From Flavobacteriales bacterium (GTDB lineage: Bacteria; Bacteroidota; Bacteroidia; Flavobacteriales; UBA7430): a stretch of DNA of 39,111 bases. The notes below the pieces were generated by a model. That model was given only the letters and a program-made list of their open reading frames with translations. It had not been told where the DNA came from and made no database searches. This document shows, in pieces, positions 1 to 39,111 of this stretch. The DNA is taken from the NCBI GenBank assembly GCA_029247585.1, contig JAQWKY010000033.1:1-39111 (forward strand), in the 5' to 3' direction. The first letter of the stretch is position 1, and each line of letters starts with the position of its first letter. The position numbers and the translations under genes are program-made.

Positions 1-110
<110 letters not shown>

Positions 111-246
111 AAAGTTTAATCTGATTTCTGACTCTTACTTATTAACGGGGTAAGTTGTTTTTCTTACCTTTCTCTCTTCCAATATAATTTCTTTCAAAGA
201 ACTTTTTTGTTGGTCGTAAAACTACATTTCTTCGTTTTAGCGGCTG

Positions 247-276
247 CAAATGTACAACCTTTTTATTCCCTCACAA
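247..276 (-). promoter_or_regulatory. rrn promoter, proximal
   Basis: Minus strand: -33 element TTG (276-274), 19-bp spacer, -7 element TACATTTG (254-247). This is an exact match to the Bacteroidota sigma-A consensus TTG-N19-TAnnTTTG and points to the 16S gene. The downstream flank GCAGCCGCTAAAA is nearly repeated after the distal promoter (GCCACCGCTAAAA), which suggests duplicated promoter units. Confidence 0.8.
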
Positions 277-349
277 GACTTTTATAAAAAAAAACAATAT
301 TTCTTAAAACGCTCAGGAAATTAGTTTCCCCTCTTAAAAAAAGGGACTG

Positions 350-380
350 CAAAAATACAAAGCTTTTCGCTTTTACACAA
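350..380 (-). promoter_or_regulatory. rrn promoter, middle
   Basis: Minus strand: TTG (380-378), 20-bp spacer, TATTTTTG (357-350), followed by CAGTCCC. It fits the Bacteroidota consensus slightly less well than its two neighbours because of the one-base longer spacer. It lies between the proximal and distal rrn promoters. Confidence 0.6.
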
Positions 381-450
381 AATAAAAATGCGAATATTTT
401 TAAGAAAAATTAGACTTGTTAAAGAACGTCGCTGTTGTTTTTAGCGGTGG

Positions 451-480
451 CAAATGTAGCCTCTTTTTTCATTCACACAA
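451..480 (-). promoter_or_regulatory. rrn promoter, distal
   Basis: Minus strand: TTG (480-478), exactly 19 bp, TACATTTG (458-451). With the two promoters nearer the gene it forms a tandem array that accounts for most of the gene-free stretch 111-592. Outside these elements that stretch is AT-rich and I see no gene in it. Confidence 0.8.
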
Positions 481-592
481 ACCTCAGGGGAGATTATTTT
501 TAAAGAATTCCTAAGGCTTTATATGTCAGGCACAAAGGAGATGAGAAATTTTAATCCTAAACGAAAAAACGCATCATCAACAAGGAATGTGA

Positions 593-1300
593 TTAGGGTG
601 TCGATTTTGAAACCGTTAGAATTTTACCGTTGTAGAACTGAGGCCCAGTTAATGAAAAATCTAATATGTAAGTCGCCATTTCTTTTGCCGACGTAGGAGC
701 TTCATAACCTGGAAAGGCTTCTTCAAGCATTTCAGTTTGCACGGCACCTAGTGCAAGACAATTGAATGACAATGAGGTTTCCTTATATTCTTCTGCCAAA
801 CACTCCGTTAAACCAACTAGAGCAGCTTTGGAAGAACTGTAAGCAGTTAAACCCGGAAACTTCACAGAACCCTGAACACCTCCAACACTACTTATATTAA
901 GTACATGTGCTTCTTCCGAGAATTTCGGCATCATCAATTGTGTAAGTTTAAATACAGAACTCACGTTGACGCGATAAACTCGCTCCAACTCTTCAGACGA
1001 TATCTCCGTAAAAGGTTTTACGACGAGTGCTCCTGCGTTATTGACAAGAATATCTACTTTATCAAAGCATTCTGAAACAAAAGGCATCAGATCGGTTTCA
1101 AAGTCGCCATCCACCAAATCAAAAGAAATGACATGTACCTTCGACTTAGAATTTAAGCGCGAGCACTCTTTTTTCAAGAACTCCAACCGACTTAAATTTC
1201 GAGAAATAGCAACAACTTCATGCCCCGCAAGAGCATACTGCTTCACCAACTCAAAACCGATACCTCTACTTGCTCCTGTTACGATTACCTTCTTTCCCAT
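593..1300 (-). CDS. SDR family NAD(P)-dependent oxidoreductase
   Basis: A 235-residue classical short-chain dehydrogenase/reductase. Visible motifs are the Rossmann cofactor site TGASRGIGFE (residues 8-17), NNAG near 87-90, and a Ser-Tyr-Lys catalytic set: Ser in NISSVGG, and Tyr/Lys in AYSSSKAAL. The length is typical. Its ATG overlaps the stop of the upstream ferredoxin-reductase-like gene by one base (TAATG), so the two are probably co-transcribed and translationally coupled. The substrate cannot be read from the sequence. The C-terminal PQFYNGKILTVS resembles SDRs that end after a product-binding loop. Confidence 0.9.
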   Translation of the reverse strand: MGKKVIVTGASRGIGFELVKQYALAGHEVVAISRNLSRLEFLKKECSRLNSKSKVHVISFDLVDGDFETDLMPFVSECFDKVDILVNNAGALVVKPFTEISSEELERVYRVNVSSVFKLTQLMMPKFSEEAHVLNISSVGGVQGSVKFPGLTAYSSSKAALVGLTECLAEEYKETSLSFNCLALGAVQTEMLEEAFPGYEAPTSAKEMATYILDFSLTGPQFYNGKILTVSKSTP

Positions 1301-2367
1301 TAGATATCATCAAAATCAATTACTAATTTCTCTGAGGTAGGGTGAGACTGGCAGGCAAGCACATAGCCCTCATTCACCTCACTCTCATCCAGCCCGAAAT
1401 TCACATCCATCTTAACAGAACCCTCAATCACTTTGGCTCTACACGCACAACAAACGCCTCCTTTGCATGCAAAGGGGACATCTGCATCTGCAGCCATTGC
1501 TGCATCTAAAACCGCATCTCCATCGCTAGACAACTCAAAGTGAAAAGACTCTCCGTATACAATAACTTCTACCTGACTGTCAACAACAGTTCCCTCTTCT
1601 TCAAGTACGACTTTTTTCTCGGAAGCACTCGTAGTGAACAACTCAAAATGAATCGAATTCTCTGGAAGACCTATATCAATAAGAGCCTCCTTAACATCAA
1701 AAATCATGGCTTCAGGACCACACAAAAAGACCTCATCAAGCTCGGTCATGTCAATCAAATCTTGATGATAAGCCCGACATTTTTCGGCAGAAAGTCTCCC
1801 ACTAAATTTCTGTTCAGCCGAAGCATCTCTGCTCAACACGTGATGCACTTGCAAACGATCTGGATACGCTCTTTGTAAATCTTCCAAATCACTGTTGAAG
1901 ATGATTGTCTCCTTACTCCTATTCCCATAAAATAAAGTAAAAACACTTTCTGACTCCGTTTTTAAAACGGCACGAATGATTGACATAATAGGCGTAATAC
2001 CAGAACCGGAAGCAAAAGCTGCGTAATTCTTCTCTTGATCAGCCGAAACTTTTGTATTAAAATTCCCCAGTGGGGCCATCACATCTATAGCATCCCCGAC
2101 AGCTATAGTCGTATTTGCATAGGTAGAAAACTTACCGTTTGGAATTTGCTTCACGGCAACTCTTAACTCTTCATCAAAGGGAGACGAACATATTGAATAA
2201 GATCTGCGAACATCTTCGCCATCGACATTCGTTCTCAAGGTTAGGTATTGCCCTTGGACAAACTGAAAAGTAGCTTTTAAGTCTTGAGGAACATCAAACA
2301 AAATGGAAACAGCATCTGAAGTCTCTCTCTTTACCTCTTTTACTTTGAGTGTGTGAAAATTAGTCAT
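1300..2367 (-). CDS. PaaE-like ferredoxin-NADP reductase / 2Fe-2S oxidoreductase
   Basis: About 355 residues with the layout of PaaE/Hmp-type reductases. An N-terminal FAD-binding barrel has RRSYS, an NAD(P)-binding domain has GSGITPIMSI and LCGPEAMI, and a C-terminal plant-type 2Fe-2S ferredoxin domain has the cysteine pattern CKGGVCCAC plus a distal Cys in VLACQSHP. It would pass electrons from NAD(P)H through FAD to the iron-sulfur cluster and on to an oxygenase or other partner. I chose the ATG at 2367 rather than the in-frame ATG at 2436: MTNFHTLKVKEV is the family-like start, and a TATTTTTG -7 box at 2391-2384 lies between the two. No paaABCD genes are nearby, so a phenylacetate role is unproven. 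It is coupled to the downstream SDR. Confidence 0.88.
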   Translation of the reverse strand: MTNFHTLKVKEVKRETSDAVSILFDVPQDLKATFQFVQGQYLTLRTNVDGEDVRRSYSICSSPFDEELRVAVKQIPNGKFSTYANTTIAVGDAIDVMAPLGNFNTKVSADQEKNYAAFASGSGITPIMSIIRAVLKTESESVFTLFYGNRSKETIIFNSDLEDLQRAYPDRLQVHHVLSRDASAEQKFSGRLSAEKCRAYHQDLIDMTELDEVFLCGPEAMIFDVKEALIDIGLPENSIHFELFTTSASEKKVVLEEEGTVVDSQVEVIVYGESFHFELSSDGDAVLDAAMAADADVPFACKGGVCCACRAKVIEGSVKMDVNFGLDESEVNEGYVLACQSHPTSEKLVIDFDDI

Positions 2368-2383
2368 AAATAAATGTTTGACA

Positions 2384-2391
2384 CAAAAATA
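2384..2391 (-). promoter_or_regulatory. Putative -7 box for the ferredoxin reductase gene
   Basis: TATTTTTG on the minus strand, about 17 nt before the chosen ATG. No clear TTG is seen at the ideal distance, so this is a partial match. It favours the shorter reading frame. The rest of 2437-2702, between the divergent genes, is AT-rich with no recognisable gene. Confidence 0.4.
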
Positions 2392-2702
2392 TGCAATTCC
2401 TCCTTGAAGACTTATCGTTTGTATAAAAAGATTCATTGAGTTCTATGAACACCCAGTAATTCTTGTAAAATTAATCCTCTTACAATAAGTCATTACTCAA
2501 AACCGCTAAAACTCTTTTTACATCAACTCCTCAAAGAAGGATAAATTGAAAAACTATTTTTTTGTAATTTGGCATTATCTAACAGTTCGGAAACCCAATA
2601 AAATTATTCAAATTCATAGAAAGCATCTTAAGATATACTAACAACATAAGCATCTAAAGATGATACAAAAAATTAAAGTCTATTAAACAGCACAAACAAC
2701 AG

Positions 2703-3470
2703 ATGATCGACCCTATAGAACAAGGTGGTGTAAATACTTCCATTATAAACAATATTGCTACGATTGAATTTCACCATCCACTTAGTAATTCTTTACCGAG
2801 AGCAATCCTGAAAAAGCTCGCCGAGACGATTTCCAAAATGGGCAAGCAAAAGGAAGTCTCTGTGATTGTTTTAAAAAGTGCAGGTGAAAAGGCTTTTTGT
2901 GCGGGTGCATCCTTTGATGAGTTGATTCGTATTTCTTCTCCTGAAGAGGGCAAAATATTCTTTAACGGTTTTGCGCAGGTCATCAATGCAGCTAGAGTAT
3001 GCCCTAAAATCATCATTGGGCGAGTTCAAGGAAAAGCTGTTGGGGGAGGTGTAGGTATTGTAGCTGCCACCGACTACTGCTTTGCTACAAAAACTGCGGA
3101 TGTTAAATTAAGTGAATTATCAATCGGTATTGGCCCGTTTGTGATTGGCCCGGTAATTGAAAGAAAAATCGGATTGACCAATACGAGTTACTTAACCCTC
3201 AATTCGTCGGAATGGAAATCCGCTGAATGGGCAAAAGAAAAGGGCCTTTATGCCGAAATATATGACAACGTCAGCCAAATGGATGAGGCCGTTGAATCGC
3301 TTGCAACAAAACTGAGCAAATCAAACCCTGATTCTTTAACAGCACTTAAAAAAATATTTTGGGAGGGTACTGAAAATTGGGATGATTTGCTTTCAAAAAG
3401 AGCCGAAATTAGCGGAGCTTTAGTCCTTTCAAAATTTACCCAGAAAGCTCTTAAAAATTTCAAAAAGTAA
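2703..3470 (+). CDS. Enoyl-CoA hydratase/isomerase family (crotonase) protein
   Basis: A 255-residue crotonase-fold protein. The oxyanion-hole segments are AFCAGASFDEL (around residues 64-74) and GKAVGGGVGIVAATD (around 114-128). The usual second catalytic Glu position falls in the segment LSELSIGIGP. Family members act on acyl-CoA thioesters as hydratases, isomerases or related lyases. It is divergent from the PaaE-like gene and lies 96 bp before the fused E1 gene, in the same orientation. That hints at branched-chain or other acyl-CoA catabolism but does not prove it. Exact reaction not assignable. Confidence 0.88.
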   Translation: MIDPIEQGGVNTSIINNIATIEFHHPLSNSLPRAILKKLAETISKMGKQKEVSVIVLKSAGEKAFCAGASFDELIRISSPEEGKIFFNGFAQVINAARVCPKIIIGRVQGKAVGGGVGIVAATDYCFATKTADVKLSELSIGIGPFVIGPVIERKIGLTNTSYLTLNSSEWKSAEWAKEKGLYAEIYDNVSQMDEAVESLATKLSKSNPDSLTALKKIFWEGTENWDDLLSKRAEISGALVLSKFTQKALKNFKK

Positions 3471-3516
3471 TCCTGCACCCCTTGGTATTAAATGCGTGAA
3501 ATAATTTAACCATTTA

Positions 3517-3569
3517 ATGCAAAAATCATCGCCAGTAAAAAAACCTTAGTAAAGGCCTATCAACTGATG
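3517..3569 (+). other. Likely missing N-terminus of the E1 gene with A7 slippery tract (-1 frameshift or homopolymer indel)
   Basis: An ATG at 3517 opens a short frame, MQKSSPVKKP, ending at TAG 3547-3549. It crosses a run of seven A at 3537-3543, phased as A AAA AAA. A -1 shift there, or one extra A, continues as TLVKAYQLMQTARAMSDLF directly into the large E1 frame, which is open back to 3510 but has no ATG, GTG or TTG before 3567. The residues just before the annotated Met look like the first E1-alpha helix, so the true protein probably starts at 3517. A sequencing or assembly error, transcript slippage and programmed frameshifting all fit. Confidence 0.6.
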
Positions 3570-5582
3570 CAGACGGCTAGGGCCATGTCAGATTTATTCG
3601 AAGCGAATGCTTCAAAAACAAGTAAATATGTACACGCCTGTTCCAACGGACATGAGGCCATACAAATTGCTTTAGGCCTGCAATTAAAGCCCCAAGATTG
3701 GGTTTCTCCCTATTACAGAGACGACTCTATGCTTCTGAGTCTTGGCTTGCAACCCTATGAATTAATGCTACAACTTCTTGCTAAGAAAGACGACCCCTTC
3801 TCGGGAGGCAGAACCTACTATGCCCACCCTAGCTTAAATAGAGAGGACATGCCAAAAATACCTCACCAATCATCCGCAACAGGTATGCAAGCCATACCAA
3901 CCACAGGCATAGCTATGGGAATTCAATATCTGGAGACTCAAGGATTAGCAAAAGATTACGGAGATGAAAAACCTGTAGTGGTTTGCTCTATTGGCGATGC
4001 AGCGATGTCTGAAGGAGAAGTCTCTGAAGCGCTACATATGGCTGCCCTAAAACAATTCCCTATTTTGTATCTGGTACAAGATAACGAATGGAACATTTCG
4101 GCACATGCTTCCGAAATCCTTCCTAATGATGCTTCACAATTCGTACAAGGATTTAAGGGTATTGAACTAAAATCCATAAATGGCAGCCTGTTCACTGAAT
4201 CCTACAGAACCATAAAGGAGGTTTTGAAAACGATTCGTAAAGAACGTCGACCCTTTATGATACATGCCAAAGTACCTCTTTTAGGGCACCACACATCTGG
4301 AGTAAGAAAGGAATGGTATCGTGACGATTTGGAAGAACATGAAAAAAGAGATCCACTTCCCATATTGCAAAAACAACTCATCGACATAGGGGTAAGTCAA
4401 AAAGAAATCGATACCATTGATGCAAGTAGGATCAAAACTGTGAAATCGGATTATAACAAAGCACTTCAGGCAGAAGACCCCGCTCCAAAAGATTTATTTA
4501 CTCATGATTTCGCACCCACCCCAGTCACAAAAGAAACAGGCGAAAGGTCTCCAAATGGCAATAAAAAAATCATGATGGTGGACGCAGCTCTTTTCGCTAC
4601 GCAGGAAATTTTTGAAAAACATCCCGAAGCTCTGATGTATGGTCAGGATGTGGGAGCACGTCTTGGCGGCGTGTTTCGAGAAGCGGCTACGCTAGCAGAC
4701 AAATTTGGAAGACACCGTGTTTACAACACCCCCATCCAAGAAGCCTTCATTATTGGCTCTACCGTAGGAATGTCTGCCGTGGGGTGTAAACCCATCGTTG
4801 AAGTACAATTTGCAGATTACATATGGCCAGGACTTAACCAGCTATTCTCTGAGGTGAGTCGCTCTTGCTATTTATCCAATGGCAAATGGCCGGTAAGTAC
4901 CATCATACGTGTTCCCATCGGTGCATACGGCTGTGGAGGGCCGTATCATTCATCATCCATAGAGTCAATTCTGACAAATATTCGAGGTATTAAAATAGCT
5001 TACCCCTCTTCAAGCGCAGACTTGAAGGGACTTATGAAAGCCGCCTTTTACGACCCAAACCCTGTGATTATGTTGGAACATAAAGGCCTTTACTGGTCTA
5101 AGATAAAGGGTACTGAAGAAGCAAAATCTATTGAACCCGATGAAAACTACATGATTCCCTTTGGGAAATCTCGTACGGTGTTGGAAGTAGAAGCTTCAAA
5201 GCTGTACTCGAACAACACCCTAGTTGTCGTCACCTACGGAATGGGCGTACATTGGGCGAGTACTGCGGCAAAATCTCATCCGGGGCAAATCGAAATCCTA
5301 GACCTAAGAAGCTTAGTTCCACTAGATCGAAAAGCCATCTTCAAATCCGTTCGCAAACTCAACAAGTGTTTGGTGCTTACCGAAGAATCTGTAGGTTTTG
5401 GGTTTGCTCAAGCCCTCGCAGGAGAAATACAACAAGCGTGTTTTGAAAATTTGGATGCCCCAGTTAGAGTATTGGGAGCAGAGAACTTACCCGCCATACC
5501 ACTCAATAGCACACTAGAAGCTGCCATGATACCTAATGCTGAAAAAGTTGAAAAAACAATCAGAGAATTGTTACTGTACTAA
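3567..5582 (+). CDS. Fused alpha-beta E1 component of a thiamine-dependent 2-oxoacid dehydrogenase
   Basis: A 671-residue protein with both E1 halves in one chain. The N-terminal half has the TPP-binding segment GDAAMSEGEVSEALHMAALK followed by QDNEW (around residues 142-173), and the HHTSG..EWYRDDLEEHEKRDP stretch typical of E1 alpha. The C-terminal half (from about 335) is transketolase-like E1 beta, with YGQDVGARLGGVFR, TPIQEAFIIGSTVGMSAVG and QFADYIWPGLNQL. It decarboxylates a 2-oxoacid, probably a branched-chain one, and reductively acylates a lipoyl E2. No E2 or E3 gene is adjacent. The ATG at 3567 lies inside what looks like the first helix (KAYQLM), so the frame is probably N-terminally short; see the A7 tract entry. 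Confidence 0.9.
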   Translation: MQTARAMSDLFEANASKTSKYVHACSNGHEAIQIALGLQLKPQDWVSPYYRDDSMLLSLGLQPYELMLQLLAKKDDPFSGGRTYYAHPSLNREDMPKIPHQSSATGMQAIPTTGIAMGIQYLETQGLAKDYGDEKPVVVCSIGDAAMSEGEVSEALHMAALKQFPILYLVQDNEWNISAHASEILPNDASQFVQGFKGIELKSINGSLFTESYRTIKEVLKTIRKERRPFMIHAKVPLLGHHTSGVRKEWYRDDLEEHEKRDPLPILQKQLIDIGVSQKEIDTIDASRIKTVKSDYNKALQAEDPAPKDLFTHDFAPTPVTKETGERSPNGNKKIMMVDAALFATQEIFEKHPEALMYGQDVGARLGGVFREAATLADKFGRHRVYNTPIQEAFIIGSTVGMSAVGCKPIVEVQFADYIWPGLNQLFSEVSRSCYLSNGKWPVSTIIRVPIGAYGCGGPYHSSSIESILTNIRGIKIAYPSSSADLKGLMKAAFYDPNPVIMLEHKGLYWSKIKGTEEAKSIEPDENYMIPFGKSRTVLEVEASKLYSNNTLVVVTYGMGVHWASTAAKSHPGQIEILDLRSLVPLDRKAIFKSVRKLNKCLVLTEESVGFGFAQALAGEIQQACFENLDAPVRVLGAENLPAIPLNSTLEAAMIPNAEKVEKTIRELLLY

Positions 5583-5619
5583 ATACCTCAATCATCATCG
5601 ACTAAAAAAGGTACTAACT

Positions 5620-5654
5620 AAAAAATCCCCTTGAGATTTCTCAAGAGGATTTTG
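5620..5654 (-). terminator. Rho-independent terminator of tRNA-like RNA copy 1
   Basis: Minus strand: an A-rich start, hairpin ATCCTCTTGAG / CTCAAGGGGAT with loop AAAT, then a T run. It begins a few bases after the tRNA-like 3' end and ends the transcript there. The arms are symmetric enough that it could also act for the rightward E1 gene. Confidence 0.85.
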
Positions 5655-5658
5655 TTTG

Positions 5659-5767
5659 CTGTAGGAGAAGGATTCGAACCTCCACGAAGTGGTTAGTCTA
5701 AAAGATTTATTCCAGGACCTTCACCCTCGAGACAGGAGGGCATGTCTGCCAGTTTCATCACCCCACA
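5659..5767 (-). tRNA. Class II (Leu-type) tRNA-like RNA, anticodon-position GUC, copy 1
   Basis: The minus strand folds as a cloverleaf. The acceptor is TGTGGGG/TCCTACA (7 bp with two G-T pairs; an extra C-G pair is possible). U8-G9 is followed by D-stem ATG/CAT around a loop containing GG, matching tRNA-Leu layout (TGATGAAACTGGCAGACATG). The anticodon stem is CCCTC/GAGGG with loop CTGTCTC, and the T arm is GGAGG-TTCGAAT-CCTTC. Loop positions 34-36 read GTC, nominally Asp, yet the body is class II with a ~40-nt variable region. Position 37 is U, where a purine is usual. CCA is not encoded. It could be an unusual tRNA, a regulatory tRNA mimic or a decayed gene. The near-perfect second copy argues against simple decay. 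Confidence 0.6.
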
Positions 5768-5789
5768 GTGTTGTAGTGATTAACTGGTG

Positions 5790-5821
5790 TAAATATAGCA
5801 CAACAGACCGCTTAATTACAA
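5790..5821 (-). promoter_or_regulatory. Promoter of tRNA-like RNA copy 1
   Basis: Minus strand: TTG (5821-5819), 21-bp spacer, TATATTTA (5797-5790), about 22 nt before the RNA. Copy 2 has the same elements and spacing. From here to the second unit (about 5822-6081) the DNA is AT-rich with no gene that I can recognise. Confidence 0.55.
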
Positions 5822-6082
5822 ATAAAACAACAAATAAGCTTTATTTTTATTTAAAATGTAATTAAATAAGGCTTTAATTAACTTTTATTAAATGCAGAGT
5901 CCAATTAATCAATTCAAATTGTCAATTTAATAAAATCAAACACTGATATTTTTGTGGTTTCATCGGGTGGACGAAGGCATTGTTTGCTGATATTGACAAA
6001 ACATTGATGGATATCGCTAGAATAAATACCATTCCGATGAAAAACAAAAGAGTTAACTAAAGTCCTAAAGATGAAATAAACT

Positions 6083-6116
6083 AAAAAATCCTCTTGAGAT
6101 CTCTCAAGAGGATTTT
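6083..6116 (-). terminator. Rho-independent terminator of tRNA-like RNA copy 2
   Basis: Minus strand hairpin ATCCTCTTGAG / CTCAAGAGGAT with loop AGAT, followed by TTTTTT. The stem is perfectly paired, whereas copy 1 has one G-T pair. This supports independent transcription of each copy. Confidence 0.87.
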
Positions 6117-6121
6117 GTTTG

Positions 6122-6229
6122 CTGTAGGAGAAGGATTCGAACCTCCACGAAGTGGTTAGTCTAATGATTTATTCCAGTACCTTCACCCTCGAGACAGGAG
6201 GGCATGTCTGCCAGTTTCATCACCCCACA
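6122..6229 (-). tRNA. Class II (Leu-type) tRNA-like RNA, anticodon-position GUC, copy 2
   Basis: A second copy, 463 bp from the first. Acceptor, D arm, anticodon arm (loop CTGTCTC) and T arm are identical to copy 1. By eye the only differences are in the apical part of the long variable arm (GTACTGG instead of GTCCTGG, and ATCATTAGAC instead of ATCTTTTAGAC). Promoter and terminator are also conserved, so the whole transcription unit was duplicated. Variable-arm pairing looks like GAA-GGT with ACC-CA-TTC, giving an unusually long extra arm. Charging and decoding function are unknown. Annotation software may call it tRNA-Asp, tRNA-Leu or undetermined. Confidence 0.6.
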
Positions 6230-6251
6230 GTGTTGTAGTGATTAACTGATG

Positions 6252-6283
6252 TAAATATAGAACAACAAAGCACTCAATTACAA
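6252..6283 (-). promoter_or_regulatory. Promoter of tRNA-like RNA copy 2
   Basis: Minus strand: TTG (6283-6281), 21-bp spacer, TATATTTA (6259-6252). The -7 to RNA-start distance is the same as in copy 1. It diverges from the Lrp promoter a few tens of bases to the right. Confidence 0.55.
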
Positions 6284-6308
6284 ATAAATCAATAAAATAG
6301 TTATATTT

Positions 6309-6338
6309 TTGATAATACAACAATATTAAGTACATTTG
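6309..6338 (+). promoter_or_regulatory. Promoter of the Lrp/AsnC-type regulator
   Basis: Plus strand: TTG (6309-6311), exactly 19 bp, TACATTTG (6331-6338), a perfect Bacteroidota consensus. Transcription should begin near 6344-6346. That rules out the TTG codon at 6343 as a normal start and points to the ATG at 6370. Confidence 0.75.
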
Positions 6339-6369
6339 ATTATTGATAATTAAATTAAACAAGGCTAGA

Positions 6370-6831
6370 ATGGACTCAAATTATCAAATTGACAATATTG
6401 ATCGAAGTATTTTAGGTATTTTAATGAAGGATGCGAAGACTCCGTACACTGAAATCGCCAAAAAATTGATTGTTTCTCCAGGAACCATTCATGTTCGCAT
6501 GAAAAAAATGGAAGATGCGGGGATCGTAAAAAAGAGTCGACTCAATGTGAATTACGAGTTGTTGGGTTACGACATGACTTCCTTTTTAGGAATTTACTTG
6601 GAAAAAGGCTCTAATTACAAGGATGTTATTGAACAATTAAACCAAGTTCCTGAAATTGTTGAAGCTCATTACACGACAGGTGTGTATAGTATCTTTGCTA
6701 AGATACGCTGTAAAAACACCAAACACATGAGACAGGTATTGAATGAAGAAATTCAATCGGTAACCGGCATACAAAGAACAGAAACCATCATTTCCCTTGA
6801 ACAAAGTATCGACAAGCAGATTCTTCTCTAA
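6370..6831 (+). CDS. Lrp/AsnC family transcriptional regulator
   Basis: About 153 residues beginning MDSNYQIDNIDRSILGILM. An N-terminal winged helix-turn-helix (TPYTEIAKKLIVSPGTIHVR, recognition helix around residues 30-50) is followed by a RAM/AsnC ligand-sensing domain (VEAHYTTGVYSIFAKIRCKN..., VTGIQRTETIISLEQSI). Family members form dimers to octamers and sense amino acids or related small molecules. The ligand here cannot be read. The upstream in-frame TTG at 6343 would add nine residues but lies at the predicted transcription start. It is a single-gene unit ending in a strong terminator, divergent from the tRNA-like RNAs. Confidence 0.93.
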   Translation: MDSNYQIDNIDRSILGILMKDAKTPYTEIAKKLIVSPGTIHVRMKKMEDAGIVKKSRLNVNYELLGYDMTSFLGIYLEKGSNYKDVIEQLNQVPEIVEAHYTTGVYSIFAKIRCKNTKHMRQVLNEEIQSVTGIQRTETIISLEQSIDKQILL

Positions 6832-6841
6832 AGTACAAAGC

Positions 6842-6874
6842 AAAAAAAAGTCCCCAATTGGGGACTTTTTTTTT
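6842..6874. terminator. Bidirectional terminator between the Lrp gene and pdhC
   Basis: Hairpin AGTCCCC-AATT-GGGGACT flanked by A8 on the left and T9 on the right, so it works for both convergent genes. Confidence 0.92.
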
Positions 6875-6889
6875 AAATGAGTATAAATT

Positions 6890-8137
6890 TTACACGAACA
6901 TCGTGATTGGATTTTCTATGTACGATTTTAAACTTTGTAGGAAAGAAGCTCCAGAAGCACCGTCAACGACACGATGGTCACATGACAAGGTCAACTTCAT
7001 GACGTTACCCGGAACAATTTGCCCTTCTTTAACGACAGGAACTTGCTGAATACCACCCACAGCAAGAATACAGGCGTCAGGTGTGTTGATAATCGCAGTA
7101 AATTCATCGATACCAAACATTCCTAAATTCGAAATGGTAAAGGTACTTCCTTCCCAATCTGCGGGTTGCAATTTCTTATCCTTAGCCGCTTGAGCGAATC
7201 CTTTTACCTCGGTAGATATTTCCGCTAGTGTTTTGGTATCTGTATATCGAACAACAGGAACCAACAATCCGTCTTCTACTGCTACGGCAACACCAACATT
7301 CACATGTTCATTTGCACGAATGGCATCACCTCTCCAAGAAGAGTTGATTACAGTATGTTCTCTGAGAGACATCGCTGTTGCTTTTACGATAATGTCGTTG
7401 AATGATATTTTCTGACCACCCATAGCATTAATCGCTTTTCGAGAGGTAATGGCATTATCCATATTTACCGAAATCGAGAGGTAAAAATGCGGTGCGGTAA
7501 ATTTAGATTCTGACAATCTACGTGCAATGGTTTTTCGCATTTGCGAAACAGGCTGTTCGGTAAATCGCTCTTCAGTCAATCCGGTACGAACCACACCACC
7601 TTGGTAATTATCTACGTCGCGCTTAATTACTCGACCGCCTTCTCCAGAACCTGGAATTAAGGCAAGGTTAAGACCTTTTTCCTCAGCCAAACGCTTTGCC
7701 AAAGGTGAGGCTTTCACCTTTCCATTTGACAAACCTGTTGCAACAACAGGTGCTGGTGCTGGAGCTGCAACTGGCGCAGGAGCTGGAGCAGCTTTAGGCG
7801 CTTCAACAACAGCCTCTTTCACAGGAGCTTCAACAACTTCTTCTTTAACTTCTTCCGCTGGGCTCGATTCCGCTTCAATGACCGCAGTAACGTCCTCTCC
7901 CTCTTCTCCTAGAACAGCTAAAATACAATCTACAGGAGCTGTAGACGCCTCTTCAACTCCAATGTGCAACAACACACCTTCTTGAAAAGACTCAAACTCC
8001 ATGGTAGCCTTATCTGTTTCTATTTCTGCAAGCAAATCGCCTTCAGCAATGGTATCTCCAACTTTTTTGTGCCACTTCGCAACTGTACCTTCAGTCATGG
8101 TATCACTCAAACGGGGCATGCGTACAATTTCAGCCAT
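6890..8137 (-). CDS. pdhC: Pyruvate dehydrogenase E2, dihydrolipoamide acetyltransferase
   Basis: 415 residues. One N-terminal lipoyl domain carries the lipoylation Lys in ETDKATME (near residue 43). An Ala/Pro/Glu-rich linker (about 90-130) follows, then a peripheral-subunit-binding domain (KASPLAKRLAEEKGLNL ... GGRVIKRDV) and a C-terminal acyltransferase domain with the active-site CDHRVVDGASGA. It transfers the acetyl group from lipoyl to CoA and forms the complex core. Only one lipoyl domain is present, whereas many flavobacterial E2 proteins carry two. It starts 3 bp after the stop of pdhA, so the two form an operon; E1 beta and E3 are not in the window. Confidence 0.95.
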   Translation of the reverse strand: MAEIVRMPRLSDTMTEGTVAKWHKKVGDTIAEGDLLAEIETDKATMEFESFQEGVLLHIGVEEASTAPVDCILAVLGEEGEDVTAVIEAESSPAEEVKEEVVEAPVKEAVVEAPKAAPAPAPVAAPAPAPVVATGLSNGKVKASPLAKRLAEEKGLNLALIPGSGEGGRVIKRDVDNYQGGVVRTGLTEERFTEQPVSQMRKTIARRLSESKFTAPHFYLSISVNMDNAITSRKAINAMGGQKISFNDIIVKATAMSLREHTVINSSWRGDAIRANEHVNVGVAVAVEDGLLVPVVRYTDTKTLAEISTEVKGFAQAAKDKKLQPADWEGSTFTISNLGMFGIDEFTAIINTPDACILAVGGIQQVPVVKEGQIVPGNVMKLTLSCDHRVVDGASGASFLQSLKSYIENPITMFV

Positions 8138-8140
8138 AGT

Positions 8141-9136
8141 TTATTCTTTTATAAAAGGGTAATCCTCTACGTAAACATTTCGATATAAAGCATCATTCGA
8201 TGGGAATGGTGACTCTTCAGCAAAGTCAACAGCTTCTTTCACAATTCCTTTAATTTTATCTTGTATCGCTTGAAGCTCGTCATCGCTTGCCCATTTCTTT
8301 TTCTTGATGTGCTCAAGAACTTTGTTCATTGGGTCTATTTTTTGGTATTCAGCAATCTCATCTTTGGTACGATACTTCTGTGCGTCGGACATAGAGTGTC
8401 CTTTGTATCGGTAGGTCTTCATTTCTAAGAACGTTGGCCCCTCTCCTTTTCGAGCACGAACCACAGCTTCATTTACCGCTTCTGCTACTGCAACAGGATC
8501 CATACCATCAACAGGTGCCGAAGGCATCTCATAAGCCAAGCCTAATTTCCAAATTTCAGAATGGTTCGCACTACGCTCAACAGAGGTTCCCATGGCATAA
8601 CCGTTATTTTCACAAATAAAAATAACAGGTATTTTCCACATCATCGCCATATTAAAGGTTTCGTGAATCGCTCCTTGTCTTACCGCTCCATCTCCCATAT
8701 AACAAAGAGTAACAGCATCACTACCGTTGTATTGATCTGCAAAAGCAATACCTGCACCAAGAGGAACCTGAGCTCCAACAATACCATGACCTCCGAAAAA
8801 GTTAAATTCTTTCGAGAACATGTGCATGGAACCACCCTTACCTCCGGAAACACCTGTAGACTTTCCAAAAAGCTCTGCCATGATGTTGTTTGGGCTCACT
8901 CCCATAGCTATGGGTTGAACGTGATCACGGTAAGCGGTAATCATTTTATCTTTTTTGGGATCAATCGCATGAATGGAACCTGCTAAAACAGCTTCTTGCC
9001 CATTGTATAAATGTAAAAATCCACGAATTTTTTGCTGTATATAAAGCGCTCCGGTTTTGTCTTCAAACCTTCTCCAAAGCAACATATTTTCATACCAATT
9101 TAAATACGTCTCTTTTGTATACTTCAATTTTGCCAT
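8141..9136 (-). CDS. pdhA: Pyruvate dehydrogenase E1 component, alpha subunit
   Basis: 331 residues from the ATG at 9136 (MAKLKYTKETYLNWYENM). The upstream in-frame ATG at 9160 would lie inside the -7 box. The TPP/Mg motif is GDGAVRQGAIHETFNMAMMW ... CENNGYAMG (around residues 160-190). YRYKGHSMSD, near the phosphorylation-loop region, is characteristic of PDH E1 alpha. It oxidatively decarboxylates pyruvate together with an E1 beta encoded elsewhere. First gene of a pdhA-pdhC operon, preceded by a good promoter. Confidence 0.95.
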   Translation of the reverse strand: MAKLKYTKETYLNWYENMLLWRRFEDKTGALYIQQKIRGFLHLYNGQEAVLAGSIHAIDPKKDKMITAYRDHVQPIAMGVSPNNIMAELFGKSTGVSGGKGGSMHMFSKEFNFFGGHGIVGAQVPLGAGIAFADQYNGSDAVTLCYMGDGAVRQGAIHETFNMAMMWKIPVIFICENNGYAMGTSVERSANHSEIWKLGLAYEMPSAPVDGMDPVAVAEAVNEAVVRARKGEGPTFLEMKTYRYKGHSMSDAQKYRTKDEIAEYQKIDPMNKVLEHIKKKKWASDDELQAIQDKIKGIVKEAVDFAEESPFPSNDALYRNVYVEDYPFIKE

Positions 9137-9157
9137 TTGTCTTAATTTTTCAAAAAG

Positions 9158-9185
9158 CAAATGTACTAATTTGTTTGTTATTCAA
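9158..9185 (-). promoter_or_regulatory. pdhA promoter
   Basis: Minus strand: TTG (9185-9183), 17-bp spacer, TACATTTG (9165-9158). The predicted start gives a leader of only about 15 nt before ATG 9136. I see nothing else in the gap up to ispF (about 9190-9371). Confidence 0.6.
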
Positions 9186-9371
9186 CCAATATTAAACAAC
9201 GCAAAACAGACAAAAGTGTGAAGTAAACAATTAATAGACTAAAATAGCATCAAAAAGTGTTTTTCAAAGCTTAAAAAAACCATGAATAATAATGTAGAAA
9301 ATTAGAGAATGTTGAATTTGGAGATCGTGGAAGAAAGAACCTTACCATAGATCATCCCCATAAAAAATGAA

Positions 9372-9851
9372 TCAATTCTTTTGAATCAATGCAACTGCAT
9401 AGGCCGAAACGCCCTCCTCTCGCCCTACAAAGCTGAGCTTTTCTGTGGTCGTCGCTTTTAAGGAAACTTGGCTGGGTGAAACTGACATCACTTCGGCCAA
9501 AACTTTTTGCATTTCTGGAATGTAAGGATTGATTTTAGGCTTTTGCAAGGCAATGGTTGCATCAACATTGCCCAACTCATAGCCTTCTTTTCGTAGAATA
9601 GCCATAACCTCTTTCAAAAGAATTTTACTGTCAACGCCTTTATATTGTTGATCTGTATCGGGGAAATGGAATCCAATATCTCTAAGATTTGCCGCCCCCA
9701 AGAGTGCGTCGCAGATGGTATGAATCAGTACATCGGCATCTGAATGACCTACAGCACCTTTTTCATGAGGCACCAAAATACCTCCCAACCAAAAATCCTC
9801 GCCTTCTTTTAACTGATGAACATCAAATCCAAAACCAACTCTAACCTTCAT
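9372..9851 (-). CDS. ispF: 2-C-methyl-D-erythritol 2,4-cyclodiphosphate synthase
   Basis: A 159-residue IspF of normal length. It has the metal-binding FDVHQL (Asp/His near residues 9-11), HSDADVLIHTICDALLGA (around 35-52), DIGFHFPDTD and the C-terminal KATTTEKLSFVGREEG. It forms the cyclic diphosphate in the MEP pathway to isoprenoids, acting as a cytosolic trimer. It begins 3 bp after the porV stop and is therefore the third gene of a porU-porV-ispF unit. Confidence 0.97.
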   Translation of the reverse strand: MKVRVGFGFDVHQLKEGEDFWLGGILVPHEKGAVGHSDADVLIHTICDALLGAANLRDIGFHFPDTDQQYKGVDSKILLKEVMAILRKEGYELGNVDATIALQKPKINPYIPEMQKVLAEVMSVSPSQVSLKATTTEKLSFVGREEGVSAYAVALIQKN

Positions 9852-9854
9852 GTT

Positions 9855-11045
9855 TTAATTTTTGTTGGTTGCGTACAAAGATTCCATATCAAACAATAAA
9901 GTAAAGCGAAGGGTATTTGCCAGTGGACTTTTGACGCCACTTGTAGCAGGCAATAAGAAGGCTGCATCTAAAGAGAAGACATTCATTTTAAGGCCCAATC
10001 CTACGGTAAAATACTTTCGACCACCCTTGGTCTCATGCTCGTAAAAATACCCACCTCTAAGTGCAAACTGCTTCATATACCAATATTCAGCACCCACAGA
10101 AAACATCAATTCGTTCAACTCCTCTTTAGATCCACCAGGCGCATCAGAAAAAGATTGAAAAATACCCTGAATAACGCCCACGTTTGGATCTTGTCCGGCC
10201 ACAATATTTTCAGGACCTGTTCCTAGTGAGTCATAAACCGGAGTTGTTGGCACCAACAATTTATTCACATCTACAGCAAAAGAAATGCTATTGAAATCAT
10301 CCAATTCCATAAACAAGCTTCCACCAACTCGTGCATTCATAGGTAAAAAATGCTCCTCACCACCATCGGTGTATGAGATTTTGTTACCCATATTAGACAG
10401 GTTTATTCCGGCTGCCCAATAAGCTTCTTTTTCATCAATTTCAAATTCATCACTTTGGTAATAAGAAGATAAATCCACCGCAAAAGAATTCCCAGGCTTT
10501 GTTGCTCCACCGTCAATATTTATACCTCCTGTTAAATTGGAATAGATATAACGCATGGCTACACCCGCAGAGAAATTCCCGGAAAGCTTCATGGCATAGG
10601 CTCCGTCAAAAGCAAATTCATTCGGACTGAATTTTTTAAGGTTCACTCCATCGCTACCCGTAAATTGGATCTCTCCCAAAGAAAAATAGCGCAAACTGGC
10701 TGCCACAGCACTTTTAGAGTTTAACTTTTTATAGCCAGACAAATAACTCAAGCTGATTTCCGGAACCAAATCTTGCAACCATGGGGTGTATGACATGGAA
10801 AGGCCTTGTTCTTTTTCAATAAAAGCGAATTTCGAGGCATTCCAATGAATGGAGTTCTGATCCGGCGAAGTAGCTACACCTACATCCCCCATAGCACCAG
10901 CTCTAGAGTCTGGAGCGATAGATAAAAAAGGAACAGAGGTTGAAATGGTATTCAGATTGTTTAAATAATCATTAGTTAAGTCCTGAGCAGAAAGGCTCGT
11001 ATTTACAAAAGCAAGCGCTAAAGCTGCAAAAACTGTTTTTTTCAT
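9855..11045 (-). CDS. porV: Type IX secretion outer-membrane shuttle protein PorV (LptO)
   Basis: 396 residues. It has a Sec signal peptide (MKKTVFAALALAFVNTSLSAQ) and then the PorV/PorQ-family start FLSIAPDSRAGAMGDVGVATSPD, with repeated aromatic-ending strands of an outer-membrane beta barrel, ending LLFDMESLYATNKN. In type IX secretion, PorV carries cargo from the translocon to the PorU sortase complex on the cell surface. It lies 50 bp downstream of porU, the family's usual partner. Confidence 0.94.
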   Translation of the reverse strand: MKKTVFAALALAFVNTSLSAQDLTNDYLNNLNTISTSVPFLSIAPDSRAGAMGDVGVATSPDQNSIHWNASKFAFIEKEQGLSMSYTPWLQDLVPEISLSYLSGYKKLNSKSAVAASLRYFSLGEIQFTGSDGVNLKKFSPNEFAFDGAYAMKLSGNFSAGVAMRYIYSNLTGGINIDGGATKPGNSFAVDLSSYYQSDEFEIDEKEAYWAAGINLSNMGNKISYTDGGEEHFLPMNARVGGSLFMELDDFNSISFAVDVNKLLVPTTPVYDSLGTGPENIVAGQDPNVGVIQGIFQSFSDAPGGSKEELNELMFSVGAEYWYMKQFALRGGYFYEHETKGGRKYFTVGLGLKMNVFSLDAAFLLPATSGVKSPLANTLRFTLLFDMESLYATNKN

Positions 11046-11095
11046 GTAATGGGGTTTAATCTTGAGACAAATTTATAAATTTTATAACGCGAAAC

Positions 11096-14000
11096 TTACT
11101 TGATTAGTATCATTTGATTGCTAATTACCGCTTCATCGACAGAATTCTCAGAGGTAACAATAACTCTGCATAAGTAAATACCACTATTGACAGGGCCTCC
11201 CGCACTTGAAACGCCATCCCAGGTAAGCTCAGAATTCGCATACGAAGAATTTGAAATACGAAGGTCCTCATGTTTTACCATCTTTCCGTTTATATCGTGA
11301 ATCTCCATGCGAACTTTCAACGTCTCGTTGGGACGATTGTGTTCAAAATGAATTCGAGTATAGTCGCTGAATGGGTTTGGGTAATTCATCAAGTTTTCAA
11401 GGATCAAATCAGTATGCTCCACAACGATAAACTCTGTATACGCTTCTGTAGAATTGTTGTGAACATCCCATACTTTAAGTTTCAATCGATGTAAACCTTC
11501 ATCCAAATCAGTGAATGGATATTTCACACTTCCACTTTGATAGGAATCCAAATCGGATTCGTAATAATTATTCAGCACAATCGAAGACTCACCATCTTCA
11601 TCCAGTGTAGCCACCAAATCGTGACCAATTCCATTACCCGTGGTGTTAATACCCGACACATCTGTCATCAATGCATATAAACTAGGAGACGGATCTGTAA
11701 TCCCTCCATAACGAAAATCAGAACTATTCAGATACAATTCAACGGACGGGCCCTCGTCATCGAGTACGACACTTTCTTCAAAACCACCTATAGGGATATC
11801 TACAAAAGCCCCAATAGCATCGGACTTATCACTACTTGCATACAGAGAAAATTTACCCTTTCCCTGCGAAAATGAAATGTCTTGAGGAACGACAAATTCA
11901 AATTCAAACTGTCCGTTTTCTACAGAAACCTTCCCTGAATACAAGATGTTTTGTTGAAGCTCAAAATAAAAACGATCTAAGTCTTCATGATCATTTCTTA
12001 AGGTCTGTAGAGTTTGAGGCTTATCGTATATTTTAGGTGTTAAAATTCCGTTAAAAGAATCTACAAGGAATCCTTCCGAACTTTGAATTTCACCCTTTAC
12101 CTTAACAAGAGTTAGTGCATGAAGGGTATCTATTTGAGTATTCGTAAGTCCATTTAAAACTTCATTTACAACGACCTTATATTGAGGAATCGGCAATCTC
12201 AAGGCAGGATCACCCAAAAGGGTGAATTTCATTTTATTGGTCGCTGAAATACCGTTTGTATTGAGGTCGTTTTTCAGCCCTTTCATCACTTGACCAAAGG
12301 TTAAAACTTCTCCCGAGCGCTCTGGAATGGCATATTTATAAAAAGCCTCTGATAAATTTTTTGCATCCGATTCCGTGATGGTTCTGGTTGTCGTAAACAA
12401 TGCAATACCTGCCCCTTCCGGATTCAACAAAACCTTTTCTCCAGCTGAGACTCGTTTTGCATCATCGTATCTGGCAAACTCACATGTAGCCGTCACGAAA
12501 ACAGGTAAATTGTATTTGTTCTCCCAAGCATTGATATCGTACATTTGTAAAACACGCTCTCCTGCCCAGCCTACTTCACCACCGTGTCCGTAGTAATGAA
12601 CAATCAAAGAACCCTTACTTACATTATCTACGATAGCCTGACGGGCATCGGGATAACGTTCACCACTGGATGAAGACACTTGTTGATAGGCATCCAAATA
12701 GATTTTATTGATGTTGTAATTATGGTAACTGGTGTCGATATGTTCGGCAATTTTATCCATATTCTCCTGCAAACGATGCTCCCAAGTTTCATCTATATCG
12801 TCAGCAACAAAACAAATGTTAGCACGCCAGTCGCCAAAAGAATTTTCGGAATAATACGCTTCAATCTTATCAACTACCGCTGCTGCTTCACTTTGCGTCT
12901 GAACCACCAAACGACCAATACCGATATCCATCCCATCAGTACGCATGGTTGACTGCTCCCCCTCATTTTCATCCAGATAAGTCAAAAAATCATCCGTGCA
13001 ATACGATGGCCCCAACTTAAAAGAGTACTCAGATTGAAAGGTGGGGACAAAATTCTGATCGGAATATTCATTTTTGGAGACACCTATCCCCTTATAATCA
13101 AAACTCGCATCTCCAAACAACAGGACATTTTCAGGCATCCGATCAGCTTCCGATTTATCATACATCATCCGAATGTAGGAACGCAGCGCAAGCAAATCTT
13201 GTTTTCCCGAGCTGAACTCATTGTAAATTTCATCGGTTGTAGCAATCTGCACCTTTATCCCATCCTCTTTAATATGCAGTTGAGCCAATCGTTGTGCAGA
13301 CTGAAGAAATTCAGGAGCCGTTATGATCAATAAGTCTGCAGACTCCTGACCGTGTAAGTTCTGATTGGCTACCTTATGATCAAAACCCGGAGTTTTGTAG
13401 GAACTTGGATTTAAATCGTGAATGATAAAGGATTTTAATTCCTCTGTTGAACTCAAGAAGCTGTCATCATCAGAGACAGACAACTGGTTTACATTAACTG
13501 GATCTGTGACGTCCCACACCACAATAGTACGTCCTGCTGCAAGCACAGTGAACTTGGTTACGTTTCCATCGTCTACTGTAGACGGCTCACTAAAAAGCAA
13601 TTGCCCACCACCATATCTCAGTTCACATTTGGCTTGTATTTCTATATAGTCTAAGTAGGCAAATGCTGAGGAATTCCCATTTTTAGTATACGTCACTTCT
13701 AGATCTAAAGGGCTTATACTGCTAAAAAAATCAGCGTTTGCCTCTCCATCATCAACATAAGTAGATGCACTTACCTGAGTTCCAATCGGCACCTTTAACA
13801 CTTCAAGCCCCCTATGCTTTACACTCAGGCTTGTAGGACTTGATGATCGTCCAACAGCTCGTGCGTTGATTCGCAAAGGCTCGTTTTTTATGCGGTTTTG
13901 AAAATTAAAATCTATCGAATAGCGTTCGTCAAAGGCAAAATATTCTCCAAACCACTGCCTTCCGGTGTTCTTCAGATTCTTTCTTTCGACTTCGTGATAC

Positions 14001-14908
14001 TTTCGATCGGTGTAAAAATCAACTTCAAAATTTTCAACTTCAGGAGTTTCATAAAGAGTAACTCGCTTTCCATTTTGACTACCTATCCGTAAATAATAAT
14101 AATTGTAGTTGTCGTAAATATTGAGCTTGTGTTTAAAATTATTCCCCTCATCCAAACTCCATCGATGGGGAGACTCCCCATAAAAAACAAGCCAATCATT
14201 GACATCAAAACTACCGTCTTCTTGTCCTTTCACATGAATGGCATTCTCGATAAGATCGGTATGTCGGAAAGCGCCATTATTTTCGGGCAACATAGCACCT
14301 CCATTCCCATAAATTTGAATTTTTTGCGGATCTAGATTCGAAACATTCAAACCCATACTGATTAAAAAATCATAATCTATTTTATACAATCCATCTTCAG
14401 CCACTTTAATTTTGTACCAATCTCCTTCCGAAAGAACAGAGTTTACAGCAGCTTTTCTATACATCACATCAAGGTCTTTGTAGGTAAGATCTAAGGCATA
14501 GTTAAACCGTGTAACTTTTCCGGCAAGATCTAAAGGGATGTATGACAATATTAAATACGGAATTTTACGCTCGTATGAGATTCTCCAGGTCAAGGAATTC
14601 TGTGGATAGGATTGTTTGACTAACTCTTTCTCTGCATCAGTCAAAGAAACTCGCTCCATAACCTCCAAATCAACATGAACTTGATCTGTATTTTCAGGCA
14701 ATCTAATTTTCTTTAAATATAAAGGGAAATTATGCTCCTGAAAGGTGTAATACGCTCCCTTAAAATTCAAGACATTTTCAACCTCTTCGAGTACAATCAT
14801 ACTTTTCGGAGATTCCCATTGCAGGGATACACCCCCTGAAGATTGTGCAAAAGAAGTTGCTTGAGCTAAAAAAAATAGCAGAAATATTTTAAACTTAAGA
14901 ATATTCAA
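11096..14908 (-). CDS. porU: Type IX secretion sortase PorU (C25-type cysteine peptidase)
   Basis: 1270 residues. The signal peptide is MNILKFKIFLLFFLAQATSFAQ. A large beta-rich N-terminal region is followed by a gingipain-like C25 catalytic domain with His in VHYYGHGGEVGW and Cys in FVTATCEFARYDD (around residues 770-815), and a C-terminal Ig-like/T9SS-type domain with NYPNPF and a KMV-type strand set. PorU removes the C-terminal signal from T9SS cargo and anchors it at the surface. The only in-frame start is TTG at 14908. Two ATGs at 14916 and 14919 are in another frame, separated by a T5 run, and one extra T would join them to this frame. Start therefore uncertain; identity is not. Confidence 0.95.
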   Translation of the reverse strand: MNILKFKIFLLFFLAQATSFAQSSGGVSLQWESPKSMIVLEEVENVLNFKGAYYTFQEHNFPLYLKKIRLPENTDQVHVDLEVMERVSLTDAEKELVKQSYPQNSLTWRISYERKIPYLILSYIPLDLAGKVTRFNYALDLTYKDLDVMYRKAAVNSVLSEGDWYKIKVAEDGLYKIDYDFLISMGLNVSNLDPQKIQIYGNGGAMLPENNGAFRHTDLIENAIHVKGQEDGSFDVNDWLVFYGESPHRWSLDEGNNFKHKLNIYDNYNYYYLRIGSQNGKRVTLYETPEVENFEVDFYTDRKYHEVERKNLKNTGRQWFGEYFAFDERYSIDFNFQNRIKNEPLRINARAVGRSSSPTSLSVKHRGLEVLKVPIGTQVSASTYVDDGEANADFFSSISPLDLEVTYTKNGNSSAFAYLDYIEIQAKCELRYGGGQLLFSEPSTVDDGNVTKFTVLAAGRTIVVWDVTDPVNVNQLSVSDDDSFLSSTEELKSFIIHDLNPSSYKTPGFDHKVANQNLHGQESADLLIITAPEFLQSAQRLAQLHIKEDGIKVQIATTDEIYNEFSSGKQDLLALRSYIRMMYDKSEADRMPENVLLFGDASFDYKGIGVSKNEYSDQNFVPTFQSEYSFKLGPSYCTDDFLTYLDENEGEQSTMRTDGMDIGIGRLVVQTQSEAAAVVDKIEAYYSENSFGDWRANICFVADDIDETWEHRLQENMDKIAEHIDTSYHNYNINKIYLDAYQQVSSSSGERYPDARQAIVDNVSKGSLIVHYYGHGGEVGWAGERVLQMYDINAWENKYNLPVFVTATCEFARYDDAKRVSAGEKVLLNPEGAGIALFTTTRTITESDAKNLSEAFYKYAIPERSGEVLTFGQVMKGLKNDLNTNGISATNKMKFTLLGDPALRLPIPQYKVVVNEVLNGLTNTQIDTLHALTLVKVKGEIQSSEGFLVDSFNGILTPKIYDKPQTLQTLRNDHEDLDRFYFELQQNILYSGKVSVENGQFEFEFVVPQDISFSQGKGKFSLYASSDKSDAIGAFVDIPIGGFEESVVLDDEGPSVELYLNSSDFRYGGITDPSPSLYALMTDVSGINTTGNGIGHDLVATLDEDGESSIVLNNYYESDLDSYQSGSVKYPFTDLDEGLHRLKLKVWDVHNNSTEAYTEFIVVEHTDLILENLMNYPNPFSDYTRIHFEHNRPNETLKVRMEIHDINGKMVKHEDLRISNSSYANSELTWDGVSSAGGPVNSGIYLCRVIVTSENSVDEAVISNQMILIK

Positions 14909-15093
14909 AAACGCATCATTTACTTCGAATTTTTAATACACAACGCTCAAAATAAACACATATTACATGAAAACAAGAAGCTTTTGGTACAATTATTTCA
15001 AATAGGTACTCTGTAATCTATGTCCATAGATGAATACGGTGCTCAAAATTTGAAAAATTATTGTATTATTGTGCTTTATAATCGAAAAGTAAT

Positions 15094-16086
15094 ATGTCTA
15101 AAAATAGATTTTTTACCCTTGTAGCAATATTTGCATTTGCATTTTCGCAAAATGCACACGCTCAAGACCCAGCATTTTCTCAATTTTACGGGAACCCTTT
15201 GTACTTGAATCCTGCGATGACGGGGTCTGCAAATTGTCCTCGTATTTCTTTGCACCATCGTAATCAATGGCCGAACATAAAATCCTCATTCGTTACCAAC
15301 AGCATCTCTTACGACAGACATTTGAATGAATTAAAAGGTGGTGTAGGACTTCAGATTGTAAATGACATTGAAGGTGAAGGAGCTCTTAAAAATACACAGG
15401 TAAGTTTATTGTACTCCTACCAACTTCAAATATCCAGAAAATTTAATATTGTAACCGGTATACAAGCCAGTTACCAACAAAGAGCCTTAGATAAATCCAA
15501 ATTGCAATTTGGCGACCAGATTGACCCAAGCTACGGGTTTGTTCTTCCAACCAAAGAAAATGTTAGCGAATTTGCCGATAATGTAGGTTATGCAGATATA
15601 GCTCTAGGCGTTATGGCTTACTCCAAAAAATACTTCGCGGGTATTGCCATTCACCACCTAACAGAACCTGAAGATGCTTTTATTGCAACAAGCAATTTGC
15701 CGAGAAGATTTACCTTACATGCAGGAACCAACTTTTCAGTTGGGAAATCAAGAAATTTAGGACTTACAACAGATGAGCCCTACGTGACTCCAAACATCCT
15801 TTATATGTCTCAAAATGGAGCACGCCAGCTAAACATTGGGATGTCTCTTACAAATCAAAGTCTATCAGGAGGTTTGTATTTCCGAAACAACTTTTCCAAT
15901 TCAGACGCACTTTTACTTGTGTTAGGGTACACCGCCGGAGGAATACGAGTTGGATACAGTTATGACTACACCATCTCTGAGCTTATGGGCTCTTCAGGAG
16001 GTGCACATGAAGTCTCTCTAACAATACAGTTAGATTGCCAAGACAAAAGAAAAAAACTAAAAGCAATAAAATGCCCTAAATTTTAG
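15094..16086 (+). CDS. PorP/SprF family type IX secretion membrane protein
   Basis: 330 residues. The signal peptide (MSKNRFFTLVAIFAFAFSQNAHAQ) is followed at once by the family signature DPAFSQFYGNPLYLNPAMTGS. The rest is a beta-barrel with repeated G-x-aromatic strand ends (GGVGLQIVNDIEG, GVMAYSKKYFAGIAIHHL) and a C-terminal LTIQLDC. PorP/SprF proteins are outer-membrane components linked to T9SS export and gliding adhesins. It diverges from porU across a 185-bp gap and lies 51 bp before gldJ, so porP and gldJ may be co-transcribed. Which PorP paralogue it is cannot be told. Confidence 0.92.
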   Translation: MSKNRFFTLVAIFAFAFSQNAHAQDPAFSQFYGNPLYLNPAMTGSANCPRISLHHRNQWPNIKSSFVTNSISYDRHLNELKGGVGLQIVNDIEGEGALKNTQVSLLYSYQLQISRKFNIVTGIQASYQQRALDKSKLQFGDQIDPSYGFVLPTKENVSEFADNVGYADIALGVMAYSKKYFAGIAIHHLTEPEDAFIATSNLPRRFTLHAGTNFSVGKSRNLGLTTDEPYVTPNILYMSQNGARQLNIGMSLTNQSLSGGLYFRNNFSNSDALLLVLGYTAGGIRVGYSYDYTISELMGSSGGAHEVSLTIQLDCQDKRKKLKAIKCPKF

Positions 16087-16137
16087 GTATTTTAGTCCCG
16101 CTAATCAAATAAGCACAACAAACAAGATAAGCATACC

Positions 16138-17628
16138 ATGAAAATGTCCAAAACTTTATCTAAAATATATCTAGTAGCTCTTGCAGCCATCATAAGCTCT
16201 TGTAGTAGCAATAACCAGCAAGGTGTTTCGTCTACAACAGGATGGAAAATCAATACCTCACAAAATGGTGGATTTGAGGCTGAATTAAATTACAAGCAAC
16301 AAACTCCAGTTGGAATGGTATTCGTTGAAGGTGGATCCTTTGTTATGGGGCAAACCGGAGAAGACATACTGATGGATAATGATGCAAGCCCAAGACAAGT
16401 ATCGGTAGCTTCGTTCTACATGGATGAAACTGAAATCACCAACGTAGACTACAGAGAATACCTTTTCTGGCTACAAAGAGTTTACGGTGAAAGTTATCCT
16501 GAAGTGTATTGGAACGCGATTCCAGACACGAATGCATGGAGAAGCGAATTAGGCTACAACGACCCTATGGTTAACAACTACCTACGTCATGCTGGATTCA
16601 GCAACTACCCGGTTGTAGGTGTTTCTTGGGATCAAGCACAAGATTACTGTGCGTGGAGAACGGATCGTGTAAATGAATTGGCATTAATTAAAGCGGGTGC
16701 ATTAAAACACAATACAGATCAGTTTGACGACGACAACTTCAACACAGAAGCCTACAAAACAGCTCAGTACACAGGAGCTCAGAAAAAAGGCTACCGCGAT
16801 TTAGCAAATCCTAAAAATAAAGACGGAAGAAGAGGCCGACTGGAAGATGGTGTACTTACACCTAGTTACAGACTTCCTACAGAAGCGGAATGGGAATATG
16901 CTGCTTGGGGGCATATTGGAAACTCTATTGAAGGAAACGTTTCTGACGGACGTTATTTCCCTTGGGATAGAAATGCAGTTAGAGACAATCGAAAGCCTTT
17001 CCAAGGTGAATTGTTAGCGAACTTCAAAAGAGGTGCTGGAGATAATATGGGTGTTGCAGGTAAATTAAATGATGCCGGAGCTCGTACGATGGAAACCAGA
17101 TCATTCCCACCAAACGATTACGGTTTATATGATATGGCCGGAAATGTGGCTGAATGGGTATTAGATGTCTACAGACCGATTCGTTCTAACGAAGATGATT
17201 TCATGCCTTTCAGAGGGAATGTCTTCACCGACAAAGCTAAAGATGAAGAAGGCTACTACTTAGAAGCAGATTCATTAGGTAGAATTCAAACGCGTGAAGC
17301 TGTTGCAGACAACAACAGAAGAAACTACAGAAAAGCTAAAAATGCCAACGTAGGTGATGGTGACATCGAATCAAGTATCTATTACTCAAAAGGAGATACG
17401 GGTGGAGAAGCCGCTATGTATGACTACGGTAAAACAACATTGATAAATGACAACGTTCACGTATACAAAGGAGGATCTTGGAAAGACCGTGTTTATTGGT
17501 TGAACCCAGGCGCTAGAAGATACCTCAACAGTGATCTGGCTGCAGATTTCATCGGATTCCGTTGTGTAACGGACCGTATGGGTTCTCAAAACTTAGAACC
17601 TAATCGAAAGAAAGCTTCGAAGTATTAA
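16138..17628 (+). CDS. gldJ: Gliding motility lipoprotein GldJ
   Basis: 496 residues. The lipoprotein signal has lipobox IISSC near residue 23. A formylglycine-generating-enzyme-like (FGE/sulfatase-modifying) domain follows, with GMVFVEGGSFVMGQTGED, YPVVGVSWDQAQDYCAWR, RLPTEAEWEYAAWG, YDMAGNVAEWVLDVY and YKGGSWKDR ... RRYL ... IGFRCV. GldJ is an outer-membrane lipoprotein needed for flavobacterial gliding and for stability of GldK and other T9SS proteins; the fold is structural and not known to be catalytic there. It ends in a strong terminator and lies next to murF, a neighbour order I recall from other flavobacteria. Confidence 0.95.
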   Translation: MKMSKTLSKIYLVALAAIISSCSSNNQQGVSSTTGWKINTSQNGGFEAELNYKQQTPVGMVFVEGGSFVMGQTGEDILMDNDASPRQVSVASFYMDETEITNVDYREYLFWLQRVYGESYPEVYWNAIPDTNAWRSELGYNDPMVNNYLRHAGFSNYPVVGVSWDQAQDYCAWRTDRVNELALIKAGALKHNTDQFDDDNFNTEAYKTAQYTGAQKKGYRDLANPKNKDGRRGRLEDGVLTPSYRLPTEAEWEYAAWGHIGNSIEGNVSDGRYFPWDRNAVRDNRKPFQGELLANFKRGAGDNMGVAGKLNDAGARTMETRSFPPNDYGLYDMAGNVAEWVLDVYRPIRSNEDDFMPFRGNVFTDKAKDEEGYYLEADSLGRIQTREAVADNNRRNYRKAKNANVGDGDIESSIYYSKGDTGGEAAMYDYGKTTLINDNVHVYKGGSWKDRVYWLNPGARRYLNSDLAADFIGFRCVTDRMGSQNLEPNRKKASKY

Positions 17629-17632
17629 TGAT

Positions 17633-17665
17633 AAAAAAGCCTCACCAATGTGAGGCTTTTTTTTT
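17633..17665 (+). terminator. Rho-independent terminator of gldJ
   Basis: A run of A, hairpin GCCTCAC-CAAT-GTGAGGC, then T9, right after the gldJ stop codon. Confidence 0.93.
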
Positions 17666-17734
17666 GCCCATTCATCTTTGTTGAGGTGATTTCTTTGTGA
17701 TGAACAAAATCATTTTTCCTATTTTCACATCGGA

Positions 17735-19009
17735 ATGATTGAAAAGCTATACGACATATACCTCAGACACCCTAAAGTCTCTATAGACACCCGAAAAATA
17801 AGTAAAGGCTGTCTGTTTTTCGCTTTAAAAGGTCCCAATTTTAATGCAAATGAATTTGCAATTACTGCTTTAGAAAAGGGAGCCTCTTATGCGGTTGTGG
17901 ATGAAGAAAAATATGTTATTGATGAGCGATATATCCTGGTAGAGGATGCCTTAGAAACTCTTCAAAAACTAGGGAAACACCATAGAAAATATATTAATTG
18001 TCCTGTATTAGGAATTACGGGAACCAATGGTAAAACTACCAGCAAAGAATTGTGTTTCCAAGTATTGAAACAGGAATTCAAGACCATAGCCACCGCTGGA
18101 AACCTCAACAATCACATTGGAGTACCACTCACGCTATTGTCTATTCCTACAGACACTGAATTTGCCATTATTGAAATGGGAGCCAATCACATCGGAGAAA
18201 TTGATTTCTTATGCAATATCGCAGAACCTAATTATGGAGTAATCACCAACGTGGGTAAAGCTCATTTAGAAGGTTTTGGTTCCTTAAATGGCGTTCTACA
18301 AACAAAAACAGAACTGTACCGATACCTGTCAAAAAATAGCCGGCCTGTATTCATTAAAGACAATCAACAAATTCTGATTGAAAAAACCCCAAATAATTGT
18401 GAAAAAATAAGCTTTGGACAACAGACAGATAGCACCTGGCATATAGGCTACAAAGGGGCGCAACCCTTTGTAAAAGTTGGTATAGACGATGTAGAAATTC
18501 AAAGTCAGTTGATTGGCGATTATAATTTTGATAACATCGCCCTGAGTATTGCTGTAGGATTGCAATTTGGCATCAGCATCAATAAGATTAAAAAAGCTAT
18601 TGAAGGTTATTCTCCAACCAACAACAGATCTCAAATCATCAAAACAAGATCAAATACGGTTTTACTAGACGCGTATAATGCCAACCCAATGAGTGTAGAA
18701 AAGGCCATTCATAATCTGAGTAACATCAATCATCAAAAAAAGATGATGATTCTGGGCGACATGTTTGAATTAGGTCAAGAGGCAGATAAAGAACACATCA
18801 ACGTGATAAACCTATGTTTAAACTCGGGAATAAAAGAGGTGTTTTTTGTTGGTGAGATTTTTAATCGCCTGAATCAAACGGCATATAAAACATATAAAAA
18901 CACGAATGCCTTAACAGAATATTTACAAGAACATCAGGTTGAAGATACCTTTATTCTCATCAAAGGTTCTCGGGGCATGAAACTCGAACAAGTGGTAGAT
19001 TATCTATAA
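17735..19009 (+). CDS. murF: UDP-N-acetylmuramoyl-tripeptide--D-alanyl-D-alanine ligase
   Basis: A 424-residue Mur ligase. It has SIDTRKISKGCLFFALKGPNFN near the N-terminus (UDP-substrate domain, as in MurE/MurF), the ATP P-loop GITGTNGKTTSKE (around residues 93-105), the EMGANHIGEIDFL segment, NDNIAL-type central motif (YNFDNIALSIAVG) and a C-terminal domain with LGDMFELGQEA and KGSRGMKLE. It adds D-Ala-D-Ala to the peptidoglycan precursor in the cytoplasm. Its 3' end overlaps that of the convergent mpl gene by 6 bp. Confidence 0.96.
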   Translation: MIEKLYDIYLRHPKVSIDTRKISKGCLFFALKGPNFNANEFAITALEKGASYAVVDEEKYVIDERYILVEDALETLQKLGKHHRKYINCPVLGITGTNGKTTSKELCFQVLKQEFKTIATAGNLNNHIGVPLTLLSIPTDTEFAIIEMGANHIGEIDFLCNIAEPNYGVITNVGKAHLEGFGSLNGVLQTKTELYRYLSKNSRPVFIKDNQQILIEKTPNNCEKISFGQQTDSTWHIGYKGAQPFVKVGIDDVEIQSQLIGDYNFDNIALSIAVGLQFGISINKIKKAIEGYSPTNNRSQIIKTRSNTVLLDAYNANPMSVEKAIHNLSNINHQKKMMILGDMFELGQEADKEHINVINLCLNSGIKEVFFVGEIFNRLNQTAYKTYKNTNALTEYLQEHQVEDTFILIKGSRGMKLEQVVDYL

Positions 19010-20350
19010 GCTCTTTGCAAAATCTTCTAAGACCACTCCGCCAAAATTACCTGAGCTCATCAATAAAACAACCGTTTTAGAATTTACTTCTTTCCGAATC
19101 GATTCACAATATTCTGAACTGTCTACAAATACTTTTAGATCTTTTCGATCGAAAGACTCATAAACCAACTCTTCGGACAAATCTTCTAGTTTCTTGTGAG
19201 CAACAGACTCTGGATCAAAATAAACATAGGCGACATCTACCCCACTCATGGTGTTTTTATATTCAGCCAAAAATGATTTATTTAAACTGCTGAAAGTGTG
19301 TAATTCCAGCCCTGTGATTACTTTGTAATCTTTAAACTGTTCTTTTACGGCCTTTACGGTTGCCCGCACCTTCGAGGGAGAATGGGCAAAGTCTTTATAG
19401 ACCAGCATGCCCTCACGTTCAAAGATTTTCTCTAAGCGTCTTGAAGCTCCCTTGAAGCTTGACATAGCATTAAAAAAAGTTGCTTCTGACAATCCCAGTT
19501 GCTTACAAACGTTCAAAGCACCCATCATGTTTAACAAGTTGTGGGCACCGAATATCTCGAGTTCGGTTTCACCACCTTCATGAGTGATATAGGTTTTACC
19601 TTCTTCAATTTTATATTCAGGCAATTGGTAGGGCTCTGTTTCTATTTCAGGGTTTGATGATGAGATGATATTCAAAGTCTCATCTTCAGAACAATACGTT
19701 AGGTAACCTCCATCCTGAATTTGTCCAATGAACAATTCAAACTGTTTCAAATAATTACTAAAGGTTGGGAATACATTGATGTGATCCCAAGCAATACCAC
19801 TAAGCAGCGCCACATGGGGTCTGTATAAATGGAATTTAGGACGTCTATCGATGGGCGATGACAAATATTCATCACCTTCCAAAACGATTACTGGGGCGTC
19901 ACTAAGCTTTACCATGGTCTTGAACCCATCCAACTGTGCTCCGACCATGTAATCGCAATCCATATTTGCACATTGCAAAACATGAAGTATCATGGAGGTG
20001 ATGGTGGTTTTCCCATGGCTTCCTCCAACAACCACCCTCAGCTTATTTTTTGACTGCTCATACAGATATTCTGGATAAGAAAATATATTCAATCCCAAGT
20101 CTTGTGCTTTTTGAAGTTCAGGGTTGTCCTCACGGGCGTGCATACCCAAAATGACCGCATCTAAAGCCTCGTGAATTTTTTCAGAAAACCAACCCATCTC
20201 AGGGGGTAAAATTCCTACTTCATCGAGCCTTGACTTGGATGGGTTGTAAATGGCATCATCCGAACCTGTAACTACATCTCCGTTTTCATGAAGCGCTAAT
20301 GCTAAATTATGCATGGCTGCTCCTCCTATGGCAATAAAATGTACTTGCAT
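19004..20350 (-). CDS. mpl: UDP-N-acetylmuramate:L-alanyl-gamma-D-glutamyl-meso-diaminopimelate ligase (Mpl-type)
   Basis: 448 residues of the Mur ligase family. It starts MQVHFIAIGGAAMHNLALAL (nucleotide-binding Gly-rich loop, as in MurC/Mpl), with P-loop VVVGGSHGKTTITSMIL (around residues 106-122), LEGDEYLSS in place of the MurC EACEY, GAHNLLNMMGAL and a C-terminal domain with DFAHSPSKVRATV. Mpl links recycled tripeptide to UDP-MurNAc; MurC would add L-Ala. The GDEYLSSP version and the lack of a division-cluster context favour Mpl. Its overlap with murF means transcripts of the two genes are antisense at their ends. Confidence 0.88.
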   Translation of the reverse strand: MQVHFIAIGGAAMHNLALALHENGDVVTGSDDAIYNPSKSRLDEVGILPPEMGWFSEKIHEALDAVILGMHAREDNPELQKAQDLGLNIFSYPEYLYEQSKNKLRVVVGGSHGKTTITSMILHVLQCANMDCDYMVGAQLDGFKTMVKLSDAPVIVLEGDEYLSSPIDRRPKFHLYRPHVALLSGIAWDHINVFPTFSNYLKQFELFIGQIQDGGYLTYCSEDETLNIISSSNPEIETEPYQLPEYKIEEGKTYITHEGGETELEIFGAHNLLNMMGALNVCKQLGLSEATFFNAMSSFKGASRRLEKIFEREGMLVYKDFAHSPSKVRATVKAVKEQFKDYKVITGLELHTFSSLNKSFLAEYKNTMSGVDVAYVYFDPESVAHKKLEDLSEELVYESFDRKDLKVFVDSSEYCESIRKEVNSKTVVLLMSSGNFGGVVLEDFAKSL

Positions 20351-20354
20351 GAGT

Positions 20355-20362
20355 TATATTTG
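20355..20362 (+). promoter_or_regulatory. Putative -7 box for the DUF6438-type gene
   Basis: TATATTTG on the plus strand, about 28 nt before the GTG at 20390. No clear TTG lies at 19 bp. An ATG at 20367, out of frame, would sit at the predicted transcript start, which supports the GTG as translation start. Confidence 0.4.
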
Positions 20363-20389
20363 TAGAATGAAAGATAAGCATATCAATCC

Positions 20390-20842
20390 GTGATACAAAA
20401 ACTTAAACAGATTCTTCTACTGAGCTTAGTCGTGATCTCATGCAAAAGCATTCAAAATAAGCCGGTTGCTGAAAGATCAGAATCCATTCTTTTTGAAATG
20501 CACCGAGGAGGCTGCTACGGCACCTGCCCTATTTACAACTTAAGTCTCTACAATAGTGGACTGGTAAAATACCGGGGCATACGATTTACCAAAAATGAGG
20601 GGCTGTACGAATGGCGAATCACTAAAGAAGATTTTGAAACCATCGAAGCCTTAGTCGTCGAGAAATTCAACACCAGCGCTACGCACAACTTAGGGATACA
20701 AGACCTACCTCAAACCACGCTCACCATCAATAAAAAGTACCAAATAAAGTTCAAAGGCAGCTGTCCAAAAGCTTATCGAGAAGATCTTAGGGAAATAGAA
20801 TCCCTACTTATGAAAAATGCGAATTGGGAATCTAAGTATTAG
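20390..20842 (+). CDS. DUF6438-type lipoprotein, complete copy
   Basis: 150 residues from a GTG start. The lipoprotein signal is IQKLKQILLLSLVVISC with the lipid Cys near residue 18. The domain matches what I know as DUF6438: FEMHRGGCYGTCPIYNLSLY, YRGIRF, then GLYEWRITKEDFETIEALV and a Cys in FKGSCPKAYRE. The conserved cysteines GGCYGTCP could pair or bind a ligand; function unknown. An out-of-frame short ATG frame (MKDKHINP) ends in TGA overlapping the GTG. Its 3' part is duplicated as a truncated copy at 29.4-29.6 kb, making this gene the left border of the accessory island. Confidence 0.8.
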   Translation: MIQKLKQILLLSLVVISCKSIQNKPVAERSESILFEMHRGGCYGTCPIYNLSLYNSGLVKYRGIRFTKNEGLYEWRITKEDFETIEALVVEKFNTSATHNLGIQDLPQTTLTINKKYQIKFKGSCPKAYREDLREIESLLMKNANWESKY

Positions 20843-20897
20843 GTTTATAGATTGATTTAGCACACTAAGAAAATTCAACTGCAAACTGTCTTTTCCT

Positions 20898-21512
20898 TTA
20901 CAATACCATTACAATACCCATGGTACTAGAAAAGCCATCCGAAATGTTCTTGTATTTATAGTCACCACCGTATTTCTTAGGTTTCAAAGTAATTGAAGAG
21001 TAGCCTACACCGATGTCCAACGAAACTTTTTTACCCAAAAAAAAGGCCAATCCAAAACTGAGATCACACAAGAATATTTTTTGTATGTCAGGCTCTGGCA
21101 AAGCACCTATTCCCGAATCATATTTTTCTCTCATACTTCCAAAGCCAATCCCTCCCTGCAAAAATGTCTTTAGATGATTGGGGTTTGTATCAAAATATTT
21201 CCTCATGAAGTATATTAACGCAGAAGTGCTTTTGGTTAAAATACCATTATCGGTTTCTCTTGAAGAATAAGATATGGGTACTCCTATTCCCAAAACCAAA
21301 TGGTCGGTGACAAAAGAACCAACTCTAGGTGAAATTTCAAACTTCACAATTTTCCCTGCCGCCTTGGTTTCCTCTTCCATTTTAAAAGTTACACGATGAT
21401 TTATCAGTGAAGCATTGATTCCCAAAAGAACCTTTCCCTTTTCTGTTTGGGCATTTGCCATAAAGACTGAAGAAAAAAACAATCCCACTAATAAAATTCT
21501 ATAAATTTTCAT
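20898..21512 (-). CDS. Outer-membrane beta-barrel protein
   Basis: About 204 residues from the ATG at 21512 (MKIYRILLVGLFF); an in-frame ATG three codons earlier also exists. The Sec signal peptide ends ...VFMANAQ. The mature part alternates hydrophobic and polar residues, with GKVLLGINASLINHRV, VLGIGVPISYSSRE, FLQGGIGFGSMREKY, SFGLAFFLGKKVSLDIGVGYSSITL and a C-terminal hydrophobic GIVMVL. This pattern is typical of small OmpA-barrel or DUF-type porins in Bacteroidota. No specific function can be given. It is convergent with the DUF6438-type gene and is the first island-side gene. Confidence 0.8.
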   Translation of the reverse strand: MKIYRILLVGLFFSSVFMANAQTEKGKVLLGINASLINHRVTFKMEEETKAAGKIVKFEISPRVGSFVTDHLVLGIGVPISYSSRETDNGILTKSTSALIYFMRKYFDTNPNHLKTFLQGGIGFGSMREKYDSGIGALPEPDIQKIFLCDLSFGLAFFLGKKVSLDIGVGYSSITLKPKKYGGDYKYKNISDGFSSTMGIVMVL

Positions 21513-21696
21513 TTGATACATTATTACATTTTACCTACTCTTAAGTTTTTCGGCAACCACTCCCTAGTCTTTAGGATTTTCGGGACGCTCCTTTTTTTTA
21601 TAATGCTTTACCTCAACATCCCATCGCCATTTTTTTGTGGCAACAGTAAACTAATTCGCTTACTTTCTTCACATGCTTTTGCCATGAGAAAAGCAA

Positions 21697-21757
21697 CTCC
21701 TCAATATCTCAGGGGGTCTATTAACTTAAAATTTAATAGTGATGAAAAATGTTTTAG
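21697..21757. repeat. Island repeat R1 (hairpin plus conserved AT-rich tail)
   Basis: Shares the run CTCAGGGGGTCTATTAACTT and then AAAATTTAATAGTGATGAAA with R3, almost base for base. Its left hairpin arm is decayed (CTCCTCAATAT instead of CCCCCTGA). It contains the stop codon of the leftward gene ending at 21754. The rest of the gap 21513-21696 holds nothing I can recognise. Confidence 0.85.
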
Positions 21758-22269
21758 GATGATATGAACATACAAAATAATCGTTTTCGTTTCTCAAACA
21801 AAACCCCTTTCATTTTCTTTAAAGACTTATCTATTCTTGGTGCAAGTAAACAAGTCAAAATTAATTCTTCACCTGTTTTAAGTTTTACAACAGCATAATG
21901 GTAACTTTCTATTGCTAGTAGATGAAAATTACTATTTCGATACAATGCCGGCGATAAATGGATAATTATTTTTTCTATTTCATGATTTTTGTAAACCTTT
22001 TTTTCTCCTCCTTTTCGCCATACTAATTCAGTATCTCTTACCTCATATTCTTCACCTTTGTTTTTTGATAAATAACTTAAATGCAAATAAACAGCAGGCA
22101 ATAAATCTAACATCCAGAAAAAAACAAAAACTTGTACAAAATATTGATCAAATCTTAAATAACACAATATACCAAACCCCACCAACATAAGAACAATAGT
22201 TGATAAGTGAATATTTAAAAAATTTCGAAAAGTAACTTTTAATATTTTATCTTCCAGGATACCACCCAT
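21754..22269 (-). CDS. Small membrane protein with PH-like domain (immunity-like)
   Basis: 171 residues. Two hydrophobic segments (IHLSTIVLMLVGFGILCYL and VFVFFWMLDLLPAVYLHLSYL, around residues 20-68) are followed by a soluble beta-rich region (EYEVRDTELVWRKGGEKKVYKNHEIEKIIIHL ... YAVVKLKTGEELILTC). This resembles bacterial PH-domain membrane proteins often found as immunity genes beside polymorphic toxins. It starts 3 bp after the stop of the GIY-YIG gene and ends inside repeat R1, so the pair looks like one cassette. Function inferred from position only. Confidence 0.65.
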   Translation of the reverse strand: MGGILEDKILKVTFRNFLNIHLSTIVLMLVGFGILCYLRFDQYFVQVFVFFWMLDLLPAVYLHLSYLSKNKGEEYEVRDTELVWRKGGEKKVYKNHEIEKIIIHLSPALYRNSNFHLLAIESYHYAVVKLKTGEELILTCLLAPRIDKSLKKMKGVLFEKRKRLFCMFISS

Positions 22270-22272
22270 TTC

Positions 22273-22986
22273 TTATCCCACTTTCAAATTACTATCAATC
22301 CAATTTAACATTTTTCTTATAGCTATTTCTTGTAATCCTTTTGGGCTTTCATTAAGTAATAATTCAACATCAAATCTTTCTCCTTTTAGGTCTACAACAA
22401 ATTCGCCTATATTTTCTTTATCTGCAACTTCATACCTTTCAATTAAATCATTAATCGAATCAAGTATACTTTCTATCCCAATAAACACATCCTGATCTAT
22501 TTCTTCTAAATCGTCATAGTTGTCATGAAAAAAATCAAAAATAAGATCAAAATCTCTCTGTATTTCCTGCATTATTTTTTGATTGGGAAATTCTAATAGA
22601 GTTTTTATAATTTCTTCATCAGTTGAATTTTTAAAACGTGTATTTATTTCTTGATTATTTTCAGTATTTATTGATTTACCAAAACAAATCTGTACGAATG
22701 TACCATTATTAACATTAGGTTCTGAATCTAATATATTTGTGGTCTCATCTTCATAATGCCAATCAACTTTACTTAAAACCCTAGTTTCTAAATCGAATGC
22801 TTCTCTCTCACTTAAATTATTTTTTAAAACTATTACCTTAAATGCTTCGGTAAGATTAGATACATATTTTACCCATTTCTCATTTCTTGAAGATTTTGAT
22901 GTTTTCCTACGTCCTTTTCCTTTTCCAACATAGAAGATTTCATTATTTGAAGGGTTCAGATGAATATACACATAATAATCTTTCAT
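22273..22986 (-). CDS. GIY-YIG nuclease-domain protein
   Basis: 237 residues. The first 85 contain a GIY-YIG-type motif pair: YYVYIHLNP (residues 4-12, GIY position) and IFYVGKGKGRR (about 17-27, YIG position with following Arg), then a possible catalytic Glu in SEREAFDLETRVL. The family cuts DNA, or in some cases RNA. The remaining ~150 residues are acidic and unassigned (DLIFDFFHDNYDDLEEID). It sits directly before a PH-like membrane gene. It could be an effector detached from its RHS delivery core, a solitary nuclease or part of a defence set. Confidence 0.7.
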   Translation of the reverse strand: MKDYYVYIHLNPSNNEIFYVGKGKGRRKTSKSSRNEKWVKYVSNLTEAFKVIVLKNNLSEREAFDLETRVLSKVDWHYEDETTNILDSEPNVNNGTFVQICFGKSINTENNQEINTRFKNSTDEEIIKTLLEFPNQKIMQEIQRDFDLIFDFFHDNYDDLEEIDQDVFIGIESILDSINDLIERYEVADKENIGEFVVDLKGERFDVELLLNESPKGLQEIAIRKMLNWIDSNLKVG

Positions 22987-23056
22987 AATTTCGGAGAAAT
23001 ACTAATACTAAAAACAGAATCTAACTATCTACAAATCAACAACTACAACTTTAAGA

Positions 23057-23500
23057 CTAATCTGAACTCATCAAAGCTAAGGGAATTAGCAAAAGGCTTA
23101 GAATTAAAAAAGTAAATATGATCTTGTTCAAAATTGCATACCTATAAACCTCCCAAGAAAATCCAACATTATCTGACCAAGCCCCATATATACAAAACCC
23201 AACCAACCCAAGTATAGCAAGGGATAATAGTATAGCATATACTACTCGTTGTCTAATTAAATATGTAGCCAAACTAAAAATTAATAATCCAAAAAAAATT
23301 ATCAACCCAATAATAGTTGGACTAACAATAAACCAAAATAGAATATAAAAGTAAAACCACCAATTAGTCGATATGGATAACAACCATTCAAAAGGGTACA
23401 TAAAAAACAGGAATAATAACCAAACTATAACTGGAAGAGTAATTAAAGCAATTATCCACCTAAAAATGTCGGCTATCACCATCAAAACACTTTTTCTCAT
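23057..23500 (-). CDS. Hypothetical multi-pass membrane protein
   Basis: 147 residues with about four hydrophobic segments: IADIFRWIIALITLPVIVWL, WWFYFYILFWFIVSPTIIGL, VYAILLSLAILGLVGFCIYG and IIFTFLILSLLLIPLALM. No signature I recognise. It lies alone between repeat R2 and the GIY-YIG gene, in the same orientation. Multi-pass proteins of this size are common immunity proteins for membrane-targeting toxins, but no toxin partner remains beside it. Very AT-rich compared with flanking housekeeping genes. Confidence 0.6.
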   Translation of the reverse strand: MRKSVLMVIADIFRWIIALITLPVIVWLLFLFFMYPFEWLLSISTNWWFYFYILFWFIVSPTIIGLIIFFGLLIFSLATYLIRQRVVYAILLSLAILGLVGFCIYGAWSDNVGFSWEVYRYAILNKIIFTFLILSLLLIPLALMSSD

Positions 23501-23585
23501 TTTATACTTTTTTTATTTACAAATGCTCATTTTAACTAATCAACTATAAAATATCCCCCCAAATCTCCAAGCCAAAAAACAAAAA

Positions 23586-23644
23586 CCCCCTGATCTCTCA
23601 GGGGGTTTTGAACTTAAATTTAATAGTGATGAAAAATGTTTTAG
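23586..23644. repeat. Island repeat R2 (functional hairpin terminator plus tail)
   Basis: Perfect 8-bp hairpin CCCCCTGA-TCTC-TCAGGGGG with flanking A and T runs, then AACTTAAATTTAATAGTGAT and GAAAAATGTTTTAG. It lies 10 bp after the stop of the leftward gene at 23655. Works as an intrinsic terminator in either direction. Confidence 0.88.
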
Positions 23645-23654
23645 GTGGTAAAAA

Positions 23655-24029
23655 CTATTTCTTTTTTTGAAAAAAATCACAATTGTAATCAATAATAAAT
23701 TTCCTTATGTTTTCTGATCTTTTGATGTTAACTTCTAACGAATTTGATTTTTTACTTACACTATCTCCTACCAATACATACTCATAATAACCGCTTTTAT
23801 CTCTAAAATCAATAATCTTAAAAGTTTCATCTCCAGACTTAACTACTATTGTAGGTATTGCTTGATTTACATCAATGTACTTCTCAACAACCAAACCATT
23901 GTAAGTTGTAAATTTTACTTTTGCTAACGAAATTTGACACACCTCCAATTTACTTGGTTGAAAATACCAAACTGATAACAATATTGCAATCACTAAAAAT
24001 AGCTGTAACAAAGATTTTTTATTTTTCAT
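23655..24029 (-). CDS. Putative immunity protein, membrane-anchored (family A)
   Basis: 124 residues. An N-terminal hydrophobic anchor (SLLQLFLVIAILLSVWYF) is followed by an extracytoplasmic domain. The pattern YNGLVVEKYID ... YYEYVLVGDSVSKKSNSLEV ... RSENIRKFIIDY lines up with the protein at 28247-28666 (YKGVVLRKYIG ... LYEFIQVGDSIVKLSNKSMM ... DGEEVYKFNYVKF), so the two are distant paralogues. Both sit just behind RHS-type tips or toxin remnants. I infer an immunity or lipoprotein-like accessory role; no direct evidence. Followed by terminator repeat R2. The 180-bp gap upstream (24030-24210) shows nothing. Confidence 0.6.
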   Translation of the reverse strand: MKNKKSLLQLFLVIAILLSVWYFQPSKLEVCQISLAKVKFTTYNGLVVEKYIDVNQAIPTIVVKSGDETFKIIDFRDKSGYYEYVLVGDSVSKKSNSLEVNIKRSENIRKFIIDYNCDFFQKKK

Positions 24030-24210
24030 ACAATTCTACTTGAAAAAATAGATTAAATAAAATCCAAGCCACCAAGACTCCAACAAACCTAAATATTTGA
24101 GAACCATAGAACATTTACAACTTATTTTTGAGTTCCTCCTAAAATATTAACACCATGACTAAACCCGAAAGTTACTTTACAATTAAATAAAATTACAAGA
24201 TACCTATGAC

Positions 24211-24627
24211 TTAAATGTTTCGAAAGCAAGCAAGCAAATCATCCCATTTTGCAACTTCATCTATTCTATTTTTATAAACACGCCCTATGAATTCACCTGA
24301 TTTCAAATTTTTAAACTCCAATTTATCATTATCTAAACTAGCGGATATTTCTCTCTTTGAAATAATAAAAGGGGCTTTCATTTTATTAAAATAATAAAAC
24401 TTCACAGATTCATTTTCTATTATAATTTCTGCAAATTCCTTTCCTGCCTTTTTAACAGAAACCATTATAGAAATAAAAGAAAGAATCGTCACCAATAAAT
24501 ATGCTACATGTTTATTAATAAATGTATCCAAATTTGAAAAAATAAAAACAGCAAGTATAACGCTAATAATAGTAAATATTGAATACGTTTTTGCCTGTTG
24601 CTTGTTAACAAATATAAATGACTTCAT
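24211..24627 (-). CDS. Small two-helix membrane protein, candidate immunity for RHS tip 1
   Basis: 138 residues. Two hydrophobic segments (IFTIISVILAVFIFSNL and VAYLLVTILSFISIMVSV, around residues 17-57) are followed by a short soluble PH-like beta domain (EIIIENESVKFYYFNKMKAPFIISKREISASL). It starts 2 bp after the RHS tip 1 stop in the same direction, exactly where an immunity gene is expected. No family I can name. Assignment as immunity is by position and layout. Confidence 0.62.
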   Translation of the reverse strand: MKSFIFVNKQQAKTYSIFTIISVILAVFIFSNLDTFINKHVAYLLVTILSFISIMVSVKKAGKEFAEIIIENESVKFYYFNKMKAPFIISKREISASLDNDKLEFKNLKSGEFIGRVYKNRIDEVAKWDDLLACFRNI

Positions 24628-24629
24628 TT

Positions 24630-25619
24630 TCAGTATTTAATTGTAGGTAAAACAACATTTGTATTATCACTACGTGTTATTAAAGGATTTGGCATATTTT
24701 GACTATTATAACTAGGGCTTCTAAAAATAATTTGTCCAATATTTGAATTGTAAATTCCATACCCCATAAGTGTACCTGAAATGACATTTTTAGGTAATCC
24801 GCCGGAGAAAACATCAACCACTTGACCTACACTTCCATCACCACCAACACCTATGTCAACACCTTCAGCTAAACCTCCTGGTATTATTCTATTACCCCCT
24901 TGAAAACCATCTATCATTCTTGCAACGCCAAGCCCCATAGCTGGCACCCCTAAACAAACACCTCCAACACCTGCAGGGGCAGCTACACCTGTTGCTATAC
25001 CAACTACTCCTCCAACTGTCGACAATGTCCCCCCAATAGTTGTGTATGCACCTGATGCAACTTTATCCCAATTTATAGAATTATTAAAAGCTTGACTCAA
25101 ACCATCAGAAGAATTAAACTGAATATTCATATCCATGGTCGTAAAATTACCATTAGAATTAAAGGAACTGCTTCCACTCATACTTACTTCATAAAACCCC
25201 CATTCTCCATTTACCCGATCCATACCTTTAGAACTAAATCCATTTCTCCACCAAGCCCCAAACTTAGAGTAAGCACCATCAGGATCCACCAAAGAAATTG
25301 GATTATTCCCCATTCCCATGTAAGGACTAAAATACTGCCCTGCCGGATCGGTGCTGTTCCAACGGGCTATGCGTGCGTCCCATTGTCGGAGTTCAAAATG
25401 GTGTAAGCTCGTTTCTCCCTCTTTCTCGGCATACTGCCCCTGATAACCATAACGGTACGATTCACTCGCATATTTCCGCCCCGGCATTTCCATTCCGAAG
25501 GGGTAGTAGTCTAAACCCTTTTTTTGACTGCGATTTTTTTTCTCTACTCCCCCGACAAAAACTTTCCAATTTTTAGGAGCAGGTATTCTGTCGTCATATT
25601 TTATTTGTAAACATCCCAT
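24630..25619 (-). CDS. RHS repeat-associated core tip 1 with variable C-terminal domain (N-terminally truncated)
   Basis: 329 residues. The start MGCLQIKYDDRIPAPKNW resembles a segment normally deep inside Bacteroidota RHS proteins. DYYPFGMEMPGRKY, YRYGYQGQYAEKEGE, FELRQWDARIARWNSTDP and YMGMGNNPISLVDPDG (about residues 38-115) form the RHS-associated core. The remaining ~210 residues are the variable tip, with a Gly-rich hydrophobic pretoxin-like stretch (TTIGGTLSTVGGVVGIATGV). A full RHS protein would have hundreds of residues of YD repeats and a signal peptide; these are absent, with an in-frame stop just upstream. Displaced (orphan) cassette, probably silent unless recombined onto a complete RHS gene. 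Confidence 0.85.
   Translation of the reverse strand: MGCLQIKYDDRIPAPKNWKVFVGGVEKKNRSQKKGLDYYPFGMEMPGRKYASESYRYGYQGQYAEKEGETSLHHFELRQWDARIARWNSTDPAGQYFSPYMGMGNNPISLVDPDGAYSKFGAWWRNGFSSKGMDRVNGEWGFYEVSMSGSSSFNSNGNFTTMDMNIQFNSSDGLSQAFNNSINWDKVASGAYTTIGGTLSTVGGVVGIATGVAAPAGVGGVCLGVPAMGLGVARMIDGFQGGNRIIPGGLAEGVDIGVGGDGSVGQVVDVFSGGLPKNVISGTLMGYGIYNSNIGQIIFRSPSYNSQNMPNPLITRSDNTNVVLPTIKY
25345..25511 (-). repeat. RHS core direct repeat, copy 1
   Basis: 167 bp matching 27589-27755 with no indels and about four mismatches by eye. Homology continues more weakly to the left (through the GMGNNP coding part) and stops sharply at the right after DYYPFG's first codons. It is much more GC-rich than the tips around it. 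Confidence 0.9.
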
Positions 25620-25742
25620 TTTATGGCATCTAATTTAGCCTTTTTATTCTTTCCAATAAACCTATTTATTCATATCTTCGATAACCAATTCTTTTTTTAA
25701 CAATGAAAAATCTACACTTTTAATTGACTCTCACTAAACTAA

Positions 25743-26276
25743 ATGAAAATTTCACTAAATACAATATCCCCCAAGCGCAAACCTTATTTCAAAATATTTC
25801 AATATCTTTTTTTATTTTCAATCGTTGCTTTCTTTACTTCAATTGTACTAACAGATAACAAAACAGTATTCTTATCCTTCGGAGCCATCGCCTTTATTTC
25901 AGGCGCTTTTATCACATTTCTTCAAGAGCATAATATTAGTGGTCGTATTTTACTAAGTAAAGATCTAATAGTAATTGATGATTTCTCAAAAAAAGAAAAA
26001 ACATACAACATAAATTCTTTAAAAAAAATCACCATTATTTACTGCGAATACGAAGGAGGCAATTACCCCAATTCTAACTCCATAGGTCTCACTAAAGGAT
26101 TAAATAATTACATAATTATTGAAAAAACAAACGCCTCAAATGAGAAAATTGAAGTATTACTACAGAAAAATAATATTCCAAAAATAAATCAAATTACTAA
26201 CGAATGGAGAGAAAAATCAATAGACGTAATCTTAACTAATGAATGGGGGAAAAATGTAAAAAAATTCACTTGTTAA
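25743..26276 (+). CDS. Hypothetical two-helix membrane protein with PH-like domain
   Basis: 177 residues, the only clear rightward gene in the island. Two hydrophobic segments (IFQYLFLFSIVAFFTSIVL and TVFLSFGAIAFISGAFITFL, around residues 18-60) are followed by a soluble domain (RILLSKDLIVIDDFSKKEKTYNINSLKKITIIY...). The layout resembles the leftward PH-like membrane proteins at 21754 and 24211, though sequence similarity is weak by eye. Its 3' end overlaps the convergent TPR fragment by 11 bp. Probably another immunity-type protein; function unknown. Confidence 0.62.
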   Translation: MKISLNTISPKRKPYFKIFQYLFLFSIVAFFTSIVLTDNKTVFLSFGAIAFISGAFITFLQEHNISGRILLSKDLIVIDDFSKKEKTYNINSLKKITIIYCEYEGGNYPNSNSIGLTKGLNNYIIIEKTNASNEKIEVLLQKNNIPKINQITNEWREKSIDVILTNEWGKNVKKFTC

Positions 26277-26643
26277 ATATTTCTTTTAAATCATCTAAAT
26301 TACGATATCTCAATTTTTCCAATTCTGTGTAAAGACTATCTCTTTTTTTTATCATCCCAATTTTATGATAGGACAAACACAAAACACCTTTGTCTTTTAT
26401 GTTATTCGCTAATTTAACTGCTTTTTCACCATATTGTACAGCACCATTGTAATCTCCAACTTGAAGTCTATTGCTAGCATAATTGGAATAAGTCTGAGCA
26501 ACATTGGGATCAGATTCAATAGACTTTAAATAATATTTCTTTGCCTCTTCATATTTTTTTTGTTTGTCTAATAAAATACCCTTGGTTGCTAAAGCAACGT
26601 TGTTATTCAAATTTAAAAACAAAGCTTTATTTAAATTTTTCAT
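26266..26643 (-). CDS. TPR-repeat protein, probably truncated
   Basis: 125 residues with two to three tetratricopeptide repeats: KALFLNLNNNVALATKGILLDKQKKYEEAKKYY..., AQTYSNYASNRLQVGDYNGAVQYGEKAVKLA and a degenerate third. It lacks a signal peptide, lid helix or partner domain, and begins within a repeat, 50 bp after hairpin repeat R3. It looks like the C-terminal part of a larger TPR protein cut off by rearrangement, though expression from the ATG at 26643 is possible. Confidence 0.6.
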   Translation of the reverse strand: MKNLNKALFLNLNNNVALATKGILLDKQKKYEEAKKYYLKSIESDPNVAQTYSNYASNRLQVGDYNGAVQYGEKAVKLANNIKDKGVLCLSYHKIGMIKKRDSLYTELEKLRYRNLDDLKEIFNK

Positions 26644-26696
26644 CGGTATTCATCAACATGCTCCTGTACAGGACAAAAAACGTACCAAAAAACACC

Positions 26697-26759
26697 CCCC
26701 CTGATTTCTCAGGGGGTCTATTAACTTAAAATTTAATAGTGATGAAAAGTATTTTTTAG
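26697..26759. repeat. Island repeat R3 (hairpin terminator plus tail)
   Basis: Perfect hairpin CCCCCTGA-TTTC-TCAGGGGG, then TCTATTAACTTAAAATTTAA and TAGTGATGAAAAGTATTTTT, ending one base before the stop of the leftward gene at 26760. Nearly identical to R1 apart from the intact left arm. Confidence 0.88.
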
Positions 26760-26960
26760 TTAGTAATAACTATTAAACAGTATGTAAAACCCTCCCAACA
26801 CTAATACAGCAATACGAATATTAAGATACGCCCATCTATCTTCAAGGTAATACGAATATTTTTTTTTAAACAAGAAAAATGTCCATCTAAAAAATGCCCC
26901 AACGTAAATACCCTTCAAAAAAAACAATAGAAGAATAACAATTTCTAATACAACAAACAT
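26760..26960 (-). CDS. Small membrane protein, candidate immunity for RHS tip 2
   Basis: 66 residues. An N-terminal hydrophobic helix (MFVVLEIVILLLFFLKGIYVGAF) is followed by a basic aromatic loop (FKKKYSYYLEDRWAYLNIR) and a second hydrophobic helix (IAVLVLGGFYILFNSYY). It begins 6 bp after the RHS tip 2 stop and ends at repeat R3. No named family. Small, but the tight spacing and the cassette layout support a real gene. Confidence 0.55.
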   Translation of the reverse strand: MFVVLEIVILLLFFLKGIYVGAFFRWTFFLFKKKYSYYLEDRWAYLNIRIAVLVLGGFYILFNSYY

Positions 26961-26966
26961 AAGCTT

Positions 26967-27794
26967 CTACTTAATCTTATCAATAGCTTTACCCGCAACA
27001 TCAGAAATAGTAATCTTAACCGCTTCCTCAAGCACTGGGTCAACAACTTTAATTCCAGTATTTATTTTAAGAGGTGTAACCATTAAAATGGTATTAAACG
27101 TTGCATTAAATACTTCCTTTTTCCCAGCATTATTATTTTCAAGAGGATGCAACTTCCAATCTTTAATTTTATAAGGCACAGCCCAATCAACAACATTATT
27201 AATATCATATGCTGAACCAGAGTGTACACCTTCATTCATAATCACATTAGTTTGATTAATAACTGGCATTATTACAACCGTAGAAGTTGTAATTACACTA
27301 CTTAATGTAACTTCAGCAAAACGATTCAGACTACTTCCAAAATCACTTGCTTTGTCAAAATTCATAATATTAAATCCTTCTGAATCTGAAAAGTTAGCAG
27401 TCCATCCACCGCTAGGGTCTCTAAAGTAACTACCATCAGATCCTGCAGCATTCATTGCATTAATTCTGTTATCTGAATAAAATAAATTATTCCAAAAACC
27501 AGCTCCTGGCACCCATCCTCCGTTCGGGTCTACCAAAGAAACCGGGTTATTCCCCATACCCATGTACGGGCTAAAATGTTGTCCGTAAGGATCGGTGCTG
27601 TTCCAACGTGCTATGCGTGCGTCCCATTGTCTGAGTTCAAAATGGTGTAAGCTCGTTTCTCCATCCTTCTCGGCATACTGCCCCTGATAACCATAACGGT
27701 ACGATTCACTCGCATATTTCCGCCCCGGCATTTCCATTCCGAAGGGGTAGTAGTCAGCTCGCATGAGAATTTCTGCGGTGCCGTTCTGATTCAT
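26967..27794 (-). CDS. RHS repeat-associated core tip 2 with variable C-terminal domain (N-terminally truncated)
   Basis: 275 residues. NQNGTAEILMRADYYPFGMEM is an internal RHS segment, followed by the same core as tip 1 (YRYGYQGQYAEKDGE, RQWDARIARWNSTDP, YMGMGNNPVSLVDPNGG; residues about 14-92). The next ~180 residues form a different tip (WVPGAGFWNNLFYSDNRINAMNAAG ... VDWAVPYKIKDW ... VLEEAVKITISDVAGKAIDK) that I cannot assign to a toxin fold. The first 14 codons overlap the 3' end of the upstream membrane gene in another frame, marking a recombination joint. No YD repeats or export signal, so a displaced cassette. Confidence 0.83.
   Translation of the reverse strand: MNQNGTAEILMRADYYPFGMEMPGRKYASESYRYGYQGQYAEKDGETSLHHFELRQWDARIARWNSTDPYGQHFSPYMGMGNNPVSLVDPNGGWVPGAGFWNNLFYSDNRINAMNAAGSDGSYFRDPSGGWTANFSDSEGFNIMNFDKASDFGSSLNRFAEVTLSSVITTSTVVIMPVINQTNVIMNEGVHSGSAYDINNVVDWAVPYKIKDWKLHPLENNNAGKKEVFNATFNTILMVTPLKINTGIKVVDPVLEEAVKITISDVAGKAIDKIK
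27589..27755 (-). repeat. RHS core direct repeat, copy 2
   Basis: Partner of 25345-25511, same length and orientation, about 97-98% identical by eye. Recombination between the two would swap tips or delete the 2.2 kb between them. Confidence 0.9.
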
Positions 27795-28239
27795 TTTGAT
27801 TTAAAAAATTCACTTGTTTTTGAATAGACCATATACCAATAAACCAGAATATCAATAAAATAAATTCAAAAAATGAATCCTTAAATGAAATCTCACCTAC
27901 ATCACCATTAAGCAAGCCCTTATACCTTACTGATGCTGAATAAACCAAAACAGCTAATGAACATATTATTATAATTTTAACAACTTCAACAACAATACTT
28001 TTTTCAATTAAAAACATTAGCACAACATAAACAATCGCAAAAATAGTACTGATAATAAAACTGTAATACACATAATTCTTAGTTGGAACTACTTTTTTTA
28101 TTGTAGCAATTCTATAATACCAAGATGTGAGTATTAAAACATACACCCCATACAGTACCGGCTCAAAATATTGTAGAACAAAAAACACAAGTAATAACGT
28201 AAACAAATAAATTGGCTTAATCTTTAAAATAAAACTCAT
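27754..28239 (-). CDS. Hypothetical membrane protein with 3' end replaced by RHS sequence
   Basis: 161 residues, at least four hydrophobic segments (PIYLFTLLLVFFVLQYF, VYVLILTSWYYRIATI, YVYYSFIISTIFAIVYVVLMFL, IIIICSLAVLVYSASV, FFEFILLIFWFIGIWSI). The last ~15 residues (NQNESERHRRNSHAS) are the RHS codons of tip 2 read in another frame. The native gene therefore ended elsewhere, and the present C-terminus was created by a join near 27795. Begins 7 bp after the family-A protein at 28247-28666, in the same direction. Role unknown; may be an immunity or accessory gene left from an older cassette. Confidence 0.6.
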   Translation of the reverse strand: MSFILKIKPIYLFTLLLVFFVLQYFEPVLYGVYVLILTSWYYRIATIKKVVPTKNYVYYSFIISTIFAIVYVVLMFLIEKSIVVEVVKIIIICSLAVLVYSASVRYKGLLNGDVGEISFKDSFFEFILLIFWFIGIWSIQKQVNFLNQNESERHRRNSHAS

Positions 28240-28246
28240 TCTCTAA

Positions 28247-28666
28247 TTATTTAAAATTACTAAGACGCTTTTTACTCTCAAGCTCATTAAACTTAACATA
28301 GTTAAACTTATAAACTTCTTCTCCATCTCTAAAAATATACATCATGGATTTGTTAGACAGTTTAACTATACTATCTCCTACCTGGATAAATTCATACAAC
28401 CCTTTTGATATTTCATACGAAAGCAAACGATCCATCTGACTCGTAATCCATTTATCTTCTTTAGAAATTTCTATAATATCTTCTTCCCGTCCTTGAATTT
28501 CTCCAATATACTTTCTTAACACAACACCTTTGTATTCTTCACGCTTTAACAAATTCGAAAAAGAATATTTTGAAACAACATAATCATAAAACACAAATGC
28601 AAATATTGAAAATGCTATGACTATCATTCCCAGAAGCCTATTTTTCTTTCTATTCATCTTTGTCAA
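28247..28666 (-). CDS. Putative immunity protein, membrane-anchored (family A, second paralogue)
   Basis: 139 residues (or 136 from the second Met). An N-terminal anchor (LLGMIVIAFSIFAFVFYDYVV) precedes an extracytoplasmic domain with YKGVVLRKYIG, LYEFIQVGDSIVKLSNKS and a C-terminal VYKFNYVKF. These align in order with the protein at 23655-24029. It starts 16 bp after the end of a toxin-tail remnant, the expected immunity position. Longer than its paralogue by an insert around residues 57-80 (EIQGREEDIIEISKEDKW). Confidence 0.62.
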   Translation of the reverse strand: MTKMNRKKNRLLGMIVIAFSIFAFVFYDYVVSKYSFSNLLKREEYKGVVLRKYIGEIQGREEDIIEISKEDKWITSQMDRLLSYEISKGLYEFIQVGDSIVKLSNKSMMYIFRDGEEVYKFNYVKFNELESKKRLSNFK

Positions 28667-28682
28667 AAATCAATTACTCCAG

Positions 28683-28988
28683 TTACTCCATAGGTTGCAA
28701 AAATTCCACTCTTACATTTGGGGATGGCAAACCAACCGTTAAAGACCTCTCAGCATATCCTCTTTTACCTTTTCCGAAATTTCTACTATCCAATTTACCT
28801 ATGCCTTTTGAGTCACCTACTGTACCTCCTTTTTTTAATGACAAACTACCTAAAGGAGTATCCACTCCTGTAAAATTGGCACTAGAATAACCGGCATAAT
28901 CATCAATCAAAAACTTACCTCCATGAGTTGGAACTATCTCATTAACTTCAAAGCCCGAGCCACCACCAAATCCAACATACCCATCAAC
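28683..28988 (-). pseudogene. C-terminal remnant of a toxin- or RHS-type protein
   Basis: An open frame of about 102 codons with no ATG start. It begins after a TGA (28991-28989) as VDGYVGFGGGSGFEVNEIVP, continues KFLIDDYAGYSSANF and ends VEFLQPME. The Gly-rich start and the tip-then-immunity layout suggest the tail of a polymorphic toxin whose core was lost. Its upstream end is joined to an unrelated prepilin-like start. Translation from an internal TTG (28910) is possible but unlikely. Confidence 0.5.
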
Positions 28989-29023
28989 TCAACCAGGGTA
29001 AATGCTTTTATTTTTTTTCTCAT
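28934..29023 (-). pseudogene. Prepilin-type N-terminal fragment fused to toxin remnant
   Basis: The frame from ATG 29023 reads MRKKIKAFTLVELMGML and then 12 out-of-frame residues, stopping at 28934. KAFTLVEL with preceding basic residues is the classic type IV prepilin/pseudopilin cleavage and methylation motif. The hydrophobic helix that should follow is missing because the sequence switches to the toxin remnant's DNA. It is a gene fragment, not a functional pilin. Confidence 0.55.
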
Positions 29024-29386
29024 AGTATTATTTTATTCATTATCCATTAAAAGGTAATCGTCTTATTTTAAATTGTAAGTTTTCGAAACAACTTAACAGT
29101 TAGGAACAGACAACTAATCACAAACAAAGCTTTCGAAAATCAAGTTTTAACTCAAAATTTCATTTAAGCTACCAATCGCAGGAGGAATAATTTTAATACT
29201 AGGAAGGGGATAGCCTAAGCATTGCCTATAAACTACAAAGAAAAACGACACTAAAACATAGTGTAAACGCTTAGTATTTACAAACCTACAAAAAAAAGAT
29301 GCATTCGATACTTAGCACAAAATAAAAACAACCATTCTTCAGAGAAAGAGAACGAACAAAAAAAAAAGATAAATTTTTTCTAGCTG
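29024..29386. other. Gene-free AT-rich stretch at the right side of the island
   Basis: I see no gene, tRNA or clear promoter here. It is rich in A runs and has the look of eroded intergenic DNA between the prepilin fragment and the truncated DUF6438 copy. Confidence 0.5.
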
Positions 29387-29629
29387 AAAAATAAGGGGCT
29401 GTACGAATGGCGAATCACTAAAGAAGATTTTGAAACCATCAAAGCCTTAGTCGTCGAGAGATTCAACACCAGCGCTACGCACAACTTAGGCATACAAGAC
29501 CTACCTCAAACCACACTCACCATCAATAACAAGTACCAAATAAAGTTCAAAGGCAGCTGTCCAAAAGCTTATCGAGAAGATTTGAAACAGATAGAGTCTT
29601 TATTGATGAAAAATTCTACTTTGGAATAA
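29387..29629 (+). pseudogene. Truncated second copy of the DUF6438-type gene
   Basis: The first 187 bp of homology (29395-29581) match 20599-20785 without indels and with five mismatches by eye. The last ~48 bp are more diverged but still encode KQIESLLMKN-type residues to a TAA. The frame (GLYEWRITKEDFETIKALV ...) is intact but has no start: an in-frame TAG lies at 29381-29383, and the signal peptide plus the GGCYGTCP half are missing. It forms the right border of the island. Confidence 0.85.
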
Positions 29630-29764
29630 CAAAAAAGCTCATAGAATCAAAAAACTTTTTACTTTGAGGTGAAAAACAACTCTGTTAATGAATTACTTCT
29701 AGCACATTTTTTGATTTAAATTCAATAATTTCACAATTCTAAAATGGAATTTTAATACAATAAT

Positions 29765-30472
29765 ATGTCTAAAATAAATGTATCTGTCGACTGCGTCATT
29801 TTCGGTTTTGACGCTGACTTGAGTCTCAAAGTCTTATTGATAACCAAAAAAGAAAACCCCAAAAGGTTCTCAATTTTTAGGAATAAAAAACAAACTGCTT
29901 TGCCTGGAGACCTCATCAAAACAAATGAGGAATTAGACCCTGCAGCGACTCGTATTTTAAAAAGCTTAACATCGATTGACAAGATATACCTAAAACAATT
30001 CGCGGTGTTTAGTGACCCTAGTCGGGTAAAACACCCCAAAGATCAAGTATGGCTGAAAAGTTTTAGAAAAAACCCTGAAGAACGGGTAATTACTGTGGGG
30101 TACATTTCTTTGGTTGACATTCAATACTTTAGACCTAAAGCATCCTATTTTGCTGACGAAGTCATGTGGACAAGTATTGATGAAATTCCGGAACTAACCT
30201 TTGACCACAACCAAATCATAGAGGAAGCCTTAAAGTTTCTTAAAAAAGAACTCAACTATAAAATGTCATCCATTCTTTTGCCCAAAAACTTCACTATGCC
30301 GCAACTGCAAAAATTGTATGAGGAGATTTTGAACAAAAAAATTGACAAAAGAAATTTCAGAAAGCAAATCCTAAGAGAAGGGATTATCGTCAAGACTTCT
30401 CACGTCAACAAAACTGGAAGAAAAGGGAAGCCTGCCGTCTTTTATCAATTTTGCGATGAGGACGAATTCTAG
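29765..30472 (+). CDS. NrtR-like Nudix-fold transcriptional regulator with degraded Nudix box
   Basis: 235 residues. The N-terminal Nudix fold runs from VSVDCVIFGFDADLSLKVLLI to about residue 155. The Nudix box region reads ALPGDLIKTNEELDPAATRI then LKSL, so the catalytic REx2EE glutamates are gone. FSDPSRVKHPKDQVW and ITVGYISLV are typical of the NrtR/AraR group. The C-terminal ~75 residues (MPQLQKLYEEILNKKIDKRNFRKQIL ... GRKGKPAVFYQF) match their winged-helix DNA-binding domain. Such proteins sense ADP-ribose, sugars or related ligands. Convergent with eda, one base between stops, which suggests it controls the ED operon and/or the transporter. Confidence 0.88.
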   Translation: MSKINVSVDCVIFGFDADLSLKVLLITKKENPKRFSIFRNKKQTALPGDLIKTNEELDPAATRILKSLTSIDKIYLKQFAVFSDPSRVKHPKDQVWLKSFRKNPEERVITVGYISLVDIQYFRPKASYFADEVMWTSIDEIPELTFDHNQIIEEALKFLKKELNYKMSSILLPKNFTMPQLQKLYEEILNKKIDKRNFRKQILREGIIVKTSHVNKTGRKGKPAVFYQFCDEDEF

Positions 30473-30473
30473 A

Positions 30474-31049
30474 CTATAGCTTCAAGTCTTTTTGAATCCA
30501 AGAACCTCCTACGGAAATCACGTTATCTAAAGCCAAGTATTCAGGGTAGTTTTCCTTAGAAATTCCTCCGGTAGGGCAAAACTTAATTTGAGAGAAAACC
30601 TGTGAATACGTTTTAAGAGCACCGAGGCCACCGGCAATATTGGCAGGGAAAAACTTAAGTGTATCCCAACCTAAACTTAAACACTCCATCATCTCACTAG
30701 GCGTAACAACTCCCGGTAAAAAAGGTATAGTGACATCTTTAAGTGCCTCAACAAGCTCTTTATTTAGACCTGGCAAAACAATAAAATCAACGTCGGCCTC
30801 CACAACTTGAGCAAGTTGTTCTGTATTTACTACGGTACCTACACCAACAGAAAAAGAATCGTTAGAACACTCTTTAGCCAATTTTAATGCATCAATCGCA
30901 CAATCGGTACGCAAGGTAATTTCGATACAGTTGATGTTATTCTCTTGAAGAGCGGTTACCAAAGGCACAACCTCTTCTAAGGATTGAATTTTGACAACGG
31001 GTACAACCGGGTTGCCTTCTAATACGGTTCTGATGTTATTTTGACTCAT
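30474..31049 (-). CDS. eda: 2-dehydro-3-deoxy-phosphogluconate (KDPG) aldolase
   Basis: 191 residues, slightly short for the family. The class I aldolase barrel has the catalytic Glu in CIEITLRTD (around residue 42), GVGTVVNTEQL, and the Schiff-base Lys in TLKFFPANIAGG (around 133). FCPTGGISKENYPEYLAL is the phosphate-binding region. It splits KDPG into pyruvate and glyceraldehyde 3-phosphate, the last ED step. Last gene of zwf-pgl-edd-eda, starting 5 bp after edd. Confidence 0.95.
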   Translation of the reverse strand: MSQNNIRTVLEGNPVVPVVKIQSLEEVVPLVTALQENNINCIEITLRTDCAIDALKLAKECSNDSFSVGVGTVVNTEQLAQVVEADVDFIVLPGLNKELVEALKDVTIPFLPGVVTPSEMMECLSLGWDTLKFFPANIAGGLGALKTYSQVFSQIKFCPTGGISKENYPEYLALDNVISVGGSWIQKDLKL

Positions 31050-31054
31050 ATCGC

Positions 31055-32857
31055 TTAAAATAATACGGAAGCACCTTCCTCACTAGGTTGAACTAATTTT
31101 CTAAAATTCCCAAACAACTCTCTACCACAACCTTCTTGGTGTATGCTTGGTTTTTCTGGAGCCGTTCTTGCTTGAACTTCTGCTTCGTTAAAGCAGGTTA
31201 ACTCTCCTGTCACGGCATCAAGTCTGAGTAAATCTCCATCTTGTAGCTTAGGCAAAAGTCCTCCATCCATGGCTTCAGGAGACAAATGTATGGCTGCAGG
31301 AACCTTTCCTGACGCACCTGACATACGGCCGTCAGTAACTAAAGCTACTTTATAGCCATTGTTTTGTAAAATACTCAACACAGGAGTTAATCTGTGTAAT
31401 TCAGGCATTCCTTTGGCCTTTGGCCCTTGGTAACGTACTACAGCAATAAAATCTTTATTTAACTCCTTTCTTTTAAAAGCTTCCAACAATTCTTCTTGAT
31501 CTTCAAAAATAACAGCAGGCGCCTCTACAATCCAGTTTTCTTCTTTTACCGCTGAGATTTTAATTACCGAGGTTCCTAAATTTCCTTTTAAAACTCTAAC
31601 GCCACCTGTTTTTGAAAAGGCATTTTCAACAGACGTTAATACAGCTGTATCTAATGATTTTTCGGGTCCTTCTCGCCATATCAACTCTCCGTCATTTAGG
31701 AATGGCTCTTGGGTATATGTTTTCAAACCATGACCTAAAATGGTGTTTACATCTTCGTGAAGAAGACCATTCTCAAGCAAGGATTTAATCAAATAAGACA
31801 TCCCTCCTGCCGCTTGGAAATAGTTCACATCTGCAGAACCGTTAGGGTACATCTTGGTAAGTAATGGAATAACTGCAGATAAATCTGAAAAATCTTGCCA
31901 GTTGATTTGAATACCTGCAGATTTAGCGATCGCAACTAAGTGAATGGTTAAATTTGTAGATCCTCCTGTTGCCAAAAGACCAATAATGGCATTTACAATG
32001 GTCTTTTCAGATACAATCTCGTACATAGGACGGTAATTATCGCCCAAGCTTGTGGTTTCAGCAGCCACTTTAACGGCATAATCCGTTAGTGCAGTACGAA
32101 GTGGAGTATCTGGGTTTACGAATGACGAACCTGGCAATTGCAAGCCCATAATTTCCATGAGCATTTGATTGCTATTCGCCGTACCGTAGAAAGTACATGT
32201 CCCTAGGGAATGATAGGCTTTAGATTCTGATTCCAACAAAGCATTTCGGTCCACCATACCTTCTGCATACTCTCTTCGAACTTTCGCTTTTTCTTCGTTA
32301 GAAATTCCTGTTTTCATTGGACCTCCAGGAACGAATACGATAGGTAAGTACCCAAATTTCAAAGCTCCAATCAACTCTCCAGGAACGATTTTATCACAGA
32401 TACCTAAGCACAAGGCAGATTCAAACATATTGTGAGACAAGCCAACAATCGTTGAGAGGGCAATGACATCTCTACTGAATAGAGATAAATCCATCCCTGC
32501 TTCTCCTTGAGTTACACCATCACACATGGCAGGAACAGCTCCTGCAACTTGAGCTACAGCATTGTATTTAAGTGCACTGGTACGAATGGACTTCGGGTAG
32601 TCTTCGTAAGTCTTATGCGCCGATAACATGTCGTTAAAGGCTGTAATGATTCCAATGTTGGCTTTTTTACTCCCAATCAAATCGGTCTTCTCATGGTCTG
32701 AACAACTGGCCATGGCATGGGCAATATTCCCACATGACAATGCCGAGCGAGAAACCGTATCAGCTGCCTGAGATTTCATTTGTTTCAAATACTGAGACCG
32801 AGTATCCTTACTGCGGTCAATGATTCTCTGGGTTACTTCTAAAATCGTCTTGTTCAT
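31055..32857 (-). CDS. edd: 6-phosphogluconate dehydratase
   Basis: 600 residues, the usual length for Edd in the IlvD/Edd family. It has GIITAFNDMLSAHKTYEDYP, CDGVTQGEAGMDLSLFSRD (Fe-S-ligand Cys), the LCLGICDKIVPGE region, TCTFYGTANSNQMLMEIMGL (second cluster Cys), GGSTNLTIHL and TDGRMSGASGKVPAAIHLSPE. It dehydrates 6-phosphogluconate to KDPG using an Fe-S cluster. Two bp after pgl. Confidence 0.97.
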   Translation of the reverse strand: MNKTILEVTQRIIDRSKDTRSQYLKQMKSQAADTVSRSALSCGNIAHAMASCSDHEKTDLIGSKKANIGIITAFNDMLSAHKTYEDYPKSIRTSALKYNAVAQVAGAVPAMCDGVTQGEAGMDLSLFSRDVIALSTIVGLSHNMFESALCLGICDKIVPGELIGALKFGYLPIVFVPGGPMKTGISNEEKAKVRREYAEGMVDRNALLESESKAYHSLGTCTFYGTANSNQMLMEIMGLQLPGSSFVNPDTPLRTALTDYAVKVAAETTSLGDNYRPMYEIVSEKTIVNAIIGLLATGGSTNLTIHLVAIAKSAGIQINWQDFSDLSAVIPLLTKMYPNGSADVNYFQAAGGMSYLIKSLLENGLLHEDVNTILGHGLKTYTQEPFLNDGELIWREGPEKSLDTAVLTSVENAFSKTGGVRVLKGNLGTSVIKISAVKEENWIVEAPAVIFEDQEELLEAFKRKELNKDFIAVVRYQGPKAKGMPELHRLTPVLSILQNNGYKVALVTDGRMSGASGKVPAAIHLSPEAMDGGLLPKLQDGDLLRLDAVTGELTCFNEAEVQARTAPEKPSIHQEGCGRELFGNFRKLVQPSEEGASVLF

Positions 32858-32859
32858 GA

Positions 32860-33588
32860 TTATTTTTTATTAGCCCAAAATAGCTCAAGCTTTTTTTGCT
32901 CCTGGTGGATGAATGAAGAAATCGGTAATTGACTTGGATCGTGAAGGCTTTTTGCTTCAGCAAACAAGTTCATTTTTTCCGTTCCTGTAAAATATAAGAA
33001 GAGTCTTTTGGTGTTCAAAAGGCTTTCTAAAGTAAAGCTGATTCTTTGCTTAGGCTCATTAGGTGAAATGGTGCAAACTAAAGGTGCTTGCCCTTTTTCT
33101 TGCAAACCAATCAATGAATTGGCATCTCCAGGAAATAGTGATGCTGTGTGGGCATCCGTTCCCATTCCTAATAAAACGCAAGTAGATTCGTCAGAAAAGG
33201 GTTTATTCTGATCAATCGCTTGTTTTAAGTTTTCATCTGAATTCTCAGTATCGAATACCATTCCAACAAAGTTCGCTTCTGAAGCTTTGTTCTGAATCAG
33301 TGACGATTTGATAAGACGTTCGTTACTGTCTTTATCGTCGGAAGAAACATAGCGTTCATCCACCAAGCCAACAGTTACCTTGGACCAATCAAGATCAAAA
33401 TGTGATAATTTAGCATACAAGTTTACTGGCGTACTACCACCAGACAAAAGAAGTTTTGCTTCATTATTACCGTCCAACTGTTTTTGAATCTCAGTTGCAA
33501 TTTCTTGGGCTAAAGCCTCTTCAAGAATGCTCGCGTTATCAAAAACCCGCTCTGCCAAATTTAAGTTCATATTACTCATTCCACTCAT
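32860..33588 (-). CDS. pgl: 6-phosphogluconolactonase
   Basis: Up to 242 residues of the DevB/Pgl type (glucosamine-6-P isomerase fold): LLLSGGSTPVNLYAKL, VGLVDERYVSSDDKDSNE, LLGMGTDAHTASLFPGD and the closing RLFLYFTGTEKM. It hydrolyses 6-phosphogluconolactone. Three in-frame ATGs (33588, 33579, 33570) exist. The last lies one base after the zwf stop and gives MNLNLAERVF, which I consider as likely as the first. Second gene of the ED operon. Confidence 0.93.
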   Translation of the reverse strand: MSGMSNMNLNLAERVFDNASILEEALAQEIATEIQKQLDGNNEAKLLLSGGSTPVNLYAKLSHFDLDWSKVTVGLVDERYVSSDDKDSNERLIKSSLIQNKASEANFVGMVFDTENSDENLKQAIDQNKPFSDESTCVLLGMGTDAHTASLFPGDANSLIGLQEKGQAPLVCTISPNEPKQRISFTLESLLNTKRLFLYFTGTEKMNLFAEAKSLHDPSQLPISSFIHQEQKKLELFWANKK

Positions 33589-35041
33589 GTCCTTTTAGTA
33601 AAACGTCGTCACCAGGGCCATCTGTTCCGGCCTCATAGGATTTGTTCTTCATTCCTGATTCTTTCCACAATTTGGTGATTGAATCTACCCAATCCCACGA
33701 TGCTTCTACCTCGTCTTTACGCATAAATAAGGTCTGATTACCTCGTATCACATCCATAATCAAGCGTTCATAAGCTTCAGGGAAACGATCTGTAAAAGAC
33801 GAACTGTAATCGAGTACCAACGAGGTTGGTTTGTATCGGTACCCACCTGGTCCGGGAACCTTAACGTTCTGAACAAGTTCGATACGCTCTTCAGGCTGAA
33901 GACTTATAATTAATTTGTTATTGTCAATGGGTTTGTCGTCAGGGAACACACTGTGAGGTACGTTCTTGAAGTTGATCACAATTTCTGAATGGCGTTTAGA
34001 CATTCGCTTACCCGTTCTTAGGTAGAAAGGAACGCCTGCCCATCTCCAATTGTCAATATTTGCTCGAATCGCTACAAAAGTTTCTGTGTTTGAATTAGCG
34101 TCGTCTAATTCATCCAAATAACCGGATACGCGCTCTCCGTCGATGGTTCCTTTGACATACTGACCTTTGGCGGTTTGCTCTTGAATCATCTTTTCATCAA
34201 AAACGCGCAATGATTTAAGGACTTTGAGTTTTTCATCACGAACGTTGTCTGCCCCTAATACACTTGGTGGCTCCATGGCTACCAAACACAAAAGTTGTAA
34301 CAAGTGATTTTGCACCATATCAAGTAGTGCTCCATATTTATCGTAGTAATTCGCTCGAGTCTCTACGCCTAAAGATTCAGATACAGTGATCTGAACGTTT
34401 TCTATATTTTGCGAATTCCACGCATTTTCATACAAATCATTGGTGAAACGAAGAACCATTAAATTCTGAACCGTCTCCTTACCAAGGTAGTGGTCAATTC
34501 TGAAAATCTGAGACTCATCGAAGTACCCTGAAATCTCATCATTTATAGCTTTCGAAGAAGCTGAGTCATTTCCTAAGGGTTTCTCCAATACAACTCGAGA
34601 TTGCGCATTGATTAAATTCTGCGCACTTAAATTTTTAGTGATACTTCCAAACAATGAAGAAGATGTAGAAAAATAAAACACTCGAACGATGTCTTTATCC
34701 TCTCTCAAGTGCGGCTTTAAGTCAGCCAATGCATCGTCTTGAGACAAATCTGCTCGAACATAAACACACATGTCAATAAGTTTCTGTACATCCTCAGGCT
34801 TTTCGCCACTCAGACTAACACTTAGCTTTTCTTTGAGAAGATCCGTAAATTCAGTTGGACTTTTTTCGGCTCTTGAGATTGCATAAACCTTCGAATTTGT
34901 ATTTACTTGCCCAGCTTGAAGTCTGTGAAACAATGCAGGATATAATTTGCGGATGGCCAAATCACCTAATCCACCAAAAACAACAATATCAGCATCATTC
35001 AATGCCCCTGTTGTGTGTTTATCGTTTTCGTTCATCATCAA
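33572..35041 (-). CDS. zwf: Glucose-6-phosphate dehydrogenase
   Basis: 489 residues. N-terminal NADP site VVFGGLGDLAIRKLYPALF (the usual GASGDLA has become GGLGDLA), VLEKPLGND, and the active-site signature RIDHYLGKETVQNLMVLRF (around residue 182). RWAGVPFYLRTGKRM is the substrate/structural-NADP region. It oxidises glucose 6-phosphate to the lactone. Three Met codons open the frame. First gene of the zwf-pgl-edd-eda operon, with a ~115-nt leader containing an inverted repeat. Confidence 0.97.
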   Translation of the reverse strand: MMMNENDKHTTGALNDADIVVFGGLGDLAIRKLYPALFHRLQAGQVNTNSKVYAISRAEKSPTEFTDLLKEKLSVSLSGEKPEDVQKLIDMCVYVRADLSQDDALADLKPHLREDKDIVRVFYFSTSSSLFGSITKNLSAQNLINAQSRVVLEKPLGNDSASSKAINDEISGYFDESQIFRIDHYLGKETVQNLMVLRFTNDLYENAWNSQNIENVQITVSESLGVETRANYYDKYGALLDMVQNHLLQLLCLVAMEPPSVLGADNVRDEKLKVLKSLRVFDEKMIQEQTAKGQYVKGTIDGERVSGYLDELDDANSNTETFVAIRANIDNWRWAGVPFYLRTGKRMSKRHSEIVINFKNVPHSVFPDDKPIDNNKLIISLQPEERIELVQNVKVPGPGGYRYKPTSLVLDYSSSFTDRFPEAYERLIMDVIRGNQTLFMRKDEVEASWDWVDSITKLWKESGMKNKSYEAGTDGPGDDVLLKGHEWNE

Positions 35042-35068
35042 TGTAATTTTTGCTAAAAAAACCTCTAA

Positions 35069-35116
35069 ACCACAATATATAAGGGCTTAAATTTCAGAGG
35101 GGGTATAATTTGTGGT
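35069..35116. promoter_or_regulatory. Inverted repeat in the zwf leader
   Basis: The left arm ACCACAATATATA (35069-35081) faces a right arm whose complement is ACCACAAATTATA (35116-35104), separated by 22 bp. It could be an operator, for example for the Nudix-type regulator, or an RNA structure in the leader. Function is inferred only. Confidence 0.4.
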
Positions 35117-35164
35117 AGAAACACCAATCGGATGCAACACCTTATAATAAGCGTAATTTCGACG

Positions 35165-35195
35165 CAAATATATAGCTTCAGTGTGTGGAATACAA
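35165..35195 (-). promoter_or_regulatory. zwf operon promoter
   Basis: Minus strand: TTG (35195-35193), 20-bp spacer, TATATTTG (35172-35165). It lies within about 50 bp of the divergent MFS promoter, so the two compete or share regulators. Confidence 0.65.
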
Positions 35196-35207
35196 GATTT
35201 TTTATAA

Positions 35208-35215
35208 TATATTTG
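35208..35215 (+). promoter_or_regulatory. -7 box of the sugar transporter gene
   Basis: TATATTTG on the plus strand. The base triplet 19 bp upstream is TGG rather than TTG, so this is a weaker promoter that may need activation. It places transcription start after 35185 and so favours the ATG at 35248. Confidence 0.55.
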
Positions 35216-35247
35216 CCGACCCCCAAGTCAAACTAAAACTTACTAGA

Positions 35248-36789
35248 ATGAAAAATAAATCACAGATAATATCCATTAGTCTCATCGTCGCCTTAGGCGG
35301 TTTTCTTTTTGGATTTGATGCAGGGATCATCTCTGGAGTTATGACTTTTGCTGGTCCAGAATTTGATTTGACAGAAATTCAATCTGGATGGGTGGTAAGT
35401 TCTCCATCTTTTGCAGCAATGATTGCCATGCTATTTTCTGGAAGGTTAAGTGATGCAATAGGACGAAAGAAGTTATTAATTATTGTAGCGCTACTTTATG
35501 CCATATCTGCGATTTTTTCAGCGCTAGCATCTTCATACGAAATGCTTTACATTGCTAGGATGATTGGAGGTTTTGCATTTGGTGCAGCTCTGGTCTTAGC
35601 CCCTATGTATATTGCTGAAATTTCTACGGCTGAAAATAGAGGGAAATTAGTTTCTCTGCAGCAACTTAATATTGTTTTTGGTTTTTTTGCCGCTTTTCTA
35701 AGCAATTACTTCTTTAACAAATATAACACAGTGGAAAGTGCTTCACTTACCGATGAAAATGTTTGGAGGTGGATGCTGGGTGTCGAATTTTTACCTGCAG
35801 TGTTGTATTTCTTGCTTTTGTTTTTTGTACCAAAAAGCCCGAGATGGTTGTATTTAAATGGTCATATAGCTGAAGCTAAAGAAGTGTGTATAAACATTCA
35901 TGGAAATGAAGTAGGAAGCTCAGAAATTAAATCTATTGAAGAAAATACTGCTACCGATCAAAAGAAATCTGACATAAAAATTAAAGAGTTACTTAAACCG
36001 TCATTGCGATTTATTTTGATCGTTGGTTTAGTTGTTGGGGTTTTACAACAAATTACGGGTATTAATGCCGTTTATTTTTACGCAACCTCTATTTTCAAAC
36101 AAACAGGTATTGGTACTGATGCTGCCTTTTCTTCAGGTGTCTTATTAAGTACCATTTCAGTAGTATTTACTTTTGTAGCTATTTATTTAATAGACAGAAT
36201 GGGTAGAAGGCCTTTGTTACTAGTTGGTATTGCAGGTATCTCTATTAGTTTATTAGTATGTGCTTTCGGATTTAATCAAGCTACTTATCAATTAAAACAG
36301 GAGCATATTAATCAGTTTGAGTTTGCAAATTCAAGTAATCTAGAGTCCATAGCCAATAAAGTATACACCAGTGATGTTGATTTTAAAAATGAGATAAAAA
36401 GCATTATTGGTGCAAATGTGTTTAACAAAAACGATGGGGCTATTTTAGAAGCTGCAACCACAATCAACTCTACTTTAATCTTAATAGGTATCTTAGGTTT
36501 TGTTGCTTGTTTTGCTTTCTCACTAGGCCCTGTAATGTGGGTGTTGTTATCTGAATTATTTCCTCTAAAATACAGAGGACTAGCAATAGGCTCTATTGCC
36601 TTTATAAATTCTTTTATCAGCTCTGTTGTGCAACTTGTTTTCCCTTGGGAATTGTCCAATTTAGGAAATTCACTCACATTTTTTATCTTCGGAATCATTG
36701 CATTAATCGGCTTTTTTGTCATGGTTAAAATACTGCCAGAGACCAAAGGAAAATCATTAGAAGAACTCGAAAAACAATTAGTGAAGTAA
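35248..36789 (+). CDS. Sugar porter family MFS transporter
   Basis: 513 residues from ATG 35248 (MKNKSQIISISLIVALGG); the longer frame from 35185 starts upstream of the predicted transcript. About 12 membrane segments. Sugar-porter signatures are GFLFGFDAGIISG (TM1), GRLSDAIGRKK (loop 2-3), PKSPRWLYLNG (after TM6), QQITGINAVYFYATSIF (TM7), DRMGRRPLLL (loop 8-9) and LPETKGKSLEE (after TM12). The ~60-residue insert between TM9 and TM10 (around 365-425) is unusual for the short bacterial members. Probably imports glucose or a glucoside by proton symport. Its stop overlaps the next start (TAATG). Confidence 0.93.
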   Translation: MKNKSQIISISLIVALGGFLFGFDAGIISGVMTFAGPEFDLTEIQSGWVVSSPSFAAMIAMLFSGRLSDAIGRKKLLIIVALLYAISAIFSALASSYEMLYIARMIGGFAFGAALVLAPMYIAEISTAENRGKLVSLQQLNIVFGFFAAFLSNYFFNKYNTVESASLTDENVWRWMLGVEFLPAVLYFLLLFFVPKSPRWLYLNGHIAEAKEVCINIHGNEVGSSEIKSIEENTATDQKKSDIKIKELLKPSLRFILIVGLVVGVLQQITGINAVYFYATSIFKQTGIGTDAAFSSGVLLSTISVVFTFVAIYLIDRMGRRPLLLVGIAGISISLLVCAFGFNQATYQLKQEHINQFEFANSSNLESIANKVYTSDVDFKNEIKSIIGANVFNKNDGAILEAATTINSTLILIGILGFVACFAFSLGPVMWVLLSELFPLKYRGLAIGSIAFINSFISSVVQLVFPWELSNLGNSLTFFIFGIIALIGFFVMVKILPETKGKSLEELEKQLVK

Positions 36790-39111
36790 TGTCGACAAAA
36801 AAATCATCCATGACCGGTGTTAGCTGGAAATTTAGTGAAGAAAATGATGGTTCATTCTACGTAGAAAACGCAAACCATTTACCTGTATTGTACTTCCCTT
36901 TAATGAACACCAAAGGGATGAAATCGTTTGTAACTCCGGAACTCAAGGGAGATGTGTGTAAAGACTTTCACCACTACTTGACCACGCCAACAGTAACCGA
37001 AGAAATTCATCGAAACATTTCGAGCAGAAACTTCTGGATCAAGGCGGATAATAAAGAACCGTGGTCAGCAACAGGACAAAGTGTTTTCCAAAAGTCAAAC
37101 AAATGGGACCAACCCAAAGACGACTACTCCCTTTCGGCAAACATTGGTGCATTTACCACCAAAAGAAAGCAAAATGAAACAGGGCTTGAAACCACCATTA
37201 CGACCTTTGTTCCTGAAGGAGATGATTTTGTAGAATTACTTAAAATAACAGTAACGAATACAGGTTCGGAAAATCAAACCTTCCGACCAACCTATGCCCT
37301 ACCTCTATTTGGACGCTCTGCAGACAATGTAAGAGACCACAGACAGGTAACCACCATGTTCCAAGAAAATTTCGTGGAAGAATATGGCGTTCGCATCAAG
37401 CCAAAAATCATGCATGATGAGAGCAGTCACTCTGTTAACCATACGAACTATGTGGTTTTAGGTTTTGGTGAAAAAGGAGCAAAACCAGAAGGTATATGGG
37501 CCAGGCTTCACGACTTCATCGGTCAAAGTGGTTCTTTAGATAACCCTGAGGCTATTTACAAAGACCTCGAAGCTCCAAAATTGACGGATTTAGAACTTCA
37601 CGGTAAAGAAGCTGTAGCCGGTCTTAACTTCAAAGAGAAAACATTAGCTCCTGGAGAAAAAGTAGACTACATCATCGTTCACGGTATAACCGATCATACC
37701 GAAGACCTAAAAGCTTGGAAAAAGAAATACGCTACGGTTGATAAAGTAGATAAGATACTCGAGACGACACTTAACTTCTGGAAAGAAAAATTAAACAGTG
37801 TTGACATCCACACCGGTGACAAACACTACGACAATTGGGTGAAATGGATTGAATACCAAGTAAAGTGCCGTCAAATTTTCGGAAACTCTTTCCTACCTGA
37901 CTACGGTTACGGTAGAGGTGGAAGAGGTTGGAGAGACCTTTGGCAAGATTTACTTTCCATTTTCTTAGTTGACCCTAAAAGTGCTCACGAAGAAATTGTT
38001 AACTGTTTCAAAGGAATACGTATTGATGGATCGAACGCTACCATCATCGGTGAACAGCCGGGTGAATTTAAAGCCGATCGAAACAACATCCCTCGTACCT
38101 GGTGTGACCACGGAACCTGGCCTGTATTTGTATTGAACTTTTACCTGAACCAGACGGGTGATCTAGACATCTTAAACAAAGAAATCACGTACTGGAAAGA
38201 CATGTTCATCAATCGTAGTAAGATGATTGATGGCAACTGGAAAGACGAGCAAGGACATTCCCAAAAAACTTCAGACAATGAAATTTATACGGCATCCATT
38301 TTTGAACACTTATTGATTCAGCAGCTGTCTGCCTTTTACAATGTAAGTGATCAAAACATCCTTCTTCTGGAAGGAGCCGACTGGAATGATACTTACGATA
38401 TGGCCCGTGAAAAAGGAGCCAGTGTATGTTTCTTCAGTTTTTACGCTTACAATTTCATCATTCTTACCGACATCCTGAAGAAAATTAAAGCTTCAGGGGT
38501 GCAATCGATTGCGATTTTGGAAGAAATCACCTTACTATTGGATTATCTTCCGGGGCAATACCGAATTGATTACCAATCGCCAAAAGCGAAAAGAGAACTT
38601 CTAGACAAGTATTTTAAGAGTGTTGCACATTCCGTTTCTGGAAACAAAAAGATGGTTTTAATTGACGACCTTATCATTGACTTGGAAAGCAAATCAAAAC
38701 ACATCTCAGCACACATTCTTGAGCAAGAAATTGTGGAAACAAAAGAGGGTGACAGATTCTTCAATGGTCACTACGACAATTTAGAAAATAGAATTGGTGG
38801 TGAAAAAGAAGACGGCGTGATGATGGATTTGACCTCTCAAGTAATGCCTATCTTATGTAAGATTGCTGACAAAAAAATGTCTGCTGAAGTATACGACTCC
38901 ATCAAAAAAGTTCTTAAAGACGACGGGATACCGGGTATACGTTTGACTTCTGAGTTCAAAAATATTGACTTAAACATAGGTCGTATTACCGGTTTTGTAT
39001 ACGGTTACAAAGAACACGGAAGTAAATGGGTACAACAAAACATCATGCTGGCCTACGCACTTTATGACCATGGACTTGTAGCGCAAGCCAATGAGATCAT
39101 GAAAGAAGTTG
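36789..39111 (+). CDS. GH94-like (cellobiose phosphorylase family) protein, partial at window end
   Basis: 774 codons without a stop, running off the window. The N-terminal beta-sandwich region has LYFPLMNTKGMKSFVTPELK and SSRNFWIKADNKEPWSATGQ. A catalytic (alpha/alpha)6-type region follows, with DYGYGRGGRGWRDLWQDLLS, PRTWCDHGTWPVFVLNFYL (Asp at the usual general-acid position), LEGADWNDTYDMA (compare GDWNDG in GH94) and GRITGFVYGYKEHGSKWVQQ. GH94 enzymes phosphorolyse beta-glucosides to glucose 1-phosphate plus a free sugar. The motifs are divergent, so substrate and even phosphorolysis are uncertain. It overlaps the MFS stop by one base, so it is in one operon with the transporter. Confidence 0.82.
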   Translation, partial: MSTKKSSMTGVSWKFSEENDGSFYVENANHLPVLYFPLMNTKGMKSFVTPELKGDVCKDFHHYLTTPTVTEEIHRNISSRNFWIKADNKEPWSATGQSVFQKSNKWDQPKDDYSLSANIGAFTTKRKQNETGLETTITTFVPEGDDFVELLKITVTNTGSENQTFRPTYALPLFGRSADNVRDHRQVTTMFQENFVEEYGVRIKPKIMHDESSHSVNHTNYVVLGFGEKGAKPEGIWARLHDFIGQSGSLDNPEAIYKDLEAPKLTDLELHGKEAVAGLNFKEKTLAPGEKVDYIIVHGITDHTEDLKAWKKKYATVDKVDKILETTLNFWKEKLNSVDIHTGDKHYDNWVKWIEYQVKCRQIFGNSFLPDYGYGRGGRGWRDLWQDLLSIFLVDPKSAHEEIVNCFKGIRIDGSNATIIGEQPGEFKADRNNIPRTWCDHGTWPVFVLNFYLNQTGDLDILNKEITYWKDMFINRSKMIDGNWKDEQGHSQKTSDNEIYTASIFEHLLIQQLSAFYNVSDQNILLLEGADWNDTYDMAREKGASVCFFSFYAYNFIILTDILKKIKASGVQSIAILEEITLLLDYLPGQYRIDYQSPKAKRELLDKYFKSVAHSVSGNKKMVLIDDLIIDLESKSKHISAHILEQEIVETKEGDRFFNGHYDNLENRIGGEKEDGVMMDLTSQVMPILCKIADKKMSAEVYDSIKKVLKDDGIPGIRLTSEFKNIDLNIGRITGFVYGYKEHGSKWVQQNIMLAYALYDHGLVAQANEIMKEV

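Follow-up and report, generated by a model that had tools for sequence, protein, structure and literature searches.

A tRNA-shaped RNA family of Bacteroidota and their phages with an aspartate anticodon loop and a possible part in asparagine synthesis

Introduction

Two small RNA genes lie in tandem in a 39,111-nt stretch of DNA from a Flavobacteriales bacterium (the whole of which is termed the window here), and they raise the question of what a tRNA-like molecule with a leucine-type body and an aspartate anticodon could be for. The preliminary description of the locus proposed class-II cloverleaf RNAs, duplicated as complete transcription units, which would misread aspartate codons if they were charged by LeuRS or SerRS; ordinary decoding was judged unlikely, and a regulator, a decoy or a tRNA with a special charging system were left open. 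Both tRNA-dependent synthesis of asparagine and tRNAs that do not decode are already known. What appears to be new is a phylum-wide, phage-borne, non-decoding RNA that joins the determinants of AspRS and GatCAB and occupies the regulatory place of asnA.

The RNA pair and its flanks

Copy 1 is encoded at positions 5658 to 5767 and copy 2 at positions 6121 to 6229, both on the minus strand; measured from position 1 through the encoded C74, they are 110 and 109 nt long, and they match the covariance model of the family with 129.4 and 133.1 bits, respectively. The acceptor stem reads UGUGGGG/UCCUACA and is followed by G73, the D arm is of the leucine type (AUG-AAACUGGCAGA-CAU), the anticodon arm (CCCUC-CUGUCUC-GAGGG) places GUC at positions 34–36 before U37 and C38, and the T arm reads GGAGG-UUCGAAU-CCUUC. 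The sequence places the anticodon loop CUGUCUC at 5729 to 5735 in copy 1 (minus strand; GUC at 5731-5733, then U37 and C38) and at 6191 to 6197 in copy 2 (minus strand). The variable (V) arm is approximately 38-40 nt long and consists, in copy 1 (5686 to 5723, minus strand), of a basal stem GAAG/CUUC, a second stem UGG/CCA, a conserved internal loop AAUAAA / CUAA and a small apical hairpin.

All sequence differences between the two copies are confined to the V arm, as had been noted earlier, and the proposed duplication as a transcription unit is borne out by a promoter-like stretch and a terminator at each copy. The rho-independent terminators lie at 5618 to 5657 (minus strand; a hairpin and a U run, the hairpin also being found in an Rfam E-value scan) and at 6081 to 6120 (minus strand; sequence and Rfam E-value scan). 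Putative promoters of the Bacteroidota type (TTG ... TATATTTA) lie 5' of copy 1 at 5786 to 5810 and 5' of copy 2 at 6248 to 6275 (both minus strand), and a promoter-like motif with TATATTTA is common to the regions upstream of both copies and of relatives. The pair is flanked by a pyruvate-dehydrogenase-E1-like gene and by a gene for an AsnC-type (Lrp/AsnC family) regulator that is divergent from the RNAs (6370 to 6831, plus strand; likely start at ATG 6370, longest ORF from TTG 6343). ARAGORN calls no tRNA anywhere in the window, including at the two copies, and Rfam (including RF00005, at E values up to 10) gives no match at either RNA. An ordinary tRNA-Asp is also encoded in the same genome. 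The 5' end of a 16S rRNA gene lies at the contig edge (window 1-108, minus strand).

A conserved cloverleaf

Minimum free energy folding of one copy at a time misses the cloverleaf, and the evidence for it is therefore comparative. Alignment of relatives gives a 7/5 cloverleaf with a three-bp D stem of the leucine type and a long V domain. The hallmarks of a tRNA are all found in the alignments and their covariation: a 7-bp acceptor stem, D, anticodon and T arms, U8, A14, G18 G19, and U54 U55 C56 A58. Among 14 relatives from two families, 99.2% of the cells are paired and six pairs have changed on both sides; among 58 distinct RNAs, 98.3% are paired and 15 pairs have changed on both sides. In the larger alignment, 229 cells changed on both sides were observed against 54.6 expected from shuffles, a figure matched in none of 500 shuffles, and sliding the pairing partners abolished the covariation signal. 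Compensated changes occur across the relatives in acceptor pairs 4-7 and in the stems of the D, V and T arms. On these comparisons the family is a tRNA-shaped structured RNA, with a predicted fold conserved beyond chance; the tandem class-II cloverleaves with the loop CUGUCUC and a leucine-type D arm, and the placing of an Asp anticodon GUC on such a body, were thus read correctly in the preliminary description.

From its base outwards, the V domain holds a stem of ~4 bp, a further stem and an internal loop (RAYAAA opposite CUAA); its apical part varies from 4 to >60 nt, such that the whole arm spans ~35 to >100 nt among relatives. A conserved GGGUUGACCAC hairpin is found in the apical V domain of 33 of 82 diverse sequences (for example locus L139, 3152-3307) and is absent in the window's own family, f1.

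There is virtually no chance that the element is a short protein-coding or leader sequence and not an RNA gene: although a frame across the D and anticodon arms (ATG AAA CTG GCA GAC ATG CCC TCC TGT CTC GAG) is open in both window copies, the ATG is TTG or ACG in relatives, insertions in their D loops shift the frame, and their stems change compensatorily.

Distribution in Bacteroidota and phages

Family members score ~80-134 bits with the covariance model, ordinary tRNA-Leu at most 62 bits, and the family extends across Bacteroidota, with more than 150 distinct RNAs, often in tandem; restriction to a single genome, raised beforehand as a possible outcome, is thereby excluded. Within the order, 10 of the 11 genomes of family f1 have homologues (one of them only a partial match where the contig ends), as do some f9 genomes and a single f12 genome, and a second family carries homologues at 77-79% identity. 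A pattern scan of named genomes, in which the pattern included the anticodon loop, returned at least 120 stretches; among the matches listed, nearly all are from Bacteroidota (including Cyclobacteriaceae, Flammeovirga, Saprospiraceae, Chitinophagaceae, Hymenobacter, Marivirga and Sporocytophaga), with one ‘Rickettsiales’ bin that is likely mislabelled, and tandem arrays of two to five copies are frequent. The RNA was also found in 40 of 392 genomes spread over the phylum, another class included.

The family is not limited to cellular genomes. Two viral scans found 29 IMG/VR contigs with the RNA, several of whose proteins have matches among the terminase, DNA polymerase or exonuclease families of phages; three of these contigs have phage tRNA genes near the RNA. 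The megaphage record LR756504.1 (636 kb) gives a BLAST match over 84% of the query at 76% identity; a BLAST search against plasmids gave no match. On one IMG/VR phage contig (L246, 1388-3090) the RNA stands side by side with a cluster of tRNA genes and a gene for tmRNA (Rfam RF00023). Rfam scans of 20 relative loci identified no family at the RNA, and searches of mainly open-access literature found no description of it. A structured RNA family common to phages and their hosts in a major bacterial phylum appears to be undescribed and to have escaped both Rfam and ARAGORN.

Fixed nucleotides and charging identity

Loop statistics were drawn from 73 distinct covariance-model matches, for which the loop was no criterion of selection; as training of the model had used CUGUCUC loops, variants may be under-sampled. 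A set of 151 RNAs had been gathered with a pattern that contains the loop and was therefore left out of these statistics. U35, C36, C38, G73 and the pairs U1-A72, G2-C71 and U3-A70 are present in 73 of 73 RNAs, and G34 in 70, the exceptions, all of them Glu anticodons, being UUC (genome G662) and CUC (G543 and G704). At position 33, U is found in 61, A in seven, C in four and G in one; position 37 is U in 63, C in six and G in four, and is never A, a single phage copy outside the 73 having A37. U33 forms the anticodon U-turn, and because neither U33 nor a purine at 37 is kept, the RNA is unlikely to act as an ordinary decoder. The earlier doubt about decoding, which had leaned in part on U37 in the two copies, is thus strengthened across the phylum, and a standard tRNA with some other, consistent anticodon is excluded.

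The strong determinants of aspartate identity are G73, G34, U35, C36 and C38, and G1-C72 and G2-C71 are conserved in bacterial tRNA-Asp (PMC9976931). The RNA carries the set G34 U35 C36 C38 G73, but has U1-A72 in all 73 cases in place of G1-C72. According to the same review of tRNA identity, amidation of Asp-tRNA-Asn is directed by U1-A72, and G1-C72 and U20a protect Asp-tRNA-Asp (PMC9976931); the RNA follows this rule for a GatCAB substrate, having U1-A72 and no U20a (C20-A20a in the 151-RNA set). In the same genome, tRNA-Asp has G1-C72 and the loop CUGUCAC, and tRNA-Asn has U1-A72. Judged by its nucleotides, the RNA is a combination of an Asp anticodon loop with an Asn first pair, from which decoding features seem to have been dropped.

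The charging by LeuRS or SerRS that had been envisaged, with misreading of Asp codons, finds no support in these data. The identity set that is kept, G2-C71 included, is that of AspRS, and G73 (73/73) stands where Leu identity has A73, which excludes Leu; Ser identity also seems unsupported, as conservation of the anticodon loop is Asp-like and SerRS takes no account of this loop. The 8/4, 9/3 or 8/5 acceptor domain of allo-tRNAs and tRNA-Sec is not seen (the RNA is 7/5, and RF01852 gives no match), nor is the tmRNA arrangement of a tag ORF and no anticodon arm. The invariant C74 of the 151 RNAs was considered as a special mark and rejected, the tRNA-Asp and tRNA-Asn of the genome having C74 too. 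The signature that separates discriminating from non-discriminating AspRS showed no difference between genomes with and without the RNA.

AsnC and other neighbours

The AsnC-type protein of the window matches Pfam AsnC_trans_reg and scores 180 bits with NCBIfam NF008384 (below its cut-off of 227), the next model scoring 76. Of 116 genome loci, 50 have an AsnC-type gene that is divergent from the RNA, an arrangement seen in f1 and f9 and at both of the Glu-anticodon loci examined (L338 and L339). The E. coli genes asnC and asnA are divergent too, with a geometry that matches that of asnC and the RNA. Recurrent neighbours are AsnC, SufB, acyl-CoA synthetase and the ammonium transporter Amt; the RNA directly follows the transporter gene in f9 and is two genes away from it in genome G116. 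The AsnC linkage may in part be old synteny (sufB-asnC-RNA-fadD, where fadD is the acyl-CoA synthetase). Phage copies have varied neighbours. Two neighbour clusters that were considered as AsnB (downstream cluster 3) and AsnRS (cluster 1) were rejected as such, their sequences being those of acyl-CoA synthetase and SufB. Between amt and asnC in f9 (L091-L095), a conserved 86-aa ORF lies upstream of the ammonium transporter and has no Pfam or NCBIfam match.

Co-occurrence with gatB and the asparagine enzymes

A phylogenetic profile of 80 genomes, 40 with and 40 without the RNA, revealed gatB in all 40 RNA-positive genomes compared with 27 of the 40 RNA-negative ones. AsnRS is encoded in each of the 40 RNA-positive genomes and GlnRS in 27 of them. 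Decoding depends on GatCAB only in genomes that lack AsnRS or GlnRS, and the telling set is thus formed by the Bacteroidia that have both. Within the 39 genomes of this set, 27 have both the RNA and gatB and 12 have neither (Fisher p = 2.6e-10, uncorrected for phylogeny). The 12 are mostly Flavobacteriales, and one genome without RNA or gatB (G410) belongs to a family, f18, with many RNA-positive members. The model detected no RNA in four genomes of other classes with gatB and GlnRS, nor in some gatB-positive genomes without Asn synthetases (f12, G059).

AsnA is found in four of the 80 genomes, three of them RNA-positive, which leaves 37 of the 40 RNA-positive genomes without it, and RNA-positive genomes of f1, f9 and f12 have no match to either AsnA or AsnB. 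AsnB-like proteins occur in many of the larger RNA-positive genomes; AsnB of the E. coli type (TIGR01536 positions 1 to ~385 only) occurs in Bacteroidia that are gatB-negative and not in RNA-positive genomes. Across the 80 Bacteroidota genomes, GatCAB and the ~560-aa AsnB of the E. coli type appear mutually exclusive in Bacteroidia, gatB-negative genomes mostly having AsnB. Bacteria with AsnRS, GlnRS and GatCAB and no Asn synthetase are described as able to make Asn on tRNA-Asn via a non-discriminating AspRS, and Bacteroidetes genera are listed as having this set of genes (PMC4206432).

A candidate carrier for asparagine synthesis

The best explanation at present, which is nevertheless held tentatively, is that the RNA is a dedicated non-decoding carrier for RNA-dependent synthesis of Asn, served by AspRS and then GatCAB and controlled by AsnC. 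Transcription would be under the control of the divergently encoded AsnC, by analogy with asnA in E. coli. An ordinary, discriminating AspRS would aspartylate the RNA, a step proposed because G34 U35 C36 C38 G73 and G2-C71 are present, and GatCAB would turn Asp-RNA into Asn-RNA, as proposed because the first pair is the U1-A72 of tRNA-Asn and not the protective G1-C72 of tRNA-Asp. Without a fixed U33 or a purine at 37, and with a bulky V domain, the Asn-RNA would stay out of translation; hydrolysis could then free its Asn, or the Asn could be passed on, for AsnRS to load onto tRNA-Asn. Phages, through the copies that they carry, would sustain the supply of Asn. Of the options first left open, special charging, with a metabolic role, is favoured because of the co-occurrence with GatCAB, the AsnC linkage and U1-A72. 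With a little more reserve, the RNA could be regarded as a cofactor of amino-acid biosynthesis that takes the regulatory slot of asnA, is charged by AspRS and undergoes amidation by GatCAB, and in phages as an auxiliary metabolic RNA.

Several observations count against a carrier. AspRS prefers G1-C72, which the RNA does not have, and the body is unusual for AspRS; we know of no AspRS that accepts a class-II D arm and V domain, and binding of GatCAB to a class-II body is putative. AsnB-like proteins are also encoded in many larger RNA-positive genomes, and AsnA in three; no RNA is detectable in some gatB-positive genomes; and few independent losses stand behind the gatB profile. Nor does a carrier role account for the conserved AYAAA/CUAA loop of the V domain, and no enzyme was assigned to the release of Asn.

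If the RNA is a carrier, tRNA-dependent synthesis of an amino acid would be separated from translation, and the retention of GatCAB in many Bacteroidota with both AsnRS and GlnRS would be explained. It would also supply a route to Asn in genomes seemingly without any Asn synthetase, give phages an RNA-based metabolic gene, and make the relation of tRNA-bound amino-acid synthesis to the genetic code testable with an RNA that no longer decodes.

Comparison with known systems

The RNA shares G34 U35 C36, C38, G73, G2-C71 and the loop CUGUC-C with bacterial tRNA-Asp, but differs from it in the first pair, the leucine-type D arm, the long V domain, the lack of a fixed U33 and A37, and in escaping ARAGORN and Rfam. 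With the tRNA-Asn of organisms that use a non-discriminating AspRS and GatCAB (Deinococcus, Thermus and Bdellovibrio; PMC4206432) it has in common U1-A72 and G73, the expected GatCAB route from Asp to Asn, the presence of AsnRS and, in some genomes, the absence of an Asn synthetase; in contrast to that tRNA-Asn it has an Asp anticodon, so that an ordinary AspRS would suffice, and looks unable to decode. The three-bp D stem, the AAAYUGGYARA-like loop and a stem-forming variable arm are those of the class-II tRNA-Leu and tRNA-Ser, from which G73 (not the A73 of Leu), the length and conserved internal loop of the V arm and the Asp anticodon set it apart. Allo-tRNAs and tRNA-Sec-like tRNAs likewise have a long variable arm and an anticodon at odds with the body, but are 8/4 or 9/3 molecules with Ser identity from Clostridia, Proteobacteria and Acidobacteria, as opposed to a 7/5 molecule with Asp-type identity from Bacteroidota (PMC7609411). 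In E. coli as here AsnC is divergent from its partner, which is the enzyme gene asnA there and the RNA in the same slot here. The cell-wall tRNA-Gly of staphylococci is a non-proteinogenic, tRNA-shaped RNA that is aminoacylated and kept out of translation; the present RNA, whose charging is putative, differs in amino acid, lineage and likely pathway.

Alternative explanations

It seems unlikely, though it deserves some weight, that the RNA is a regulator or decoy, not a carrier, and binds AspRS, GatCAB, AsnC or a tRNA-targeting nuclease, for example by titrating the transamidosome or by protecting the tRNAs of phage and host against an anticodon nuclease. The conserved internal loop of the V domain suggests contact with a protein or RNA, and the multi-copy tandem arrays and the phage copies, some near tRNA clusters, are consistent with such a role; however, G73 and acceptor pairs 1-3 are absolutely kept and the other acceptor pairs drift, which suggests a chemical use of the 3' end, and a decoy of an anticodon nuclease should keep U33 and position 37, both of which vary. 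Less likely again is a donor of Asp or Asn in a non-ribosomal reaction, with a lipid, a peptide, the cell wall or a natural product as acceptor, comparable to the role of non-proteinogenic tRNA-Gly in staphylococci. The retained AspRS identity set, the apparent lack of decoding and the presence of gatB in every RNA-positive genome tested would suit a donor, but no aminoacyl-transferase is among the genes that recur beside the RNA, and the varied neighbours of the phage copies also argue against it.

We give little credence to a scaffold or carrier of the transamidosome that acts as a general GatCAB cofactor, for Glu-to-Gln as well as Asp-to-Asn, with position 34 setting the amino acid. That all G34 exceptions are Glu anticodons, with both loci examined divergent from AsnC, and that G543 has AsnA and no GlnRS would fit it; but Glu anticodons occur in only three of 73 RNAs, G662 has GlnRS, and GluRS identity is not evident in the acceptor and D arm. 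Finally, it is very improbable that the RNA works in translation as an atypical tRNA-Asp for GAC/GAU, perhaps when the cell is stressed or infected by a phage: the GUC anticodon, the AspRS determinants, the full set of L-shape tertiary bases and the phage copies near tRNA arrays are set against an unconserved U33, a position 37 that is mostly a pyrimidine, a V domain of up to >100 nt and the presence of a normal tRNA-Asp.

Variant and scattered copies

The Glu-anticodon members are represented by L254 / L339 (G662), L273 / L338 (G543) and L275 (G704), and a switch to Glu/Gln is possible in them. Near full copies, L126 (5760-5817) and L157 (5263-5356, minus strand) contain elements made up of acceptor stem, T arm and a small hairpin only, which may be minihelix-like derivatives or remnants. 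In Cyclobacteriaceae (for example L108, L109 and L112), scattered copies are followed by a near-identical stretch, GGTTATTTTGGGTTTATTGTTAATTGACTAAAGC, and carry a palindromic GAGCTC at the tip of the V domain; together these suggest spread as a cassette, and perhaps RNA-RNA contact.
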